Of a DNA stretch of 64,000 bases, positions 1 to 64,000 are shown in pieces; positions within the stretch are counted from its first letter, which is position 1, and each line of letters opens with the position of its first letter. The stretch comes from Acidovorax sp. 69 (GTDB taxonomy: Bacteria > Pseudomonadota > Gammaproteobacteria > Burkholderiales > Burkholderiaceae_C): contig NZ_PGEP01000001.1 of the NCBI RefSeq assembly GCF_002797445.1, positions 2,232,501-2,296,500 of the forward strand, written 5' to 3'. The position numbers and the translations under genes are program-made. The notes beneath the pieces are model-generated. The model searched no databases and was not told the origin of the DNA. It saw only the letters and a program-made list of their open reading frames with translations.

Positions 1-2197
1 GTGCAGCGATGCATAGCATGTGCAGCGCCAGGCCGCTCAGGGCGCGGCGGCCAGAGGAGATGGGGTCTGGGCTGTAGCCCCCGGTGTCCTGGTTCTGCTC
101 CCAGACCGCTTCCCAAACCGCCTGTAACGACAGGGCCAGTTGCTCGCGCATGGCCTCGCGCACGGCGTGAATGCGCTGCGGGTCGACCACTTCCAATTGC
201 TCGGCGATGTAGGTTTCAGACGGCAAGGTGAGCACCAGTTCCTTGAACGCCGCATCGAGCAAGGGGTTGTGTAGTACGGCGCGCATCGCATCCACAAACT
301 CTGTGGGGAGGATTTGGTGGTCAAAACGGCCGTCAGCGCTTGTCTTTTGTTCGCTATCAGCTATTGCATTGATAGCAATGCGCAGCGCCAGGCGCTGGCC
401 CGCTTCCCAGCGGTTGAAGGCATCGGTATCGTACGCCAGCAGGGCCAGAAGTTGCGAATCGGTGTAGTCGATGTCCAGCACCACGGGCGCACTGAAACCA
501 CGCAGCAGCGAGGGCACAGGCTCAACATCCACGTTGGTGAAGGTCAGCGTCTGCGATGCTTCGGTGAGCACGACCACGCGCGAAGTGGGCGCGCTGCTGC
601 CCACCGTGCCTTCGCCTGACAAGTGCAAGGGCAGGGTGGCGCCGGTGCTGGCGTCGATCAGTCCCAGGTCCACCGGGATGACGAAAGGCAGCTTCTCGCT
701 CTGGCCGGGCGTGGGGGTGCAGCTTTGTGACAGTGTGAGCGCATAGCAGCGCGTGGCGGCGTCATAGCGGCCTGCCGCGCGCACGCGGGGGGTGCCCGCC
801 TGGCTGTACCAGCGTTTGAATGGTGCAAGGTGCTGTGTGAGCGGACTGCCAGGGTTGGCATCGGCGATGGCCTGCACGAAATCATCACAGGTCACGGCCT
901 GGCCGTCGTGGCGCTCGAAGTACAGCTTCATGCCTTTGGCAAAACCTTCACGGCCCACCAGGTTGTGCTGCATGCGCACGACCTCGGCACCCTTTTCGTA
1001 GATCGTGACGGTGTAGAAGTTGTTGATCTCGACATAGCTGTCGGGCCGCACGGGGTGGGCCATGGGCCCAGCGTCTTCCGGGAACTGTGCAGTACGCAGC
1101 ACGCGCACGTCTTCGATGCGCTTGACGGCGCGGGCCGACGGGCTGCCTGCCAGGTCCATGCTGAATTCCTGGTCGCGGAAGACCGTGAGGCCTTCCTTCA
1201 GGCTCAGCTGAAACCAGTCGCGGCAGGTGACGCGGTTGCCCGTCCAGTTGTGAAAGTACTCGTGGCCGACCACGCTTTCGATGTTGCCGAAATCGGTGTC
1301 GGTGGCCGTGGCTTCGCTGGCCAGAACGTACTTCGTATTGAAGATGTTCAGGCCCTTGTTCTCCATGGCGCCCATGTTGAAGTCGCTGGTGGCGACGATC
1401 ATGAACCGCTCCAGGTCCAGCGGCAGGCCAAAGCGCGCTTCGTCCCAGGCCACGCTGTACATCAGCGAATTCATCGCGTGTTCGGTCTTGCCCAGGTCGC
1501 CCGGGCGCACATACACCTGCAGCAGGTGGTCGGTGCCCGATCGGCTCTTGATCTTCTGCTCGCGGGCCACCAGCTTGCCTGCGACCAGGGCGAAGAGGTA
1601 GCAGGGCTTCTTGTGCGGGTCGACCCACTTGGCAAAGTGGCGGCCGTCCTCTAGGTCGCCACTGTCCACCAGGTTGCCGTTGCTGAGCAGCACCGGGTAG
1701 TGGGCTTTGTCGCCGCGCAGGGTGACGGTGTAGCTGGCCATCACGTCCGGGCGGTCGAGGAAGTACGTGATGCGGCGAAAGCCCTCGGCTTCGCACTGCG
1801 TGAAGAACGTGCCCTGGCTCACATACAGGCCCATGAGCTGCGTGTTCTTGGCTGGGCAACAGGTCGTGAAGATCTCCAATGCAAAGGGCTCGCTGCCCTC
1901 GGGCAGGTTCTCCAGCACCAGGCGCGAGCCCTCCATCTTGAACGAGGTGCCCTGGCCGTTGACCAGCACACGCGCCAGGTTCAAATCGTCGCCGTCGAGC
2001 TTGAGCGGTTGCGCGGCCACATCGGGGTTGCGGCGCAGTGTCATGCGGTTGAGCACACGGGTCTTGTTGGGGTCCAGGTCGAAAGTCAGCTCGACGCTGT
2101 CGATCCAGTAGGCGGGGGCGGTGTAGTCCTCGCGGCGGATGGCTGTGGACGGGCCTGTGCCGTCTCCGCTTCCGTCTGCGTTATGCAGTTGCAACAT
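1..2197 (-). CDS. pepN: Aminopeptidase N (M1 zinc metallopeptidase), 3' end outside window
   Basis: Cytosolic M1-family aminopeptidase that removes N-terminal residues from peptides. Translation from the ATG at 2195-2197 runs open for 732 codons to the window edge, about four fifths of the usual 870-900 residues. The exopeptidase motif GAMEN lies near residues 275-279. The zinc site HEYFH is at about 312-316, followed 18 residues later by the third ligand in the stretch LKEGLTVFRDQEF. The start overlaps the 3' end of the upstream HAD gene by 17 nt, so the two are probably translationally coupled. Around residues 610-626 the frame runs through a copy of the palindromic repeat seen elsewhere in the window (321-365), giving a local insertion-like stretch. 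The family call is secure; the missing C-terminus cannot be judged. Confidence 0.95.
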   Translation of the reverse strand, partial: MLQLHNADGSGDGTGPSTAIRREDYTAPAYWIDSVELTFDLDPNKTRVLNRMTLRRNPDVAAQPLKLDGDDLNLARVLVNGQGTSFKMEGSRLVLENLPEGSEPFALEIFTTCCPAKNTQLMGLYVSQGTFFTQCEAEGFRRITYFLDRPDVMASYTVTLRGDKAHYPVLLSNGNLVDSGDLEDGRHFAKWVDPHKKPCYLFALVAGKLVAREQKIKSRSGTDHLLQVYVRPGDLGKTEHAMNSLMYSVAWDEARFGLPLDLERFMIVATSDFNMGAMENKGLNIFNTKYVLASEATATDTDFGNIESVVGHEYFHNWTGNRVTCRDWFQLSLKEGLTVFRDQEFSMDLAGSPSARAVKRIEDVRVLRTAQFPEDAGPMAHPVRPDSYVEINNFYTVTIYEKGAEVVRMQHNLVGREGFAKGMKLYFERHDGQAVTCDDFVQAIADANPGSPLTQHLAPFKRWYSQAGTPRVRAAGRYDAATRCYALTLSQSCTPTPGQSEKLPFVIPVDLGLIDASTGATLPLHLSGEGTVGSSAPTSRVVVLTEASQTLTFTNVDVEPVPSLLRGFSAPVVLDIDYTDSQLLALLAYDTDAFNRWEAGQRLALRIAINAIADSEQKTSADGRFDHQILPTEFVDAMRAVLHNPLLDAAFKELVLTLPSETYIAEQLEVVDPQRIHAVREAMREQLALSLQAVWEAVWEQNQDTGGYSPDPISSGRRALSGLALHMLCIAA
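321..365 (-). repeat. Palindromic repeat copy 1, inside the pepN reading frame
   Basis: On the minus strand this reads AATAGCTGATAGCG, a short spacer with CAAGCGCTGACGGCC, then GTTTTGA. This matches the core and flanks of the intergenic palindrome family in this window (TAGC, TAGCGC, AAGCGCT, GGCC, TTTTG). It is translated in frame as part of pepN. It is more diverged than the intergenic copies, and the assignment rests on eye alignment only. Confidence 0.5.
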
Positions 2198-2861
2198 GGA
2201 TGCTCTCCAGAAAATCGGTGTTCATGAGTTCGGTGTAGTCGCGCACGGCAGCCAGCACATGGGGCCCGGCCAATTGCTCGGGCGTGTGGGTGCTGCAAAT
2301 GGCCACGGCGCGCATGCCTGCGCGGCGTGCGGCTTCGATGCCAAAAGGCGCGTCTTCAAAAACGATGCAGTGCTCGGGCGCTGCAGCAATGCGGCGCGCG
2401 GCTTCGAGAAAAATGGCGGGCTGGGGCTTGCCAGGCAGGCCCTCGTCGCCGCGCACGATGGCCAGCGGCGCAGGGTGCAGGCCCAGGTGGCCCAATGCAA
2501 ATTCCACGTTGCCGATGTCCCCCGCAGTACCCACAGCCACCTTCAGCCCGCGCCGATGCACCTGCGCGGCAAACTGGCGAAAGCCCGCCACTTCGGCAAA
2601 GCGGGGGGCAAACAGCTCGCGGTAGATGGTTTCTTTCTCGTGCGTGAGTGCATCCGCCTCATCTTGATGCACGGCGCGGCCCAGCAGTTCGACGATGCAC
2701 TCGTTGCCGTTCTTGCCGGTGGTGCGCGCCATGAGGTCGGGCACATCGATGTCCATCCCCCTGCGGCGCGCGAACTCGACCCAGGCCTTAGCGTGCCAGG
2801 GCATGGAGTCGATCATGGTGCCATCCATGTCGAAGATGATGGCCGCAGTGGGGGCAGTCAT
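2181..2861 (-). CDS. HAD-superfamily sugar-phosphatase / beta-phosphoglucomutase-like
   Basis: A 226-residue haloacid dehalogenase-family phosphohydrolase. Motif I is DMDGT at residues 11-15, with D11 the nucleophile and D13 the acid/base. It is followed by a helical cap (about 20-85), motif II near VAVGTAG, motif III lysine in GLPGKPQP and motif IV in VFEDAPFGIEAA. This layout is that of the beta-phosphoglucomutase / sugar-phosphatase subfamily; the substrate cannot be read from sequence. It starts 3 nt after the prfB stop codon and its own stop overlaps the pepN start by 17 nt, so prfB, this gene and pepN look like one transcript. Confidence 0.88.
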   Translation of the reverse strand: MTAPTAAIIFDMDGTMIDSMPWHAKAWVEFARRRGMDIDVPDLMARTTGKNGNECIVELLGRAVHQDEADALTHEKETIYRELFAPRFAEVAGFRQFAAQVHRRGLKVAVGTAGDIGNVEFALGHLGLHPAPLAIVRGDEGLPGKPQPAIFLEAARRIAAAPEHCIVFEDAPFGIEAARRAGMRAVAICSTHTPEQLAGPHVLAAVRDYTELMNTDFLESIHVATA

Positions 2862-2864
2862 CGA

Positions 2865-3969
2865 CTAAACGCCTTGCTTCAACGAGGCTTCTATGAAGGC
2901 GTCCAGGTCGCCGTCAAGCACCTTCTGCGTGGCCGAAATTTCGACGTTGGTGCGCAGGTCCTTGATGCGGCTGTTGTCCAGAACGTAGCTTCGGATCTGG
3001 TGGCCCCAGCCCACATCGGTCTTGGTGTCTTCCAGCTTCTGCGCTTCTTCCTGGCGCTTGCGCATCTCAAAGTCGTACAGCTTGGAGCGCAGGCGCTGCC
3101 ATGCGATGTCGCGGTTGCCGTGCTGGCTGCGGCCGTCCTGGCACTGCACCACGATGCCGGTGGGCATGTGGGTCAGACGCACGGCCGAGTCGGTCTTGTT
3201 GATGTGCTGCCCGCCCGCGCCCGATGCGCGGTAGGTGTCGGTGCGCACGTCAGCCGGGTTGATGTTGATCTCGATGGAGTCGTCGATCTCCGGATAGACG
3301 AACAGCGAGGCAAACGAGGTGTGGCGACCGCCGGACGAGTCGAACGGGCTCTTGCGCACCAGGCGGTGCACGCCGGTTTCGGTGCGCAGCAGGCCGTAGG
3401 CGTATTCGCCCTCGACCTTGATCGTGGCGCTCTTGAGGCCGGCCACATCGCCTGGGGTTTCTTCTTCGACCGTGGTCTTGAAGCCCTTGCGTTCGGCGTA
3501 CTTCAGGTACTGGCGCAGCAGCATGCTGGCCCAGTCGCAGGCCTCGGTGCCACCGGCGCCAGCCTGGATGTCGATAAAGCAGTTGAGCGGATCGGCCTCC
3601 ATGCGGAACATGCGGCGGAACTCCAACTGCTCGATCTCGGGCTTGAGCTTGGCGGTCTCGGCCTCGATGGTCATCAGGCCATCTTCGTCGCCTTCTTCCT
3701 TGCTCATGTCATAGAGCTCGGTGTTGTCGGCCAGCTCGCGCGTGAGCTTTTCCAGCGTCAATACGACGCCATCAAGCGACTTCTTTTCTTTGCCCAGCTC
3801 CTGGGCCTTCTTTGGATCGTTCCAGACCGAAGGGTCTTCCAGCGACGCGTTTACCGTGCGCAGGCGTTCAAATTTGGCATCGAAGTCAAAGATACCTCCG
3901 TAACTCTTGCGTTCGCACGGTCAGGTCGGAAAGGGTGTTGCCAATGAGGTTGATACGTTCTGCGTCCAT
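2865..3969 (-). CDS. prfB: Peptide chain release factor 2, expressed through a programmed +1 frameshift
   Basis: RF2 recognises UAA/UGA stop codons and triggers peptide release on the ribosome. The first 27 codons from the ATG at 3967-3969 end in an in-frame TGA (3886-3888). Slipping +1 at CTT-TGA-C joins them to a 340-residue frame that ends at TAG 2865-2867. The total is about 367 residues, against 365 in E. coli. The second part carries the stop-codon recognition tripeptide SPF (in [10 protein letters not shown]) and the hydrolysis motif GGQ (in [10 protein letters not shown]). The frameshift signal is annotated separately. Starting at the internal methionine near 3761 would drop about 70 conserved residues and should be avoided. 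The lysS gene that often follows prfB is absent here. Confidence 0.97.
3885..3900 (-). promoter_or_regulatory. prfB: prfB programmed +1 frameshift site (autoregulatory)
   Basis: Read on the minus strand: CGGAGG, TAT, CTT, TGA, C. A Shine-Dalgarno-like GGAGG sits three bases before the slippery CTT, which is followed by the TGA codon and a C. This is the architecture of the E. coli prfB signal. It lets RF2 level control its own synthesis: scarce RF2 means a pause at UGA and a shift into the +1 frame. Confidence 0.95.
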
Positions 3970-4106
3970 GATTCTTGTCCTGGGTGTTCTGTGGAATAAC
4001 CCGCAATTTTCTCATGGGATGGGCCAGAGCCCTATCAATGTCCCCTGGCAGGGCAGATCGCGCCACAGAGACCCCGGTCCACCCACGTTCAGGGAGGGTA
4101 ATTTTT

Positions 4107-4164
4107 TAAAATTGATAGCAGCTGACGCTTTGGGGATAAGCGCTAGCGGCCGATTTTATTCAAA
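4107..4164. repeat. Palindromic repeat copy 2
   Basis: Contains TTGATAGCAGCTGACGCTT, a short GGGG spacer and AAGCGCTAGCGGCC followed by an AT-rich tail with TTATTCAAA. It lies between the start of prfB and the stop of the hydrolase gene, 7 nt beyond the hydrolase stop codon. Same family as the copies at 14644, 25781, 43389, 47485, 53778, 57782 and 61508. Confidence 0.7.
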
Positions 4165-4170
4165 TTCTGA

Positions 4171-5079
4171 TCACGCCTCGTTCAGGAACTGCTCAATGAG
4201 CTGCGCCACCTGCTCGGGCTGGTCGTGGTGCAGCATGTGGCCCGCTTCTTCCACCATGGCGGTGCGGCAGGCGCGCACATGGGTCAGGCGCTGGTGGTAT
4301 TCATCCAGTGTGTATTTGCCTTTCCACCACTGGGTGAGGCTGTCTCCGCTGGCTTCGATGGCCAGTACGGGGGCCGAAATGCGCTCGTAGATGGCCAGGG
4401 CCTCGTCCACGCGATACAGCTGGGCGCTGGTGATCTTGTGGGCCGGGTCGCCAAGGATCTCCCACAGGCCCTGGGCGTTGGGCCGCGCCCAGTGCTGGGC
4501 CAGCCACTGGGCCTTGTCCTCGGACAGGCGGGGGTTGGTCTTCATCAGGCGGCGTGCCACGCCGTCAGCGCTCTCATAGGTCTTCAAATCCTTGTTGCCC
4601 TGGTGCAGCTGCTTGATTTCGTCGATCCACTGCGCATAGCGCGTGGGCGCTTGCGCCGGGCGCGTGGCGGGCATGCCAAAGCCTTCCAGGTTGACCAGCT
4701 TGCGGATGCGCTCGGGCCGCACCCCGGCGTACATCATGGCCACGTTGCCGCCCATGCTGTGGCCGACGAGGTCGATGGCCTGGCCTGGCGCGTAGTGGTC
4801 TAGCAGCAGGTCCAGGTCGGCCAGGTAGTCTGCAAAAAAATAATGATCGGCCTGCGCGCTGGACGTGAGCCCGAAGCCGCGCCAGTCGGGCGCGATGATG
4901 CGCCGCTCCTGCTGCAGCGCGTCCACCGTGAATTGATAGGAGGCGCTCACGTCCATCCAGCCGTGCACCAATACCAGCGGGGGCAGATCACTCTGCTCGG
5001 GGCCCCAGTGGCGGACGTGGTAGTTCAGGTGGCGCAGCGCCAGCGTGCTGCTGCGGGAGGGTTTGAGGGCTTGGTACAT
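4171..5079 (-). CDS. Alpha/beta-fold hydrolase
   Basis: A 302-residue single-domain alpha/beta hydrolase. The oxyanion HGW motif is near residues 39-41 and the nucleophile elbow GHSMGG places the catalytic serine at about 108. A late acidic residue lies in EASGDSLTQW, and the histidine is in EEAGHMLHHDQP near the C-terminus. The reaction could be ester, thioester or C-C bond cleavage; nothing in the sequence decides. I chose the ATG at 5077-5079. The frame stays open upstream to a TTG at 5125-5127, but that extension shows no conserved features. The gene stands alone, with a palindromic repeat just past its stop. Confidence 0.85.
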   Translation of the reverse strand: MYQALKPSRSSTLALRHLNYHVRHWGPEQSDLPPLVLVHGWMDVSASYQFTVDALQQERRIIAPDWRGFGLTSSAQADHYFFADYLADLDLLLDHYAPGQAIDLVGHSMGGNVAMMYAGVRPERIRKLVNLEGFGMPATRPAQAPTRYAQWIDEIKQLHQGNKDLKTYESADGVARRLMKTNPRLSEDKAQWLAQHWARPNAQGLWEILGDPAHKITSAQLYRVDEALAIYERISAPVLAIEASGDSLTQWWKGKYTLDEYHQRLTHVRACRTAMVEEAGHMLHHDQPEQVAQLIEQFLNEA

Positions 5080-5424
5080 GGAGGGCAGGGCGGTCAGTGT
5101 GATGCATAGGGAGGGGCGCTGCGGCAACCGTTTGGGGCGGCGCAGGTGGCTGCACGGCGCGCATCCTGTGTGGCGGTGATGTTACGTCGGGCGCCAGCCT
5201 AGGGTGGGGCGGGGCCTGTCGCCTAGGTGGCTCGGGGTGGTAAGGGCAGTGCAGGCCGCGACAAGCATGGAGTTCGGCGGCATGCGGCCGGTCAGGACAA
5301 GCGGTCTGCAGCGGACAAAAGGCGGATCAAGCCCGCTGGGTATGGAAATTGCTCTTTTGATGCATATCAATGCCGTGCAACGTCGAATGTGCTGCACCCA
5401 CTCCCCACGAAGAGGTTTTTTCTG
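5080..5424. other. Divergent intergenic region, 345 nt
   Basis: Lies between the divergently transcribed hydrolase and AraC-type regulator and should hold both promoters. The last 90 nt before the regulator are AT-richer, with short A/T runs around 5340-5375. I could not assign -35/-10 boxes with confidence and see no gene. Confidence 0.5.
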
Positions 5425-6429
5425 ATGGCGTCCCTGTCTGCCTTGTCTCTGGACCTGTCTGCCCTGCAGAGGCGGCCGGTGTTCACCTCGGACGCGCGGG
5501 TGGATTCGCATGATCTGGTGGCCCGCGAGTTCTCGGACCATGGCCTGAAATGGTGCGGCGGCGCGGTGGACACGGCGCTGTCCAAAGTGCGTATCCGCCA
5601 GTTGCAGATGTTCATGCTGCAATACGGTGCGGAGGTGGAGATCCGCCCGCGCCCCTTTGATGACTTCGTTTTGGTGCATCTGTCGCTCTCGGGCGTTGCC
5701 GAGATGGTGTCGGATGGTGTGCCCATCCGTTTGCCGGCCGGGGCCGCTGCACTCATCGCGCCGCGCCGTGACCTGCACATGCGCTGGCAGCAGGGCGCGC
5801 GCCAGCTCATCCTCAAGGTGCCGTGCCAGTTGCTGCGGGCGTTGGCGCCTGAATCCCTGCAGAACGACACCCGTTTTGTGCACCCCGTCGTTGCGCTGTC
5901 GTCAGTGCAGGGCCAGCAGTGGCATTTTCTGATGCAGTCGCTGCTGCACGTGAGCCAGCAAACGGTGGAGAGCGCCGCCCATGCCCGCTGGGTGGATCAC
6001 ATGGAGAGCAATGTGGCGCTGTTCCTGGCATCGTGTGCGCAGGGCATGCCGGTGCATACACCGCCCACGGTGCCGCAGATCGAGGTGTCGTCCAGCACGT
6101 CTGCGGCGGGTGATCTGCGCCGCCTGGAGCGGCTGGATGACTACCTGCGCAGCCGCCTCAGCGCCCCTGTGGCGCTGGACGACCTGGCGCGTGCCGCTGG
6201 CATGAGCGTGCGCGGGCTGAACATGCTGTGCCAGCGCCACCATGGCGAATCGCCCATGGCGCTGCTGCGCAATCGCCGCCTGGACGCCGTCCGTGCGCGC
6301 CTGCTGGCACAGCCGGGCCACTGCGTGACGGACACCGCCCTGGAATTCGGCTTTGGCCACCTGGGGCGCTTTTCGAGCTACTACCGCGAGCGCTTTGGCG
6401 AGCTGCCGAGCCAGACGGCTGGCGTCTGA
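5425..6429 (+). CDS. AraC-family transcriptional regulator of the dioxygenase operon
   Basis: A 334-residue regulator with an N-terminal cupin-like AraC-binding domain (about 30-190) and a C-terminal AraC/XylS double helix-turn-helix (about 230-330). The second helix region reads VTDTALEFGFGHLGRFSSYY, close to the family signature. The architecture matches activators of aromatic-acid dioxygenase operons, such as AndR- or CbdS-type proteins. The gene lies directly upstream of, and in the same direction as, a Rieske dioxygenase. I chose the ATG at 5425, which has AGAGG upstream; earlier in-frame codons add a non-conserved arginine-rich stretch. Role inferred: aromatic-acid-responsive activator of 6639-14633. 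Confidence 0.85.
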   Translation: MASLSALSLDLSALQRRPVFTSDARVDSHDLVAREFSDHGLKWCGGAVDTALSKVRIRQLQMFMLQYGAEVEIRPRPFDDFVLVHLSLSGVAEMVSDGVPIRLPAGAAALIAPRRDLHMRWQQGARQLILKVPCQLLRALAPESLQNDTRFVHPVVALSSVQGQQWHFLMQSLLHVSQQTVESAAHARWVDHMESNVALFLASCAQGMPVHTPPTVPQIEVSSSTSAAGDLRRLERLDDYLRSRLSAPVALDDLARAAGMSVRGLNMLCQRHHGESPMALLRNRRLDAVRARLLAQPGHCVTDTALEFGFGHLGRFSSYYRERFGELPSQTAGV

Positions 6430-6461
6430 ACCCTTTTCCTGATACCGAGCTGATGTTGCTC

Positions 6462-6497
6462 TGCAACCCTTGCAACGCTTGCATGCGCTGCAGGGCG
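6462..6497. promoter_or_regulatory. Four phased 9-nt TGCA repeats upstream of the dioxygenase operon
   Basis: TGCA begins at 6462, 6471, 6480 and 6489, exactly every 9 nt (units TGCAACCCT, TGCAACGCT, TGCATGCGC, TGCAGGGCG). Further TGCA words follow at 6513, 6530 and 6538. The array lies between the AraC-type gene and the dioxygenase start, where an activator of this family would be expected to bind direct repeats. The binding role is inferred. Confidence 0.45.
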
Positions 6498-6638
6498 CTG
6501 GCTTGCGCCCTTTGCATCATGGCGCCGTCTGCAGATTTGCAAGAACCGGACAGGCATTGCGCGCATCGTGCCGATACTGGATAGCGCGAGTGCGCCGCGA
6601 TTTTTAGCATGAGGCATCCCATCGAAAAGGTGCTGCCC

Positions 6639-7919
6639 ATGTCCGAAATCCCTGTTGTTGAAGTTGCACCACCTGCCTCGCTGAAGGCCCAGCGCCAGGT
6701 GTTTTTCCCGCAGCCTGATGGCTCCAACGTACCGTACCGCGTGTTCAGTGCGCAAGAGGTTTACGACCGTGAACAAGAGCGCATCTTCCGGGGCCCCGTC
6801 TGGAGTTTTCTGGGGCTGGAGGCCGAGATACCCAACGTGGGCGACTTCAAGTCCACCTTCATTGGTGATACGCCCGTGGTGGTCACCCGCACCCCTGACG
6901 GCCTTTCGTGCTGGGTCAACCGCTGCGCCCACCGTGGCGCCATGGTGTGCCGCGAAAAGCGCGGCAATGCAGCGAGCCACACCTGCGTGTACCACCAGTG
7001 GAGCTTTGCGGCCAATGGCGACCTGCAGGGTGTGCCATTTCGCCGGGGGCAAAAGGGCATGGTCGGCATGCCCAAGGACTTCAAGCCCGAAGAACACAAC
7101 CTGCATAAGCTGCGAGTGGACAGCTACAAGGGCCTGCTGTTTGCCACCTTCAGTGACGACACCCCGCCGCTGCCCGAGTACCTGGGCGCCGAGATGCGGC
7201 CGTGGATCGACCGCATCTTCCACAAGCCCATCGTCTACCTGGGCTGCACGCGCCAGTACTCCAAGTCGAACTGGAAGCTGTACTTCGAGAACGTGAAGGA
7301 CCCGTACCACGCGAGCCTGCTGCATTTGTTCCACACCACGTTCAACATCTTCCGCGTGGGCATGAAGGCGCGCTCCATTCCCGACGCCACACACGGCCTG
7401 CACAGCATCATCACGGTGACCAAGCCCGAGGTGGAGACGGACACCGCTGCGGCCTACAGCGCACAGAACATCCGCTCGATGGACGAAGGCTTCTCGCTCG
7501 AAGACCCGACGCTGCTGGGGCAGATCAAAGAGTTCGATGAGATGACCACCAACCATATCCAGCCTATCTTTCCGCAGCTGGTGGTGCAGCAGATCCACAA
7601 CACGCTGGTGGCGCGCCAGCTGCTGCCCAAGGGGCCCAGCAACTTCGAGCTGGTGTTTCACTTTTTTGGCTACGAGGACGACACGCCCGAGATGCGCGAG
7701 CTGCGCCTTTTGCAGGCCAACCTGGTGGGGCCTGCGGGCTACATCTCGATGGAAGACACCGAGGCCACCGAGCTGGTGCAGCGCGGCACCGTGCGCGATG
7801 GCGACAAGCATTCCTACATCGCCATGGCCCGCGAAGCGCCGGACCAGCAGGACACCGTCATCACCGAAAACCTGATCCGCCGCTTCTGGGTGGGCTACCA
7901 GAAGCTGATGGGCTATTGA
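6639..7919 (+). CDS. andAc: Aromatic ring-hydroxylating dioxygenase, large (alpha) subunit; anthranilate/salicylate type
   Basis: A 426-residue catalytic alpha subunit. The Rieske [2Fe-2S] ligands are C96 and H98 (CAHRG) and C116 and H119 (CVYHQW). The mononuclear iron site is H224 and H229 in ENVKDPYHASLLH, with D221 as the bridging acid that passes electrons between neighbouring subunits. From memory the protein closely resembles AndAc, the large subunit of three-component anthranilate 1,2-dioxygenase, and is more distantly like NagG of salicylate 5-hydroxylase. The alpha-beta-ferredoxin order also fits the and operon. The ATG at 6639 has AAGG eight bases upstream; the ATG at 6609 lacks this. 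Substrate (anthranilate versus a salicylate-like acid) is inferred. Confidence 0.85.
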   Translation: MSEIPVVEVAPPASLKAQRQVFFPQPDGSNVPYRVFSAQEVYDREQERIFRGPVWSFLGLEAEIPNVGDFKSTFIGDTPVVVTRTPDGLSCWVNRCAHRGAMVCREKRGNAASHTCVYHQWSFAANGDLQGVPFRRGQKGMVGMPKDFKPEEHNLHKLRVDSYKGLLFATFSDDTPPLPEYLGAEMRPWIDRIFHKPIVYLGCTRQYSKSNWKLYFENVKDPYHASLLHLFHTTFNIFRVGMKARSIPDATHGLHSIITVTKPEVETDTAAAYSAQNIRSMDEGFSLEDPTLLGQIKEFDEMTTNHIQPIFPQLVVQQIHNTLVARQLLPKGPSNFELVFHFFGYEDDTPEMRELRLLQANLVGPAGYISMEDTEATELVQRGTVRDGDKHSYIAMAREAPDQQDTVITENLIRRFWVGYQKLMGY

Positions 7920-7931
7920 GGAACCACCGAG

Positions 7932-8414
7932 ATGACAACACAACAAAGACTGCAACTGTGGACCGAGTTGCTGGAACTTCAGCACCGCTATGTGAGTGCG
8001 CTGGACACCAACCGGCTGGAAGACTGGCCTGGCTTTTTCGTGGAGGACTGCCGCTACGAAATCATCCCCAAGGAGAACTTCGATGCGGGCTTTCCGGCGC
8101 CCATCGTGTATTGCCGCAATGCTGGCATGTTGCGCGACCGTGTGCTCTCGCTGCGCAACGCCAACATCTTTGAGGACCATGCTTATCGCCACGCCACGTC
8201 GGGCCTGGTCATCACCGGCGTGGAGGACGGCGTGGTGCGCACGCAGTCGAGCTACATCGTGGTGATCACCGGCCAGGCCGGGGATTCCAGCGTGTACCAG
8301 GCGGGCACTTACCTTGACGAAGTGGTGCAACACGAAGGCGAGTGGCGCTACCGCAGCAAGCGGGTGGTGTACGACACCTTGCGCGTGCCGACCTTGCTGG
8401 CCACTCCCATCTGA
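7932..8414 (+). CDS. andAd: Aromatic ring-hydroxylating dioxygenase, small (beta) subunit
   Basis: A 160-residue beta subunit with the NTF2/SnoaL-like fold typical of these structural subunits. It has an N-terminal helix pair (LLELQHRYVSALDTNRLEDW), the conserved ED-C-Y-I core (FFVEDCRYEII) and the basic RHATSGLVI strand. It should form the alpha3beta3 hexamer with the upstream alpha subunit, 12 nt away. No metal or cofactor ligands are expected. The AndAd assignment follows from its place beside the alpha subunit and is less certain than the family. Confidence 0.85.
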   Translation: MTTQQRLQLWTELLELQHRYVSALDTNRLEDWPGFFVEDCRYEIIPKENFDAGFPAPIVYCRNAGMLRDRVLSLRNANIFEDHAYRHATSGLVITGVEDGVVRTQSSYIVVITGQAGDSSVYQAGTYLDEVVQHEGEWRYRSKRVVYDTLRVPTLLATPI

Positions 8415-8422
8415 GGCCCACC

Positions 8423-8770
8423 ATGCAAACAACCACAGACATTCAGAACACCGAACCCACCTGTGCCGCTTGGCACGACGTGGGCGAACCCGATGATTTC
8501 CCGGACGGCGCCGTCTGGCCCGTGGTGGTCGGTGGCCTGCCCGTCGCGGTGTTCCGTGAGGGTGAGGGCTTGTATGCCCTGTACGACCTGTGCACCCATG
8601 GCGCCGCCAAATTGTCCGACGGCTACGTGGAAGACGGCTGCGTGGAATGCCCCTTGCATCAGGGCACCTTCGACATCCGCACGGGCGCCCCTTGCAAGGC
8701 GCCGGTCACCGAAGCGGTGCGCACGTTCCCGGTGCGCGTGGTGGCGGGGCGGGTCGAGGTGGGCGTGTAG
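8423..8770 (+). CDS. andAb: Rieske [2Fe-2S] ferredoxin of the dioxygenase system
   Basis: A 115-residue soluble Rieske ferredoxin that carries electrons from the reductase to the oxygenase. Cluster ligands are C57 and H59 (CTHG) and C76 and H79 (CPLHQG). The start is the ATG at 8423, eight nt after the beta-subunit stop. The N-terminal extension of about 15 residues before the AWHDVGEPDDF strand is somewhat longer than usual. The stop is followed by 96 nt before the transporter genes, so this may be the end of the first translational block. Confidence 0.88.
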   Translation: MQTTTDIQNTEPTCAAWHDVGEPDDFPDGAVWPVVVGGLPVAVFREGEGLYALYDLCTHGAAKLSDGYVEDGCVECPLHQGTFDIRTGAPCKAPVTEAVRTFPVRVVAGRVEVGV

Positions 8771-8866
8771 CGCCCTTGGTGGTGCATGCGCCCGCAGAGC
8801 GGGCGGTTGGCAGACCAGGTGGTTCGCACCGATTTTCTTTTGAACGTTGTTAGACAAGGACTGAAC

Positions 8867-10078
8867 ATGGCTCTCACATTTCGCTCAACCTCCCGTGTGC
8901 ACGCAGTGGCGCGCCTGACAGCCCTGGTGGCCCTGGTGGCCTGCACCTCGGTGTCTGCCATTGCGCAGTCCGGCCCTATCAAGGTCGGTATGGCGCTTGA
9001 CATCTCGGGCCCGTTTGCAGGCCCTGGGGCCGAGGCGCGTGACGGCTTTGCCCTGGCGATCAAACAGCTCGGGGGCAAGCTGGGCGGCCAGCCTGTCGAG
9101 TTTGTGCAGACCGACATGGCGGGCAGTCCTGATCAGGCCAAGCAGCTGGTAGACCGCTTTGTGCAGCGCGAGAAGATCGATCTGTTCACCGGCCCCATTG
9201 CCTCCAATGTGGCGCTGGCCGTGGCACCGTCGTTGTTTGCAGCCAAGGTGCCCTACCTGTCGAACAACGCAGGCCCCAGCCAGCTCGCAGGCGCCCAGTG
9301 CAATGCCTATTTCTTCGGCACGGCTTACCAGAACGACCAGTTCCATGAGGCCGCAGGCCAGTTTGCGGCCGACCAGAAATTCGGCCGCATGGTGGTAATG
9401 GCGCCCAACTACCCTGCGGGCAAAGATGGCATCACCGGCTTCAAGCGCAAGTACAAAGGCCAGGTGGCCGATGAGATCTACACCAAGGTCGGGCAGATCG
9501 ACTACGCCACCGAGCTGGCCCAGCTGCGCGCAGCCAAGCCCGATGCGGTGTATTTCTTCCTGCCCGGTGCCATGGGCATCAACTTCATCAAACAGTTTGT
9601 GGGCGCAGGCCTGTCCAAGGACATCACGCTGGTCACCAGTGGCTTCTCGGCCGATGAGGACATCATTGGCGCGGTGGGCGACCCCATGCTGGGTCTGTTC
9701 AACACTACACATTGGGCGCACGACATGGACAACGCGGCCAACAAGGCCTTTGTGGCCGCCTTTCGCAAGGAATACGGCGGCCGCTATCCGTCCATTTACG
9801 CAGCCCAGGCCTATGACGTAATCGCAGCCATGGACGCCGCCGTGAAGGCCGCAGGGGGCAAGGTGAGCGACAAAGAGGCCCTCATCAAGGCCTTGGCCAA
9901 GGCGCAGTTCCCCTCGGTGCGCGGCTCGTTCCGCTATGCCAACAACCACTACCCGGTACAGAACTTCTATCTGCGCACCATCGGTAAAAACGCCGAAGGC
10001 CGCGTGACGAACAAGACCATCAAGACGGTGCTGGAGAACTATGGCGATGCCTATGCCAGCCAGTGCCCCTTGAAGTGA
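8867..10078 (+). CDS. ABC transporter periplasmic substrate-binding protein, branched-chain amino acid / aromatic acid type
   Basis: A 403-residue periplasmic binding protein of the Leu/Ile/Val-type family (Peripla_BP_6). An N-terminal signal peptide runs to about residue 34 (basic start, hydrophobic LTALVALVACTSVSAIAQ). The mature part opens with the typical IKVGMALDISGPFAGPG. The ATG at 8867 has AAGGA seven nt upstream. It sits between dioxygenase and reductase genes, next to two permeases and two ATPases, so it most likely binds the aromatic substrate or its precursor rather than an amino acid. That role is inferred from context; binding proteins of this family are common in aromatic degradation operons. 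Confidence 0.88.
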   Translation: MALTFRSTSRVHAVARLTALVALVACTSVSAIAQSGPIKVGMALDISGPFAGPGAEARDGFALAIKQLGGKLGGQPVEFVQTDMAGSPDQAKQLVDRFVQREKIDLFTGPIASNVALAVAPSLFAAKVPYLSNNAGPSQLAGAQCNAYFFGTAYQNDQFHEAAGQFAADQKFGRMVVMAPNYPAGKDGITGFKRKYKGQVADEIYTKVGQIDYATELAQLRAAKPDAVYFFLPGAMGINFIKQFVGAGLSKDITLVTSGFSADEDIIGAVGDPMLGLFNTTHWAHDMDNAANKAFVAAFRKEYGGRYPSIYAAQAYDVIAAMDAAVKAAGGKVSDKEALIKALAKAQFPSVRGSFRYANNHYPVQNFYLRTIGKNAEGRVTNKTIKTVLENYGDAYASQCPLK

Positions 10079-10114
10079 TCGTTGGCAGCCCATTTGCACA
10101 GGCCATTGCGCACC

Positions 10115-11035
10115 ATGAATCCGATACTTGTCTTCGAGCAACTGCTCAACGGCGCGGGCTATGGCCTCATGCTGTTCCTCATCGCTGCGGGCCTTACGCT
10201 GGTCTTCGGCATCATGGACGTGATGAACCTGTCGCATGGCTCGCTGTTCATGGTGGGGGCCTATGTGGCGGCCACAGTGCATGTGCAAAGCGGCTCGCTG
10301 GCAGGCGCCGTGCTAGTGGCCATTGCGGCCACGATGCTGGTGGCCGTGCTGCTGGAGGTGACGCTGATGCGCCGCCTGTATGGACGTGACCACCTGGCCC
10401 AGGTGCTGGCCACGTTCGGTGTCATTCTGGTGGCCGACGATGCCGTGAAGATGGTGTGGGGCCCGTCCCCCGTGATGGCGCCCACGCCCGCCGCATTGGC
10501 GGGGCCGGTGGAGCTGTTCGCCGGCTTGCCTTATCCCTCGTACCGGTTGGTAGTGCTGGGCGCCGGGGTGCTGGTGGCAGGGCTTTTGTACCTGTTGGTC
10601 AATCACAGCCGCGTGGGCATGCTGGTGCGGGCGGGGGCGTCCGACCGGTGGATGGCCGAGCTGATGGGCGTGCGCGTCAAGCGCGTGTTCAGCGGCATCT
10701 TTCTGCTGGGGGCTGCGCTGGCCGCACTGGCCGGTGCGCTGATGGGGCCCATCATGGCCGTGCAGGTGGGCATGGGTGAATCCATTTTGATCCCTGCGCT
10801 GGTGGTCATTGTCATTGGCGGCATTGGTTCGGTGCGGGGTGCCTTTGTGGCCGCGCTGCTGGTGGGCCTGGTGGACACCATTGGCCGGGCATTCTTGCCG
10901 CTGCTGCTGCGCGCCACACTGCCGCCGGCCGTGGCTGCGGACCTGGGACCGCTGTGCGCCGAAGTGGCCATGTACGCATTGATGGCCGCAGTGCTGTCTT
11001 TCCGCCCTGCGGGGCTGTTTTCTGCCAAGGGCTGA
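10115..11035 (+). CDS. ABC transporter permease, LivH type
   Basis: A 306-residue inner-membrane permease with about eight hydrophobic segments, starting MNPILVFEQLLNGAGYGLML. The family hallmark GLTLVFGIMDVMNLSHGSLF is present early, and the conserved cytoplasmic loop near GVRVKRVFSGIFLLG follows two thirds along. It pairs with the LivM-type permease one base downstream. I chose the ATG at 10115 over an upstream GTG because the hydrophobic start fits the family. Confidence 0.88.
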   Translation: MNPILVFEQLLNGAGYGLMLFLIAAGLTLVFGIMDVMNLSHGSLFMVGAYVAATVHVQSGSLAGAVLVAIAATMLVAVLLEVTLMRRLYGRDHLAQVLATFGVILVADDAVKMVWGPSPVMAPTPAALAGPVELFAGLPYPSYRLVVLGAGVLVAGLLYLLVNHSRVGMLVRAGASDRWMAELMGVRVKRVFSGIFLLGAALAALAGALMGPIMAVQVGMGESILIPALVVIVIGGIGSVRGAFVAALLVGLVDTIGRAFLPLLLRATLPPAVAADLGPLCAEVAMYALMAAVLSFRPAGLFSAKG

Positions 11036-11036
11036 G

Positions 11037-12032
11037 ATGTCTGCCTCCCTGACTTCCACATCTGCCGTACTGCAGCCCGCTGTGGCACCGCGTTGGCGCG
11101 GTGCGTTAGTGCCTCTGTTCCTGCTGGGTGCGCTGGCGCTGTTCCCCCTGGTGGCTGCGGCGCTGGGGCTGGATTTCTACATTGGCTTTGTGCGCCGTGT
11201 GCTGGTGGTGGCACTGGCCGCAGCCAGTCTGAACTTCATCATGGGTTTTGGCGGCATGGTGGCGTTGGGGCATGCCGGTTTTGTGGGCGCAGGGGCCTAT
11301 GCGGTGGTCATGCTTTCAGACGCGGGGGTCACATCGGCCTGGCTGGTGTGGGCTGGGGCCATGGCTCTTGCTGCATTCGCTGCGTTGCTGATCGGCGCGG
11401 TATCGCTGCGCACCAAGGGCGTGTACTTCATCATGATCACGCTGGCTTTTGCGCAGATGCTGTATTACGTGTTTGTGTCGCTGCGCAGCTATGGGGGCGA
11501 TGATGGCTACACGCTGATGATGCGGCCTGGGCTGGGCCTGGGGCTGAACAGTGCTGATGAGTCCCCGCTGTATTGGGTGGTGCTGGCGCTCGTGGCTCTG
11601 GTGCTGTGGTGGCTTGACCGGGCCACGGCCTCGCGGTTTGGTACAGCGCTCGCTGGCATTCGCGACAACGAGTCCCGCATGCGGGCGCTGGGATACCCGG
11701 TGTATCTGCTGCAGCTCACTGCGTTTGTGTTGGCGGGCGCCGTGGCGGGCCTGGCGGGTGCGCTGCTCGCCACAGGCAATAGCTTTGTGAGCCCGTCGAT
11801 GATGCACTGGACGCAATCAGCCACGCTCATCGTGATGGTGGTCATTGGTGGCCTGGGCCGGCGCTGGGGCGGTCCGGTGGGGGCTGCGGTGTGGCTCACG
11901 CTCGAAGAGGTGCTCAAGCTCAACACCGACTACTGGCACATGCCCTTGGGGGCGCTGTTGATAGCCACCGCGCTGTATGCGCCCAAGGGCCTGGCTGCGC
12001 TGGCAGACCTGCGTGCAAGGAGCACCCGATGA
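11037..12032 (+). CDS. ABC transporter permease, LivM type
   Basis: A 331-residue second permease, beginning one base after the LivH-type stop. It has a longer hydrophilic N-terminus, about eight to nine membrane segments, and the family landmarks LNFIMGFGGMVALGHAGFVG and KGVYFIMITLAFAQMLYY. Its stop overlaps the next start (ATGA at 12029-12032), showing tight coupling with the ATPase gene. Confidence 0.88.
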   Translation: MSASLTSTSAVLQPAVAPRWRGALVPLFLLGALALFPLVAAALGLDFYIGFVRRVLVVALAAASLNFIMGFGGMVALGHAGFVGAGAYAVVMLSDAGVTSAWLVWAGAMALAAFAALLIGAVSLRTKGVYFIMITLAFAQMLYYVFVSLRSYGGDDGYTLMMRPGLGLGLNSADESPLYWVVLALVALVLWWLDRATASRFGTALAGIRDNESRMRALGYPVYLLQLTAFVLAGAVAGLAGALLATGNSFVSPSMMHWTQSATLIVMVVIGGLGRRWGGPVGAAVWLTLEEVLKLNTDYWHMPLGALLIATALYAPKGLAALADLRARSTR

Positions 12033-12787
12033 GCCTGTTTCAAGTCGAAGGTCTGGTCAAGCGTTTTGGCGGCCTGCTGGCCACAGACCATGTGAGCCTG
12101 TCGGTGGAGCGGGGAGAGATCCACGCGCTGATTGGCCCCAACGGCGCGGGCAAGACCACGCTGGTCCACCAGATCTCGGGCCTGCTGCAACCCGATGCGG
12201 GGCGTGTGCTGCTTGATGGCGTAGACATCACGCCGCTGCCCATGCACCGCCGTGTGGTGCACGGGCTGTCGCGCTGCTTTCAGGTGACACGCATCTTTCC
12301 TGCGCAGACGGTGCGCGACAACCTGCTGCTGGCCGTGCAGGCGCACAGCGGTTCCAGCTTTCGTTTTTTGCAGCCACGTTCGCAAGCAATTGACCTGTAC
12401 GCCAAGGCAGAACAACTGGCCGAACGCGTGGGGCTGCAACACCGCCTTGCCGACACAGCGGGTGCCTTGCCGCATGGCGCGCAGCGCACGCTGGATGTGG
12501 CGCTGGCACTGGCGGCGGCCCCCAAGTTGCTGCTGCTGGATGAGCCGATGGCTGGCATGGGCCCGGATGAGTCGCAGCAGATGGTGCAGCTCATCGAGGC
12601 CTTGCGCAAGGACATGGCGGTGTTGCTGATCGAGCACGACATGGAGGCAGTGTTCCGCCTGGCCGACCGGATCTCGGTGCTGGTGTATGGCCGTGTTCTC
12701 ACCGCTGGCTCGCCCGACGAGATTCGCAACCACCCCGAGGTGCAGGCGGTGTACCTCGGCACCGAAACGTTGGAGACCACTGCATGA
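12029..12787 (+). CDS. ABC transporter ATP-binding protein, LivG type
   Basis: A 252-residue ATPase. Walker A is GPNGAGKTT at about 36-44, Walker B is LLLLDEPMAGM, and the switch histidine is in LLIEHDMEAVF. The signature motif reads LPHGAQRTLDVALAL, a departure from the usual LSYGEQR, so it is slightly degenerate. It overlaps the LivM-type stop by four bases and its own stop overlaps the next ATPase start (12784-12787). An upstream alternative start inside the permease gene was rejected. Confidence 0.88.
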   Translation: MSLFQVEGLVKRFGGLLATDHVSLSVERGEIHALIGPNGAGKTTLVHQISGLLQPDAGRVLLDGVDITPLPMHRRVVHGLSRCFQVTRIFPAQTVRDNLLLAVQAHSGSSFRFLQPRSQAIDLYAKAEQLAERVGLQHRLADTAGALPHGAQRTLDVALALAAAPKLLLLDEPMAGMGPDESQQMVQLIEALRKDMAVLLIEHDMEAVFRLADRISVLVYGRVLTAGSPDEIRNHPEVQAVYLGTETLETTA

Positions 12788-13502
12788 GCGCGCCAGAGCC
12801 CTTGTTGAGTTGCGAGGCCCTGGAGGCCGGCTACGGCGTGAGCCAGGTGTTGTTCGGCATTGACCTGCAGATCGCGGCAGGCGAAGTGGTCTCGCTGCTC
12901 GGGCGCAACGGCATGGGCAAAAGCACCACCATCAAGACCCTGGTTGGCGCGCTGCGCCCCACAGCCGGTGGCATCCGCTTTGCGGGGGAGGCGACCGGCA
13001 GGCTCAGGTCCGATGCGATTGCCCGCTTGGGCATGGCCATCGTGCCCGAGGGACGCCATGTGTTTCCCAACCTTACCGTGCGCGAGCACCTGGTGGCCTT
13101 TGCCGACCATCGCAATGGCCTGCGCGATGCGTGGGACCTGGAGCGTATCTACGGCGTGTTTCCGCGCCTCAAGGAGCGCCAGAACAACCTGGGCAACCAG
13201 CTCTCGGGGGCGAGCAGCAGATGCTGGCCATTGGCCGCGCGCTGTCCACCAACCCGCGCCTGCTCATTCTGGACGAGGCCACTGAAGGCCTGGCCCCGGT
13301 GATCCGCGAGGAGATCTGGCGCTGCCTGGCCACGCTCAAGGCGGCAGGGCAGACCATTCTGGTGGTGGACAAATACGTGCACCGGCTGGTGGATCTGGCC
13401 GACCGCCATGTGATTCTGGAGCGCGGGCGGGTGGTATGGCAGGGCGACTCTGCCGCGCTCAATGCAGACCGCAGCCTGTGGTCGCGTTACCTCACGGTGT
13501 GA
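12784..13502 (+). pseudogene. ABC transporter ATP-binding protein, LivF type, broken by a one-base frameshift
   Basis: The first frame gives Walker A (GRNGMGKSTT at 40-49) and runs normally to LKERQNNLGNQLSG at about residue 142. It then turns into unrelated sequence and stops at 13302 (172 residues). The remainder of a normal LivF protein continues in the +2 frame from GEQQMLAIGRALS through LILDEATEGLAP (Walker B) to the stop at 13502. One extra G in the G5 run at 13206-13210 would restore LSGGEQQ and a 239-residue protein of normal length. The break falls exactly in the ABC signature motif, so as written the protein cannot work. Either a homopolymer sequencing error or a real inactivating mutation; the rest is well conserved, favouring an error or a very recent change. 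Confidence 0.85.
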
Positions 13503-13520
13503 CGGGCAAAGGGCTGGGTC

Positions 13521-14633
13521 ATGAAAGACTTTGATTTGGACTTGGACTTGGATCGATTGAACCCGCCATCTGCACCGGTATCTGGTGACCCCTCTGCGCA
13601 GGAGCACCGTGTCACGTTGCTTCCGGCTGGCAAGGTGTTTGTGGCCCGGGCCGGTGAGAGCCTGCTGGACGCTGCGGCACACGCGGGCATCCGCCTGCCC
13701 CATCAGTGCAAAACGGGCACCTGTGGCGCCTGCAGGGCGCTGGTGCTGAAGGGGCGGGTCGACGGCATGGCAGGGGCTTCACCCACCGCATTGACGACCG
13801 AAGAGCGGGCCCAGGGCCAGCGCCTGTTGTGCTGCTCGGCAGCGGCGGGTGATTTGGAGCTGGAGTGTGCCGAGATTCCCCACATTCCGGGTATCGAGGT
13901 GCGCAAGCTGCCGGTGCGGGTGGTGGCCATGGAGCGCCTGGCAACCGATGTGATGCGCGTGCAGTTGCAACCGCCTGCTGGCCAGCGCTTGCACTACGCG
14001 GCAGGCCAGTATGTGGATGTGCTGCTGCCTGGCAACCGGCGGCGCAGCTATTCGCTGGCCACCCCGGCGCGCGAGGGGACTGAACTGCTGGAACTGCATA
14101 TCCGTCACCTGCCGGGCGGCCAGTTCACCGACCAGGTGTTCGGCAAACTCAAGGTCCGCGATGTGCTGCGTATCGAAGGGCCGCTGGGTACCTTTGGCAT
14201 GCACACCGCCACCGATACCCCCGCCATTTTGTTGGCCAGCGGCACGGGCTTTGCCCCCATTCAAGCCCTGGTCGAACAATCGGCACGCAGTGGTAGCCAG
14301 CGCCAGGTGCACCTGTATTGGGGTGGCCGTACCCGATCTGACCTGTACCTGCACGGCCTGTGTGGGGAGTGGGAGCTGGCATGGCCTGGGCGGCTGCGCT
14401 ATGTGCCGGTGCTGTCTGAAGCCTCGGCCGCTGATGGCTGGACCGGGCGCACCGGATGGGTTCACCAGGCAGTGCTGCAGGACCACCCCGATCTTTCGCA
14501 GCATGAGGTGTACGCCTGTGGCGCCCCTGCCATGGTGGATGCAGCGCGGCGGGATTTTGTGGCCCATGCAGGCTTGCCGTCCACCGCGTTCTTTGCTGAC
14601 GCGTTTGTGGCGCAACGTGACCCAAAGGTGTAG
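13521..14633 (+). CDS. Oxidoreductase: plant-type [2Fe-2S] + FAD + NAD(P)H, reductase of the dioxygenase
   Basis: A 370-residue electron-transfer flavoprotein. An N-terminal plant-type ferredoxin domain (about 28-115) has ligands C63, C68 and C71 plus C104 or C105. The FAD domain has RSYSLA at 175-180 and the pyridine-nucleotide domain has GTGFAP at 241-246. This is the class III (naphthalene dioxygenase / NagAa-like) reductase layout. It would pass NAD(P)H electrons to the Rieske ferredoxin at 8423. The first 25 residues are an unusual acidic extension with DLDLDLD, encoded by imperfect 6-nt repeats. It lies after the transporter genes rather than beside the ferredoxin. A phenol-hydroxylase-type reductase role is the alternative. 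Confidence 0.85.
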   Translation: MKDFDLDLDLDRLNPPSAPVSGDPSAQEHRVTLLPAGKVFVARAGESLLDAAAHAGIRLPHQCKTGTCGACRALVLKGRVDGMAGASPTALTTEERAQGQRLLCCSAAAGDLELECAEIPHIPGIEVRKLPVRVVAMERLATDVMRVQLQPPAGQRLHYAAGQYVDVLLPGNRRRSYSLATPAREGTELLELHIRHLPGGQFTDQVFGKLKVRDVLRIEGPLGTFGMHTATDTPAILLASGTGFAPIQALVEQSARSGSQRQVHLYWGGRTRSDLYLHGLCGEWELAWPGRLRYVPVLSEASAADGWTGRTGWVHQAVLQDHPDLSQHEVYACGAPAMVDAARRDFVAHAGLPSTAFFADAFVAQRDPKV

Positions 14634-14958
14634 TGCGCTACTGAATAGATAGCTGCTAGCGCTTGATGAATAAGCGCTTGTAGCCATTTTTGTTCAATTT
14701 TTCGATGGAATACGGGTGCGTGTCGGCAGGGGGCTCATGCGCGGCAGGCGTGTGTGGCGCGGCGTCTGCCGGAGCGGTGGGTCGCCCGATGCCCCCTGGC
14801 ACACCCCCAACGGCGTTCGCTTGTACCATCCTCCACCGTAGCCGAGGCAGCCCACCGTACTGGCTGCGGCGGCGGCCGCCTCGTGCAGGTGATGGTCACG
14901 GGCGGTTCTCCGTCAGTGCTGCAGCATTTCTTTCCTTGTCTATTGGAGTTTTTTCCGC
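14634..14958. other. Gene-free region, 325 nt, beginning with a palindromic repeat
   Basis: After the repeat at 14644-14697 I find no plausible gene. The distal part is GC-rich without codon-like structure. It ends in TTGGAG about 11 nt before the tas start, which serves as that gene's ribosome binding site. Confidence 0.55.
14644..14697. repeat. Palindromic repeat copy 3
   Basis: Reads AATAGATAGCTGC, TAGCGCTTGATGAATAAGCGCTTG, then TAGCCATTTTTGTTCAA. The central arms GCGCTT/AAGCGC form a hairpin and the outer arms are partly complementary. It starts 11 nt after the reductase stop codon, so it lies in the 3' untranslated part of the operon transcript. Confidence 0.8.
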
Positions 14959-16020
14959 ATGAACAAAGTCCCCTTGGGTCAGAGTGACCTGCTTGTCACC
15001 CCCATCTGCCTGGGCACCATGACGTTTGGTGAACAGGTCCAGGAAACCGATTCGCACGCCATCCTGAGCCGGTCGCTGGAGCGGGGCGTGAACTTCATCG
15101 ACACGGCCGAGATGTACTCGGTGCCAGCCAAGGCCGAGACCTTTGGCGCCACCGAGACCATCATTGGCAACTGGTTTGCCAAGAACCCCGGCGCGCGTCA
15201 GAAGCTGGTGGTGGCTACCAAAGTGGCGGGCCCTTCGCGCGGCATGCCCTGGGTGCGCGAGGGCAAGAGCATGACCCCCGCAGACATCGTGGCCTCGTGC
15301 GAAGGCAGCCTGCGCCGCCTGCAGACCGATGTGATCGACCTGTACCAGATCCACTGGCCTGAGCGCCATGTGCCTGCCTTCGGCACGCTGTACTACGACC
15401 CCGCCAAGGAGACCTCGACCACGCCCATCCACGAGCAGCTCGAAGCGCTGGCGGGGCTGGTGAAGGCGGGCAAGGTGCGGTACATCGGTCTGTCAAACGA
15501 AACGCCCTATGGCGTGCACGAGTTCGTGCGCCTGGCTGAGCAGCACGGCTTGCCCCGTGTAGCGACGGTGCAGAACCCGTACTGCCTGATCAACCGCACC
15601 TGGGAAAACGGGCTGGATGAAACCTGCCACCGCCTGAATGTGGCGCTGCTGGCCTACTCGCCGTTGGGCTTTGGCCTGCTGACGGGCAAGTACGACGACA
15701 GTGGCATTACCGGCCCATCGGCACCCCAGGGCGCGCGCATTGCATCGTATGAGTCTGTGCGCAAGCAGCGCTGGGGACGCCCCGAGGCGCTGGAGGCCTC
15801 GCGCCGCTACAACGCACTGGCGCGTGCCAACGGCATGACACCCACGCAGATGGCGCTGGCCTTCTGCTACACCAAGTGGCAAGTCGCCAGCACCATCATC
15901 GGTGTGACCTCGGTGGTGCAGCTGGACGAAGACCTGGCGGCCTGGGGCACGACGCTGTCGCCCGAGGTGCTCAAGGCCATTGACGCCATTCGCTGGGAGA
16001 TGCGCGACCCGGCGCTGTGA
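14959..16020 (+). CDS. tas: Aldo/keto reductase, Tas type
   Basis: A 353-residue NADP(H)-dependent aldo/keto reductase with the TIM-barrel family features. LGTMTFGEQ is near the N-terminus, catalytic D and Y lie in FIDTAEMY, a lysine in VVATKVAG, and a histidine in DLYQIHWPERH. IGLSNET and the late NADP-binding segment ASTIIGVTSVVQL follow. Length and local wording match E. coli Tas (346 residues), from memory. The physiological substrate is unknown. It is a single-gene unit with GGAG before the ATG and an intrinsic terminator after the stop. Confidence 0.85.
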   Translation: MNKVPLGQSDLLVTPICLGTMTFGEQVQETDSHAILSRSLERGVNFIDTAEMYSVPAKAETFGATETIIGNWFAKNPGARQKLVVATKVAGPSRGMPWVREGKSMTPADIVASCEGSLRRLQTDVIDLYQIHWPERHVPAFGTLYYDPAKETSTTPIHEQLEALAGLVKAGKVRYIGLSNETPYGVHEFVRLAEQHGLPRVATVQNPYCLINRTWENGLDETCHRLNVALLAYSPLGFGLLTGKYDDSGITGPSAPQGARIASYESVRKQRWGRPEALEASRRYNALARANGMTPTQMALAFCYTKWQVASTIIGVTSVVQLDEDLAAWGTTLSPEVLKAIDAIRWEMRDPAL

Positions 16021-16041
16021 TCGCGTGGTTGTCGGGGAAGC

Positions 16042-16069
16042 AAAAAAGGGGCTGAAAGCCCCTTTTTTT
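16042..16069. terminator. Bidirectional intrinsic terminator between tas and the M20 peptidase gene
   Basis: Stem GGGGCT (16048-16053), loop GAA, AGCCCC (16057-16062), with six A before and seven T after. It can end transcripts from both convergent genes. Confidence 0.85.
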
Positions 16070-16090
16070 GTACGGCCTTGAGCTGGGCGC

Positions 16091-17506
16091 CTATGCCGCA
16101 GTGGTCAGGCGGCCTTCGTGCCATGGCGTGCCGTGCGCCTCGCCCAGATCCCAGAAAATACCCGCCATGACGGCCAGCCCTTCGCGCGCCACGGGGGCCA
16201 GAAGGTGCTCATTGGGGGCATGCTGGGCGCAGGCTGGGTATGAGTGGGGCACCCACAGCGTGGGCAGGCCCAACTGGTCGGCGAAGATGTCGTTGGGCAG
16301 TGAACCCGCCAGGTTGGGCAGCAGCGTGGCGGGTTGGCCCGCGCTGGCCTCCAGAGATGCCAGCGTCCAGTCCACCCACGGGTTGTGCAGGTCCAGCCGC
16401 GTGGCGCCGCACACCATACCCATGGTGATGGTCACTTCCGTGAATCCGTGTGCGTCCAGGTGCTCACGCAGCGTGGCTTCCACGTTTTTCCAGTCGGTGC
16501 CCACCACAAAGCGCAATTGGCAATGGGCCACCGCTTGGGAGGGAATGGCATTCACCGGCCGCTGTGCGTTGCCCGAGCCCAGTGCCAGCACCTCCAGCGT
16601 GTTCCAGCCCACCAGTTGCTCTGCAGGCGTGAGGCCGGGTTCGCCCCAGCCGGGCGTGAGCGCCGGGTCATCGGCACCCGTGCCAATGGCCACGTCTTTC
16701 AAGGCAGTGCGCAGCTTGTCGGGCACTGCGGGCGGCAGCAGGCCCTTGACCAGAATGCGGCCCTTGGCATCCATCAGCGTGGCCAGGGCGTGCGTGAGCA
16801 CCGTCGCCGGGTTGGCCAGCACGCCACCCCAGTTGCCGGAGTGGTAGGCCTTGTCGCGGCTGCGCACCGTGAGCGAAAAGTTGATGGCGCCACGTGAACC
16901 CAGGAAGAGGGTGGGGCGCGCAGCGTTCACGCGCGGGCCGTCGCTGGCCACAAACAGGTCGGCCTTCAATGCGTCGCTGTGCTGCTCGCAGAAGGCGGCC
17001 AGGCCGGGGGAGCCGGCCTCTTCACCCATCTCCATCAGCAGCGTCACGTTGTAGCCCAGGCGGCCTTGGCGGGCTTGCAGCGTGTGCGCCAGCGCCGAGA
17101 GGCTGACCGTGTGCTGGCCCTTGTTGTCGGCGGTGCCTCGGCCGTACCAACGCTCGCCTTCAATGGTCAGATCCCAGGGCGACAGGCCCTCACGCCAGGC
17201 GCTGTCCTGACCGTTGACCACATCGCCGTGACCATAGGTCAGTACCGTGGGCAGAGCGGCGTCTTCCACGCGCCGCGCCAGCATCAGCGGGCCGCCATCG
17301 GGGGCTGGGTTGTCCAGCACCTGGCAGTCAAAACCCAGTGGCTCCAGCCAGGGAACGATCTCGTCCGTGAGGTAGGTGCGCAGCGCGGGCACCACCTGCC
17401 CCGTGTCGCTTTCAGTGCGCCAGGCCACGCGACGGCGCAGGTCGGTGGCAAAGCGGCCATCGTCGAAGTAGCGTTGCACGCTCTCCATCAGTTGTTGTCG
17501 GTTCAT
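16091..17506 (-). CDS. M20-family metallopeptidase (ArgE/DapE/CPG2-like)
   Basis: A 471-residue zinc-dependent amidohydrolase/dipeptidase. The first metal histidine and aspartate are in VLTYGHGDVVNG, and the bridging region is RGTADNKGQHTVSL. The catalytic EE pair is in LLMEMGEEAGSPG, followed by a dimerisation/lid domain and a late metal histidine in TLWVPHSYPACAQHAPNEH. The likely substrate is an N-acyl or peptide bond; the exact one is unknown. The ATG at 17504-17506 is chosen because upstream codons are not conserved. It lies 25 nt after the Bug-type binding protein stop on the same strand, so binding protein and hydrolase probably act on related compounds. Confidence 0.88.
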   Translation of the reverse strand: MNRQQLMESVQRYFDDGRFATDLRRRVAWRTESDTGQVVPALRTYLTDEIVPWLEPLGFDCQVLDNPAPDGGPLMLARRVEDAALPTVLTYGHGDVVNGQDSAWREGLSPWDLTIEGERWYGRGTADNKGQHTVSLSALAHTLQARQGRLGYNVTLLMEMGEEAGSPGLAAFCEQHSDALKADLFVASDGPRVNAARPTLFLGSRGAINFSLTVRSRDKAYHSGNWGGVLANPATVLTHALATLMDAKGRILVKGLLPPAVPDKLRTALKDVAIGTGADDPALTPGWGEPGLTPAEQLVGWNTLEVLALGSGNAQRPVNAIPSQAVAHCQLRFVVGTDWKNVEATLREHLDAHGFTEVTITMGMVCGATRLDLHNPWVDWTLASLEASAGQPATLLPNLAGSLPNDIFADQLGLPTLWVPHSYPACAQHAPNEHLLAPVAREGLAVMAGIFWDLGEAHGTPWHEGRLTTAA

Positions 17507-17531
17507 CGTGCTTGTCCTTGTCTGGTGTGTA

Positions 17532-18530
17532 TCAATCCACCACGATCTTGGCGCGGTGGGCCAGTGCGCGGTAGCGACCAATCTCGTTGTCCATGGCAGC
17601 ATGCATGGCCTTGGGGCCCACAAACACGGGTTCCATGCCCTGGGCACGAATCTGTTCCTGCAGGTGGGTGTCACGCATGGCGGCCTCCACCTCCTTGATC
17701 AATTTGTCCACGACGGGTGCGGGTGTGCGCGCCGGGGCGGCCACGGCATACCAGCCATCAAAGGCCGCGTCAGGCAGCTTTTGCTCCACCACGGTGGGCA
17801 CCGAGGGCAGGGCACGGGCGCGCTCGTTGCCCGCGATGGCCAGTGCCCGCAATTTGCCGGAACGCACATGCGGCGCAGCACTGGCCACCGTATCGATGGC
17901 CATCTGGATCTCGCCGCCGATCAGCCCCATCATGGCCTGCGCACTGCCCCGGTAGGGCACATCCTGCAGGCGCACATTGGCTGCTTGCTCCATCAGCGCC
18001 CCGACCAGATGTGGGGCCGAACCTGATCCGAACGTGGCGTAGTGGATGGTTTGGGGCGCGGCCTTGGCTGCTGCCAGCAGTGCGGCCAGGTCTTTGTAGG
18101 GCGAGTTGGCGTTGACCACGATCACCAGTGGTGCGCGCGCAATGATGGCCACAGGGGCCAGGTCCTTGAGCGGGTCATACGGCAGCTTGTGTCGCAGCGC
18201 TGCGTTGACGGTGTAGCTGGTGGAGCCCGACACCAGCAGCGTGTAGCCGTCGGGTTCTGCTTTCACCACGCTATCTGTGCCGATGATGGTGGAGGCACCT
18301 GGCTTGTTGTCTATGACCACTGGTTGGCCCAGGCGCGCAGACAGCTTCTGGCCCAGGGCGCGGGCCACGGCATCGGTGCCGCCTCCGGGAGGGAAGGGTA
18401 CGACCATGCGCAGCGGGCGCTGTGGCCAGGCCTCGGAGGAGGGGGTTGTCTGGGCAAAGGACAGGCCGCTGGTGCTGGCGAGGGCGGCCAGGGCAACGGA
18501 CAACAACGAGATTCGAGCAAGGCGTTTCAT
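17532..18530 (-). CDS. Tripartite tricarboxylate transporter substrate-binding protein (Bug/TctC family)
   Basis: A 332-residue periplasmic binding protein with a clear signal peptide (MKRLARISLLSVALAALAS, cleavage near SFAQ). Family landmarks are RPLRMVVPFPPGGGTDAVAR, NKPGASTIIG and DVPYRGSAQAMMGLIGGEIQM. Bug proteins are amplified in Burkholderiales and often lack a linked TctAB permease, as here. It heads a unit with the M20 peptidase and faces a divergent LysR gene. The ligand is unknown; an N-acyl amino acid or dipeptide would fit the neighbour. Confidence 0.9.
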   Translation of the reverse strand: MKRLARISLLSVALAALASTSGLSFAQTTPSSEAWPQRPLRMVVPFPPGGGTDAVARALGQKLSARLGQPVVIDNKPGASTIIGTDSVVKAEPDGYTLLVSGSTSYTVNAALRHKLPYDPLKDLAPVAIIARAPLVIVVNANSPYKDLAALLAAAKAAPQTIHYATFGSGSAPHLVGALMEQAANVRLQDVPYRGSAQAMMGLIGGEIQMAIDTVASAAPHVRSGKLRALAIAGNERARALPSVPTVVEQKLPDAAFDGWYAVAAPARTPAPVVDKLIKEVEAAMRDTHLQEQIRAQGMEPVFVGPKAMHAAMDNEIGRYRALAHRAKIVVD

Positions 18531-18670
18531 GCGGACTCCGGTGGTAAGGCCCTGGCAACAGGTCGCACCGCCGGAAAAGCGGCGCGGCTGGTGCGCAAGG
18601 GCATGGATGAATTGGAGCCTCAAGACATGCAAGATGGATGCTGGTTTACCATTGCTTTGAATAGAGATTT

Positions 18671-18687
18671 GGCAATTGACCGTTGCC
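18671..18687. promoter_or_regulatory. Inverted repeat GGCAA-N7-TTGCC, candidate LysR operator
   Basis: GGCAA (18671-18675) and TTGCC (18683-18687) flank a 7-nt spacer, 20 nt upstream of the LysR-type start and inside the divergent intergenic region. The position and dyad form fit a LysR autoregulatory site; function is inferred. Confidence 0.4.
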
Positions 18688-18707
18688 TTTATGTGAATCA
18701 ATAAACC

Positions 18708-19679
18708 ATGCCCATTTCACTGCTCAGCCTGCCTTTGCGCTACTTTCTGGAAGTGGCGCGCGCCGGCTCCGTCAATCAGGCAGCGCAGCGCCTGCACGTG
18801 GCCGGGTCGGCTGTGAGTCGCCAGTTGGGCAAATTGGAAGGCAGCCTGGGTGTGGTGCTGTTTGAGCGCCAGGCCCGTGGCATGAGCCTGACCGAGGCGG
18901 GCACCCGGTTGCTGGCCCATGCCAATGCCCACGATGCGCAGGCACTGGAGTTGGTGGAGCAATTGCACGACCTGTCGGTGCAAGGCGCTCTGCGGGTTCG
19001 ACTGGCCTGCACGGAGGGTTTTGCGGCCAGCTTCATGCCGCTGGTGATGTCGGGCTTTCGTCAGGTCCATCCCCAGGTGCAGCTGCAATTGCAGGTGGCC
19101 GTGCCGCAGGAGGTGTCCACATTGGTGCTGCGGGGCGAGGTCGACCTGGCACTGAAGTACAGCGTCGCACCCGAGAAAGGGCTCCAGGTGCTGCATTCGG
19201 CCATTGCCCCGATCTACGCGATCATGCCGGTGCTGCATCCGCTGGCCCGCCAGCACAGCGTGAGTGTGGCCGATGTGGTGCGTTACCCGCTGCTTCTGGG
19301 GGCTGGCAACACGACTGGGCGGCAATTGTTTGACCTGAGCTGTGCCGTGCAGGGCGTGCGCTATGTCCCGGCGGTGGAGAGCAATTTTTCGTCGGCGTTG
19401 CTGCCCTTGCTTGAAGGGCACGATGTGGCGTTGGCCAGCTATTTGACGGCGGCGCGCTGGGTGGAGGCGGGGCTTCTGGCAGCCCGGCCCTTTGACGAGG
19501 CGCAGTTACAGCAGCGGCGCCTGCAGGTGTTGGCGGCCCAGGGGCGTTCTCCGTCAGCCTTGGTGCAGCAGTTCACGCAGGCGCTTGTGGCGGCCATCGA
19601 GGAGTATGGCAAGCGCAAGGTAGGGCGGCGCAAGGGGGCGACCAACGAGGCAACTAAGAGGGCTGGGGCCGTGTTCTGA
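18708..19679 (+). CDS. LysR-family transcriptional regulator
   Basis: A 323-residue LysR protein. The N-terminal winged helix-turn-helix (RYFLEVARAGSVNQAAQRLH and VAGSAVSRQLGKLE, about 11-45) is followed by a periplasmic-binding-like effector domain from about 90. It is transcribed away from the Bug-protein/M20-peptidase pair, the classical LysR arrangement, so it probably controls them. The C-terminus ends in a basic stretch (KRKVGRRKGATNEATKR) not usual for the family. The effector is unknown. Confidence 0.9.
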   Translation: MPISLLSLPLRYFLEVARAGSVNQAAQRLHVAGSAVSRQLGKLEGSLGVVLFERQARGMSLTEAGTRLLAHANAHDAQALELVEQLHDLSVQGALRVRLACTEGFAASFMPLVMSGFRQVHPQVQLQLQVAVPQEVSTLVLRGEVDLALKYSVAPEKGLQVLHSAIAPIYAIMPVLHPLARQHSVSVADVVRYPLLLGAGNTTGRQLFDLSCAVQGVRYVPAVESNFSSALLPLLEGHDVALASYLTAARWVEAGLLAARPFDEAQLQQRRLQVLAAQGRSPSALVQQFTQALVAAIEEYGKRKVGRRKGATNEATKRAGAVF

Positions 19680-19741
19680 TCCTGCTGTGGTTTTGGGGTG
19701 TGCACAAATGGATACCATTGGCGATCCACGCACTTTGCACC

Positions 19742-20233
19742 ATGGCCAAGAGAGATCACGTTTCCGAGACACCCGCCACCCAGTTGCTCAAGGCGAACAA
19801 GGTGGTTTTTACCGAGCACCCCTACGAATATCTGGAGCATGGTGGTGCGCTGCACAGTGCCCAAGTCTTGGGGCTCGACCCTTACACCGTGGTCAAGACA
19901 TTGGTCATGCAGGACCAGGATGCCAAGCCCCTGTTGGTGTTGATGCATGGCAATCGCAAGGTCTCTACCAAGAACCTCGCGCGCCAGATTGGGGCCAAGT
20001 CGGTGGAGCCTTGTGCGCCGGAGGTGGCCAATCGGCACAGTGGTTACCTGGTGGGTGGCACATCGCCGTTTGGCACACGGCGAGCGATGCCGGTCTACGT
20101 TGAGGAGACCATTCTTGCGCTGCCGCGCATTGCCATCAACGGTGGACGCAGAGGTTTTCTGGTGCAGATCGATCCACAGGTCTGCCTGCAGCTGCTGGCC
20201 GCAAAACCTGTGCTTTGCGCGCTGGCAGAATAG
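19742..20233 (+). CDS. ybaK: Cys-tRNA(Pro) deacylase, YbaK/EbsC family
   Basis: A 163-residue trans-editing protein that hydrolyses mischarged Cys-tRNA(Pro). The conserved catalytic lysine is in YTVVKTLVMQ. GYLVGGTSPFGTRRAMPVY and the closing INGGRRGFLVQID are family hallmarks. The ATG at 19742 gives an N-terminus like E. coli YbaK (159 residues); an upstream start would add an unrelated stretch. The next gene, plsY, follows after 36 nt on the same strand. Confidence 0.88.
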   Translation: MAKRDHVSETPATQLLKANKVVFTEHPYEYLEHGGALHSAQVLGLDPYTVVKTLVMQDQDAKPLLVLMHGNRKVSTKNLARQIGAKSVEPCAPEVANRHSGYLVGGTSPFGTRRAMPVYVEETILALPRIAINGGRRGFLVQIDPQVCLQLLAAKPVLCALAE

Positions 20234-20269
20234 CCCGCCCGCCATGAATCTCATCCATAAGGAGTTGCT

Positions 20270-20935
20270 TTGACCGCCGTGTATCCCGTTCTTGCCGCTG
20301 TGGCCGCCTACCTGCTGGGCTCGCTGTCGTTTGCCGTCATCGTGACGCGTGTCATGGGCCTGAGCGATCCCCGCACCTACGGCAGCAAGAACCCCGGGGC
20401 CACCAATGTGCTGCGCTCTGGCAGCAAGCCTGCGGCCATCGTGACGTTGCTGCTCGATGCCATAAAGGGCTGGTTGCCCGTGGCCCTGGTCATGTGGTTC
20501 GGACACCCCTATGGCCTGGAAGACGGTACTGTGGCGATGGTCGGATTGGCCGCTTTCCTGGGGCATCTGTGGCCGGTGTTCTTTCGTTTTGAGGGTGGCA
20601 AGGGGGTTGCCACGGCCTTGGGTGTGCTGTTCGGCATCAGTGGCTGGCTGGGCCTGGCCACAGCGGCCACCTGGCTCATCATTGCGTTCTTCTTCCGCTA
20701 TTCCTCGCTGGCGTCTCTGGTGGCTGCCGCTTTTGCGCCGGTGTATTACCTGCTGGTGGATGGTGTGGTTTGGTATGCCGAGGGCACGATCGCTGCCTCG
20801 ATGGTGGTCATGGCGCTGCTGCTGGCAGGGCGCCACAAAGAGAACATCCAGCGGCTGATTGCGGGCAAAGAATCACGCCTGGGCAGCAAAAAGGCCAAGG
20901 CTGCCGCAAATGGTTCGGGCAAGGCCCCGAAATAG
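20270..20935 (+). CDS. plsY: Acyl-phosphate glycerol-3-phosphate acyltransferase
   Basis: A 221-residue integral membrane enzyme making lysophosphatidate from acyl-phosphate and glycerol-3-phosphate. Conserved PlsY loops are visible: GSLSFAVIV at the start, GSKNPGATNVLRSGSK (motif 1), LGHLWPVFFRFEGGKGVATALG (spanning motif 2), and the closing GRHKENIQRLIAGKE (motif 3). The start is a TTG at 20270 with AAGGAG seven bases upstream; the nearest ATG (20243) is out of frame. The C-terminus adds about 20 lysine/alanine-rich residues. Confidence 0.92.
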   Translation: MTAVYPVLAAVAAYLLGSLSFAVIVTRVMGLSDPRTYGSKNPGATNVLRSGSKPAAIVTLLLDAIKGWLPVALVMWFGHPYGLEDGTVAMVGLAAFLGHLWPVFFRFEGGKGVATALGVLFGISGWLGLATAATWLIIAFFFRYSSLASLVAAAFAPVYYLLVDGVVWYAEGTIAASMVVMALLLAGRHKENIQRLIAGKESRLGSKKAKAAANGSGKAPK

Positions 20936-20993
20936 GCGGCTAACTATTGCCAGTTCGATGGCCGCGCCTGGCCGATCGGGCTGCTGTGGAGGC

Positions 20994-22013
20994 TCAGAGC
21001 GAGCTTGGCCCGGTGATCAGTCCGCGCAGACCCGTGCTGTGCTGGGCTGCATACAAACCCAAACGCACCATGGTGCGGTGATTGAGTTCCAGGCTCACCG
21101 CAGAGCGTGCCAAGGCCGACTGGATGCGCGGTTTTCCAGAGGCAGTCTGGTACAGGCTAGGCTGGACCTGGTGCGTGCCAGTGTGGTCCAGCAGACTGGC
21201 TACCAGCGGGTGGTTGGCCTTTTCGCTGCGGCGCAGCACGATGGCGGTTTCACCGTTGTCCAGTTTCACAAAGGTGCCCGGAGGGCATAGGCCGATGGAC
21301 CGCACCAGGGTGTAGCTCACCTCATCACGCTGGTCCACTTCTTGCCCCACGATGGCACGCACCGAATCGGTGGCGCTGCGGCCGGCGCGCGATTTACGGG
21401 GGCTGATCATGGCTGCATAACGGTCTATGGTTCCCAGAATGCGTGTGAGCCGGTCCTCTGGTTCCTGTTGGGCCAGAGGGATGCGCTCCGCAATGTTGGC
21501 GTGGTGCTGCCCTACCACGTCCAGCCACAGCGCATCGTTGATGAACAGGCGCTCCAGCAGCATCATGCTTTCTTCCGGATGGCTTTTGATGGCCTCCTGC
21601 TGCGTGGCGTTGGGCCGCTCGCGTTGCTCTGCCAGCTCGTCCTGCAGGGCCGTCATGCCAATGTTCATGGTGAGCGCAGCCCGCACCAGACTGTCGCGCT
21701 CCCGTTGCGGGAGTTGGAGTTCAAGCGCCATGATGTGGCACAGCGTGCCGCAGACCAGCGCATGGGACGCGCTGTAGCCCACGGTAGAGGTGGATGCCAG
21801 CTGGAACATCAGGTACAAGGCGGCATCGTTATCGTGCGCCACCAGGTCCTGCAACCACTTGTCGAACTGCCGCACCTTCCCCGGAAAGTCTTGCACTTGC
21901 AGGGGCCGGGACAACAAGACCGACAGGGCTGATTCCAGATCAGACCAGAGGCTCAGAAGATCCTCGTACTCACCTTCGGAGTGCGGGTGGCTGACGGGAG
22001 GGTGGGCAGACAT
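20994..22013 (-). CDS. HD-GYP-like protein with degenerate catalytic motifs
   Basis: A 339-residue protein whose middle section (about 75-215) follows the HD-GYP helix pattern. SASHALVCGTLCHIMALEL, AALTMNIGMTALQDEL and the region EESMMLLERLFINDALWLDVVGQHHANIAERIPL stand where the metal-binding motifs should be. The HD dyad is replaced (MNIGM for HDIGK) and no GYP motif is seen, so it is probably not an active cyclic-di-GMP phosphodiesterase. The C-terminal part (FVKLDNGETAIVLRRSEKANHP) matches the strand region that follows HD-GYP domains. It lies 13 nt downstream of the aspartic protease gene, in the same transcript. Confidence 0.65.
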   Translation of the reverse strand: MSAHPPVSHPHSEGEYEDLLSLWSDLESALSVLLSRPLQVQDFPGKVRQFDKWLQDLVAHDNDAALYLMFQLASTSTVGYSASHALVCGTLCHIMALELQLPQRERDSLVRAALTMNIGMTALQDELAEQRERPNATQQEAIKSHPEESMMLLERLFINDALWLDVVGQHHANIAERIPLAQQEPEDRLTRILGTIDRYAAMISPRKSRAGRSATDSVRAIVGQEVDQRDEVSYTLVRSIGLCPPGTFVKLDNGETAIVLRRSEKANHPLVASLLDHTGTHQVQPSLYQTASGKPRIQSALARSAVSLELNHRTMVRLGLYAAQHSTGLRGLITGPSSL

Positions 22014-22026
22014 TGCGCGGGCCGTG

Positions 22027-22686
22027 TCAGTTGCGTTTTTCCAGCACCATCTGGTCGTTGATGCGGGTCATCTGAAATTCGGTCAAAAAGCTGTTGCCCA
22101 GCAACACATAGGGCATGGATTGAGAGGTGATGATGGCTTCCACCCCAAACACCTCTACATCACCAATGCGGACGGAGTCGAGTTTCATCCGCCACCCCTG
22201 GCCCATGCCGTTGGCGGTATTCACCCGCACTGGCTGGCCGTTTTGGTACTTCAGTCCCATGCGTTCGGCGTCGGGCCGTCCAATGGCCACGGTGGAGGCA
22301 CCTGTATCCACCATGTATTGCATCACCTGTCCGTTGATGGTGCCGTTGCTCACGAAATGCCCGCGGCTGTCTGCGACCAAAGTGACCTTTTTGCCGCCAC
22401 TGCGACCGCCAACGCTCACGGGGGCCTCGCCCAGGCGAAGGGTGCGCCGCGCACCTTTGACCTCCACGGTGGCTTCTTCTTTAGTGACGGCAATCACTTT
22501 CACGCCCTGGTATTCGTCTCCGGCACCCACAGCACGGGGTGGGTTGGCATCCACCACCAGCAAAGCCTTGCTGCCCAAAACGCCCGCCAGTGCGACCGCC
22601 TGTGCTTGGGCCCCTGTCGGCACCAGCAACAGCCCACAAAGGGCTACCAGAGTGGGTAGCCGGCGCGGCGTCTGTAGGCGTGACAT
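22027..22686 (-). CDS. Exported retropepsin-like aspartic protease (clan AA, TIGR02281 type)
   Basis: A 219-residue protein with a signal peptide (to about residue 29), an alanine/valine-rich linker and a C-terminal single-lobe retropepsin-like domain. The catalytic triplet is in QYMVDTGASTVAIG, and the flap-side hydrophobic-hydrophobic-glycine element is in YVLLGNSFLTEFQ. Such single-lobe proteases act as homodimers, probably in the periplasm. The substrate is unknown. It is followed closely by the HD-GYP-like gene; the pairing may be functional or only operonic. Confidence 0.78.
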   Translation of the reverse strand: MSRLQTPRRLPTLVALCGLLLVPTGAQAQAVALAGVLGSKALLVVDANPPRAVGAGDEYQGVKVIAVTKEEATVEVKGARRTLRLGEAPVSVGGRSGGKKVTLVADSRGHFVSNGTINGQVMQYMVDTGASTVAIGRPDAERMGLKYQNGQPVRVNTANGMGQGWRMKLDSVRIGDVEVFGVEAIITSQSMPYVLLGNSFLTEFQMTRINDQMVLEKRN

Positions 22687-22731
22687 GGCAAGGGCGTTGT
22701 CTGTGAGGAATGCGGCGCGTTCGTTTGCCGC

Positions 22732-23217
22732 TCAGTCGCGAAAGTTGTCAAAAGACAGTGGCACGTCGGTCACGTCCTTGCGGATCAGCGCCATGGCGGC
22801 CTGCAGGTCGTCGCGCTTGGCACCGGTGATGCGCACCTTGTCCTCCTGGATGGCTGCTTGCACCTTCAGCTTGCTTTCCTTCATGAGTTTCTGGATCTTC
22901 TTGGCCAGCTCGCTCTCGATGCCATTGCGCACCTTGATGACTTGCTTGACCTTGTCTCCACCCATTTTCTGCACATCGCCCATGTCCAGAAAGCGCACGT
23001 CCACGTTGCGTTTGGTGAGCTTGTTGCGCAGCACGTCTTCGATCTGCGTGAGCTGAAAATCGGCGTCTCCGATCAGCGTGATGTCCTTGTCCTTGATCTC
23101 GATGCTGGCTGACGTGCCCTTGAAGTCAAAGCGGGTGCCAATTTCCTTGGCGGTGTTCTCTACGGCATTCTTCACTTCAACCAGGTTGGCTTCGCAGACG
23201 GTGTCAAAAGATGGCAT
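22732..23217 (-). CDS. yajQ: YajQ-family nucleotide-binding protein
   Basis: A 161-residue protein of the YajQ (UPF0234) family. It starts [20 protein letters not shown] and ends [12 protein letters not shown], both strongly conserved ends. Family members bind cyclic-di-GMP or other nucleotides and act as effectors with partner regulators; that is family knowledge. The gene is divergent from murB across 73 nt. Being near a diguanylate cyclase and an HD-GYP-like gene fits a cyclic-di-GMP role. Confidence 0.93.
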
Positions 23218-23290
23218 GGTGGCTCTCAATCTCGGGAATACGGGGGCGGTCCGCTCGGCCCTCAGAGGGGCGGATGCGACAATCGGGCCA

Positions 23291-24364
23291 ATGGTAGTCG
23301 AGAAAAACGTCCCTTTGCAGCCCTGGAACACCTTTGGCATCGCTGCACGTGCCCAAACCCTGGTGCGCGTGCGCTCCGCAGCAGATTTGCACGCGGTGCT
23401 GGCCGATTCAGCGCTGGCCCCCTTGCCAAAGTTTGTGCTGGGTGGTGGCAGCAACATCGTCCTGACGGGGGATGTAAAACCCCTGGTGCTCAAGATAGAG
23501 ATCAAGGGGTTGCGCCTGGTTGAAGAAACCCCCAAGGCCTGGATCGTGGAGGCGGGCGCGGGAGAAGTATGGAGCGATTGTGTCGCCTGGACGCTGAAAC
23601 AGGGATTTCCTGGGCTGGAGAACCTGGCGCTGATACCTGGCACCGTGGGGGCTTCGCCTGTGCAGAACATTGGTGCCTACGGTGTGGAGTTGCAGGACCG
23701 TTTTGAAGCGCTGGATGCCATTGATCTGGCCACGGGCCAGCCATTCAGGCTTGATGCGGCGCAATGTGGTTTTGGCTACCGGGATTCGGTATTCAAGCAT
23801 GCCCCCTCGGATGCGCAGGGCGCCGGTGAATTGCCGCGTGGCATGGGGCTGGCGGGCCGAGCGGTGATTACGCATGTGCGGTTTCGTCTTCCCAAGCCGT
23901 GGAAGCCCGTATTGGGCTATCTTGATCTGGAGCGCCGCCGTATGGAGGAGGGTGTGGAGCACCCCAGCGCGCAGCAGATCTTCGACTGGATCTGTGACAT
24001 CCGCCGCGCCAAACTGCCCGATCCCGCCGTGGTGGGCAACGCGGGCAGTTTCTTCAAGAACCCCACGGTGTCGCCCGACCAGTGCGCCGACATCATTGCG
24101 CGCGAGCCCAAGATCGTTCATTACCCCATGCCGGATGGCAGCATCAAGCTGGCCGCTGGATGGCTGATCGATGCGTGCGGCTGGAAAGGAAAATCCATCG
24201 GCAAGGCGGGCGTTTACGAGAAGCAGGCGCTGGTACTGGTCAACCGTGGCCATGGTGGAGATAGCGTGACGGGGGGCGAGGTCATGACGCTTGCCAAGGC
24301 GATTCAGACCAGCGTTTATGAGCGCTTTGGCATTCGCCTGGAGCCCGAGCCGGTGGTGGTGTGA
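23291..24364 (+). CDS. murB: UDP-N-acetylenolpyruvoylglucosamine reductase
   Basis: A 357-residue cytosolic FAD enzyme of peptidoglycan synthesis that reduces UDP-GlcNAc-enolpyruvate. The FAD-binding segment is [12 protein letters not shown] and the type-I MurB landmarks are [20 protein letters not shown]. The catalytic serine is in [11 protein letters not shown], and the late glutamate lies in the C-terminal RLEPEPVVV. The ATG at 23291 fits the family start ([12 protein letters not shown]). Its stop overlaps the GTG start of the diguanylate cyclase. Confidence 0.95.
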
Positions 24365-25767
24365 GTTTTTCAGTGCACGGTTTTTTTCAATGCCTGGTGG
24401 CTGGGGTGTTGTGCTTCGCGGCCTCGCTGTCGGCCGCCCAGCAGCTCTCCGAGAGTGAGACGGTCTATCTGGCATCACAAAATCCCGTGAGCCTGTGTGT
24501 GGACCCTGACTGGTGGCCGTTTGAGACGATCAACACCTCCGGGCAGCATGTGGGTATTTCGGCAGATTTGCTGGATCTGGTGGCAAAACGTCTGGGAATG
24601 CAATTCAAGCTGCACCAGACCCGCACCTGGGAAGAGTCCCTGGTGGCGTCGCAGGCGGGAAACTGCCGTCTCATGAGCTTTCTCAACCGTACGCCTGAGC
24701 GCGAGCGCTGGCTCATTTTCACGGAACCCCTGCTCAGTGACCCCAATGTGCTGATCACCCGGGAGGAACACCCCTTCATCGCCAATTTGTCTACGCTGTC
24801 TGGCAAAACCATGGCCCTGCCGCGTGGCACGGCCATGATGGAGCGGTTGCGTGTGGACTACCCCCATCTCATTCTGGTGGGCACGGAGTCCGAGGCCGAA
24901 GCGTTGAAGATGGTGTCTGAGCGCAAGGCCGACATGACGCTGCGCTCTCTCATCGTTGCTGCGCACACCATCAAACAGCACGGCTGGTTCAATCTCAAGA
25001 TATCTGGGCAGATACCTGGGTATGACAACCAGTTGCGTGTGGGCGTTCTCCAATCCGAAACGGTTCTCCGTGATCTGCTCGACAAGGGAATCGCCACGCT
25101 GACTGCCGAGGACCGGTCGCGTGTGGTGGATCACCATGTGTCGATCAATGTGGTGACTCAGGTGGATACCGACTACACCCTGGTTCTGTGGCTTTTGGCC
25201 TTGTTGGCCGCCGTGGCGCTCACCAGCCTGGTGTGGATGCGCCGACTGCACCAGCTCAATGCCCAGTTGCGTACACAGTCGCAGACAGACCTGCTGACCG
25301 GCTTGCTCAATCGCCATGGTCTTGCGCGCTCATTTGCACTCGACGTGGAGCGTGCGCAGCGGTATTTGCGCCCGTTGTCGGTGTTGATGCTCGACATCGA
25401 CCATTTCAAGCGCATCAACGACGGCCAGGGCCATCTGATGGGCGACAAGGTGCTGGTCGAGTTGGCACGCGTGATCCAGGCGACGGTGCGACAGGTGGAT
25501 ACCGTGTGCCGCTGGGGTGGCGAGGAGTTTGTGGTGGTCTGCCATGAAACCACGGGCGAGCAGGCTGCGCAGCAGGCCGAGCGCTTGTTGCAGTGCGTGC
25601 GTCAGCATGCTTTCGCCCATGGGCAACCGGTGACAATCAGCGCGGGCGTGGCCACGGTACGGTCTGGTGACTCGGTGGAAACCCTGCTGGCACGGGCAGA
25701 TGGTGCCCTGTACCAAGCCAAGACCACTGGCCGAGACCGTGTGTGTGATGAGCCACCGCAGTCGTGA
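24361..25767 (+). CDS. Membrane diguanylate cyclase with periplasmic solute-binding sensor
   Basis: A 468-residue protein with a signal peptide/anchor at 1-27 and a periplasmic bacterial solute-binding domain 3 (about 40-265, VCVDPDWWPFETINTSG-like opening of the family). One membrane segment lies at about 275-295 (LVLWLLALLAAVALTSLVW) and a cytosolic GGDEF domain at about 310-465. The active site is GGEEF at 386-390 and the inhibitory site RxxD is at 377-380, so it should make cyclic-di-GMP with product feedback. The GTG start overlaps the murB stop (GTGA), so it depends on murB translation. The sensor probably binds an amino acid or similar small solute. Confidence 0.9.
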   Translation: MSFSVHGFFQCLVAGVLCFAASLSAAQQLSESETVYLASQNPVSLCVDPDWWPFETINTSGQHVGISADLLDLVAKRLGMQFKLHQTRTWEESLVASQAGNCRLMSFLNRTPERERWLIFTEPLLSDPNVLITREEHPFIANLSTLSGKTMALPRGTAMMERLRVDYPHLILVGTESEAEALKMVSERKADMTLRSLIVAAHTIKQHGWFNLKISGQIPGYDNQLRVGVLQSETVLRDLLDKGIATLTAEDRSRVVDHHVSINVVTQVDTDYTLVLWLLALLAAVALTSLVWMRRLHQLNAQLRTQSQTDLLTGLLNRHGLARSFALDVERAQRYLRPLSVLMLDIDHFKRINDGQGHLMGDKVLVELARVIQATVRQVDTVCRWGGEEFVVVCHETTGEQAAQQAERLLQCVRQHAFAHGQPVTISAGVATVRSGDSVETLLARADGALYQAKTTGRDRVCDEPPQS

Positions 25768-25780
25768 GACAGACCTTCTT

Positions 25781-25839
25781 TTTGCTATGTAATTTGTAGC
25801 TACTGGCGCTTTATTGACGTGCGCTGCCGGCAAAAATGG
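25781..25839. repeat. Palindromic repeat copy 4
   Basis: Reads TTTGCTATGTAATTTGTAGC, TACTGGCGCTTTATTGACG and TGCGCTGCCGGCAAAAATGG. It begins 14 nt after the diguanylate cyclase stop and directly precedes an intrinsic terminator. The core is more diverged than in copies 3 and 6. Confidence 0.65.
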
Positions 25840-25843
25840 CAAT

Positions 25844-25869
25844 AAAAAAGCGCCCCGAGGCGCTTTTTT
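25844..25869. terminator. Bidirectional intrinsic terminator between the diguanylate cyclase gene and argG
   Basis: GCGCC (25850-25854), loop CCGA, GGCGC (25859-25863), flanked by six A and six T. It serves both convergent genes. Confidence 0.85.
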
Positions 25870-25892
25870 ATCATTGCAGCGAGGTATCCGCT

Positions 25893-27577
<1,685 letters not shown>

Positions 27578-27683
27578 GGATGCGCAGGTTTGGGTGAAGG
27601 AAACCCAAGATTTTAGGGCAGGGTGAAAGTGACGTTTGCTGCGCAGGCCTACGAAACCTGCAGGCGGGGCCATTGACTCCAAC

Positions 27684-27708
27684 AAAAAGAGCCCCGAGGG
27701 GCTCTTTT
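27684..27708 (-). terminator. Intrinsic terminator of the glycine-zipper protein gene
   Basis: GAGCCC (27689-27694), loop CGAG, GGGCTC (27699-27704), with A5 on one side and T4 on the other. On the minus strand the U-tract follows the stem, 41 nt past the stop of the gene at 27749. Confidence 0.75.
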
Positions 27709-27748
27709 CTTCATGTCCTGCTGGCGTTGCGCTGCAGATGCTTCGTGT

Positions 27749-28411
27749 CTAGCGCCAATAGGGATTGCGATGGTGCGGGTAGTAAGGCCGCCCGCTGTCG
27801 TAGCCGTATTCAATCACCGTGACGGGCGGTGTGACGTAAGTGGGGGGCTGTTGGTAGACCGGTTGCGCAGGGTAGGTGGATGTCACTACGCCGGGCTGGC
27901 TGTAGACACCTTGTGCGGCATATGGGTCTGGCTGGGTGGAGTAGGTTTGACCTGCAGGCTGGACGTTCACTGGAATCCAACGACCCGGATCGTTCTGGGT
28001 CCGCGTGGTGTATTGCCTGCCAGCGTATTCGTAGACCACGTTGTAGCCTACGGTGCGGTTTTCATAGTAAGTCTCGGTGGTGCAGCGCTGCACGTTTTGG
28101 TACTGCGGCTGACCGTTGCCCTCGATCTGATTGCCCACGACGGCCCCACCCAGCACGCCAATGGCGGTGGCGGCAGCACGGCCACTGCCTTTGCCAATGC
28201 TGTTACCGACAGCGCCGCCTGCGATGGCGCCAATCACGGCGCCAGTCCCTGTGGTGCGGTTGCCGTTGTAAACGGTTTCATTGCCGCATACCTGCTGAGG
28301 GATGCCGACCTGCTGAACGATGGGCGTCGCAGACAACACGCGGCCCTGTTCTTGCGCACTGGCCATGGTGGCGATGGCTGCCATGGCAGAAAAAATGACG
28401 ATCTTTTTCAT
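27749..28411 (-). CDS. Exported glycine-zipper (17-kDa antigen/SlyB-like) protein
   Basis: A 220-residue protein with a signal peptide cleaved near MASAQEQG. A glycine-zipper double-membrane motif spans about 56-97 (GAVIGAIAGGAVGNSIGKG and AIGVLGGAVVGNQIEG), followed by a Tyr/Pro/Gln-rich C-terminus ending HHRNPYWR. No lipobox cysteine is present, unlike SlyB. It probably sits in or near the outer membrane and is often stress-linked in this family; the exact role is unknown. The C-terminal low-complexity part should be flexible. Confidence 0.75.
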   Translation of the reverse strand: MKKIVIFSAMAAIATMASAQEQGRVLSATPIVQQVGIPQQVCGNETVYNGNRTTGTGAVIGAIAGGAVGNSIGKGSGRAAATAIGVLGGAVVGNQIEGNGQPQYQNVQRCTTETYYENRTVGYNVVYEYAGRQYTTRTQNDPGRWIPVNVQPAGQTYSTQPDPYAAQGVYSQPGVVTSTYPAQPVYQQPPTYVTPPVTVIEYGYDSGRPYYPHHRNPYWR

Positions 28412-28562
28412 GGAGAAACTCCTTTTCGGGTCGGTACATAACGCACCAGACGGAAGAAAAGTTTAGGCCCGTAAGGTCAATTCGGGGCCTGGCCGTCGTA
28501 AATCTGCGTAAAGATTTGTGCGATTTTCCCGTGTTGGCTGGCAAATCTCAGCCAGATCCCTG

Positions 28563-28976
28563 TCAGTCAGATCCACTTCCGCGGGTTTGTCCGGTTTTGT
28601 GTTCTGCGTCCAGCCATGTTTGCCATTGATCGGGAGCGTAGCCCACAGAAAGCCGGGTATGGCCTGCGCTGCGCCACTCGACCACAGGGCGTTTGATCAC
28701 GCTCGGCTGGCTTTGCATGAGAGCGCTGGCGCTGGCGTCGTCTTTCACTGCCGCCTGCACGTCGGCCTCCAGCTTTCTCCAGGTGGTCCCCTGGCGGTTG
28801 ACCAGCTTGTGCCAGCCCAGGGCGTTCATCCAATCGGGGAGATGTTCCGTGGGGACGCCTTGTTTTTTGAAGTCATGAAACTGGTAGTCGAGCCCATGTT
28901 CGGTGAACCAGAGGCGGGATTTTTTGACGGTATCGCAGTTCGGAATACCGTAGAGGGTCATGCTCACGTTTTTCAT
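28563..28976 (-). CDS. ArsC/Spx-fold reductase, YffB type
   Basis: A 137-residue thioredoxin-fold protein of the ArsC family. The active-site cysteine is in LYGIPNCDTVKKSR, and the family arginine/proline region is SQPSVIKRPVVEW. The wording matches the YffB branch, whose substrate is uncertain (glutathione-linked reduction has been suggested), rather than true arsenate reductase. Starts at 28976 or 28961 are both possible; I chose the first. It is divergent from folC over 60 nt. Confidence 0.82.
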   Translation of the reverse strand: MKNVSMTLYGIPNCDTVKKSRLWFTEHGLDYQFHDFKKQGVPTEHLPDWMNALGWHKLVNRQGTTWRKLEADVQAAVKDDASASALMQSQPSVIKRPVVEWRSAGHTRLSVGYAPDQWQTWLDAEHKTGQTRGSGSD

Positions 28977-29036
28977 GCCGAGCATCATCCTCGAAATTCA
29001 AATGGTGAAGTCAGCTCGGCGACAATCCCCCGCTGT

Positions 29037-30362
29037 ATGCAAATCAAACCCCACACACTGGAAGGGTGGCTGCGCCACTGCGAGCAGTTGCACCCCCACA
29101 ACATTGACATGGGCCTGGACCGGGTCAGTGAAGTTGCGCGTCGTATGGCGCTGCGTTTTGAGTGTCCTGTGATCACGGTGGCGGGCACCAATGGGAAGGG
29201 CTCCACCTGCGCCATGCTGGAAGCCGTGGCCCAGCAGTCGGGCTACCGAACCGGGGTGTACACATCGCCCCATTTGGTGCACTTTGAGGAGCGCTGCCGT
29301 GTACACGGGGAGAGCGTTTCTGCATCTGATTTGATAGCGCACTTTGATGCTGTGGAGTGCGCGAGAACGCAAAATGGCAATGAAATATCCCTGACCTATT
29401 TTGAGTTCACTACCCTGGCTATCCTTCGGTTGATGAGCCACTCGCTGCTGGATGTTGCGATTCTTGAGGTGGGGCTGGGCGGTCGTCTCGATGCGACGAA
29501 CATCATTGATGCCGACTGCGCCATCATCACCAGCATCGACATCGATCACATTGAATATCTTGGGCCCGATCGCGAGAGCATTGGCCGCGAGAAGGCGGGC
29601 ATCATGCGCACCGGTCGCCCTGTGATCGTGAGCGATCCCGTGGCCCCGCAGAGTGTGGTGGACCATGCGCGGGAGATTGGTGCGGACCTCTGGAGTTTCG
29701 GGCGCGATTTCAATTTCTCGGGTGACAAGCAGCAATGGAACTGGGCGGGGCGCGGTCGGCGTTATGCGGGGCTCGCATATCCCTCCTTGCGCGGAGCGAA
29801 CCAGTTGGTCAATGCCTCGGGCGTGCTGGCTGCGCTGGAGGCCTTGCGGGATCGACTTCCCGTGACCGCGCAGGCGGTGCGCAATGGCTTGGCTTTGGTT
29901 GAGCTTCCAGGCCGGTTCCAGATCGTGCCGGGCCAGCCGACCTTGGTGTTGGATGTGGCACACAACCCCCATTCTGTGGCGGCACTCACGGCCAATCTGG
30001 ATGCGATGGGGTTCTTTCCCACCACGCATGCGGTGTTTGGCGCCATGGCTGACAAGGACCTGGCGCCCATGCTGGCCAAGGTGGGCCCCTTGGTGGACCG
30101 TTGGTACTTCACCAATCTGCCAACCCCCCGCGCTGAGTCTGCGGCTACCTTGCAGCAGAAATGGAATGCCGTCCACATGGTGGCGGGCGGCCGGCGTGAA
30201 GTCACGTCCACCTTGCATGCCGACCCCATGCGGGCCTTGCAGGCAGCGGTCGCTGCCGCAGACCCCGCTGATAGAATCGTGGTCTTTGGCTCGTTTTACA
30301 CGGTAGGTGGTGTGCTGATCAACGGAACACCTCGCCTGCACGCCAAACATCTGGGCGCATAA
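29037..30362 (+). CDS. folC: Bifunctional dihydrofolate synthase / folylpolyglutamate synthase
   Basis: A 441-residue Mur-ligase-family enzyme adding glutamate to dihydropteroate and folates. The P-loop is VAGTNGKGSTCAM. SLTYFEFTTLAIL and LGGRLDATNIIDAD mark the central domain and LDVAHNPHS the C-terminal domain. The ATG at 29037 gives the family start (QIKPHTLEGWL). It heads the folC, SPOR protein, cvpA, purF series also known from E. coli, but without accD in front. Confidence 0.95.
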   Translation: MQIKPHTLEGWLRHCEQLHPHNIDMGLDRVSEVARRMALRFECPVITVAGTNGKGSTCAMLEAVAQQSGYRTGVYTSPHLVHFEERCRVHGESVSASDLIAHFDAVECARTQNGNEISLTYFEFTTLAILRLMSHSLLDVAILEVGLGGRLDATNIIDADCAIITSIDIDHIEYLGPDRESIGREKAGIMRTGRPVIVSDPVAPQSVVDHAREIGADLWSFGRDFNFSGDKQQWNWAGRGRRYAGLAYPSLRGANQLVNASGVLAALEALRDRLPVTAQAVRNGLALVELPGRFQIVPGQPTLVLDVAHNPHSVAALTANLDAMGFFPTTHAVFGAMADKDLAPMLAKVGPLVDRWYFTNLPTPRAESAATLQQKWNAVHMVAGGRREVTSTLHADPMRALQAAVAAADPADRIVVFGSFYTVGGVLINGTPRLHAKHLGA

Positions 30363-30384
30363 GGTCCGCACGAGTCGTTACTCC

Positions 30385-31221
30385 ATGGCATTTTTCAAGT
30401 TTCGGTGGCCCGGTCAGGGCGAGCAGCAACAGGCCGAAAAGCCGTCCAAGCGCCCGCGAACCCCACAGGGCGAGAGTATTGAGGTCATGCGCCGTCGTGC
30501 CCGACATCGGCTGATTGGCGCTGCGGTGCTGGTGTTGCTGGGGGTGATTGGATTTCCGCTGCTGTTTGATACCCAGCCACGCCCTATTCCGGTGGATATT
30601 CCCATTGAGATTCCAGACCGGAACAAGGTAGCTCCCTTGGTGGTACCTGCGCCCGTGGCCGAGGTGCCTGCCGCGAAACCTGCGGCCCCTGTTGTGCCGC
30701 AAGCCGCAGCTGTGACCCCGCGTTTGTCGCCGTCGCGCAGCGCGGCTGCCAACGGGCTGTCGGAAGGCGAAGAACTGGTGCAGGGGACTCGCCCTGCGGT
30801 GTCCAAGCCTGCCTCGGTCGCTGCCGCGCCTGTGGTTGCGCCCAAACCGGAGGTAAAGCACGACACCAAGCCTCCCGTTGCACCTGCGCCCGAACCAAAG
30901 CCGACACGCACCGACGACTCCCTGCGCGCACGAGCGCTGCTGGAGGGCCGCAGTGCTGAGTCCGCACCGCCTGCAGTAGCCGGGGCCGAAGATGGGCGGT
31001 TTATTGTGCAAGTGGGGGCTTTTGCCGATGCGGACAAAGCCCGCGAAGCGCGCGCCAAAGTAGAGCGTTCCGGTCTCAAGACCTACACCCAGGTAGTGGA
31101 TACCAAGGACGGAAAGCGCACGCGGGTTCGCGTGGGGCCTTTCACCAACCGGGTCGAGGCCGACAAGGCGGCTGCGCGCATCAAGGCGCTGGACCTGTCT
31201 GCTTCGGTGCTCACGCTGTAA
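30385..31221 (+). CDS. SPOR-domain inner-membrane protein (DedD-like)
   Basis: A 278-residue single-pass protein. It has a basic cytosolic N-terminus, a membrane segment at about 42-62 (RLIGAAVLVLLGVIGFPLLF), a long Pro/Ala/Lys-rich periplasmic linker, and a C-terminal SPOR domain from about 204 (RFIVQVGAFADADKAREARA). SPOR domains bind denuded septal peptidoglycan, so it should act at the division site. It lies 22 nt after folC and 22 nt before cvpA, the place of dedD in E. coli. Confidence 0.9.
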   Translation: MAFFKFRWPGQGEQQQAEKPSKRPRTPQGESIEVMRRRARHRLIGAAVLVLLGVIGFPLLFDTQPRPIPVDIPIEIPDRNKVAPLVVPAPVAEVPAAKPAAPVVPQAAAVTPRLSPSRSAAANGLSEGEELVQGTRPAVSKPASVAAAPVVAPKPEVKHDTKPPVAPAPEPKPTRTDDSLRARALLEGRSAESAPPAVAGAEDGRFIVQVGAFADADKAREARAKVERSGLKTYTQVVDTKDGKRTRVRVGPFTNRVEADKAAARIKALDLSASVLTL

Positions 31222-31243
31222 AAGGCCCAGGTTTCTGGCATCT

Positions 31244-31732
31244 ATGGCTGCGCTGGATTGGATTTTTGTCGCGGTGCTGCTCGCCTCGATGCTGATCGGG
31301 GCGTGGCGCGGTCTGGTGTTCGAGGTGTTGTCGCTCTTGGGGTGGGTGGTGTCTTTTTTTGTTGCGCAGTGGTTTGCGGCAGATATGGCGGCCCTGCTGC
31401 CCATGGGTGATTCCGCAGGTTCGCTGCGTTATGCGGCAGGTTTTGTGGTGGTTTTTGTAGCGGCGGTTTTTGTTTGCGGGTTTTTGACCTGGCTGGCCAA
31501 GAAGCTCGTGGAGGCCATTGGCCTGCGACCAGCCGATCGCACGCTGGGGGCTGTGTTTGGAGTGCTGCGGGGGCTGGTGCTGTTGTTGGCCTTGACCGTC
31601 GTGGTGGGTTTGACTTCACTGCACGAAGCCGCTTGGTGGCAGGAATCGCAGGGTGCCCCGGTACTGGCGGAAGTGCTCAGGGGCTTGAAACCGGCATTGC
31701 CGGAAGAATTTGGTAGGCATCTGCCTTCTTGA
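31244..31732 (+). CDS. cvpA: CvpA-family membrane protein
   Basis: A 162-residue inner-membrane protein with four hydrophobic segments (DWIFVAVLLASMLIGAWRGL at the start). It matches the CvpA family, linked in E. coli to colicin V production and to envelope stress tolerance. It precedes purF by 80 nt, as in many proteobacteria. Confidence 0.9.
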   Translation: MAALDWIFVAVLLASMLIGAWRGLVFEVLSLLGWVVSFFVAQWFAADMAALLPMGDSAGSLRYAAGFVVVFVAAVFVCGFLTWLAKKLVEAIGLRPADRTLGAVFGVLRGLVLLLALTVVVGLTSLHEAAWWQESQGAPVLAEVLRGLKPALPEEFGRHLPS

Positions 31733-31812
31733 GATATCACTGCGGCAGCGGCCAGAAGCTGTTGTTGCATGGTTGCCGCGGGGCTGTTCCCGCAAACGGA
31801 TGGAATACAACT

Positions 31813-33318
31813 ATGTGTGGAATCGTCGGCGTCGTCAGTCCAGCGCCCGTCAATCAGCTGATCTATGACGCTTTGCTGCTTTTGCAGCACCGCGGTCAGG
31901 ACGCAGCGGGCATCGTGACCCAGCAGGGCCGCAAGTTCTTCATGCACAAGGCCAAGGGCATGGTGCGCGATGTGTTCCGCACCCGCAACATGCGCGCGCT
32001 GCCGGGCAATGTGGGCCTGGGTCAGGTGCGTTACCCCACGGCAGGCAATGCCTACAGCGAAGAAGAAGCGCAGCCGTTTTACGTCAATGCTCCGTTCGGC
32101 ATCGTGCTGGTGCACAACGGCAACCTGACCAATGCCCGCGAGCTGCGCACTGAGTTGTTCCAGACGGACCATCGCCATACAAACACGGACAGCGATTCGG
32201 AAGTCCTGTTGAATGTGTTTGCCCATGAGCTTGAACGTGCCACCCGTGGTGTGCCTCTGCAGCCCGAAGAGGTGTTCACCGCTGTGCGCGCTGTGCACAA
32301 ACGTATCAAAGGTTCATATGCCGTGATCGCATCGATTGCGGGCCATGGTTTGCTGGCTTTCCGCGACCCGCATGGAATCCGCCCGCTGGCCATGGGGCGC
32401 AGTCAGGATGGCACCGTGATGGTGGGCAGCGAGTCGGTCGCGCTGGAGGGCACATCGCATGTGTTCGAGCGCAATATCAATCCTGGTGAGGCGATCTTCA
32501 TCACGATGGACGGCAAGGTACATGCCAGCCAATGCGCGGACAACCCGCAGCTCAACCCCTGTATCTTTGAATTCGTCTATCTGGCGCGTCCAGACTCGGT
32601 GCTCGATGGCATTTCTGTCTACCAGGCCCGTCTGAACCTGGGCGAGGCGCTGGCCAAACGCGTGGTGTCCACCGTGCCACCCAGCGAAATCGATGTGATC
32701 ATCCCGATCCCTGAGTCCAGCCGCCCCAGCGCGACGCAACTGGCGCATCTGTTGGGCGTTCCCTACCGGGAGGGTTTTGTCAAGAACCGCTACGTGGGTC
32801 GTACCTTCATCATGCCAGGGCAGGGCGTCCGCAAGAAGTCTGTGCGTCAGAAGCTCAACGTGATCGCCAGTGAATTCAAGGGCCGCAATGTGCTGCTGGT
32901 GGATGACTCGATCGTGCGTGGCACGACCAGCCGTGAAATCGTGCAGATGGCGCGCGACGCAGGTGCTCGCAAGGTGTATCTGGCCAGCGCGGCTCCACCG
33001 GTGCGTTACCCCAATGTGTACGGTATCGATATGCCAACCAGCAGCGAACTTGTGGCCCATGACCGCACAGTCGAAGAAATTCGCCAGGCGATTGGTTGCG
33101 ACGCACTCATCTATCAAGACGTGGATGGCATGAAGAAGGCTGTGGGTTCGCTCAACAGCGCTATCGTGGGGTTTGATGCGTCTTGCTTCGACGGGGTCTA
33201 TGTGACGGGTGACATTACCGCCGAAGGCATTGCCCGCCTGAACGAAGGGCGTGTAGGGGTGGAAGAAGGCGAGGAGGATACGTCCCGTCTCGCACTTCCG
33301 AACGCCCAGGAGGCGTGA
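31813..33318 (+). CDS. purF: Amidophosphoribosyltransferase
   Basis: A 501-residue first enzyme of purine synthesis, making phosphoribosylamine from PRPP and glutamine. The N-terminal cysteine after the initiator (MCGIVGVV) is the glutaminase nucleophile. The PRPP-binding motif is VLLVDDSIVRGTTSREI in the second half. The ATG at 31813 is fixed by this nucleophile. Confidence 0.97.
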   Translation: MCGIVGVVSPAPVNQLIYDALLLLQHRGQDAAGIVTQQGRKFFMHKAKGMVRDVFRTRNMRALPGNVGLGQVRYPTAGNAYSEEEAQPFYVNAPFGIVLVHNGNLTNARELRTELFQTDHRHTNTDSDSEVLLNVFAHELERATRGVPLQPEEVFTAVRAVHKRIKGSYAVIASIAGHGLLAFRDPHGIRPLAMGRSQDGTVMVGSESVALEGTSHVFERNINPGEAIFITMDGKVHASQCADNPQLNPCIFEFVYLARPDSVLDGISVYQARLNLGEALAKRVVSTVPPSEIDVIIPIPESSRPSATQLAHLLGVPYREGFVKNRYVGRTFIMPGQGVRKKSVRQKLNVIASEFKGRNVLLVDDSIVRGTTSREIVQMARDAGARKVYLASAAPPVRYPNVYGIDMPTSSELVAHDRTVEEIRQAIGCDALIYQDVDGMKKAVGSLNSAIVGFDASCFDGVYVTGDITAEGIARLNEGRVGVEEGEEDTSRLALPNAQEA

Positions 33319-33399
33319 AGAACTCCTCCCGTTCAAGGGCTTGTCGTGCGGTGGGGTGGCGCGTCGCCCTGTGCCCGTCGAATTGACTGAATCTTGAAA

Positions 33400-33419
33400 C
33401 TGGCCCCTTGAGGGGCCAG
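33400..33419 (+). promoter_or_regulatory. Perfect hairpin directly upstream of gltX
   Basis: CTGGCCCC, loop TTGA, GGGGCCAG: an 8-bp perfect stem ending 11 nt before the gltX ATG. No T-tract follows, so it is unlikely to be a simple terminator. The only purine-rich ribosome-binding candidate (AGGGG) lies inside the stem. Confidence 0.5.
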
Positions 33420-33430
33420 AACTTATTGAT

Positions 33431-34852
33431 ATGACTGAAAACATTGCCTCCGGTACGGGCCGCATTCGCACCCGTTTTGCACCATCGCCCACGGGCTTTA
33501 TTCACCTGGGCAACATTCGCTCGGCGCTCTATCCGTGGGCGTTTGCGCGTGCCACGGGTGGAGATTTCATTTTGCGTATTGAAGACACCGATCTGGAGCG
33601 TTCAAGCCAGGCGGCGGTGGATGTGATCATTGAGGGCATGGCCTGGCTGGGCCTCGATCATGATGAGGGTCCTTTCTATCAGATGCAGCGAATGGACCGC
33701 TACAAAGCAGTGCTCGCCGATTTGCAGTCTGCCGGTCATGTGTATCCCTGCTACATGAGCGTTGCGGAACTCGATGCCTTGCGTGAAAAGCAGATGGCAG
33801 CCAAGGAAAAGCCCCGTTATGACGGCACTTGGCGTCCTGAAGAAGGCAAGGTTTTGCCAACGGTTCCTGCGGGGGTGCAACCGGTGCTGCGTTTCAAGAA
33901 TCCGCAGGGCGGTGTCGTGGCCTGGGAAGACAAGGTCAAGGGGCGCATTGAAATCAGCAATGATGAACTCGATGACCTCGTGATTGCGCGGCCTGACGGA
34001 ACGCCCACCTACAACTTCTGCGTGGTGGTAGACGATATCGATATGGCCATCACGCATGTCATTCGGGGTGATGACCATGTGAACAACACGCCGCGCCAGA
34101 TCAACATCTTCCGTGCACTGGGCCAGGAACCCCCGGTATACGCCCATCTGCCCACAGTGCTCAACGAGCAGGGCGAGAAGATGAGTAAGCGCAACGGCGC
34201 CAAGCCTGTCACGCAGTACCGTGATGAAGGTTATCTGCCCGATGCCATGGTGAACTACCTGGCGCGCTTGGGCTGGAGCCACGGCGACGATGAGATCTTC
34301 AGCCGTGAGCAGTTCCTGCAGTGGTTCAACCTGGACCACCTGGGCCGCAGCGCGGCGCAGTTCGATGAAGCCAAGCTGCGCTGGGTGAATGCCCAGCACC
34401 TGAAGGCCATGGCCGACGATGCGCTGGCGGTGCTGGTGATGCCGCAATTGCAGCAGCGTGGTGTTTCGGCGGAGGCGCTGGCCGATGGACGCTTGCCCCG
34501 TATCTGTGCACTGTTCAAAGACCGCTGCGATACAACCGTTGCTCTTGCCGACTGGGCGCATGTGTTTTATGGCGAGGTGACCCCTGTCGATGCCGAACGT
34601 GCTCAGCATGTCACGGAAGCTATTGCTCCTGCGCTGGATGCCTTGGCCGATGTACTGTCTGCCTGCGAATGGGACAAGGCATCTATCAGTGCTGCGTTGA
34701 AGCAGGTGCTGGCTGCGCAGGGCCTCAAGATGCCCCAGTTGGCCATGCCTGCGCGGGTCTTGACCGTGGGCACGGCACACACCCCATCCGTTGATGCCGT
34801 GCTGGAACTGGTCGGACGTGAAAAAGTTGTAGCGCGTTTGCGAAACCGTTAA
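33431..34852 (+). CDS. gltX: Glutamate-tRNA ligase
   Basis: A 473-residue class I aminoacyl-tRNA synthetase. The HIGH-equivalent is [11 protein letters not shown] at about 18-28 and the KMSKS-equivalent is [11 protein letters not shown] near 253. The C-terminal helical anticodon-binding domain is present. Its end overlaps the predicted promoter of the tRNA cluster, which contains tRNA-Glu, its substrate. Confidence 0.96.
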
Positions 34853-34867
34853 AAATCTGTCTATAAT
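34838..34867 (+). promoter_or_regulatory. Predicted sigma-70 promoter of the tRNA cluster
   Basis: TTGCGA (34838-34843) and a consensus TATAAT (34862-34867) with an 18-nt spacer. The promoter straddles the gltX stop codon and points at the tRNA genes, starting 50 nt downstream. Confidence 0.75.
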
Positions 34868-34917
34868 TCAAGGCTCAGGTGATGACAAAAAACACAGTGT
34901 GATTGATGTCATTAAGT

Positions 34918-34993
<76 letters not shown>

Positions 34994-35034
34994 AGATTTG
35001 TCAGTTTGTTGTTATCGGTTAGTTCCAAGGTTTT

Positions 35035-35110
35035 GACCCCATCGTCTAGAGGCCTAGGACATCACCCTTTCACGGTGAGTACCGGGGTTCGAATCCCCGT
35101 GGGGTCGCCA
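35035..35110 (+). tRNA. tRNA-Glu (TTC), copy 1
   Basis: A 76-nt cloverleaf with encoded CCA. Acceptor GACCCCA/TGGGGTC, anticodon loop CTTTCAC with anticodon TTC, T-arm GGTTCGAAT. Confidence 0.96.
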
Positions 35111-35162
35111 AGTTGTAGCGCTTGGCTTGTGTTGAGAAACGCAAGCGAAAAGCTGCCTGCCA

Positions 35163-35239
35163 GGAGTGGTAGTTCAGTTGGTTAGAATACCGGCCTGTCA
35201 CGCCGGGGGTCGCGGGTTCGAGTCCCGTCCACTCCGCCA
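35163..35239 (+). tRNA. tRNA-Asp (GTC), copy 1
   Basis: A 77-nt cloverleaf with encoded CCA. Acceptor GGAGTGG/CCACTCC, anticodon loop CTGTCAC with anticodon GTC, T-arm GGTTCGAGT. Confidence 0.96.
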
Positions 35240-35242
35240 GTC

Positions 35243-35279
35243 AAAAACCTTTGCAAGTTTCTTGCATGCAGGGGTTTTT
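35243..35279 (+). terminator. Terminator-like hairpin between the two tRNA units
   Basis: Outer arms AAAAACC and GGTTTTT enclose TGCAAG-TTT-CTTGCA with a small internal loop, ending in T5. If it works, the second tRNA unit receives only read-through transcripts or needs its own promoter. Confidence 0.6.
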
Positions 35280-35297
35280 CTTTGGCTTAAGTCAAAG
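35280..35297. repeat. 18-nt near-perfect palindrome before the second tRNA unit
   Basis: CTTTGGCTTAAGTCAAAG, with one G/T mismatch at symmetric positions. It lies 6 nt before the second tRNA-Ala. It could be an operator or a processing hairpin; nothing more can be said. Confidence 0.4.
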
Positions 35298-35303
35298 AGG
35301 TTT

Positions 35304-35379
<76 letters not shown>

Positions 35380-35420
35380 AGATTTGTCAGTTTGTTGTTA
35401 TCGGTTAGTTCCAAGGTTTT

Positions 35421-35496
35421 GACCCCATCGTCTAGAGGCCTAGGACATCACCCTTTCACGGTGAGTACCGGGGTTCGAATCCCCGTGGGGTCGCCA
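35421..35496 (+). tRNA. tRNA-Glu (TTC), copy 2
   Basis: Identical to the gene at 35035-35110. Confidence 0.96.
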
Positions 35497-35548
35497 AGTT
35501 GTAGCGCTTGGCTTGTGTTGAGAAACGCAAGCGAAAAGCTGCCTGCCA

Positions 35549-35625
35549 GGAGTGGTAGTTCAGTTGGTTAGAATACCGGCCTGTCACGCCGGGGGTCGCG
35601 GGTTCGAGTCCCGTCCACTCCGCCA
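35549..35625 (+). tRNA. tRNA-Asp (GTC), copy 2
   Basis: Identical to the gene at 35163-35239. Confidence 0.96.
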
Positions 35626-35633
35626 GTCATCCA

Positions 35634-35666
35634 CCGCTGCAGTCGCAAGGCTGCAGCGGTTTTTTT
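35634..35666 (+). terminator. Intrinsic terminator of the tRNA cluster
   Basis: CCGCTGCAG (35634-35642), loop TCGCAAGG, CTGCAGCGG (35651-35659) and T7. Strong, 8 nt after the last tRNA. Confidence 0.9.
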
Positions 35667-35775
35667 GTTTCTGGGGCCGGATGCGTCTATTTTGGGTTGA
35701 AAATCGGCGGTGCAAAAATGTGTAACAGCCCCGCTGCGCTGAGGGCGGGGCGAGCGAAACATCAATAAGGTGCCC

Positions 35776-38657
35776 ATGACCCTTTTCAGGTGGCAGATCC
35801 ATCCTCAGCACATCGCCAGTTTCCGGAGCATAGCGCCCATCTTGTGGCTGCTGACGGGGGCGATGGTGGTCGCATGGGGCTATTTTTCGGTCGCGAGCCC
35901 TGATCGGGTGCAGCACTACCTCGTGTTGCACCAAGGGTTGGAGACCCTCTCGATTGTTGTGTCAGCACTGGTGTTTGCAGTCGGCTGGAAGGCGCACAGC
36001 ATCAACCCTCAGCGAAATGTCTTCATCCTCGCCTGCGGTTTTCTGGGTGTGGCACTGCTGGACTTTTCGCACATGCTGTCATATGCCGGGATGCCCGACT
36101 ACATCACCCCCAATTCGGTGGCCAAAGGCATCAATTTCTGGTTGCCCGCTCGCTACGTGGGTGCCGTGAGTCTGGTTTGGGCGTTGAGCCTGCATTGGCA
36201 CGCACTGGGGGAGTCGGTATCTGAAAGCCCACGACGATTTGTGGTGCTTGCGCTGGTGCTGTGTGTCGTTGCTGCTGTTCATCTGCTGGTTTTGGGGTAT
36301 CCGCACTGGTATCCGGCGACCTACGGCCCGGAAGGCCTGACGCCGTTCAAGATTTGGGCTGAATATGGTGTGATTGCCTTGTATGCCACTTCGCTGGTGT
36401 TGTTGTTGCGCTTGGCCAGGTTGCGCACGTCCTTTGATGTGGCCCGACTGTTTGCTGCGGTTTGGGTGATGGCGCTGAGCGAATTTTTCTTTACTTTTTA
36501 TGTGACGGCCACAGACCCTTTCAATCTGCTGGGCCATGTGTACAAAGTGGTGGGGTACTACTATTTGTACCGGGCGATCTTCGTGGGCACCATTGAGGCA
36601 CCTTATCGTGCCCTCAAGCAGTCTGACAAAGCCCTGCGTGCGGTGCTTGATGCAGTGCCTGATCTGATGTTTGAGGTGACGCGCGATGGCCACTACGTGC
36701 AGGTTCATACGCGTCAACCAGAGCTGCTGCTGATGCCCTCAGACCAGGTCCTGGGGCGTTCTGTTCGCGATACCCTTCCCCCGAGGCCGCCGCAGTGGCG
36801 CAAAAGGCTATCGACACGGCTGCGGAGCATGGTGTGGCGCGGGATTTTCAGTACACACTGGATTTGCCCGATGGGAAACACTGGTTTGAGCTTTCTGTGG
36901 CCCGAAAAGTGATGGACGAAGAGTCCCAGGCCCATTTCGTGGTGTTGTCTCGCGATATCACCCAGCGTGTGCAGACGTTGGATACGCTGCGCAAACTGCG
37001 CCATGCCGTGGAACAGGCACCCAATTCGATTTTTATCGCCGGAGCAGAGGGCAATATCGAGTACGTGAACCCGGCGTTTTCCGTTACCACCGGGTACAGT
37101 GCGAGCGAAGTCATGGGGCGCAATCCACGCCTGCTGAGTGCGGGCTCTGCGCCTCCGTCGTTGTACGCAGACCTCTGGGCACATCTGACATCCGGGCGAG
37201 CGTGGCGCGGCGAGTTTCTCAACCGCCGCAAGGACGGCCGCGAATACTACGAATCGGCCATCATTTCGCCACTCCATGACGAGCAGGGGAGGATCACCCA
37301 CTATCTGGCCGTGCAGGAAGATGTCACAGAGCGCAAGCGTGATGAAGAGCGGATCCGCAATCTGGTCAACTTCGATGCGCTGACAGGGTTGCCCAACCGG
37401 ACGATGTTTGCGTCGCGCTTCAGTCAAGCGTTGGCACTGACCCAGCGCAGCGGGCAGCATCTTGCACTGCTGTACCTGGATTTGGACCACTTCAAGAATG
37501 TCAACGACTCCCTGGGTCACCAGGTCGGAGATGAGTTGCTGGTGGAGATCGCGCGCAGATTGCAGTTGGTGGTGCGCGATGAAGATACCGTTTCGCGTCC
37601 GGGCGGGGATGAATTCATCATCGTGTTGCCCCTGGCGGATGCACAGCATGCCGCGCATGTGGCCGAAAGCCTGCAATCCGAGGTGCGCCGCGTTTGCCGG
37701 CTGGGTCATCATGAACTCGTGGTGACATCATCCATTGGTATTGCTCTCTATCCTGAAGACGGCCATGAGTTTGAAACTCTGGCCCAGTGCGCTGACGCGG
37801 CCATGTTCCGCGCCAAAGAGACCGGGCGCGATAGCTACCGGTTTTTCTCTACTGACATGCAAGCCCACTCGTTGCGCGTGTTGCAGATCGAAAACGCGCT
37901 GCGCAGTGCGGTGGTGCAAGACCAGTTGGCCTTGCACTACCAGCCCCAGATCCGGTTGCGCGACCGCAGGCTTGTCGGGGTCGAGGCATTGTTGCGCTGG
38001 AATCATCCGGATCTCGGTGCGGTCAGCCCGGCCGAGTTCATCCCGGTCGCAGAAAGCAGCGGGCAGATTTTGGGCATTGGCGAGTGGGTCTTGCGCACGG
38101 CGTTGGATCAAGCACGCAAGTGGCGCGCTGCAGGTCACACCGGGTTCACGGTGGCGGTGAATTTGTCGATGGTGCAGTTTCGCCATCCAGGGCTGGTGGA
38201 GATGGTGCGGCAGGCACTGGCTGACAGTGGCGTGCCACCCCAGATGCTGGAACTGGAGTTGACCGAAAGCATTGCCATGGATGCCCCGGAAAAAGTGATT
38301 GCGATTGTTCAGCAGTTGTTTGATCTTGGCGTCCAGCTGTCCATCGACGACTTTGGTACCGGATATTCCTCATTCAGCTACATCCAGCGCCTGCGCGTGC
38401 ACAAACTCAAGATTGACCAGTCGTTCGTGCGCCATCTGGGCGAAGACCCCAGTGCCCAGCACATCGTGCACGCCATCATCGGACTAGCGCAAAGTTTGGC
38501 TCTGGAAGCCATTGCCGAAGGGGTTGAGACCGCCCAGCAATCTGCAATCCTGTTGTCTTTGGGTTGCGATACGGGTCAGGGTTATTACTTCAGCCGACCG
38601 GTGCCTGCTGCGCAGCTGGACGGTTTGCTGACGGAGCCCAGTTCAATCGTGGTCTGA
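35776..38657 (+). pseudogene. Membrane PAS-PAS-GGDEF-EAL cyclic-di-GMP protein, broken by a one-base frameshift
   Basis: The first frame (35776-36912) holds a MASE3-like sensor with about seven membrane segments (residues about 15-260) and the start of a PAS domain (VLDAVPDLMFEVTRDG). It derails after SVRDTLPP at about residue 335. The +2 frame continues the PAS domain (QKAIDTAAEHGVARDFQYTL), then a second PAS (LRHAVEQAPNSIFI), GGDEF (SRPGGDEF, with the inhibitory site RDED nine residues before) and EAL (GVEALLRWNHP, DDFGTGYSS). One extra C in the C5 run at 36778-36782 would restore a protein of about 960 residues. Both catalytic motifs look intact, so the break is recent or a sequencing error. 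The ATG at 35776 has AAGG upstream. As written, the sensor is cut off from the enzymatic part. Confidence 0.85.
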
Positions 38658-38876
38658 TCAGGGGCCGGTCGCGCGAGTGAAGAAGAGGCAAGCCCCACCG
38701 CAGGTGACGCAGAGTGTGCGGCGGCTGCGGGACCACGAGGGTGTTGCCCAGTGCCGGTGATGGCCGCCACACATCCTTTGTGGGGGTTTTCGGCCCCTAG
38801 CGCACGTTCTAAATGCAGTGAATGCTATCAATAAGAGAGCATTTCAGGCGATCGTGCGACCGCGTTGCAAAGGCAA

Positions 38877-39635
38877 TCAGCGTGGGGCCAGGCGGATGGC
38901 GCCATCGAGACGGATGACCTCGCCATTGAGCATGTCGTTCTCGAAGATGTGTTGCACCAGCTTGGCGTAGTCCTGGGGAGTGCCCAGACGGCTGGGGAAG
39001 GGAACGCCAGCGGCCAGAGCATCCTGCACTTCCTGTGGCATGCCAAACAGCATGGGGGTGCCGAAGATGCCGGGGGCAATCGTCATGTTGCGGATGCCGT
39101 TGCGGGCCAGGTCGCGGGCGATGGGCAGGGTCATTCCGACCACGCCACCCTTGGATGCGGCGTATGCTGCCTGGCCGATCTGGCCATCGTAGGCGGCGAC
39201 GCTGGCGGTGGAGATCAGTGCTCCACGCTCGCCCGTCGATTCGGGCTCGTTCTTGCACATGGCTTCGGAGGCCAGGCGGATCATGTTGAAGCTGCCGATC
39301 AGGTTGACCGTGACAGTCTTGCTGAACAGTGCCAGCGCGTGGGCGCCATTCTTTCCGACCGTTTTTTCAGCGGGTGCAATGCCGGCGCAGTTCACGAGCC
39401 CCATCAGTTTGCCAAGCGATACGGCCTTGGCCACCACGGCCTGGCCATCGGCCTCGTTGCTCACATCACACTTCACAAAGGCGCCACCGATCTCCTTGGC
39501 CACGGCTTCGCCTTTTTCTGCCTGCATGTCGGCAATGACCACCTTGCCGCCCTGCGCGGCCAGCATGCGTGCCGTGCCTTCACCCAGACCGGAAGCGCCG
39601 CCGGTGACGATGAATACCTTGCCTTTGATTTCCAT
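38877..39635 (-). CDS. Short-chain dehydrogenase, type-II 3-hydroxyacyl-CoA dehydrogenase-like
   Basis: A 252-residue classical SDR. The cofactor motif is [10 protein letters not shown] at about 11-20, with an acidic residue (IADMQAEK) favouring NAD. NCAG is at about 83, and the catalytic serine and YAASK lie in the second half. The wording resembles HSD17B10-type 3-hydroxyacyl-CoA / 3-hydroxy-2-methylbutyryl-CoA dehydrogenases of isoleucine and fatty-acid breakdown. GGAGA precedes the ATG. A 20-nt palindrome of the LiuR type lies 18 nt upstream, which fits that role. Confidence 0.85.
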
Positions 39636-39652
39636 GTTCTGTCTCCATTAAG

Positions 39653-39672
39653 TGACGTTAACGTAAACGTCA
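39653..39672. promoter_or_regulatory. LiuR-like palindrome upstream of the dehydrogenase gene
   Basis: TGACGTTAACGTAAACGTCA, symmetric at 18 of 20 positions. It lies 18 nt before the start of the minus-strand dehydrogenase gene. It resembles, from memory, the operator of LiuR, a MerR-family regulator of branched-chain amino acid and acyl-CoA breakdown. The regulator itself is not in the window. Confidence 0.6.
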
Positions 39673-39706
39673 ATTATGGCGCATCTCCCGTGCGCCATGC
39701 AGGCGT

Positions 39707-39734
39707 AAAAAAGCCCGGACAAGGCCGGGCTTTT
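39707..39734 (-). terminator. Intrinsic terminator of the iron-binding protein gene
   Basis: GCCCGG (39713-39718), loop of 6, CCGGGC (39725-39730). On the minus strand the stem is followed by six T. It lies 32 nt after the stop of the gene at 39766. Confidence 0.85.
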
Positions 39735-39765
39735 GCTGGGGTGAAGCGCCGCCGCCGGGGCTCTT

Positions 39766-40818
39766 TTATTGGAAGCCCACGCGGTCCAGCATCTGCTGCA
39801 CCTTGGTCATATTGGCGCCCACAGCACTGATCGGAATGGTTTCGCTCTTGAACGGCTTGCCACCCGTCATGGCCTTGAGCGCAGGGTTGTCCAGTGTCAC
39901 GCCCTTGGCGGCGGGCCATTCGTTGTTGCCGTTGGCAAAGTAGTTCTGGGCTTCGGGGCTGGAGAGGTATTCCAGGAACTTGATGGCGTTGGCCTGGTTC
40001 TTTGCATGTTTGGCCACAGCGCCGCCTGCAATGTTCAGGTGCGTACCCCACGATTCCTGGTTGGGGAACACCACGCCCACTTTGTTGACCACGGCCACGT
40101 CTTCGGGCTTGTTCGAACGCATCATGCGCGCCAGATAGTAGGTGTTGGTCACTGCAATATCGCACTCGCCAGCAGCCACGGCTTTGATCTGATCAGTGTC
40201 GCCACCCTTGGGGGGACGCGCCAAATTGGCCACCATGCCCTTGAGCCATGCTTCGGCTTTTTGCTCACCCATGTGCTCGGTCACTGCGCCGAAGAGGCTC
40301 AGGTTGTAGGGGTGAGAGCCTGAGCGGATGCACAGCTTGCCCTTGTTTTTGGGATCACCCAGCTCTTCGTAGGTGTCCACATCGGTCTTTTGCACTTTGA
40401 CCTTGTTGTAGACGATCACCCGGCCACGTGTGGACAAGCCAAACCACGAAATCCCCCCGTCGGCTGCCGGATTGCTGCGAAGGTTGGCGGGGATGGCGTC
40501 GTTAAGCACCTTGGATTGGATGGGTTGGAACAGGCCATCGACTTCACCCTTGTACAGCCGGGCGGCGTCCACCAGCAAGATCACGTCGGCAGGAGAGGCC
40601 GTGCCCTCGGCCTTCAGGCGGGCCAGGATGCCCGCATCGTCAGCGTCCACGCGGTTGATCTTGATGCCGGTGGCCTTGGTGAAGCCGGTGTACAAGGCTT
40701 CGTCGGTGGAGTAGTGGCGGGCCGAGTAGAGGTTCACCACTTGGTCCTGGGCATGGACGGCGCCAGCGGCAGCGGCCAGGGCGCAAGCGCTCAACAAGGC
40801 TTTCACAGTCTTCGACAT
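39766..40818 (-). CDS. Fe(3+) ABC transporter periplasmic binding protein (FbpA/FutA type)
   Basis: A 350-residue ferric-iron binding protein. A signal peptide ends near AGAVHAQ, and the mature start is VVNLYSARHYSTDEALY. The iron-ligand tyrosine pair is in DIAVTNTYYLARMM. No permease or ATPase gene is adjacent, so it must work with components encoded elsewhere. The ATG at 40816-40818 gives a standard signal peptide. An AT-rich stretch with AATGATAA about 30-40 nt upstream could be a half Fur box. Confidence 0.88.
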   Translation of the reverse strand: MSKTVKALLSACALAAAAGAVHAQDQVVNLYSARHYSTDEALYTGFTKATGIKINRVDADDAGILARLKAEGTASPADVILLVDAARLYKGEVDGLFQPIQSKVLNDAIPANLRSNPAADGGISWFGLSTRGRVIVYNKVKVQKTDVDTYEELGDPKNKGKLCIRSGSHPYNLSLFGAVTEHMGEQKAEAWLKGMVANLARPPKGGDTDQIKAVAAGECDIAVTNTYYLARMMRSNKPEDVAVVNKVGVVFPNQESWGTHLNIAGGAVAKHAKNQANAIKFLEYLSSPEAQNYFANGNNEWPAAKGVTLDNPALKAMTGGKPFKSETIPISAVGANMTKVQQMLDRVGFQ

Positions 40819-41205
40819 GGGATGCGTCTTTCGGGGTTGGTACTTCGGCAATGATAAAGCAAACGCGAACTATTCTTAATAAACGCCTTGGTTGCGACCC
40901 GGATTCTCAGCAGCTTCATGATGCAACGCAACGGGAATGAGCGCGGTGCGTAGGCGCTTCAGCTGCGTGGCAAGGAGGAGGGCGCAGCAGGGGGGCTGGC
41001 GACAAAGGGGTCGCGCGGAACATCGGGGCAAAAAAAAGCCCGGTCGTAAAACCGGGCTTTAAAAGGATCCCTGAAACGGGGGTTTCGAGAGGATCCAAGG
41101 AGACAACTGGGGCGCTGTGAACGATGTTCGCAGCGCATGGTTGAATTATCAGGGTATTCCCTGAACGCGACCTAGAGTTTGCACTCCAGACCGCATGTGC
41201 TTGAT
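40819..41205. other. Gene-free region, 387 nt, between the iron-binding protein gene and phaP
   Basis: Near 40849-40859 is GCAATGATAA and near 40873 an ATTCTTAATAA stretch, a possible but weak Fur-type control region for the iron gene. The centre (40915-41025) shows nothing. The right part holds the phaP terminator (41031-41060) and a second hairpin-forming stretch with GGATCC ends (41065-41096). Confidence 0.5.
41031..41060 (-). terminator. Intrinsic terminator downstream of phaP
   Basis: AAAGCCCGG (41035-41043), loop of 8, CCGGGCTTT (41052-41060). On the minus strand a T7 tract follows. It is about 145 nt after the phaP stop codon. Confidence 0.75.
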
Positions 41206-41754
41206 TTAGCGCTTGCGGGGTGCAGCTGTCTTGGCGGCGTTGGCAGCGGTGCTGGCCACAGCGTTGAAGTTGGCTTCAGCCACGTCGGACGCTTGCTTGA
41301 CAGCCTTCTGAACCGATTCAAATGCGTTGTTGGCGGCAGAAACGGCACTCTTCATGACAGCCACGGCGGTTTCGGAACCGGCAGGAGCGTTCTTGGCGGC
41401 GCTGTCCACCAGATTGGTGAATGCCTTTTGAGCGTCGGTGGTCTGGCTTTCGAAAGCCTTGCCGAATTCGGCGCCCGTGCCCGAAGCGATGTCATACAGG
41501 TGACGGCTGTAGGCAGCGGTTTTTTCAGCCAGGGGCTGGAACAGGCCAGCCTGCAGAGCCAGCAGCTCTTGTGCGTCCTTCACGCCCAGCACAGCTTGGG
41601 TGTGGTTGGCGGCTTCCGACAGGGCGGCGCGCGAAGCGGTCACGTTCAGTTCCACCAGCTTTTCCACGCCTTCGAAGGCCTTGGTGGTCAGACCAAACAG
41701 GGTTTCGATGTTGGCTTTGTGCGAGGCCAGGATTTGTTCAGCGGTCAGCGTCAT
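41206..41754 (-). CDS. phaP: Phasin family protein
   Basis: A 182-residue, mostly helical amphipathic protein coating polyhydroxyalkanoate granules. The opening [20 protein letters not shown] and the [19 protein letters not shown] helix are typical of betaproteobacterial phasins. It has an alanine-rich C-terminus ending in basic residues (TAAPRKR). AGGAG stands eight nt before the ATG. Candidate PhaR sites lie upstream at 41836-41908. Confidence 0.92.
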
Positions 41755-41835
41755 GTCATATCTCCTAAAAATGGGACCCAAAGGGCCAGGGTGGCTTACA
41801 GACATCTGCGCTGACCTTGACTCGGTAAAATCATG

Positions 41836-41908
41836 TTGCAGTGCAGCATGGGTTGAATTTTAGGGGCTTGGTGCGCTATTGCAAGGGTTTTTTGTTGCGC
41901 TGCAGCAA
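41836..41908. promoter_or_regulatory. Two TGC/GCA dyads upstream of phaP, candidate PhaR operators
   Basis: TTGCAGTGCAGCA (41836-41848) and TTGCGCTGCAGCAA (41895-41908). They resemble the TGC-N3-GCA type sites bound by the phasin repressor PhaR; that is from memory of the family. Function is inferred. Confidence 0.45.
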
Positions 41909-41954
41909 ATTAGGGACGATGCCCCAGAAATCCCTGGCTTGCCACAATCGTGTC

Positions 41955-42887
41955 ATGCACGCCTATTACGCCGACCACTTTGTGTTGCCCCTGCCGGAAG
42001 GCCACCGTTTTCCCATGGCCAAGTACCGCATGCTGCGCGACCGGATTGCCCAGCAATTGCCAGGCGTTGCGCTTCAGGTCGCCTTGCCCGCCTCGAACGA
42101 GGAGCTGGCGCTGGTACATGCGGTGGGCTACATCGACGCCATCGAGCAAGGCAGCTTGCCGCCTGCTGCACAACGCGAGATTGGATTCCCTTGGAGCGAC
42201 GCCATGGCCGAGCGCGCGCGGCGCTCGGTGGGGGCTACGGTGGCGGCCAGCCGTCAGGCGCTGCAGCAAGGGGTGGCGGGCAATCTGGCCGGCGGCACCC
42301 ACCACGCTTATGCGGACAAGGGCAGTGGGTTCTGCGTGTTCAACGATGTGGCCGTGGCTGCCCGGCTCATGCAGGCGGAGCAGGGGCCGGGACGACATGC
42401 CAAACCGCTTCAGGTGGCCGTGATCGACCTGGATGTGCACCAGGGTAACGGCACGGCCCACATTTTTCGGGACGATGACAGCGTGTTCACGCTGTCGTTG
42501 CACGGGGCGCGCAACTTCCCTTTTCGCAAGGAACTGAGCGATCTGGATGTAGAACTACCAGATGGCTGCGCGGACGACGAATACCTGCAGGCCCTGGACC
42601 AGGCCCTGGACACGATCGAGCTGCGATGCACGCCAGATCTGGTGTTCTACCTGGCGGGCGCAGACCCGCATGTGGGAGACCGCTTGGGGCGCCTGGCCTT
42701 GAGCCATGACGGCCTGGAGGCGCGTGATCGGCGTGTGTTTGACTGGGCGTGGCAGCGGCGAATTCCGTTGGTCTTCGCCATGGCCGGTGGGTATGGCAAC
42801 GATCTGGAAGACACGCTCCAAGCGCAGCTCACCACCTGGCGCGTGGCGTTGCAGTACCACCAGCGCTGGCAGAATGTGCGGCCATGA
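41955..42887 (+). CDS. Histone deacetylase-family amidohydrolase
   Basis: A 310-residue zinc-dependent deacetylase-like protein (AcuC/acetylpolyamine amidohydrolase clan). The catalytic HH pair is in [19 protein letters not shown]. Zinc ligands D and H lie in [14 protein letters not shown], the third in [16 protein letters not shown]. The ATG at 41955 gives the family opening ([19 protein letters not shown]). The substrate in bacteria is uncertain. Its stop overlaps the thioesterase start by four bases. Confidence 0.88.
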
Positions 42888-43366
42888 CCTCCGCAGCCAG
42901 CACCCCCACCAATGCTCCTTGCGCGCCGGCACGCCCGGCGCCTCAACCACGCAGCGCTTACCGCGTGTTTCGTCCCATCACCACCCGCTGGGCCGACAAC
43001 GATGTGTATGGCCATGTGAACAACGTCGTGTACTACAGCTGGTTCGATACGGCGGTGAATGCGCACCTGATCGATCAGGGCGTGCTCGACATCCATGCGG
43101 GCGAAACGATTGGTCTGGTCATTGAGACGCAGTGCAACTACTTTGCGCCGCTGGCTTTCCCCCAGACCGTGGAGGCCGGTATCCGCGTGGCTCGGTTGGG
43201 GGGCTCCAGCGTGCGCTACGAGGTGGGCCTGTTCGCACAGGGCGAGTCGCTCTGCGCTGCAGCCGGTCATTTCATCCATGTCTACGTAGACCGTGACAGC
43301 CGCCGGCCGGTGCCAGTGCCCGAAGCGCTGCGCAAGGTGCTGCAGGCTCTGGTGATGCCGGTTTGA
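42884..43366 (+). CDS. Acyl-CoA thioesterase, hotdog fold (4HBT/YbgC type)
   Basis: A 160-residue hotdog-fold thioesterase. The catalytic aspartate region is [20 protein letters not shown] near residues 34-53. The first 28 residues are a Pro/Ala-rich extension. The ATG overlaps the upstream stop (ATGA), so it is coupled to the deacetylase-like gene. It hydrolyses a short acyl-CoA or similar thioester; the substrate is unknown. Confidence 0.87.
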
Positions 43367-43388
43367 GCGCGGTCCAATCGTCTGCAAT

Positions 43389-43438
43389 GAATTTGATAGC
43401 GTAAGGTGTAAGTGCAATAAGCGCTAGGGCCCAAAATG
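43389..43438. repeat. Palindromic repeat copy 5
   Basis: GAATTTGATAGCGTAAGG, a short AGTGC spacer, then AATAAGCGCTAGGGCCCAAAATG. The left arm has decayed; the right arm AAGCGCTAG and flanks fit the family. It starts 22 nt after the thioesterase stop. Confidence 0.65.
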
Positions 43439-43596
43439 CCTTCAATTTCAGCCTGCTGCTCAGTGGTGTCTGAACACTGGCTGACACCCCAGGCCTTGCC
43501 CTGCGCCCTGCGCCGCTATGGCCTACACTTTGCGGCTTTGTTGCCCGGTCTGTGGCCTGGGAGTCGCATTGGCGGTTTCCAAGGCTCGCCCTGCCC

Positions 43597-44817
43597 ATGA
43601 TCATCACCAGCCTGCTCGACACCGACCTGTACAAATTCACCATGATGCAGGTGGTGCTGCACCAGTTTCCGGGGGCGCAGGTCGAATACAAGTTCAAGTG
43701 CCGCAACCCCGGCGTGCAACTGGCACCGTTTGCCAACGAGATCCGCGATGAGATCCGTTCGCTGTGTTGCCTGCAGTTCCAGGATGCCGAGCTGGCCTAT
43801 CTGCGCTCCATGCGCTTTATCAAGAGTGATTTTGTGGATTTTCTTGGGCTGTTCAAGCTCAACGAAAAATACATCACCGTCACGCCCCAGCACAACGGTG
43901 AGATAGAAATCTCCATCCGGGGCCCTTGGCTGCACACCATCCTGTTTGAGATCCCGGTGCTGGCCATCATCAACGAGGTCTACTTTCGCAACACCCAAAA
44001 GGTGCCCGATTTTCCCGAAGGCCGCAGGCGGCTGGACGCCAAGATCGCCTTGCTGCAGGGCGAGGGCCTTTCCGACCTCAAGATCGCTGACTACGGCACC
44101 CGCCGGCGCTTTAGCCGCGCCTGGCATGAAGAAGTGCTGCGCGTGCTGGTGGCGCGTCTGGGCACGGGCGACCGCCGCCCTGGCGCGCCCTCAGGCCCCG
44201 GGCAGTTTGCGGGCACCAGCAACGTGCTGTATGCGATGAAGCTCGGTGTTACCCCCTTGGGCACCATGGCGCATGAATACCTGCAGGCCTGCCAGGCGCT
44301 GGGGCCCCGGTTGCGCGACAGCCAGGTGTTTGGTTTTGAAATGTGGGCCAAGGAATACCGGGGTGACCTGGGTATTGCCCTGTCGGATGTGTACGGCATG
44401 AGCGCCTTTCTGCGCGACTTCGACCTGTATTTTTGCAAGCTGTTTGATGGCGCACGGCACGACAGTGGCGACCCGTTTGCCTGGGGCGAGCGCCTGTTGG
44501 ATCACTACCGCAAGAACCGGGTCGATCCGCTGACCAAGACGCTGATCTTCAGCGATGCACTCACCATCCCGCGCACGATCGAGCTGTACCAGCAGTTCCG
44601 TGGGCGCTGTCAGTTGGCCTTTGGCATTGGTACCAACCTGACCAACGACCTGGGCAGCCCCCCTGAGCATGAACCCTTGCAAGTGGTCATCAAGATGACG
44701 CGCTGCAACGACCAACCCGTGGCCAAGCTGTCCGATACGCCTGGCAAAGGCATGTGCGATGACGAAAAGTACCTGGCCTATCTGCGCCAGGTTTTCGACA
44801 TTCCCTCGCCGGTCTGA
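43597..44817 (+). CDS. pncB: Nicotinate phosphoribosyltransferase
   Basis: A 406-residue NAD-salvage enzyme joining nicotinate and PRPP with ATP. The opening [18 protein letters not shown] is diagnostic. DYGTRRRFS and the phosphoribosyl-binding region [14 protein letters not shown] follow, with [10 protein letters not shown] near the C-terminus. The ATG at 43597 is chosen for the conserved start. The 230-nt gap before it holds repeat copy 5 and a GGTGTC...GACACC dyad near 43465. Confidence 0.95.
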
Positions 44818-44887
44818 CCTTTGCGGCGCCCCGGTGGCACCACTGTGCGCCCCCCGTTTTCTTGACAATGTGATGGAGACAAAAACC

Positions 44888-46300
44888 ATGAAATTCTCGC
44901 GTGGGCTGGCGGTGGCCAGTCTTCTGGTTGCCCTGCCGGGTTGGGCCCTGGCGGCCGACATTGACGGCAGCGCGCTGTCCGCGCTGTGGGGTGTGCCGTT
45001 TGCGGGTCTGCTGCTGTCGATTGCGCTCATGCCCTTGCTGGCCCCCATCTTCTGGCACCACCACTTTGGCAAAGTGGCTGCGGGCTGGGCGCTGGCGTTT
45101 TTGCTGCCGTTTGCCGTGGTCTTTGGCCCGGGTGCTGCGGGTGCCAGCTTTGTGCATGCGCTGGTGGGTGAATACATTCCTTTTGTCATCTTGCTCACGG
45201 CGCTGTTCACTGTGGCGGGGGGTATCTACATCCGGGGCAACCTGCATGGCAGCCCCGCGCTGAACACCGCCATATTGGCCGTTGGCGCGGTGCTGGCCAG
45301 CTTCATGGGCACCACGGGTGCGTCGATGCTGATGATCCGCCCGCTGATCCGCGCCAACGACAACCGCAAGCACACAGCGCATGTCGTGGTGTTCTTTATC
45401 TTCATCGTCTCCAACGCAGGGGGCTCGCTCACGCCGCTGGGCGACCCCCCGCTGTTTCTGGGCTTTTTGAAGGGCGTGGACTTCTTCTGGACGGTGGGCC
45501 ATATCTTCCCCGAGACCCTGTTCCTGGTCGGCGCGCTGCTGGCCCTCTTTTTTGCGCTGGACTCCTGGTACTACCACCGCCGTGAAGAGGTGCTCCGGGC
45601 CGACCCCACGCCCGACACCAAGGCCATTGGTTTTGATGGCAAGGTCAACTTTGCGCTGTTGGGCGTGGTGGTGGTGCTGGTGCTGCTCAGCGGCATCTGG
45701 AAGTCGCCGGTGTCGTTCAGCATGGCGGGCACCGACGTGGGCCTGCCCGGCATCGTGCGCGACGTGGGCCTGATTCTGGTCACGCTGGTATCGCTGTACC
45801 TCACGCCCAAGCAGGTGCATGAAGACAACCAGTTCAGCTGGGGGCCCATGCAAGAGGTGGCCAAGCTGTTTGCGGGCATTTTCCTGACCATCATCCCGGT
45901 CATTGCCATGCTCAAGGCGGGTTTGAATGGCCCCTTCAGCGCTGTGGTGGCGGCCGTCACCCGTCCCGACGGCACGCCCGACCCGGCCATGTACTTCTGG
46001 GCGTCGGGCGTGCTCAGTTCCTTCCTCGACAACGCACCCACCTACCTGGTGTTCTTCAACACCGCCGGTGGTGACCCGGCCGTGCTGATGACCACATTGG
46101 CCCCTACGCTGGCGGCCATCTCGGCGGGTTCGGTGTTCATGGGCGCCAACAGCTACATCGGCAACGCGCCCAACATGATGGTCAAGGCCATTGCCGAAGA
46201 CCGTGGCGTGAAGATGCCCAGCTTCTTTGGCTACATGCTGTGGTCGGGCGGCATCCTGGTGCCGCTGTTCGTTGTGATGACTTTCATCTGGTTCAGGTAA
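44888..46300 (+). CDS. nhaD: Na+/H+ antiporter, NhaD type
   Basis: A 470-residue integral membrane antiporter of the ion-transporter superfamily with about 12 hydrophobic segments and an N-terminal signal-like segment (SLLVALPGWALAAD). Conserved elements are GTTGASMLMIRPLIRANDNR, NAGGSLTPLGDPPLFLGFL, FLDNAPTYLVFF and GANSYIGNAPNMMVK. It exchanges sodium for protons across the inner membrane. The ATG at 44888 has GGAGA upstream; an ATG 15 nt earlier is also possible. Confidence 0.9.
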   Translation: MKFSRGLAVASLLVALPGWALAADIDGSALSALWGVPFAGLLLSIALMPLLAPIFWHHHFGKVAAGWALAFLLPFAVVFGPGAAGASFVHALVGEYIPFVILLTALFTVAGGIYIRGNLHGSPALNTAILAVGAVLASFMGTTGASMLMIRPLIRANDNRKHTAHVVVFFIFIVSNAGGSLTPLGDPPLFLGFLKGVDFFWTVGHIFPETLFLVGALLALFFALDSWYYHRREEVLRADPTPDTKAIGFDGKVNFALLGVVVVLVLLSGIWKSPVSFSMAGTDVGLPGIVRDVGLILVTLVSLYLTPKQVHEDNQFSWGPMQEVAKLFAGIFLTIIPVIAMLKAGLNGPFSAVVAAVTRPDGTPDPAMYFWASGVLSSFLDNAPTYLVFFNTAGGDPAVLMTTLAPTLAAISAGSVFMGANSYIGNAPNMMVKAIAEDRGVKMPSFFGYMLWSGGILVPLFVVMTFIWFR

Positions 46301-46302
46301 TG

Positions 46303-46440
46303 GACATCCCCCTGAGCGGCTGCGTCGCTTCCCCCTTCTTTCGTGCCGATGCGCGTTGCGGGAAGGAGGACGCCGCCATCGCTGCAGGGCGGCCTTTGCT
46401 CGGCGGCAACTGGCTTGGACCACGCCAGTTGCACAGGCCG
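46303..46440. repeat. Second intergenic repeat type, GC-rich, about 138 nt
   Basis: Starts CATCCCCCTGAGCGGCTGCG, contains CTTCCCCCTTC and GCGGGAAGGAGGACGCC as partly complementary arms, and ends with GGGCGGCCTTTGCTCGGCGG and a CTGG-rich tail. I recognise this wording as recurrent between genes in Acidovorax-like genomes, from memory. There is only one copy in this window, so it cannot be shown as repeated here. Confidence 0.4.
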
Positions 46441-46475
46441 GTCGGCCTCGCGAATAGTTTGGAGATTGAAGCCTT

Positions 46476-47468
46476 ATGAGCAAACCCCGCATCCTGGTCG
46501 CCCGTGCGATCTTCCCCGACATCGTGGACCGCCTGCGCGCGCATTTCGACGTGCAGGACAACCCCGACGACGCGATCTGGACCCCAGCCGAACTGGCCGC
46601 CCGCCTGGCCGACAAGGACGGCGTTCTGACCACCGGCAGCCAGCGCGTGGATGCCGCGCTGCTGGCCGCTGCGCCGCGCCTCAAGATCTGCGCCAACATG
46701 GCCGTGGGCTACAACAACTTTGACGTGGACGCCATGACCGCCGCGGGCGTGCAGGGCACCAACACCCCCGATGTGCTGACCGAGACCACGGCCGACTTTG
46801 GCTTTGCGCTGTTGATGGCCACGGCCCGCCGCATGACCGAGAGCGAGCATTACCTGCGCGCCGGGAAGTGGACCAAGTGGAGCTACGACATGTTCGCGGG
46901 CAGCGACATTCATGGCAGCACGCTGGGCATCATCGGCATGGGCCGCATCGGGCAGGGCATTGCCAGGCGCGGCGCGTATGGCTTTGGCATGAAGGTGATC
47001 TATCACAACCGCTCGCGCCTATCGCCTGAGCTGGAAGCGGAATGCAAGGCCACCTATGTGGGCAAGGACGAGCTGCTGCGCACCGCCGACCATGTGGTGC
47101 TGGTGGTGCCCTACACAGCTGCATCGCACCACACCATAGCCGCGGCCGAGCTGGCGCTGATGCAACCCACGGCCACGCTTATCAACATCGCACGCGGAGG
47201 CATTGTGGACGACGCGGCGCTGGCCGTGGCGCTGCGCGAGGGCCGCATTGCCGCAGCGGGCCTGGATGTGTTTGAAGGCGAGCCCAGCGTGCACCCCGAT
47301 CTGCTCACCGTGCCCAACGTGGTGCTCACGCCCCACATCGCCAGCGCCACGGTGCCCACGCGCCGCGCGATGGCCAATTTGGCGGCAGACAACCTGATCG
47401 CCTTTTTGGGCGGGCGCGGGCCGCTGACCCCGGTGAACCAGCCCGTACCCGGCCTGCGGGCGCGGTAG
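46476..47468 (+). CDS. ghrB: D-2-hydroxyacid dehydrogenase, GhrB (glyoxylate/hydroxypyruvate reductase) type
   Basis: A 330-residue NAD(P)-dependent reductase of glyoxylate, hydroxypyruvate or 2-ketogluconate. The cofactor motif is LGIIGMGRIGQGIARRG, and the catalytic arginine lies in INIARGGIVDD. The glutamate follows in VFEGEPSVHPDLL and the histidine in TPHIASAT. It forms a single-gene unit followed by a palindromic repeat. Confidence 0.85.
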   Translation: MSKPRILVARAIFPDIVDRLRAHFDVQDNPDDAIWTPAELAARLADKDGVLTTGSQRVDAALLAAAPRLKICANMAVGYNNFDVDAMTAAGVQGTNTPDVLTETTADFGFALLMATARRMTESEHYLRAGKWTKWSYDMFAGSDIHGSTLGIIGMGRIGQGIARRGAYGFGMKVIYHNRSRLSPELEAECKATYVGKDELLRTADHVVLVVPYTAASHHTIAAAELALMQPTATLINIARGGIVDDAALAVALREGRIAAAGLDVFEGEPSVHPDLLTVPNVVLTPHIASATVPTRRAMANLAADNLIAFLGGRGPLTPVNQPVPGLRAR

Positions 47469-47484
47469 TGCATTCCCTTTAAGC

Positions 47485-47535
47485 GAAATAGGCTGCTAGC
47501 GCTTGATAGATAAGCGCTAGAAGCTATCAAAATAA
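47485..47535. repeat. Palindromic repeat copy 6 (best conserved)
   Basis: GAAATAGGCTGCTAGCGCTT, GATAGAT, AAGCGCTAGAAGCTATCAAA. The arms CTAGCGCTT and AAGCGCTAG are a perfect 9-bp inverted repeat around a 6-7 nt loop, and the outer parts ATAG...CTAT also pair. It lies 16 nt past the ghrB stop and ends 13 nt before the rmuC start. Confidence 0.85.
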
Positions 47536-47548
47536 TAGTAAACCTGCC

Positions 47549-49108
47549 TTGACTACCGATACCCTCGTGCTGCTGGCCGCACTGGCCCTGGTGTTCATTG
47601 CCCTCGCGCTGCTGGCGCTGCGCCGCCCCCGTGTGGATTTGCCGCCCGAATGGCTGGCCCGTCTGCAGGCGCTGGAGCGCACCACCCAGGCCACCCAGCT
47701 GGCCGTGGCCAAGAACGATGGCGCGCTGGACGGCATGGGCCAGCAGCTGCGCGGCTTCACGCAAACCACGCAGACCACGCTGGAGGGGCTGCGCCACGCG
47801 GTCGATGAGCGCTTGTCGCAGGCGGTGGCCGAATCGCGCAACGGCCGTGCCGATCTGTTGGCCGCCTTTGGCGTGTTCGAGGCGCGGCTGGAGCAGCGCC
47901 TCACGGCCCTGGATGCCGCCACGCGCCTCACGCTCGATGCGCTCAAGAGCGACACCCAGTCGCAGCTGGGGGTGATGTCGCAAGCGCTCAAAGACCAGCT
48001 CGAAGCCAACAGCTTTCAGATCAAGAACCAGTTTGCGGTGCTGCAAGACGCGGTGTCGCAGCAGCTCACCGGGCTGGTGCAGGGCAGCCAGCACAACGCA
48101 GAGCAACTGCGCACCGCGCTCAACGAGCGCCTGGCCGCCATCCAGGCCGACAACGCCACCAAGCTCGAAGAAATGCGCCGCACGGTGGACGAAAAACTCC
48201 ACGCCACGCTGGAGCAACGCCTGGGCGAATCGTTCAAGCAGGTCAGCGACCGGCTCGAACAAGTACACAAGGGTTTGGGCGAGATGCAGACCTTGGCGGG
48301 CAGCGTGGGCGACTTGAAGCGTGTGATGACCAACGTGAAGTCGCGCGGCACCTGGGGCGAAATGCAGCTGGGCGCCATCATCGACAACGTGCTCACGCCC
48401 GACCAGTTCGCCCGCAACGTCAAGACCGTGCCGGGCAGCGACGAGCTGGTGGAGTTCGCCATCCGCCTGCCGGGCAAGAACGATGAGCACCCGGTGTGGC
48501 TGCCCATCGACTCCAAGTACCCCGTGGAGCAATACCAGCGCCTGATGGACGCGCAGGACGCGGCCGACAAGGCGGCCACGCTGTCGGCGGGCAATGCGTT
48601 CGAGACATCGATCAAGCTCGAAGCGAAGAAGATCTTCGCCAAGTACGTCTCACCCCCGCACACCACGGACTTTGCCGTGCTGTACCTGCCCACCGAAGGC
48701 CTGTTTGCCGAGGTCATGCGCCGCCCCGGCCTGGTCGAAGCGGTGCAGAACGAATGCCGCGTGATGATCACCGGCCCGGCCAACCTGGCCGCCATGCTCA
48801 ACAGCTTGCAGATGGGCTTCAAGACGCTGGCGATTGAAAAGCGTTCGTCCGAGGTGTGGAGCCTCTTGGGCATGGTCAAGACCGAGTTCGCCAAGTTTGG
48901 CGATGTCGTCGAGGCCACCAAGAAATCCATCGACGCCGCCGCCAAGAAGTTTGACGAGGTGGGCGTGCGCACCCGCGCCATCCAAAAGCGCCTGCGCGAT
49001 GTGCAGGACCTGCCCGCGCCGGAAGCGCCGTTGCCAGTGACCATGCCATTGGCAGGGGAGGGCAGTGCTGCGCTGACCGGCTTCGATGCTGAGGACGACC
49101 TGCCGTGA
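47549..49108 (+). CDS. rmuC: DNA recombination protein RmuC
   Basis: A 519-residue protein with an N-terminal membrane segment (about 4-24), a long coiled-coil region (about 35-260) and a conserved C-terminal nuclease-like RmuC domain. Landmarks are SVGDLKRVMTNVKSRGTWGE, LPIDSKYPVEQYQRL and VMITGPANLAAMLNSLQMGF. It limits DNA inversion/rearrangement in E. coli. The start is a TTG at 47549 without a strong ribosome site; no closer ATG keeps the membrane segment. Confidence 0.92.
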   Translation: MTTDTLVLLAALALVFIALALLALRRPRVDLPPEWLARLQALERTTQATQLAVAKNDGALDGMGQQLRGFTQTTQTTLEGLRHAVDERLSQAVAESRNGRADLLAAFGVFEARLEQRLTALDAATRLTLDALKSDTQSQLGVMSQALKDQLEANSFQIKNQFAVLQDAVSQQLTGLVQGSQHNAEQLRTALNERLAAIQADNATKLEEMRRTVDEKLHATLEQRLGESFKQVSDRLEQVHKGLGEMQTLAGSVGDLKRVMTNVKSRGTWGEMQLGAIIDNVLTPDQFARNVKTVPGSDELVEFAIRLPGKNDEHPVWLPIDSKYPVEQYQRLMDAQDAADKAATLSAGNAFETSIKLEAKKIFAKYVSPPHTTDFAVLYLPTEGLFAEVMRRPGLVEAVQNECRVMITGPANLAAMLNSLQMGFKTLAIEKRSSEVWSLLGMVKTEFAKFGDVVEATKKSIDAAAKKFDEVGVRTRAIQKRLRDVQDLPAPEAPLPVTMPLAGEGSAALTGFDAEDDLP

Positions 49109-50286
49109 ACAGGGCATTGGCCCGGTTGATCGCTGGCCAGATCTGTGTGCACGCCTGCATGGCGGGGATGCGCCTGGCGGCACCGTTGTTGGCACTGCGC
49201 GAGGGCTACAGCGCTGCAGCGGTGGGCGTGTTGCTGGCGCTGTTTGCACTCACACAGGTGTTTTTGGCGTTGCCGGCGGGGCGCTACGCAGACCGCCACG
49301 GACTCAAACGGCCCGTGGGTTATGCGGTGGTGGTGGCGTCGGTGGGCGCTGGGATGGCGTTGGTGTTTCCGATCTTCCCGGTGCTGTGCCTGGCTGCACT
49401 GATGACGGGAGGCGCGACCGGCGCAGCCACCATCGCACTGCAGCGCCATGTGGGCCGTGCCGCACACGACGCCACGCAGCTCAAGCAGGTGTTCAGCTGG
49501 CTCGCCATCGGGCCCGCAGTGTCCAACTTCATTGGGCCTTTCTGTGCAGGGCTCATGATCGACAACGCAGGTGCCGTGGCGGGCAGTACGGAAGGCTACC
49601 GCGCCGCTTTTGCGTTGATGGCCGTGTTGCCCTTGCTCACATGGTTCTGGGTGCGTCACACGGTCGAGCTACCCCCGGTGATTGCTGCCGCAGGGGCGGC
49701 ACCGCAGCGCGCATGGGATTTGATGAACGATCCGCCGTTTCGCCGCCTGTTGGTGGTGAACTGGATTTTGTCATCGTGCTGGGATGTGCACACCTTTGTG
49801 GTGCCGCTGCTGGGGCATGAGCGGGGTCTGTCGGCATCCGTCATCGGCTCCATCCTGGGCGCCTTTGCCATTGCTGCGGCACTCGTCCGTTTGCTGATGC
49901 CGCTGGTGGCCGAGCGCCTGCGCGAGCGGGTGGTCGTGGCCGGGGCCATGGTGGTCACAGCGGTATTGTTTGGCGTTTACCCGTTGTTGGCCAGCGCACT
50001 GGCCATGGGCGTCTGCTCGGTGCTGCTGGGTTTTGCACTCGGTTCTGTGCAGCCCATGGTGATGAGTCTGCTGCACCAGATCACACCGCCTGCCCGCCAC
50101 GGTGAGGCGCTGGGCCTGCGGCTCATGGCGATCAATGCATCCAGTGTGCTCATGCCCATGCTGTTTGGCACGGCTGGGGCAGTGATTGGCGTTGGCGGAC
50201 TATTCTGGGTTGTGGGGGGCGCCGTGGGGAGCGGGGCGCGTATGGCGTGGCGCATGGGTGAAAAGCACGACGCCGAAACACCCTAA
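49105..50286 (+). CDS. Major facilitator superfamily transporter
   Basis: A 393-residue, 12-segment MFS protein. The motif-A loop GRYADRHGLKRPVG lies between segments 2 and 3. The GTG start overlaps the rmuC stop (GTGA), so translation is coupled. The long central loop (about 185-210) separates two six-helix halves. It is probably a drug/metabolite exporter by family resemblance; the substrate is unknown. Confidence 0.85.
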   Translation: MNRALARLIAGQICVHACMAGMRLAAPLLALREGYSAAAVGVLLALFALTQVFLALPAGRYADRHGLKRPVGYAVVVASVGAGMALVFPIFPVLCLAALMTGGATGAATIALQRHVGRAAHDATQLKQVFSWLAIGPAVSNFIGPFCAGLMIDNAGAVAGSTEGYRAAFALMAVLPLLTWFWVRHTVELPPVIAAAGAAPQRAWDLMNDPPFRRLLVVNWILSSCWDVHTFVVPLLGHERGLSASVIGSILGAFAIAAALVRLLMPLVAERLRERVVVAGAMVVTAVLFGVYPLLASALAMGVCSVLLGFALGSVQPMVMSLLHQITPPARHGEALGLRLMAINASSVLMPMLFGTAGAVIGVGGLFWVVGGAVGSGARMAWRMGEKHDAETP

Positions 50287-50298
50287 AAAGCGTAAACA

Positions 50299-50317
50299 GG
50301 TGTAAATTGCCTACACC
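50299..50317. promoter_or_regulatory. Perfect inverted repeat GGTGTA-N7-TACACC upstream of the barrel/FecR pair
   Basis: GGTGTA (50299-50304), spacer AATTGCC, TACACC (50312-50317), 28 nt before the start of the barrel gene. A TTG and an AT-rich stretch overlap it. It looks like a transcription factor operator on the promoter of the pair; function is inferred. Confidence 0.45.
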
Positions 50318-50345
50318 CGCCAGCGGGTTCCGAGAGGGGGCCGTC

Positions 50346-51677
50346 ATGTACCTGCGAATTTGGTCACAGCGTTTGCTGCCATGGTGCATGGCGCTGGGGG
50401 GTTGCCTGTCTTGTGGCGCATGGGCCGACGATGTGGTGCAGCAAGCGCTCGCTCTGGGTCGCCAGGGGCAGGCGATGCAGGCCTTTCAGTTGCTTGACCC
50501 ACTCGAATCCGAACGGGCGGGAGACCCCGTCTTTGATGCCGCCATGGGCGACGCCGCCCATGCGGCGGGGCAGTACACCCGGGCCATCATGGCGCGCGAG
50601 CGGTTGCTTGCCGCACAGCCCGGCAATCAGCAGGCGCAGGTGGCGCTGGGGCAGTCTCTTCAGGCGGTGGGTGACCGCCGGGGGGTTCTGGCTTTGCCGT
50701 CCGACGTGCAAGCCGCGCTGATCCCCGTGGATGCGGGGCACACACTCGATCAGTTTTTGTATTCGTACGACCGCCAGGAGTATGGCGGTCGCTCTTCGCT
50801 CAAGGGTTACGTGGAGCTGGGTGTGGGGCATGATTCCAACGCCAATGCGGCCCCGGTCGTGGGTGATTTGCAATCACCCGTTCCCGGTACACCGCCGTGG
50901 ACACTGTTGCCCGAGGCGCTGGCGACATCGGGCAACTATGTGGTGGCGCAGGCGGGTTTGCGGGGGCGGGCGGTGCTCAATTCGCGATGGTCTGTGGTGG
51001 GCACTGCCATTGGCGCCACCCGCCACTATGCGGGCCAGGCGGATCGGTTTGATCACACCGCGCTTGATGGCACGCTGGGCATGGCTTGGCGCTCCGAGCG
51101 CCACGAGCTGATTGCGTCGGCCCAGGGCTCTTACTACGCACTGGACGGTGCGCGCCTGCGCACCATGGGGGGTGTGCTGGGAGAGTGGATCTACCGCATG
51201 GACGGGTTCCGCCAGTGGGGCAGTTTTGTGCAGGTGCTGGAGGTTCGATACCCCATGCAGGCCCTGCGCAACGTGCGGCGCAGCGTGGTGGGCACCTCGT
51301 ACTCGCATCTCTTTCGCAATGGGTCTTCGGCTTATGCGGGTCTGTACGGTGGCCGGGAGCAACCCCAGGCGAGTGGCGCAGACCCGCTGGGGCACCGTCT
51401 TTGGGGTCTGCGCGCTGGCGGGCAGTGGCCGCTGGCGCCCCAGTGGGTGGCGTTTGCCAGTGCCGACTGGGAGCACCGACGTTATGGGGGGCAAGACCCA
51501 TTCTTTGCCGTGACACGGTCTGACCGCCAGGCGCAGTTGGCACTGGGACTGAGCTGGACCCCCGCACCGGGCTGGCGTGTGACACCGCAGTGGATGGTGA
51601 CGCGCAATGCCTCCGCGCTGCCGATCACTGACTACGAGCGGCGGGTGTTTTCCATCACCGTGCGCCGGGAGTTCTGA
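50346..51677 (+). CDS. Outer-membrane TPR + beta-barrel protein (Slam/DUF560-like)
   Basis: A 443-residue protein. A signal peptide ends near CGAWADD. About two TPR-like helical repeats follow at 28-130 (QALALGRQGQAMQAFQLL, AAGQYTRAIMARERLLAAQP). The rest is an amphipathic strand-rich domain from about 155 (KGYVELGVGHDSNANAAP) to a terminal phenylalanine (FSITVRREF), the usual end of a BAM-inserted barrel. The TPR-then-barrel order is that of Slam-type surface-protein translocators, but identity to Slam cannot be proved by eye. It lies 47 nt before the FecR-domain gene on the same strand, suggesting they work together. Confidence 0.7.
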   Translation: MYLRIWSQRLLPWCMALGGCLSCGAWADDVVQQALALGRQGQAMQAFQLLDPLESERAGDPVFDAAMGDAAHAAGQYTRAIMARERLLAAQPGNQQAQVALGQSLQAVGDRRGVLALPSDVQAALIPVDAGHTLDQFLYSYDRQEYGGRSSLKGYVELGVGHDSNANAAPVVGDLQSPVPGTPPWTLLPEALATSGNYVVAQAGLRGRAVLNSRWSVVGTAIGATRHYAGQADRFDHTALDGTLGMAWRSERHELIASAQGSYYALDGARLRTMGGVLGEWIYRMDGFRQWGSFVQVLEVRYPMQALRNVRRSVVGTSYSHLFRNGSSAYAGLYGGREQPQASGADPLGHRLWGLRAGGQWPLAPQWVAFASADWEHRRYGGQDPFFAVTRSDRQAQLALGLSWTPAPGWRVTPQWMVTRNASALPITDYERRVFSITVRREF

Positions 51678-51724
51678 ATGCCGCTGCATACCTGGGGTTC
51701 TTCGGCCACACCTTGGAGGTGCCT

Positions 51725-52696
51725 ATGACGTCCGACCAAAAACGCGCGCGGCTGGCGCTGCTGATGGGCATGGTGGCGGCTTGGCCGCTGACGGGATTGG
51801 CTGCGGCCGGGCTGGTTCAGTTCACGGCGGGGGATGTGCAGCTGCGGCGGGGCGAGAGCCTGTCGCGCCTGTCCAAGGGGGCCGCGCTCGATGGTGGGGA
51901 TGTGGTGGTCACGGGCAATGAGGGGCGGGCGCAGATCCGGTTTTCGGATGGGGGCCTGGTGGCCTTGTACCCAGACTCCCAGTTCACCGTGGCCCGCTAT
52001 GCGGATGGTGCTGGCACGGGGGAAGACCATTTTGTGGTCAACCTGCTGCGTGGTGGCATGCGTGCCATCACGGGCCTGATTGGCAAACGCAACCCGGCAA
52101 ACTACCGGGTGGTCACGCCCACCGCAGTGGTTGGAATCCGGGGCTCTGCCTTCTTGCTGGCCATTGATGCCAATGGCCAGGTGTTGGTGTCGGGCGAGCA
52201 GGACGAAATCGAAGTGTGCACACAGGCGGGCTGTGTGGGCGTGACGGCCGGTGAGGCGGTGCTGGTGGTGTCGGACCAGGAGCTGCCGGTGTACACCCAC
52301 ACCCGGGCCTTGCTGCCGGTGCCTGACGTGCAAACACCACTGCTGGCCGGTGACCAGATCGATCGGCAGGGGCGCCGCGCGTTTGTGTACATGATCCCGG
52401 CGCCAGCACCCATCCCGGTGCCACCGCCTGAAGCGGCACCACCGCCAGCACCCGTGCCCGTGGCGCCGCCACCGCCCACTGGTGCGCCCCAGCCCGTAAC
52501 ACCCGCACCGCCTGGGCCCACACCCACTCCCACCACACCGCCGCCGCCCACGCGGCCCACAGCGCCCACGCCACCAACCACGGCGCCTCCGACTACCACA
52601 CCACCGCCGCCAACGGTCAGGCCACCGTTCGTGTTCATCCCGGTGTTGCCGATCATTATTCGGGTGCCTCCACCTCCACCACCTGTGATCCGGTAG
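51725..52696 (+). CDS. Exported FecR-domain protein with proline-rich C-terminal tail
   Basis: A 323-residue protein with a signal peptide to about residue 27 and a FecR-like beta domain at about 30-190 (VQFTAGDVQLRRGESLSRL opening, VVTPTAVVGIRGSAFLL hallmark). A linker follows, then about 95 residues that are nearly half proline with Ala, Thr and Val, ending VPPPPPPVIR. It has no anti-sigma N-terminal region, no internal membrane helix and no lipobox, so it is not a classical FecR signal transducer; it should be periplasmic or surface-exposed. GGAGG stands before the ATG. It is probably a partner or cargo of the upstream barrel protein. Confidence 0.75.
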   Translation: MTSDQKRARLALLMGMVAAWPLTGLAAAGLVQFTAGDVQLRRGESLSRLSKGAALDGGDVVVTGNEGRAQIRFSDGGLVALYPDSQFTVARYADGAGTGEDHFVVNLLRGGMRAITGLIGKRNPANYRVVTPTAVVGIRGSAFLLAIDANGQVLVSGEQDEIEVCTQAGCVGVTAGEAVLVVSDQELPVYTHTRALLPVPDVQTPLLAGDQIDRQGRRAFVYMIPAPAPIPVPPPEAAPPPAPVPVAPPPPTGAPQPVTPAPPGPTPTPTTPPPPTRPTAPTPPTTAPPTTTPPPPTVRPPFVFIPVLPIIIRVPPPPPPVIR

Positions 52697-52783
52697 TGGT
52701 TGTGGCGATGAGCGCTTATTGACGATCTCCCAGACGCTGTTGCGAAATTACTGCCACAGCGCATGAGGATGGACGTACCAGTG

Positions 52784-52809
52784 CAGCACAGCGGGTCATC
52801 CCTGTGCTG
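52784..52809. terminator. Hairpin between convergent FecR-domain and LOG genes, no T-tract
   Basis: CAGCACAG (52784-52791) and CTGTGCTG (52802-52809), a perfect 8-bp stem with a 10-nt loop, between two convergent stop codons. The lack of a T-run makes intrinsic termination uncertain. Confidence 0.4.
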
Positions 52810-52818
52810 TAGGGCCCT

Positions 52819-53682
52819 TCACAGTTGATAGAACGCCCGGATCAGGTCCCAGGCTTCCTGTGGGTCGTCGGTGTAGTGAAACAGCTTCAGGTCCTGTGCC
52901 GAGATCGTGCCTTCTTCGACCAGCACATCAAAGTTGACCAGGCGTTTCCAGTAGTCGGTGCCAAAGAGCACGATGGGCACAGGCTTGGCCTTTTTGGTCT
53001 GAACCAGGGTCAGCACCTCAAACAGCTCGTCCAGCGTGCCAAAACCGCCGGGGAAGGCCACCAAGGCCTTTGCGCGCATCATGAAATGCATCTTGCGCAG
53101 CGCGAAATAGTGGAATTTGAAGGAGAGCGACGGCGAGATGAACCGGTTGCCGCTTTGTTCATGGGGCAGGGCGATGTTCAGGCCCACGTTCAGTGCACCC
53201 GCGTCGTGCGCGCCCCGATTGGCCGCTTCCATGATGCCGGGGCCGCCGCCCGTGCAGATGTAGATGCGGTCGGCGGGGCGCTGGCGCTCGCTGTAGTCGG
53301 CGACCAGCTTGGCGAACTGGCGGGCCAGGTCGTAATACCCTGCGTTGCGCACCGCCAGGCGTGCGCGGCGCACACGTTCCGCGTCACCGCTGGCCTCGGC
53401 TTCGGTCAGCTGGGCGGCGGCCTCGTCAGGGGCCACGAAGCGCGCGCTGCCGTACACCACCACGGTGCTTTCAATGCCTTGCTCGGCCTGGCCCAGGTCG
53501 GGCTTGAGCATTTCGAGCTGAAAGCGGATGCCCCGTGTTTCACGGCGGAACATGAATTCGGGGTCGGCAAAGGCCATGCGGTTGGCATCGGCCTGCAAGG
53601 GGTTGCCGTTGTGCGCGTGGTTGTGCAGTTCGGCCCAGGCATCGGCCAGGCGGCGTTCGTTGAGTTGGGTGTTGGCTTCCAT
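52819..53682 (-). CDS. LOG-family protein (TIGR00730-like)
   Basis: A 287-residue Rossmann-like protein of the LOG / lysine-decarboxylase-like family. Nucleotide-binding motifs are CTGGGPGIMEAANRGA and FPGGFGTLDELFE. Some family members release cytokinin bases from their nucleotides or hydrolyse AMP. The N-terminal 90 residues are an extension found in the longer bacterial branch. Specific activity here is not provable from sequence. Confidence 0.85.
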   Translation of the reverse strand: MEANTQLNERRLADAWAELHNHAHNGNPLQADANRMAFADPEFMFRRETRGIRFQLEMLKPDLGQAEQGIESTVVVYGSARFVAPDEAAAQLTEAEASGDAERVRRARLAVRNAGYYDLARQFAKLVADYSERQRPADRIYICTGGGPGIMEAANRGAHDAGALNVGLNIALPHEQSGNRFISPSLSFKFHYFALRKMHFMMRAKALVAFPGGFGTLDELFEVLTLVQTKKAKPVPIVLFGTDYWKRLVNFDVLVEEGTISAQDLKLFHYTDDPQEAWDLIRAFYQL

Positions 53683-53777
53683 AGGGGGCTCGCGTATCGG
53701 TCAGTGAATGGGGGAAGAAATGGCGGCACCGGCAGTGGCCGGTGAACGTCTGTAGCAGTGTGGCGTGGTTTTATGAC

Positions 53778-53825
53778 GAAATAGCTTGCTGGCGCACAGG
53801 TATCAAGCGCGTGATGCTATGAAAT
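53778..53825. repeat. Palindromic repeat copy 7, overlapping the crcB stop codon
   Basis: GAAATAGCTTGCTGGCGCAC, GGTAT and CAAGCGCGTGATGCTATGAAAT. The outer arms ATAGC and GCTAT pair. The crcB stop codon (53803-53805) and its last residues FIASRA are encoded inside the element. Confidence 0.65.
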
Positions 53826-54186
53826 ACGAAGCACTTTGCATGCCAAGCACCGTGAGGCCGAGGGAGCCCAGCAGGTGCAGCGCCGTGGTGCCCAGCGCCA
53901 TGGCGTAGCGCTGCAGCATCAGCATCTCGACCACTTCGGCCGAGAAACTGGAGAACGTGGTGAGCGCGCCCAGGAACCCCGTGACCAACGCCAGCCGCCA
54001 CACGGGATCGAGTTCAGGCATGGCGTGGAACACGGCGACACACACCCCGATGAGGTAGCCCCCCACCAGATTGGCGGCCAGGGTGCCCCAGGGAATCAGG
54101 CCTCCGGGGCTGAGCCACAGGCCCAGGCGCCAGCGCGCCAATGCGCCCAGACAGGCACCAATGCAGATGGCAAAAACAGACAGCAT
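53803..54186 (-). CDS. crcB: Fluoride efflux channel CrcB/Fluc
   Basis: A 127-residue, four-segment membrane protein of the Fluc family, working as a dual-topology dimer exporting fluoride. Conserved elements are GACLGALARWRLG, WGTLAANLVGGYLIG and GFLGALTTFSSFSAE. No fluoride riboswitch is visible in the 34 nt to the upstream TRAP gene. The last residues and stop codon lie within palindromic repeat copy 7. Confidence 0.92.
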   Translation of the reverse strand: MLSVFAICIGACLGALARWRLGLWLSPGGLIPWGTLAANLVGGYLIGVCVAVFHAMPELDPVWRLALVTGFLGALTTFSSFSAEVVEMLMLQRYAMALGTTALHLLGSLGLTVLGMQSASYFIASRA

Positions 54187-54220
54187 CGGGCGATTATGGC
54201 CCTGGCATGCTGCGTTGTTT

Positions 54221-55525
54221 TCAGCGCGCCGACATCTGCTGTGGCAGCCAGGTCACGATGCCTGGGAAGATATAGAGCAACGCCACGGCACCGCACATGA
54301 GCAAAAACATGGGCATGGCCACCTTGGCAATCCAGGGGAGCTGGCGGCCTGTCATGCCCTGCAGCACAAACAGGTTGAAGCCCACGGGCGGTGTGATCTG
54401 CGCCATTTCGACCACCAGCACGATGAAGATGCCGAACCAGATGGGGTCGATGCCGGCGGCCTGCACCGTAGGCATCAGCACGCCCATGGTCAGCACCACC
54501 ATCGAGATGCCGTCCAGGAAGCAGCCCAGAATGATGAAAAACACTGCCAGCGCAGCAATGAGCTGGGCCTTGTTGAGCCCCAGGGACGATATCCATTCCG
54601 CCAGATGGCGCGGCAGGCCGATGTAGCCCATGGCCAGTGTGAGGAATGCCGCCCCCGCCAGGATCAGCGCGATCATGCAGTACAGGCGCGTGGCGCCCAT
54701 CAGCGATTCCTTGAAGGTGCTCCAGCTCATCGAGCCCTGCACGGTCGACAGCACCAGCGATCCCACTACGCCCACCGCTGCCGCCTCGGTGGCGGTGGCA
54801 AAGCCGGTGTAAATGGAGCCGAGCACGGCTGCGATCAGCAGCACTACGGGGATCAGGCTGCGTGATTCCGAGAGCTTCTCCATGAAGGTCATTCGGGTGT
54901 CGGCGGCCGGAACCTGGTCTGGGTTGCGCAGTGCCCACACCATGATGTAGCCCGAGAACAGGGCTGCCAGCAAGATGCCTGGGAACACCCCGGCAATGAA
55001 GAGCTGCGAGATCGACACCTCGGCCGACACGCCGTACACGATCATGATGATCGACGGTGGTATCAACAGGCCCAGCGTGCTGGCACCGGCCAGCGTGCCC
55101 ACCACCATGTGCTCGGGGTAACCCCGGCGCGTCAGTTCGGGCAGGGTCATCTTGCCGATGGTGGCGCAGGTGGCAGCGCTGGAGCCCGACACGGCAGCAA
55201 AGATGGTGCAGCCCACCACGTTGGTGTGCAGCAGCCGACCGGGAAGTGCCTGCACCCAGGGGGCCAGGCCCTTGAACATGTCTTGCGACAGCCGGGTGCG
55301 AAACAGGATTTCGCCCATCCAGATGAACAGAGGCAGAGCGGTCAGGGTCCAGCTGGAGGCCGAGCCCCAAATCGTCACGGCCATCGCGTCCCCGGCGGGG
55401 CGCGCGGAAAACAGCTGCATGGCGATCCAGGCAACGCCCGAGAGGGTGAGCCCGATCCATACACCGCTGCCCAGAATAAGGAACAGCGACAGTACGAGCA
55501 GGCCGGTAATGGCGAGATCACTCAT
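54221..55525 (-). CDS. TRAP transporter large permease (DctM type)
   Basis: A 434-residue, about 12-segment membrane subunit of a TRAP transporter. The family landmarks are GGRLLHTNVVGCTIFAAVSG-like wording near residue 95 and LIPPSIIMIVYGV, with the C-terminal half opening LAMGYIGLPRHLAEW. It drives solute uptake with the sodium gradient together with the DctQ and DctP subunits upstream. The ATG lies 17 nt after the DctQ stop. Confidence 0.92.
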   Translation of the reverse strand: MSDLAITGLLVLSLFLILGSGVWIGLTLSGVAWIAMQLFSARPAGDAMAVTIWGSASSWTLTALPLFIWMGEILFRTRLSQDMFKGLAPWVQALPGRLLHTNVVGCTIFAAVSGSSAATCATIGKMTLPELTRRGYPEHMVVGTLAGASTLGLLIPPSIIMIVYGVSAEVSISQLFIAGVFPGILLAALFSGYIMVWALRNPDQVPAADTRMTFMEKLSESRSLIPVVLLIAAVLGSIYTGFATATEAAAVGVVGSLVLSTVQGSMSWSTFKESLMGATRLYCMIALILAGAAFLTLAMGYIGLPRHLAEWISSLGLNKAQLIAALAVFFIILGCFLDGISMVVLTMGVLMPTVQAAGIDPIWFGIFIVLVVEMAQITPPVGFNLFVLQGMTGRQLPWIAKVAMPMFLLMCGAVALLYIFPGIVTWLPQQMSAR

Positions 55526-55542
55526 GGTAGGTGGTGCCCGGT

Positions 55543-56052
55543 TTATTCATTGCGCAATGCTTCGCCCGCGTTGGGCTCCACGCGTTTGCCCATCATCTCC
55601 AGCACCAGTTCATCGATGAACGCGATGGCGAGAATCACGGTGCCCAGGGCCATGGCGATTTGAGGAATCCACAGGGGCGTGGCGTCGCTGCCGGTGGAGA
55701 TGTCGTGAAACTCGTGCGACTGCCAAGCCAGCTTGCAGCTGTACACCGCAAACAGCAGCGCCAGCAGCGAGGCAATGGCCAGTGCCCAGATCTCGAACGC
55801 TTTCTTGGCGCCGCCCTTCAAGAAGTTGAGCAGCAGCGTGACGCGGATGTGCTCCCCGCGCTTCAAGGTGTGGGCCAGTGCAAGGAAACCCGCCGCAGCC
55901 ATCAGGTAGCCTGCGTAGGCATCGGTGCCCGGCACATGGAAGTGGAACTGGCGGCTGGCGATGGACAGCAGCACCATCCCCAGCAGGCCAACCATAAAAA
56001 GCGCCGCCAAAGCGGCGGCGCTGTCGTACAGAAAATCAAGCAAACGACGCAT
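55543..56052 (-). CDS. TRAP transporter small permease (DctQ type)
   Basis: A 169-residue protein with four membrane segments. It starts MRRLLDFLYDSAAALAALFM and includes the conserved TLKRGEHIRVTLLLNFL loop. It pairs with DctM and is 17 nt from the DctP gene. Confidence 0.9.
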   Translation of the reverse strand: MRRLLDFLYDSAAALAALFMVGLLGMVLLSIASRQFHFHVPGTDAYAGYLMAAAGFLALAHTLKRGEHIRVTLLLNFLKGGAKKAFEIWALAIASLLALLFAVYSCKLAWQSHEFHDISTGSDATPLWIPQIAMALGTVILAIAFIDELVLEMMGKRVEPNAGEALRNE

Positions 56053-56069
56053 GGGCGTGGGTGCCTGGT

Positions 56070-57053
56070 TTACTTGCGGTAGGCGTCGATCAAGGCCTTG
56101 CCTTCAGGGCCGGCCTTGTCCAGCCACTCTTTGAGCATGGTGTCACCCACCTTGGCCATGTCCGCCTTCAGGGCGGCGGAGGGGGCTTCCACGCTCATGC
56201 CGTTGGCCTTGAGTTTGGCCACGGTGTCGGTGTTGACCTTGGCGCTGTTGGCCCAGCCGCGCGCTTCGGCGTCAGCACCGGCCTTGAGCAGGGCGTCCTG
56301 GCTGGGCTTGTCGAGGGCGTCAAACGCCTTCTTGTTCATCAGCACCGCGTTCTTGGGCAACCAGGCCTGGGTGTCGTAGTAGAACTTGAGGTGCTCGTAC
56401 AGCTTGCTGTCCACGCCGGTGGCGCCCGAGGTCATGGTCGATTCGACCACGCCCGTGGCCAGGGCCTGCGAGAACTCTGCCGCTTGCACGGTGACGGGTT
56501 GCGCGCCCACCAGCTCGGCAATGCGCGCCGTGGCTGGGCTGTAGGCACGCCACTTGATGCCCTTCAGGTCTGCCGCGCTGGCCAGCGGCTTCTTGGTGTA
56601 GATGCCTTGGGGTGGCCAGGCCACGGCATACAGCAGCACCATGCCTTGTTCGGCCAGCTTCTTTTCGAGGAAAGGTTTTTGTGCTGCGTAGAGTTTCTTG
56701 GAGGCGTCATAACTGTCGGCCAGGAAAGGCAGGCCGTCCACGCCAAACAGTTGCCATTCGTTCTGGAAGTTGGCGAGCAGGATCTCGCCCATCTGTGCCT
56801 GGCCACCTTGCACGGCACGCTTGATTTCTGGCGCCTTGAACAGCGCCGCGTTGGCATGCACGGTGATCTTGAGCTTGCCGCCCGTGGCCTTGTCCACATC
56901 GCCCGCCATTTGCACCATGTTCTCGGTGTGGAAGTTGGTGGCCGGGTAGGCCGCAGCCAGGTCCCACTTGGTCTGGGCGAAAGCCGAGGTGGCGGACAGG
57001 CCCGCAGCCAGGGTCAGGGCGAGTGCGGTGACGGGGAAGATTCGACGCTTCAT
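56070..57053 (-). CDS. TRAP transporter substrate-binding protein (DctP type)
   Basis: A 327-residue periplasmic binding protein. A signal peptide ends at SAFAQTK, followed by WDLAAAYPATNFHTENMVQM. The ligand-carboxylate arginine region is DLKGIKWRAYSPATARI, and VESTMTSGATGVDSKLYEHL is typical of the family. It is transcribed away from a MarR-like regulator and a fused 5-oxoprolinase, so the ligand may be 5-oxoproline or a related compound. That is inferred from context. Confidence 0.9.
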   Translation of the reverse strand: MKRRIFPVTALALTLAAGLSATSAFAQTKWDLAAAYPATNFHTENMVQMAGDVDKATGGKLKITVHANAALFKAPEIKRAVQGGQAQMGEILLANFQNEWQLFGVDGLPFLADSYDASKKLYAAQKPFLEKKLAEQGMVLLYAVAWPPQGIYTKKPLASAADLKGIKWRAYSPATARIAELVGAQPVTVQAAEFSQALATGVVESTMTSGATGVDSKLYEHLKFYYDTQAWLPKNAVLMNKKAFDALDKPSQDALLKAGADAEARGWANSAKVNTDTVAKLKANGMSVEAPSAALKADMAKVGDTMLKEWLDKAGPEGKALIDAYRK

Positions 57054-57097
57054 GGATATTGCTCCGCAGGGTTGGATGTAACAAATCACTGTATCGG

Positions 57098-57166
57098 AAG
57101 TCGATCGAATTGCGATAGGTGTTTTGCCTAAACGCTGACAAATTGCCAACAAATTATCATCGACTT
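57098..57166. promoter_or_regulatory. Spaced inverted repeat in the TRAP/regulator divergent promoter region
   Basis: AAGTCGAT (57098-57105) and its exact reverse complement ATCGACTT (57159-57166), 53 nt apart. They flank the AT-rich centre of the 174-nt divergent region. They may be two half-sites for the adjacent MarR-like regulator; inferred. Confidence 0.4.
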
Positions 57167-57227
57167 GCCTACAATGCCACATGCATATCCCGTGCCAGTG
57201 CCCGTTCAACGCAGGACCGCCATCGCC

Positions 57228-57761
57228 ATGAAAGCTGAAACCAAGCGCCCCAAGATCGACTCTGGCCCCATCGTGTCGTCGGCCCACCTGGTGTCGGCAC
57301 AAAGCGCGGAGATGAGCGAGTTCGAGTTCGGCCTCATCGTGGCGGGCAATGCCTTTCACCGTTGGGTGGTGCATTGCATGTCGGCCGCAGGGCTCAAGGA
57401 CCTCACGCCGCTCGATGTGGTGGTGCTGCACCATGTCACGCACCGCGCACGCGACAAACGCCTGGCAGACATCTGCTTCATCATGAATGTGGAAGACACA
57501 CACCTGGTGAACTACTCGCTCAAAAAGCTGCAGACCTTGGGCGTGGTGGCCTCGCAAAAGAATGGCAAGGAAGTGACTTACGCCGCCACGGACGTGGGCC
57601 GCGCGTATGTGCAGCGCTACCGCGAGATCCGCGAAAGTTGCCTGATCGACGCCCTGAACGCCGACGACGCGCTCAACCGCGACATCGGCGAGCTGGCCCG
57701 TTTGCTGCGTGTGTTGTCGGGCATGTACGACCAGGCTGCGCGCTCTGCGGCGTCACTGTGA
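57228..57761 (+). CDS. MarR-like winged-helix regulator
   Basis: A 177-residue regulator with a winged-helix domain at about 65-145 (DLTPLDVVVLHHVTHRARDK, LADICFIMNVEDTHLVNYSL, LKKLQTLGVVASQKNGKEV). The first 35 residues form a polar extension. It stands between the divergent TRAP operon and the oxoprolinase gene and likely controls both. The ATG at 57228 is preferred to an upstream start that adds a Pro-rich stretch. Confidence 0.82.
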   Translation: MKAETKRPKIDSGPIVSSAHLVSAQSAEMSEFEFGLIVAGNAFHRWVVHCMSAAGLKDLTPLDVVVLHHVTHRARDKRLADICFIMNVEDTHLVNYSLKKLQTLGVVASQKNGKEVTYAATDVGRAYVQRYREIRESCLIDALNADDALNRDIGELARLLRVLSGMYDQAARSAASL

Positions 57762-57781
57762 CAGTGCGCACTGGGTCCTTA

Positions 57782-57841
57782 AAATTTGAACAAAAACTGG
57801 CTGTAGCGCAATCATTTAAAGCGCTGGCAGCTATTAATTAG
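57782..57841. repeat. Palindromic repeat copy 8, in the leader of the oxoprolinase gene
   Basis: AAATTTGAACAAAAACTGGC, TGTAGCGCAATCATTTAAAGCG, CTGGCAGCTATTAATTAGA. The arms AGCGC and GCGCT pair. It starts 20 nt after the regulator stop and ends 11 nt before the oxoprolinase ATG. Confidence 0.7.
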
Positions 57842-57852
57842 ATAGCACTACC

Positions 57853-60800
57853 ATGTCCAACCAACCCTCTCCCATGTCCCGCTGGCAGTTCTGGATCGAC
57901 CGTGGGGGCACGTTCACGGACGTGGTGGGCAAGCGCCCCGACGGCACCCTGGTCACGCACAAGCTGCTGTCCGAAAACCCCGAGCAATACAAAGACGCTG
58001 CCGTGGCGGGCATTCGCCATCTGCTGGGCCTCAAGCCCGGTGAGCCCGTGACGCCCGAGCAGGTGGAGTGCGTGAAGATGGGCACCACCGTGGCCACCAA
58101 CGCGCTGCTGGAGCGCAAGGGCGAGCCCACGCTGCTCATCACCACCAAGGGCTTCAAGGACGCGCTGCGCATTGCCTACCAAAACCGCCCGCGTTTGTTT
58201 GACCGCCGCATCGTGCTGCCCGAGCTGCTGTACGAGCGCGTGATCGAGGCGCAGGAGCGTGTGGGCGCGCAGGGCGAGGTGATCGAGCCGCTCGACGAGG
58301 CGCACCTCAAGGAGCGCCTGTGGGCTGCGTACGACGCGGGCCTGCGCAGCGCGGCCATTGTGTTCATGCACGGCTACCGCTACACGGCGCACGAGCAAGC
58401 CGCAGCGCGCATCGCACGCGAGGCAGGCTTCACGCAGGTGAGTGCCTCCCACGCCACCAGCCCCATGATGAAGTTCGTGAGCCGAGGCGACACCACGGTG
58501 GTGGATGCCTACCTGTCGCCCATCCTGCGCCGCTATGTGGACCAGGTGGCCAGCGAGATGCCGGGCGTCAAACTGTTCTTCATGCAGTCGTCGGGCGGGC
58601 TGACGGATGCCCAGGTGTTCCAGGGCAAGGACGCGATCCTGTCGGGGCCTGCAGGCGGCATTGTGGGCATGGCGCGCACAGCGGGCCTCGCAGGCCACGA
58701 CAAGGTCATTGGTTTTGACATGGGCGGCACCAGCACTGACGTGAGTCACTACGCGGGTGAGTTTGAACGCGAGTTTGAAACCCAGGTGGCTGGCGTGCGC
58801 ATGCGCGCGCCCATGATGAGCATCCACACCGTGGCAGCGGGTGGCGGCTCCATCCTCGGTTTTGACGGCGCGCGGTTCCGGGTCGGCCCCGAGAGCGCGG
58901 GCGCCAACCCCGGCCCCGCCAGCTACCGCCGGGGCGGCCCGCTGGCCGTGACGGATGCGAACGTGATGGTGGGCAAGATCCAGCCGGCGCACTTCCCCAA
59001 GGTGTTTGGCCATGCGGCCAACGAGGCGCTGGATGGTGACGCGGTGGCGCAGAAGTTTGCCAGCCTGGCCCAACAGACGGGGCGTGTGGGCGAAGATGTG
59101 GCCCACGGTTTTATCCAGATCGCCGTGCAGCAGATGGCCAATGCCATCAAGAAAATTAGCGTGGCGCGCGGCTACGACGTGACGCGCTACACGCTGCAAT
59201 GTTTTGGCGGCGCGGGTGGCCAGCATGCTTGTCTGGTGGCCGATGCATTGGGCATGACGCGCGTGTTTGTGCATCCGCTGGCGGGCGTGCTCAGCGCCTA
59301 TGGCATGGGCCTGGCCGACCAGAACGTGATCCGCGAACAGGCCATAGAAACCAAACTCGTGCCCGAAGCACTGGCCGGTATTGAGGCGACGCTGGAGCAG
59401 TTGGCCACTGCGGCACGCACCGAGCTGGAACGCCAGCAAGCGGGTGCAGGCACTGCGGTGGTGCACCGCCGCGTGCACGTGCGCTATGAGGGCAGTGACT
59501 CGGCCCTGATCGTTCCGTTGGGCTCTTTGGCCGAAATCACCGCTGCGTTTGAGAATGCCTACCGCCAGCGCTTTGCGTTCCTCATGCAGGGCAAGGGTCT
59601 GGTGGTTGAGGCCGTCTCGGTCGAGGCCGTGGTGCCCGGCGATGCGCCCGTGGAACCACGCCATGCGCTGCAACCCACGCGCGACGTGCCGCGCCGCAGC
59701 ACGGTGCGCATGTACACCGGCGGCGTGGATGGCGTTGCTGCATGGCACGACGCCGCGCTGGTGGTGCGCGAAGATCTGCGCCCCGGCGACGTGATCCCCG
59801 GTCCGGCCATCATTGCGGAGAAGAACGCCACAACAATAGTCGAGCCCGGCTGGGAGGCCGCGCTGACCGACCTGGACCACCTGCTGCTCAACCGCCGCGT
59901 GGCGCGCGCCGTGCAGCATGCCGTGGGCACCACGGTGGACCCAGTGCTGCTGGAGGTGTTCAACAACCTGTTCATGAACATCGCCGAGCAGATGGGGTTG
60001 CAGCTGCAGAACACCGCGTATTCGGTCAACATCAAAGAGCGGCTCGATTTCAGCTGCGCGCTGTTTGACACCGCGGGCAACCTGATTGCCAACGCGCCCC
60101 ACATGCCGGTGCACCTGGGCTCGATGGGCGAGAGCATCAAGACGGTGGTGCGTGAGAACGCGGGCAAGATGCAACCCGGTGACGTGTATGTGCTCAACGA
60201 CCCTTACCACGGCGGCACGCATCTGCCGGACATCACGGTGATCACCCCGGTCTACATTGCCGACGAAGCGGAGCCCACGTTCTATGTGGGCAGTCGGGGC
60301 CACCACGCGGACGTGGGCGGCACCACGCCGGGCTCCATGCCACCGTTCTCCACGCGCATCGAGGAAGAGGGCGTGCAGATCAACAACGTGAAGCTCGTGG
60401 AGCGCGGTGTGCTGCGTGAGGCAGAGATGATTGCGCTGCTCGAAAGCGGCGAGTACCCCAGTCGCAATCCCCAGCAGAACATGGCCGACCTGCGCGCGCA
60501 GATTGCCGCCAACGAAAAAGGGCAGCAGGAGCTGCGCCGCATGGTGGGCGAGTTTGGGCTCGATGTCGTGCAGGCCTACATGCGCCATGTGCAGGACAAC
60601 GCAGAAGAGTCGGTGCGCCGCGTCATCACGCGCCTGAAGGATGGTGCGTTCACCTTGCCGCTGGACAACGGCGCGCAGATCAGCGTAGCCGTGAAGGTGG
60701 ATGCAGCGAGCCGCAGCGCCACCATCGACTTCACCGGCACCAGCCCGCAGCAGACCAACAACTTCAACGCCCCCACGGCGGTGTGCATGGCGGCGGTGCT

Positions 60801-61503
60801 GTATGTGTTCCGCACGCTGGTGGACGATGACATTCCACTGAACGCGGGGTGCCTGAAGCCGCTGAACGTCATCATCCCGCCGGGCAGCATGCTCAACCCC
60901 AACCCTCCGGCCTCGGTGGTGGCGGGCAATGTGGAAACGTCCACCTGCATCACCAACGCGCTGTATGGCGCCTTGGGCCTGATGGCGGCGGGGCAGTGCA
61001 CCATGAACAACTTTACCTTTGGCAGCACGCGCTACCAGTATTACGAGACGATCTCGGGCGGCAGCGGCGCGGGCGGCGTGTGGGATGCCAACGGGCAGCT
61101 CACTGGCGGCTTTGCAGGCACCAGCGTCGTGCAATGCCACATGACCAACTCGCGCCTGACGGACCCCGAGGTGCTGGAGTTCCGCTTCCCCGTGCGGCTG
61201 GAGGGCTACGAGATTCGCAAGGGCTCGGGCGGCGCCGGGCAGTACAAGGGCGGTGACGGTGGCATCCGCCGCGTGCGCTTTCTGGAGCCGATGACGGCCA
61301 GCATTTTGTCGAACGGCCGCCACCATGGCGCGTTTGGCATGGCGGGCGGCCAGCCGGGCGCGGTGGGCATCAACAAGGTGGTGCGCAGCGATGGCCGGGT
61401 GGAGCTGCTGGACCACATCGGGCAGGCCGAGATGCTGCCGGGCGATGTGTTTGAAATCCACACGCCGGGCGGCGGCGGGTTTGGTGTGGCAGGGCAGAAA
61501 TAA
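57853..61503 (+). CDS. 5-oxoprolinase, fused hydantoinase A/B protein
   Basis: A 1216-residue ATP-dependent amidohydrolase opening 5-oxoproline to glutamate. An N-terminal HyuA-type half (to about 690) has the ATP-binding motif [11 protein letters not shown] at 16-26 and [14 protein letters not shown]-terminal HyuB-type half starts near [20 protein letters not shown] and contains [15 protein letters not shown] and [13 protein letters not shown]. Single-chain fusion and length match eukaryotic-type oxoprolinases (about 1280 residues). A role on hydantoins or acetophenone-like amides is the alternative. The ribosome site is weak because a repeat occupies the leader. Confidence 0.9.
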
Positions 61504-61507
61504 TAGA

Positions 61508-61555
61508 GAAAACCTCTGCAGGCGCATATTCCATAAGCGCCTGCAGCTATGAAAT
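61508..61555. repeat. Palindromic repeat copy 9, between convergent genes
   Basis: GAAAACCTCTGCAGGCGCAT, ATTCC and ATAAGCGCCTGCAGCTATGA. The arms CTGCAGGCGC and GCGCCTGCAG are a perfect 10-bp inverted repeat. It occupies the whole gap between the oxoprolinase stop and the antiporter G-subunit stop and could act as a shared terminator. Confidence 0.75.
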
Positions 61556-61941
61556 CAGGAGTCTTTGGTTTCTGTGCTCACGCGCGGTTGACTCAGGCTG
61601 GGCGGTACATCCTGCCCCGCCTGCCGCGCACGGAACAGCGCCGCGCGCATCAGGAAGATCGACATCACCGGCACTGTGATCGCCACGAACACCGCGATCA
61701 GCAGCGCATGCAGCGCCAGGCCACCATCGGCCACCGAGAAGTACAGCACCGTGCCATGCATGATCAGCCAGCAGCCCAGTGTGGCAATGATGGATGGGGC
61801 GTGCACGCGTTCAAAAAAAGTGGGCAAGCGCAGCAAGCCGATGGAGCCGAGCAGAGCAAGCGCAGCACCCGCCAGCACTAGCAAGGCCACGATGATTTCG
61901 AGCCACAGCGGAAGAACAGCGGTGGTGGCGGCTTCGGTCAT
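61555..61941 (-). CDS. mnhG: Mrp-type cation/H+ antiporter, subunit G
   Basis: A 128-residue small membrane subunit with three hydrophobic segments. The family wording is GSIGLLRLPTFFERVHAPSI and TLGCWLIMHGTVLYF. Its ATG overlaps the stop of subunit F by four bases (ATGA). It is last in the operon D-E-F-G. Confidence 0.9.
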   Translation of the reverse strand: MTEAATTAVLPLWLEIIVALLVLAGAALALLGSIGLLRLPTFFERVHAPSIIATLGCWLIMHGTVLYFSVADGGLALHALLIAVFVAITVPVMSIFLMRAALFRARQAGQDVPPSLSQPRVSTETKDS

Positions 61942-62216
61942 TCGATCACCTCGCCGCGCAGCAGAAACTTGGCCATGGCCATGGAGCCGACAAAGCTGAA
62001 CAGTGCCAGCAGCAGTGCGGCCTCGAAATAGTTTTTGCTGCCGTACAGCAGGCCCAGCACCAGCATCACCAGCATGCCGCTCAGGTACATGCAGTCGAGC
62101 GCCAGCACACGGTCCTGCGCCGAGGGCCCTTTGAGCAGACGGATCAGGGCGCAGCCCATGGCCAGTGCGAGCATGAACAGCGCCACCGGCAAGGCCCAAT
62201 CAAGCACAGGGGTCAT
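61938..62216 (-). CDS. mnhF: Mrp-type cation/H+ antiporter, subunit F
   Basis: A 92-residue three-segment membrane protein with the conserved LIRLLKGPSAQDRVLALDCM. It overlaps both neighbours by four bases. Confidence 0.9.
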   Translation of the reverse strand: MTPVLDWALPVALFMLALAMGCALIRLLKGPSAQDRVLALDCMYLSGMLVMLVLGLLYGSKNYFEAALLLALFSFVGSMAMAKFLLRGEVIE

Positions 62217-62764
62217 TCGAATATCTCCATGAGGGGGCGCTCGTAGCGCTGTTTCACTGCCGCAGCGATGGCGTCGGCGTCGTCCAGCTCCAGCACGTGC
62301 AGCAGCAGCATGCTGCGGTCCAGCGATATTTCGGCCCAGGCTGTGCCAGGCGTGATGCACACGATCATCGCCAGCACGGCCAGCGCATTGGGGTCGCGCA
62401 CATCGAGCGGAATGTGCACAAAACCCGCCGGGTGCCGCCGGTGGCCGGGTGTCAGCAGCAGCCGCGCTATGGCCAGGTTGGACTGCACCGTGTCGGCCAC
62501 TACCGCGAGCGCCAGGCGCAACACGGTGCCCGGTTTGCGGATGCGCACCGGCAGCGGGCGCAGCCCTGCGGTGAGCAGCGGGATGGCCACCGCCAGCACG
62601 GAGCCCAGTACGAAGTGGCCCGCGCTCAGGCTTCGGTTGAGCAGCAGCCACAGGCCCAGCAGTGCGAGCGAGAGCAGCGGAGCTGGCACCACCCGCCGCA
62701 GCCAGTGGGGGCGCGGCAGCGGGGCCTGGTCACCCGGGGCAGCAGGGTTGCGGGGCTTGGTCAT
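62213..62764 (-). CDS. mnhE: Mrp-type cation/H+ antiporter, subunit E
   Basis: A 183-residue subunit with two N-terminal hydrophobic segments and the conserved C-terminal part VCITPGTAWAEISLDRSMLL and LHVLELDD. The N-terminal 25 residues are Pro-rich. The ATG shares one base with the stop of subunit D (TGATG). Confidence 0.9.
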   Translation of the reverse strand: MTKPRNPAAPGDQAPLPRPHWLRRVVPAPLLSLALLGLWLLLNRSLSAGHFVLGSVLAVAIPLLTAGLRPLPVRIRKPGTVLRLALAVVADTVQSNLAIARLLLTPGHRRHPAGFVHIPLDVRDPNALAVLAMIVCITPGTAWAEISLDRSMLLLHVLELDDADAIAAAVKQRYERPLMEIFE

Positions 62765-64000
62765 CAAGGTGTTCCCCCAGGTATGGCGGGCACTGAGGGT
62801 GCAGTGGGCGCGGCAGCAGGGGCCACCGGGGCAGCCGTCATCACGGCACGCACGTAGATCGCGGGTGCGTGCAGGGCATCGGCCGTTGCCTGCGTGTAGC
62901 GCATCACGGCACCGGCCTGCCATACCAGCGCAGCGCAGGCCAGCAGCAACAGGGCGATGGGCAGACCTTCCAGCACCAGCAACTGGGGCGATGGCCTGCC
63001 TGGGGTCGACCAGAAGTGGCGTATGCCCGCCCGTGTCAGCGCCAGCAGCGCCAGCAGACCGGAACCGACCAGCAGCACCACCAACATCCAGCCCGCAGCG
63101 CCCAGTCGAAAGCCTTGGGACGCGCCCAGCCCCAGCGGGTTGAGCAGCGCATGGATCATGGCGAACTTGCCCACGAAACCGGGCAGTGGGGGCAGGCCTG
63201 CAATGACCAAGGTACAGGCGATGAATGCCAGCCCCAGGAAGGCCGCCGCAGCGGGGATGACCTGGCCGATCAGTGCCTGTTCCTTGTCGTCAAGGTTCAT
63301 GCCTGTGGTGGGCACCAGATCGGCCGACAGGAACGGGGCATCGTCGGTCTGCTCGTAGGGGGCAAGGTTGGCGCCGTGGTTGCGCCACCGGTCGATCAGG
63401 TCCGTGAGTAAAAACAGCGCGCTCACGGCCAAAGTGGAACTGAGCAGGTAATACAGCAAACCGCCCGTGAGCAGGTTCTGCCCAAAGCCCACGGCGGCCA
63501 GCAGCGTGCCCGACGACAGGATGGCTGCAAAACCTGCCAGATGCCCCAGGCGCTGTGAGCCCAACATGCCAATGGCCCCAAAAGCCATCGTGAGCATGCC
63601 ACCGCCAATGAGCCACTGGCTGCCAAACTGGGCCGAATCACCGGCCTCCGGGCCAAACAGCAGCGTCCACAGCCGCAGCACGCTGTACACGCCCACCTTG
63701 GTCATCAGCGCAAACAGCGCACCCACGGGCGCCGTGGCCGCGCTGTAGGCAGGCACCAGCCAGAAGTTCAGCGGCCATACGGCGGCCTTGATGAGAAACG
63801 CCACGGCCAGGATGGCGGCGGCGGCATGCAGAAGGCCGCGGTCTGCGGCGGCTACACCGGCCATGCTCTGCGCAAGGTCGGCCATGTTCAGCGTGCCGGT
63901 GATGCCATACAGCATCGACACACCGATGAGAAACAGCGACGAGGCAGCGAGGTTGATGGCGATGTAGTGCAGGCCCGCCGAAACGCGCGGGCGGCCAGAA
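62764..64000 (-). CDS. mnhD: Mrp-type cation/H+ antiporter, subunit D, 5' end outside window
   Basis: The C-terminal 411 residues or so of a proton-translocating NADH-dehydrogenase-like subunit, reaching the window edge in open frame (SAGLHYIAINLAASSLFLIG). The typical central lysine region FLIKAAVWPLNFWLVPAYSA and the GALFALMTKVGVYSVLR helix are visible. The C-terminus carries an Ala/Pro-rich tail (APVAPAAAPTAPSVPAIPGG) not usual for the family. A normal subunit is about 500-560 residues, so roughly a quarter is missing. Confidence 0.92.
   Translation of the reverse strand, partial: SGRPRVSAGLHYIAINLAASSLFLIGVSMLYGITGTLNMADLAQSMAGVAAADRGLLHAAAAILAVAFLIKAAVWPLNFWLVPAYSAATAPVGALFALMTKVGVYSVLRLWTLLFGPEAGDSAQFGSQWLIGGGMLTMAFGAIGMLGSQRLGHLAGFAAILSSGTLLAAVGFGQNLLTGGLLYYLLSSTLAVSALFLLTDLIDRWRNHGANLAPYEQTDDAPFLSADLVPTTGMNLDDKEQALIGQVIPAAAAFLGLAFIACTLVIAGLPPLPGFVGKFAMIHALLNPLGLGASQGFRLGAAGWMLVVLLVGSGLLALLALTRAGIRHFWSTPGRPSPQLLVLEGLPIALLLLACAALVWQAGAVMRYTQATADALHAPAIYVRAVMTAAPVAPAAAPTAPSVPAIPGGTP

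Follow-up and report, generated by a model that had tools for sequence, protein, structure and literature searches.

What kind of system, if any, is formed by two adjoining genes of Acidovorax sp. 69, one encoding an outer-membrane barrel protein with TPR helices and the other an exported FecR-domain protein with a proline-rich tail? We analyzed the genes within a 64,000-nucleotide stretch of contig NZ_PGEP01000001.1 (the window, taken whole) and in related genomes. Given the deep pairing of the two genes and a handle-like domain on 84 of 130 FecR partners, we conclude that they are probably a type 11 secretion system (T11SS) translocon and its dedicated FecR-type partner or cargo, with the cargo handle replaced by a proline tail in an Acidovorax clade.

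The gene pair and its surroundings

The barrel gene (50346..51677, 443 aa) and the FecR gene (51725..52696, 323 aa) both lie on the + strand, 47 nt apart; reading of the window confirmed this layout as given in the first-pass annotation. For the barrel gene, the ATG at 50346 is favored over an in-frame TTG at 50307, and a GGAGG stretch immediately precedes the ATG of the FecR gene at 51725. Upstream is an MFS gene and downstream, on the opposite strand, a LOG/lysine-decarboxylase-like gene. With these neighbors, no glycosyltransferase or synthase gene adjoins the pair, genes for an RTX adhesin or type 1 secretion were likewise not identified next to it, and no sigma factor gene adjoins the FecR gene. 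The barrel profile matches once in the genome, which has three FecR-domain genes. The other two (G000:C1:1458607-1458909 and 261141-261434, in frames of 745 and 1230 codons) are located away from the barrel.

A perfect inverted repeat, GGTGTA-N7-TACACC (50299..50317), ends 28 nt before the barrel ATG. The repeat exists as first described, but the proposal that the pair is under its own regulator is unsupported, since the repeat is not conserved: among nine close relatives the left arm is kept in seven and the exact right arm in none, and one of the nine (L132) is divergent over most of the stretch. A regulator read from the repeat was rejected on these grounds. In the window, inverted repeats with perfect 6-bp arms and a loop of 3-10 number 259 (34 with a loop of 7), and this one scores as a terminator-like site on the - strand. 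A search for a sigma-70-like promoter was negative. Thus, the gene pair goes well beyond what chance would give, whereas we judge the repeat to be a chance feature.

The barrel protein

By homology and predicted structure, the barrel protein belongs to the DUF560/Slam (T11SS) superfamily. It has a signal-like N-terminus (about 50346-50423) and ends in Phe. In an AlphaFold2 model from a 57-row alignment (mean pLDDT 85.2, pTM 0.67), TPR-like helices are predicted at about residues 30-124 (50433-50717), with the helical part extending to about residue 131, followed by a barrel (residues 151-443, 50796-51674) whose 14 strands span residues 151-442 and terminate at the C-terminal Phe. Structure prediction, proposed earlier as a test of whether this protein is a barrel at all, is thus in agreement with the original view of a Slam-like translocator, as is the DUF560 homology. 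VIA-align ranked CymA and OmpG, both 14-stranded, at the top. Foldseek matches were to many outer-membrane barrels, an autotransporter first and BcsC and PelBC among those listed. No solved Slam structure was among the structural matches listed by either program, which proves nothing.

The assignment relies on relatives that pass PF04575 or carry the corresponding names, together with a profile match and the model. The window protein itself has only sub-threshold TPR matches in Pfam, and PF04575 has no match in the whole genome, the window's own barrel copy being below the Pfam threshold. A protein search with the window barrel returned 147 homologues; many of the 120 listed have PF04575, and some are named "surface lipoprotein assembly modifier" or "DUF560" by NCBI. 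In the family sample (200 genomes), PF04575 matches in 23 genomes, in 22 over the cut-off. The window barrel has 21 matches at E below 1e-30, in 20 genomes, and PF04575 covers 18 of these places, leaving out the window itself, G141 and G198. A profile-profile comparison gave 99.8% (E 2e-27), spanning both TPR and barrel, between the 57-row alignment A2 (which includes four rows without a FecR neighbor and homologues of unseen neighborhood) and three proteins of the same taxonomic family: the PF04575 hits L230 and L232, and L238, a barrel adjoining a TbpB_B_D protein.

The FecR partner

The partner has a signal-peptide-like start (type I, by eye), no lipobox was seen by eye, and it encodes a FecR domain at residues 59-153 (51899..52183; PF04773, E 1.6e-12). 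It is co-encoded with a T11SS outer-membrane protein and carries a putative Sec signal, judged by eye and hydropathy, as expected of T11SS cargo. Beyond residue 40 the highest 19-residue Kyte-Doolittle mean is 1.71, and there is no further strongly hydrophobic segment. A Cys pair (residues 165 and 170) directly C-terminal of the FecR domain has an equivalent that is invariant across the 45 rows of alignment A3. The proline-rich tail, earlier put at about 95 residues, comprises 99 (residues 225-323, 52397..52693), of which 48 are Pro, and closes with a hydrophobic and proline-containing C-terminus of 25 residues (RPPFVFIPVLPIIIRVPPPPPPVIR, 52619..52693).

A classical FecIR circuit has an N-terminal anti-sigma domain, one transmembrane helix and an adjacent ECF sigma gene. 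Neither an anti-sigma domain nor a clear transmembrane helix was identified in the window protein by Pfam and hydropathy, and the adjacent sigma gene is absent, bearing out the initial view that this is not such a circuit. The further suggestion of a peptidoglycan-spanning complex did not hold up: the FecR domain resembles the PupR cell-surface signaling domain, and no peptidoglycan-binding Pfam domain was found in the window proteins. There is also weak similarity of the FecR region to the LapA-type retention module NF033682 (3.6e-4, 20.7 bits in the window; at best 8.5e-9, 35.8 bits, in L173, under the curated cut-off of 50 bits) and, for 51725-52183, to PDB 5ix9 (7.7e-5, below threshold).

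Pairing across relatives

A lack of conserved neighborhood would have spoken against a two-gene system, and the pairing recurs in all three sets of genomes, some of which belong to more than one set. FecR is directly downstream of the barrel at all 21 strong places of the family sample, and behind the barrel in 50 of 53 named records spanning Acidovorax, Simplicispira, Giesbergeria, Ramlibacter, Polaromonas, Xylophilus, Rhodocyclaceae and others (two exceptions, L135 and L182, are at contig ends, and L183 is without FecR). In the order sample (Burkholderiales), 134 of 399 genomes gave a hit to the barrel profile at E<=1e-10, and 64 of 68 examined places (40 picked down the ranking of a longer list, the other 28, L202-L229, being the best returned) have FecR on the same strand within 700 nt. 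The remaining four have FecR about 950 nt (L259) or about 730 nt (L261) away, a convergent FecR (L227), or none (L239). Second, more distant barrels at L249 and L271 have no FecR inside 700 nt, weak barrel relatives from the pairwise search of the family sample (L067-L070) are without a FecR neighbor, and at the control loci L230, L231, L232 and L238 a FecR-domain frame is absent entirely. The barrel of G047 (L233) is FecR-paired. Thus, barrel and FecR protein constitute a conserved two-gene unit of deep pairing.

For joint counts we used 139 loci, after removal of five repeat-genome loci (L143, L149, L153, L167, L169) and with the identical L173 and L210 both kept; nine have no FecR partner in reach, leaving 130. 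Barrel and FecR distances are correlated (Mantel r 0.862, 129 loci, 0/1000 permutations), which we do not take as proof of contact because common descent alone explains such a correlation.

Several loci depart from the simple arrangement. In G187, a genome of the same genus, a second barrel of diverged SlipAM type is encoded on the - strand at L234, together with a FecR neighbor of its own (7855-8859 and 8732-10153). At L086 (G099), one barrel is followed by tandem FecR genes (10131-11543 and 11596-12936), both with handle-like C-termini by eye. Immediately upstream of L230, L231 and L232, SlipAM loci of the same family that are more canonical, are small exported-looking proteins with FGG-type tails like those of TbpB-type cargo. 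An open frame of 24,372 aa at G109:C185 was rejected as an N-run artefact (18,801 of 19,919 bases are N).

A handle-like domain in the partners of relatives

The FecR partners end in an 8-stranded handle-like domain at 84 of 130 loci, with two to four copies in 14 of these 84, and are short at six of the 130. The domain resembles the handle of T11SS cargo (TbpB, HpuA, hemophilin, fHbp), so that relatives do have the C-terminal TbpBBD/lipoprotein-C-like 8-stranded handle of such cargo. The likeness is to a diverged form: the Pfam TbpB_B_D cut-off was unreached in the 17 relatives' partners tested, and profile comparison did not link the handle directly to three proteins presumed to be canonical cargo. 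In the family sample, PF01298 turned up in just 4 of 200 genomes, in two of them over the cut-off and never at a FecR pair. The TbpB_B_D comparison used 15 of the 18 places found and that of PF01298 two of four, those over the cut-off. At L240 (G837), the frame of the FecR partner runs to 1331 codons and includes four handle-like domains; at L258 (G849), a barrel-linked FecR protein seemingly runs, by eye, into TPR-like repeats without a handle.

Loss of the handle in an Acidovorax clade

The window FecR protein lacks the handle, and because a proline tail stands in its place we do not class it among typical T11SS cargo proteins. We class it only as a descendant of such a cargo that likely works in a similar way. 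A quick IQ-TREE phylogeny of the 139 barrels (SH-aLRT support) places 27 proline-tail rows, scored as such when a handle match was lacking and 60 residues contained 15 or more Pro, in one clade with the contig-end row L135 (support 100). The clade sits inside a 49-row group (support 100) that contains handle bearers; the branches joining L157 (partner cut off), L087 and L083 to it have support 81, 93 and 81. Five further proline-type rows are scattered over the tree. Comparison of the window with eight close relatives gave dN/dS values of 0.08-0.12 (barrel), 0.05-0.13 (FecR part) and 0.06-0.21 (tail). Both genes are under purifying selection in this clade. The simplest reading of these values and the topology is that a proline tail took the place of the handle once, in the Acidovorax/Simplicispira/Giesbergeria clade, and that the pair remained in use. 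A frameshifted handle remnant was not seen by eye in the approximately 120 bp between the window's stop and the next gene.

In 17 sequences of the clade, identity of the last 25 residues is 0.60 (gaps 0.19) as compared to 0.48 (gaps 0.35) for the preceding linker, values that are rough owing to low complexity, and the FecR region is above both at 0.70. The better conservation of the tail end than of the linker suggests a docking or exit function, and the hydrophobic C-terminus may be a new docking or exit element, the tail functionally substituting for the handle.

Proposed mechanism and alternatives

We predict that the barrel protein has its TPR domain in the periplasm and its 14-stranded barrel spanning the outer membrane, and that the FecR protein would be Sec-exported, non-lipidated and kept unfolded in the periplasm. 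The most common partner plan is signal peptide, FecR domain, linker, in some cases a pedestal, and 8-stranded handle, and the handle would reach the translocon unfolded and cross first, as for TbpB or hemophilin. Available passages of the literature describe Slam1 as a translocon for unfolded TbpB, with Skp assisting (PMC9090332), and report the C-terminal barrel of TbpB as the first exposed part (PMC9100927). In the Acidovorax clade, the hydrophobic C-terminus of the proline tail would take over docking or exit. The FecR domain, which presumably has a ligand, would end up on or outside the cell, and because no lipobox was seen the protein may be released or held in some other way. The earlier proposal that the barrel exports or anchors the FecR protein holds to the extent that the protein is a likely cargo, most relatives having a T11SS-cargo-like handle; secretion is presumed.

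Alternatively, export of the FecR protein may have ceased in the clade without a handle, the protein working from the periplasm as a plug or gate of the barrel or as an accessory bound to its TPR domain, with the tail a spacer. The window protein has no handle, short FecR partners do occur, and genes that are still paired and both under purifying selection would fit such a role, but the tail C-terminus is more conserved than the linker and the clade is nested among handle bearers, and we regard this as rather unlikely. The FecR region weakly resembles LapA-type retention modules, and on this basis a further reading, which we consider improbable, has the passenger thread the 14-stranded barrel C-terminus first, with a FecR domain that, folded inside, cannot follow. 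It would act as a periplasmic retention plug, with the handle or the approximately 95-residue polyproline rod and its conserved tip held outside. If so, T11SS would be able to anchor its passenger without lipid, much as type 1 secretion does with the LapA module, and in the Acidovorax clade, where the 8-stranded handle is missing, a short C-terminal signal would be seen to suffice for T11SS export.

Export of a polysaccharide by a barrel of the PgaA/BcsC/PelB/EpsL type, the FecR protein being an accessory, is very unlikely. BcsC and PelBC are among the Foldseek matches, and NCBIfam EpsL matches the C-terminal part of the barrel (2.8e-5), but far under its cut-off; relatives' partners have T11SS-cargo-like handles, and the pair lacks the adjacent glycosyltransferase or synthase gene of a synthase operon. 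Available passages of a T11SS survey give 14 strands for T11SS proteins as compared to 16 for PgaA (PMC8406197), and 14 are predicted here. FecR-type surface signaling, with the domain sensing and regulating a sigma factor, has hardly any likelihood given a protein that begins with an export signal, has no anti-sigma domain or clear transmembrane helix, and is encoded next to no sigma gene.

Relation to known systems and significance

A T11SS translocon with a FecR-type cargo, as we prefer to read the pair, is most like T11SS cluster 1 (Slam1-TbpB, NilB-NilC and hemophilin pairs) in its DUF560 outer-membrane protein with TPR and 14-stranded barrel, its adjoining gene for a Sec-exported cargo and, in relatives of the window, the C-terminal 8-stranded handle. 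Unlike in cluster 1, the partner has an N-terminal FecR domain, its gene is 3' of the outer-membrane protein gene and no lipobox was seen; in the window, a proline tail replaces the handle. Marine cluster 3, as described in available passages of PMC12282271, shares environmental outer-membrane proteins whose neighbors rarely have a recognized TbpBBD and have another domain family instead, but there the partner is DUF1194/vWA-like rather than FecR, and here 84 of 130 have a diverged handle. FecR/PupR signaling differs in that the window protein is exported, without an anti-sigma domain, clear transmembrane helix or adjacent sigma factor. LapA/MpIBP-type retention modules (NF033682; PDB 5ix9) share weak sequence similarity with the FecR region, but this is below the curated cut-off, and genes for an RTX adhesin or for type 1 secretion do not adjoin the pair.

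In the main text of mostly non-subscription papers, FecR was not found linked to type XI secretion, DUF560, T11SS or NilB. Nor, in mostly non-subscription full texts, was it found linked to Slam or surface lipoprotein assembly modifier, the matches dealing, by title and abstract, with other topics, and the phrase "FecR domain" with TbpB and secretion was absent among the full-text matches listed. T11SS itself is already known, so the system is not undescribed in kind, as the first-pass annotation had thought it might be; the FecR cargo class and its handle-less derivative were not found in print.

According to available passages, the 2021 survey found 9 of 10 DUF560 clusters without a characterized protein and likely to have "as-yet-unknown cargo" (PMC8406197), and a 2025 cargo study covers clusters 1 and 3 (PMC12282271). 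For a large part of the DUF560 family that is environmental (134 of 399 genomes; 64 of 68 places), the FecR protein offers a specific candidate for the cargo, and the Acidovorax clade provides a natural experiment as to whether the 8-stranded handle is required for recognition.
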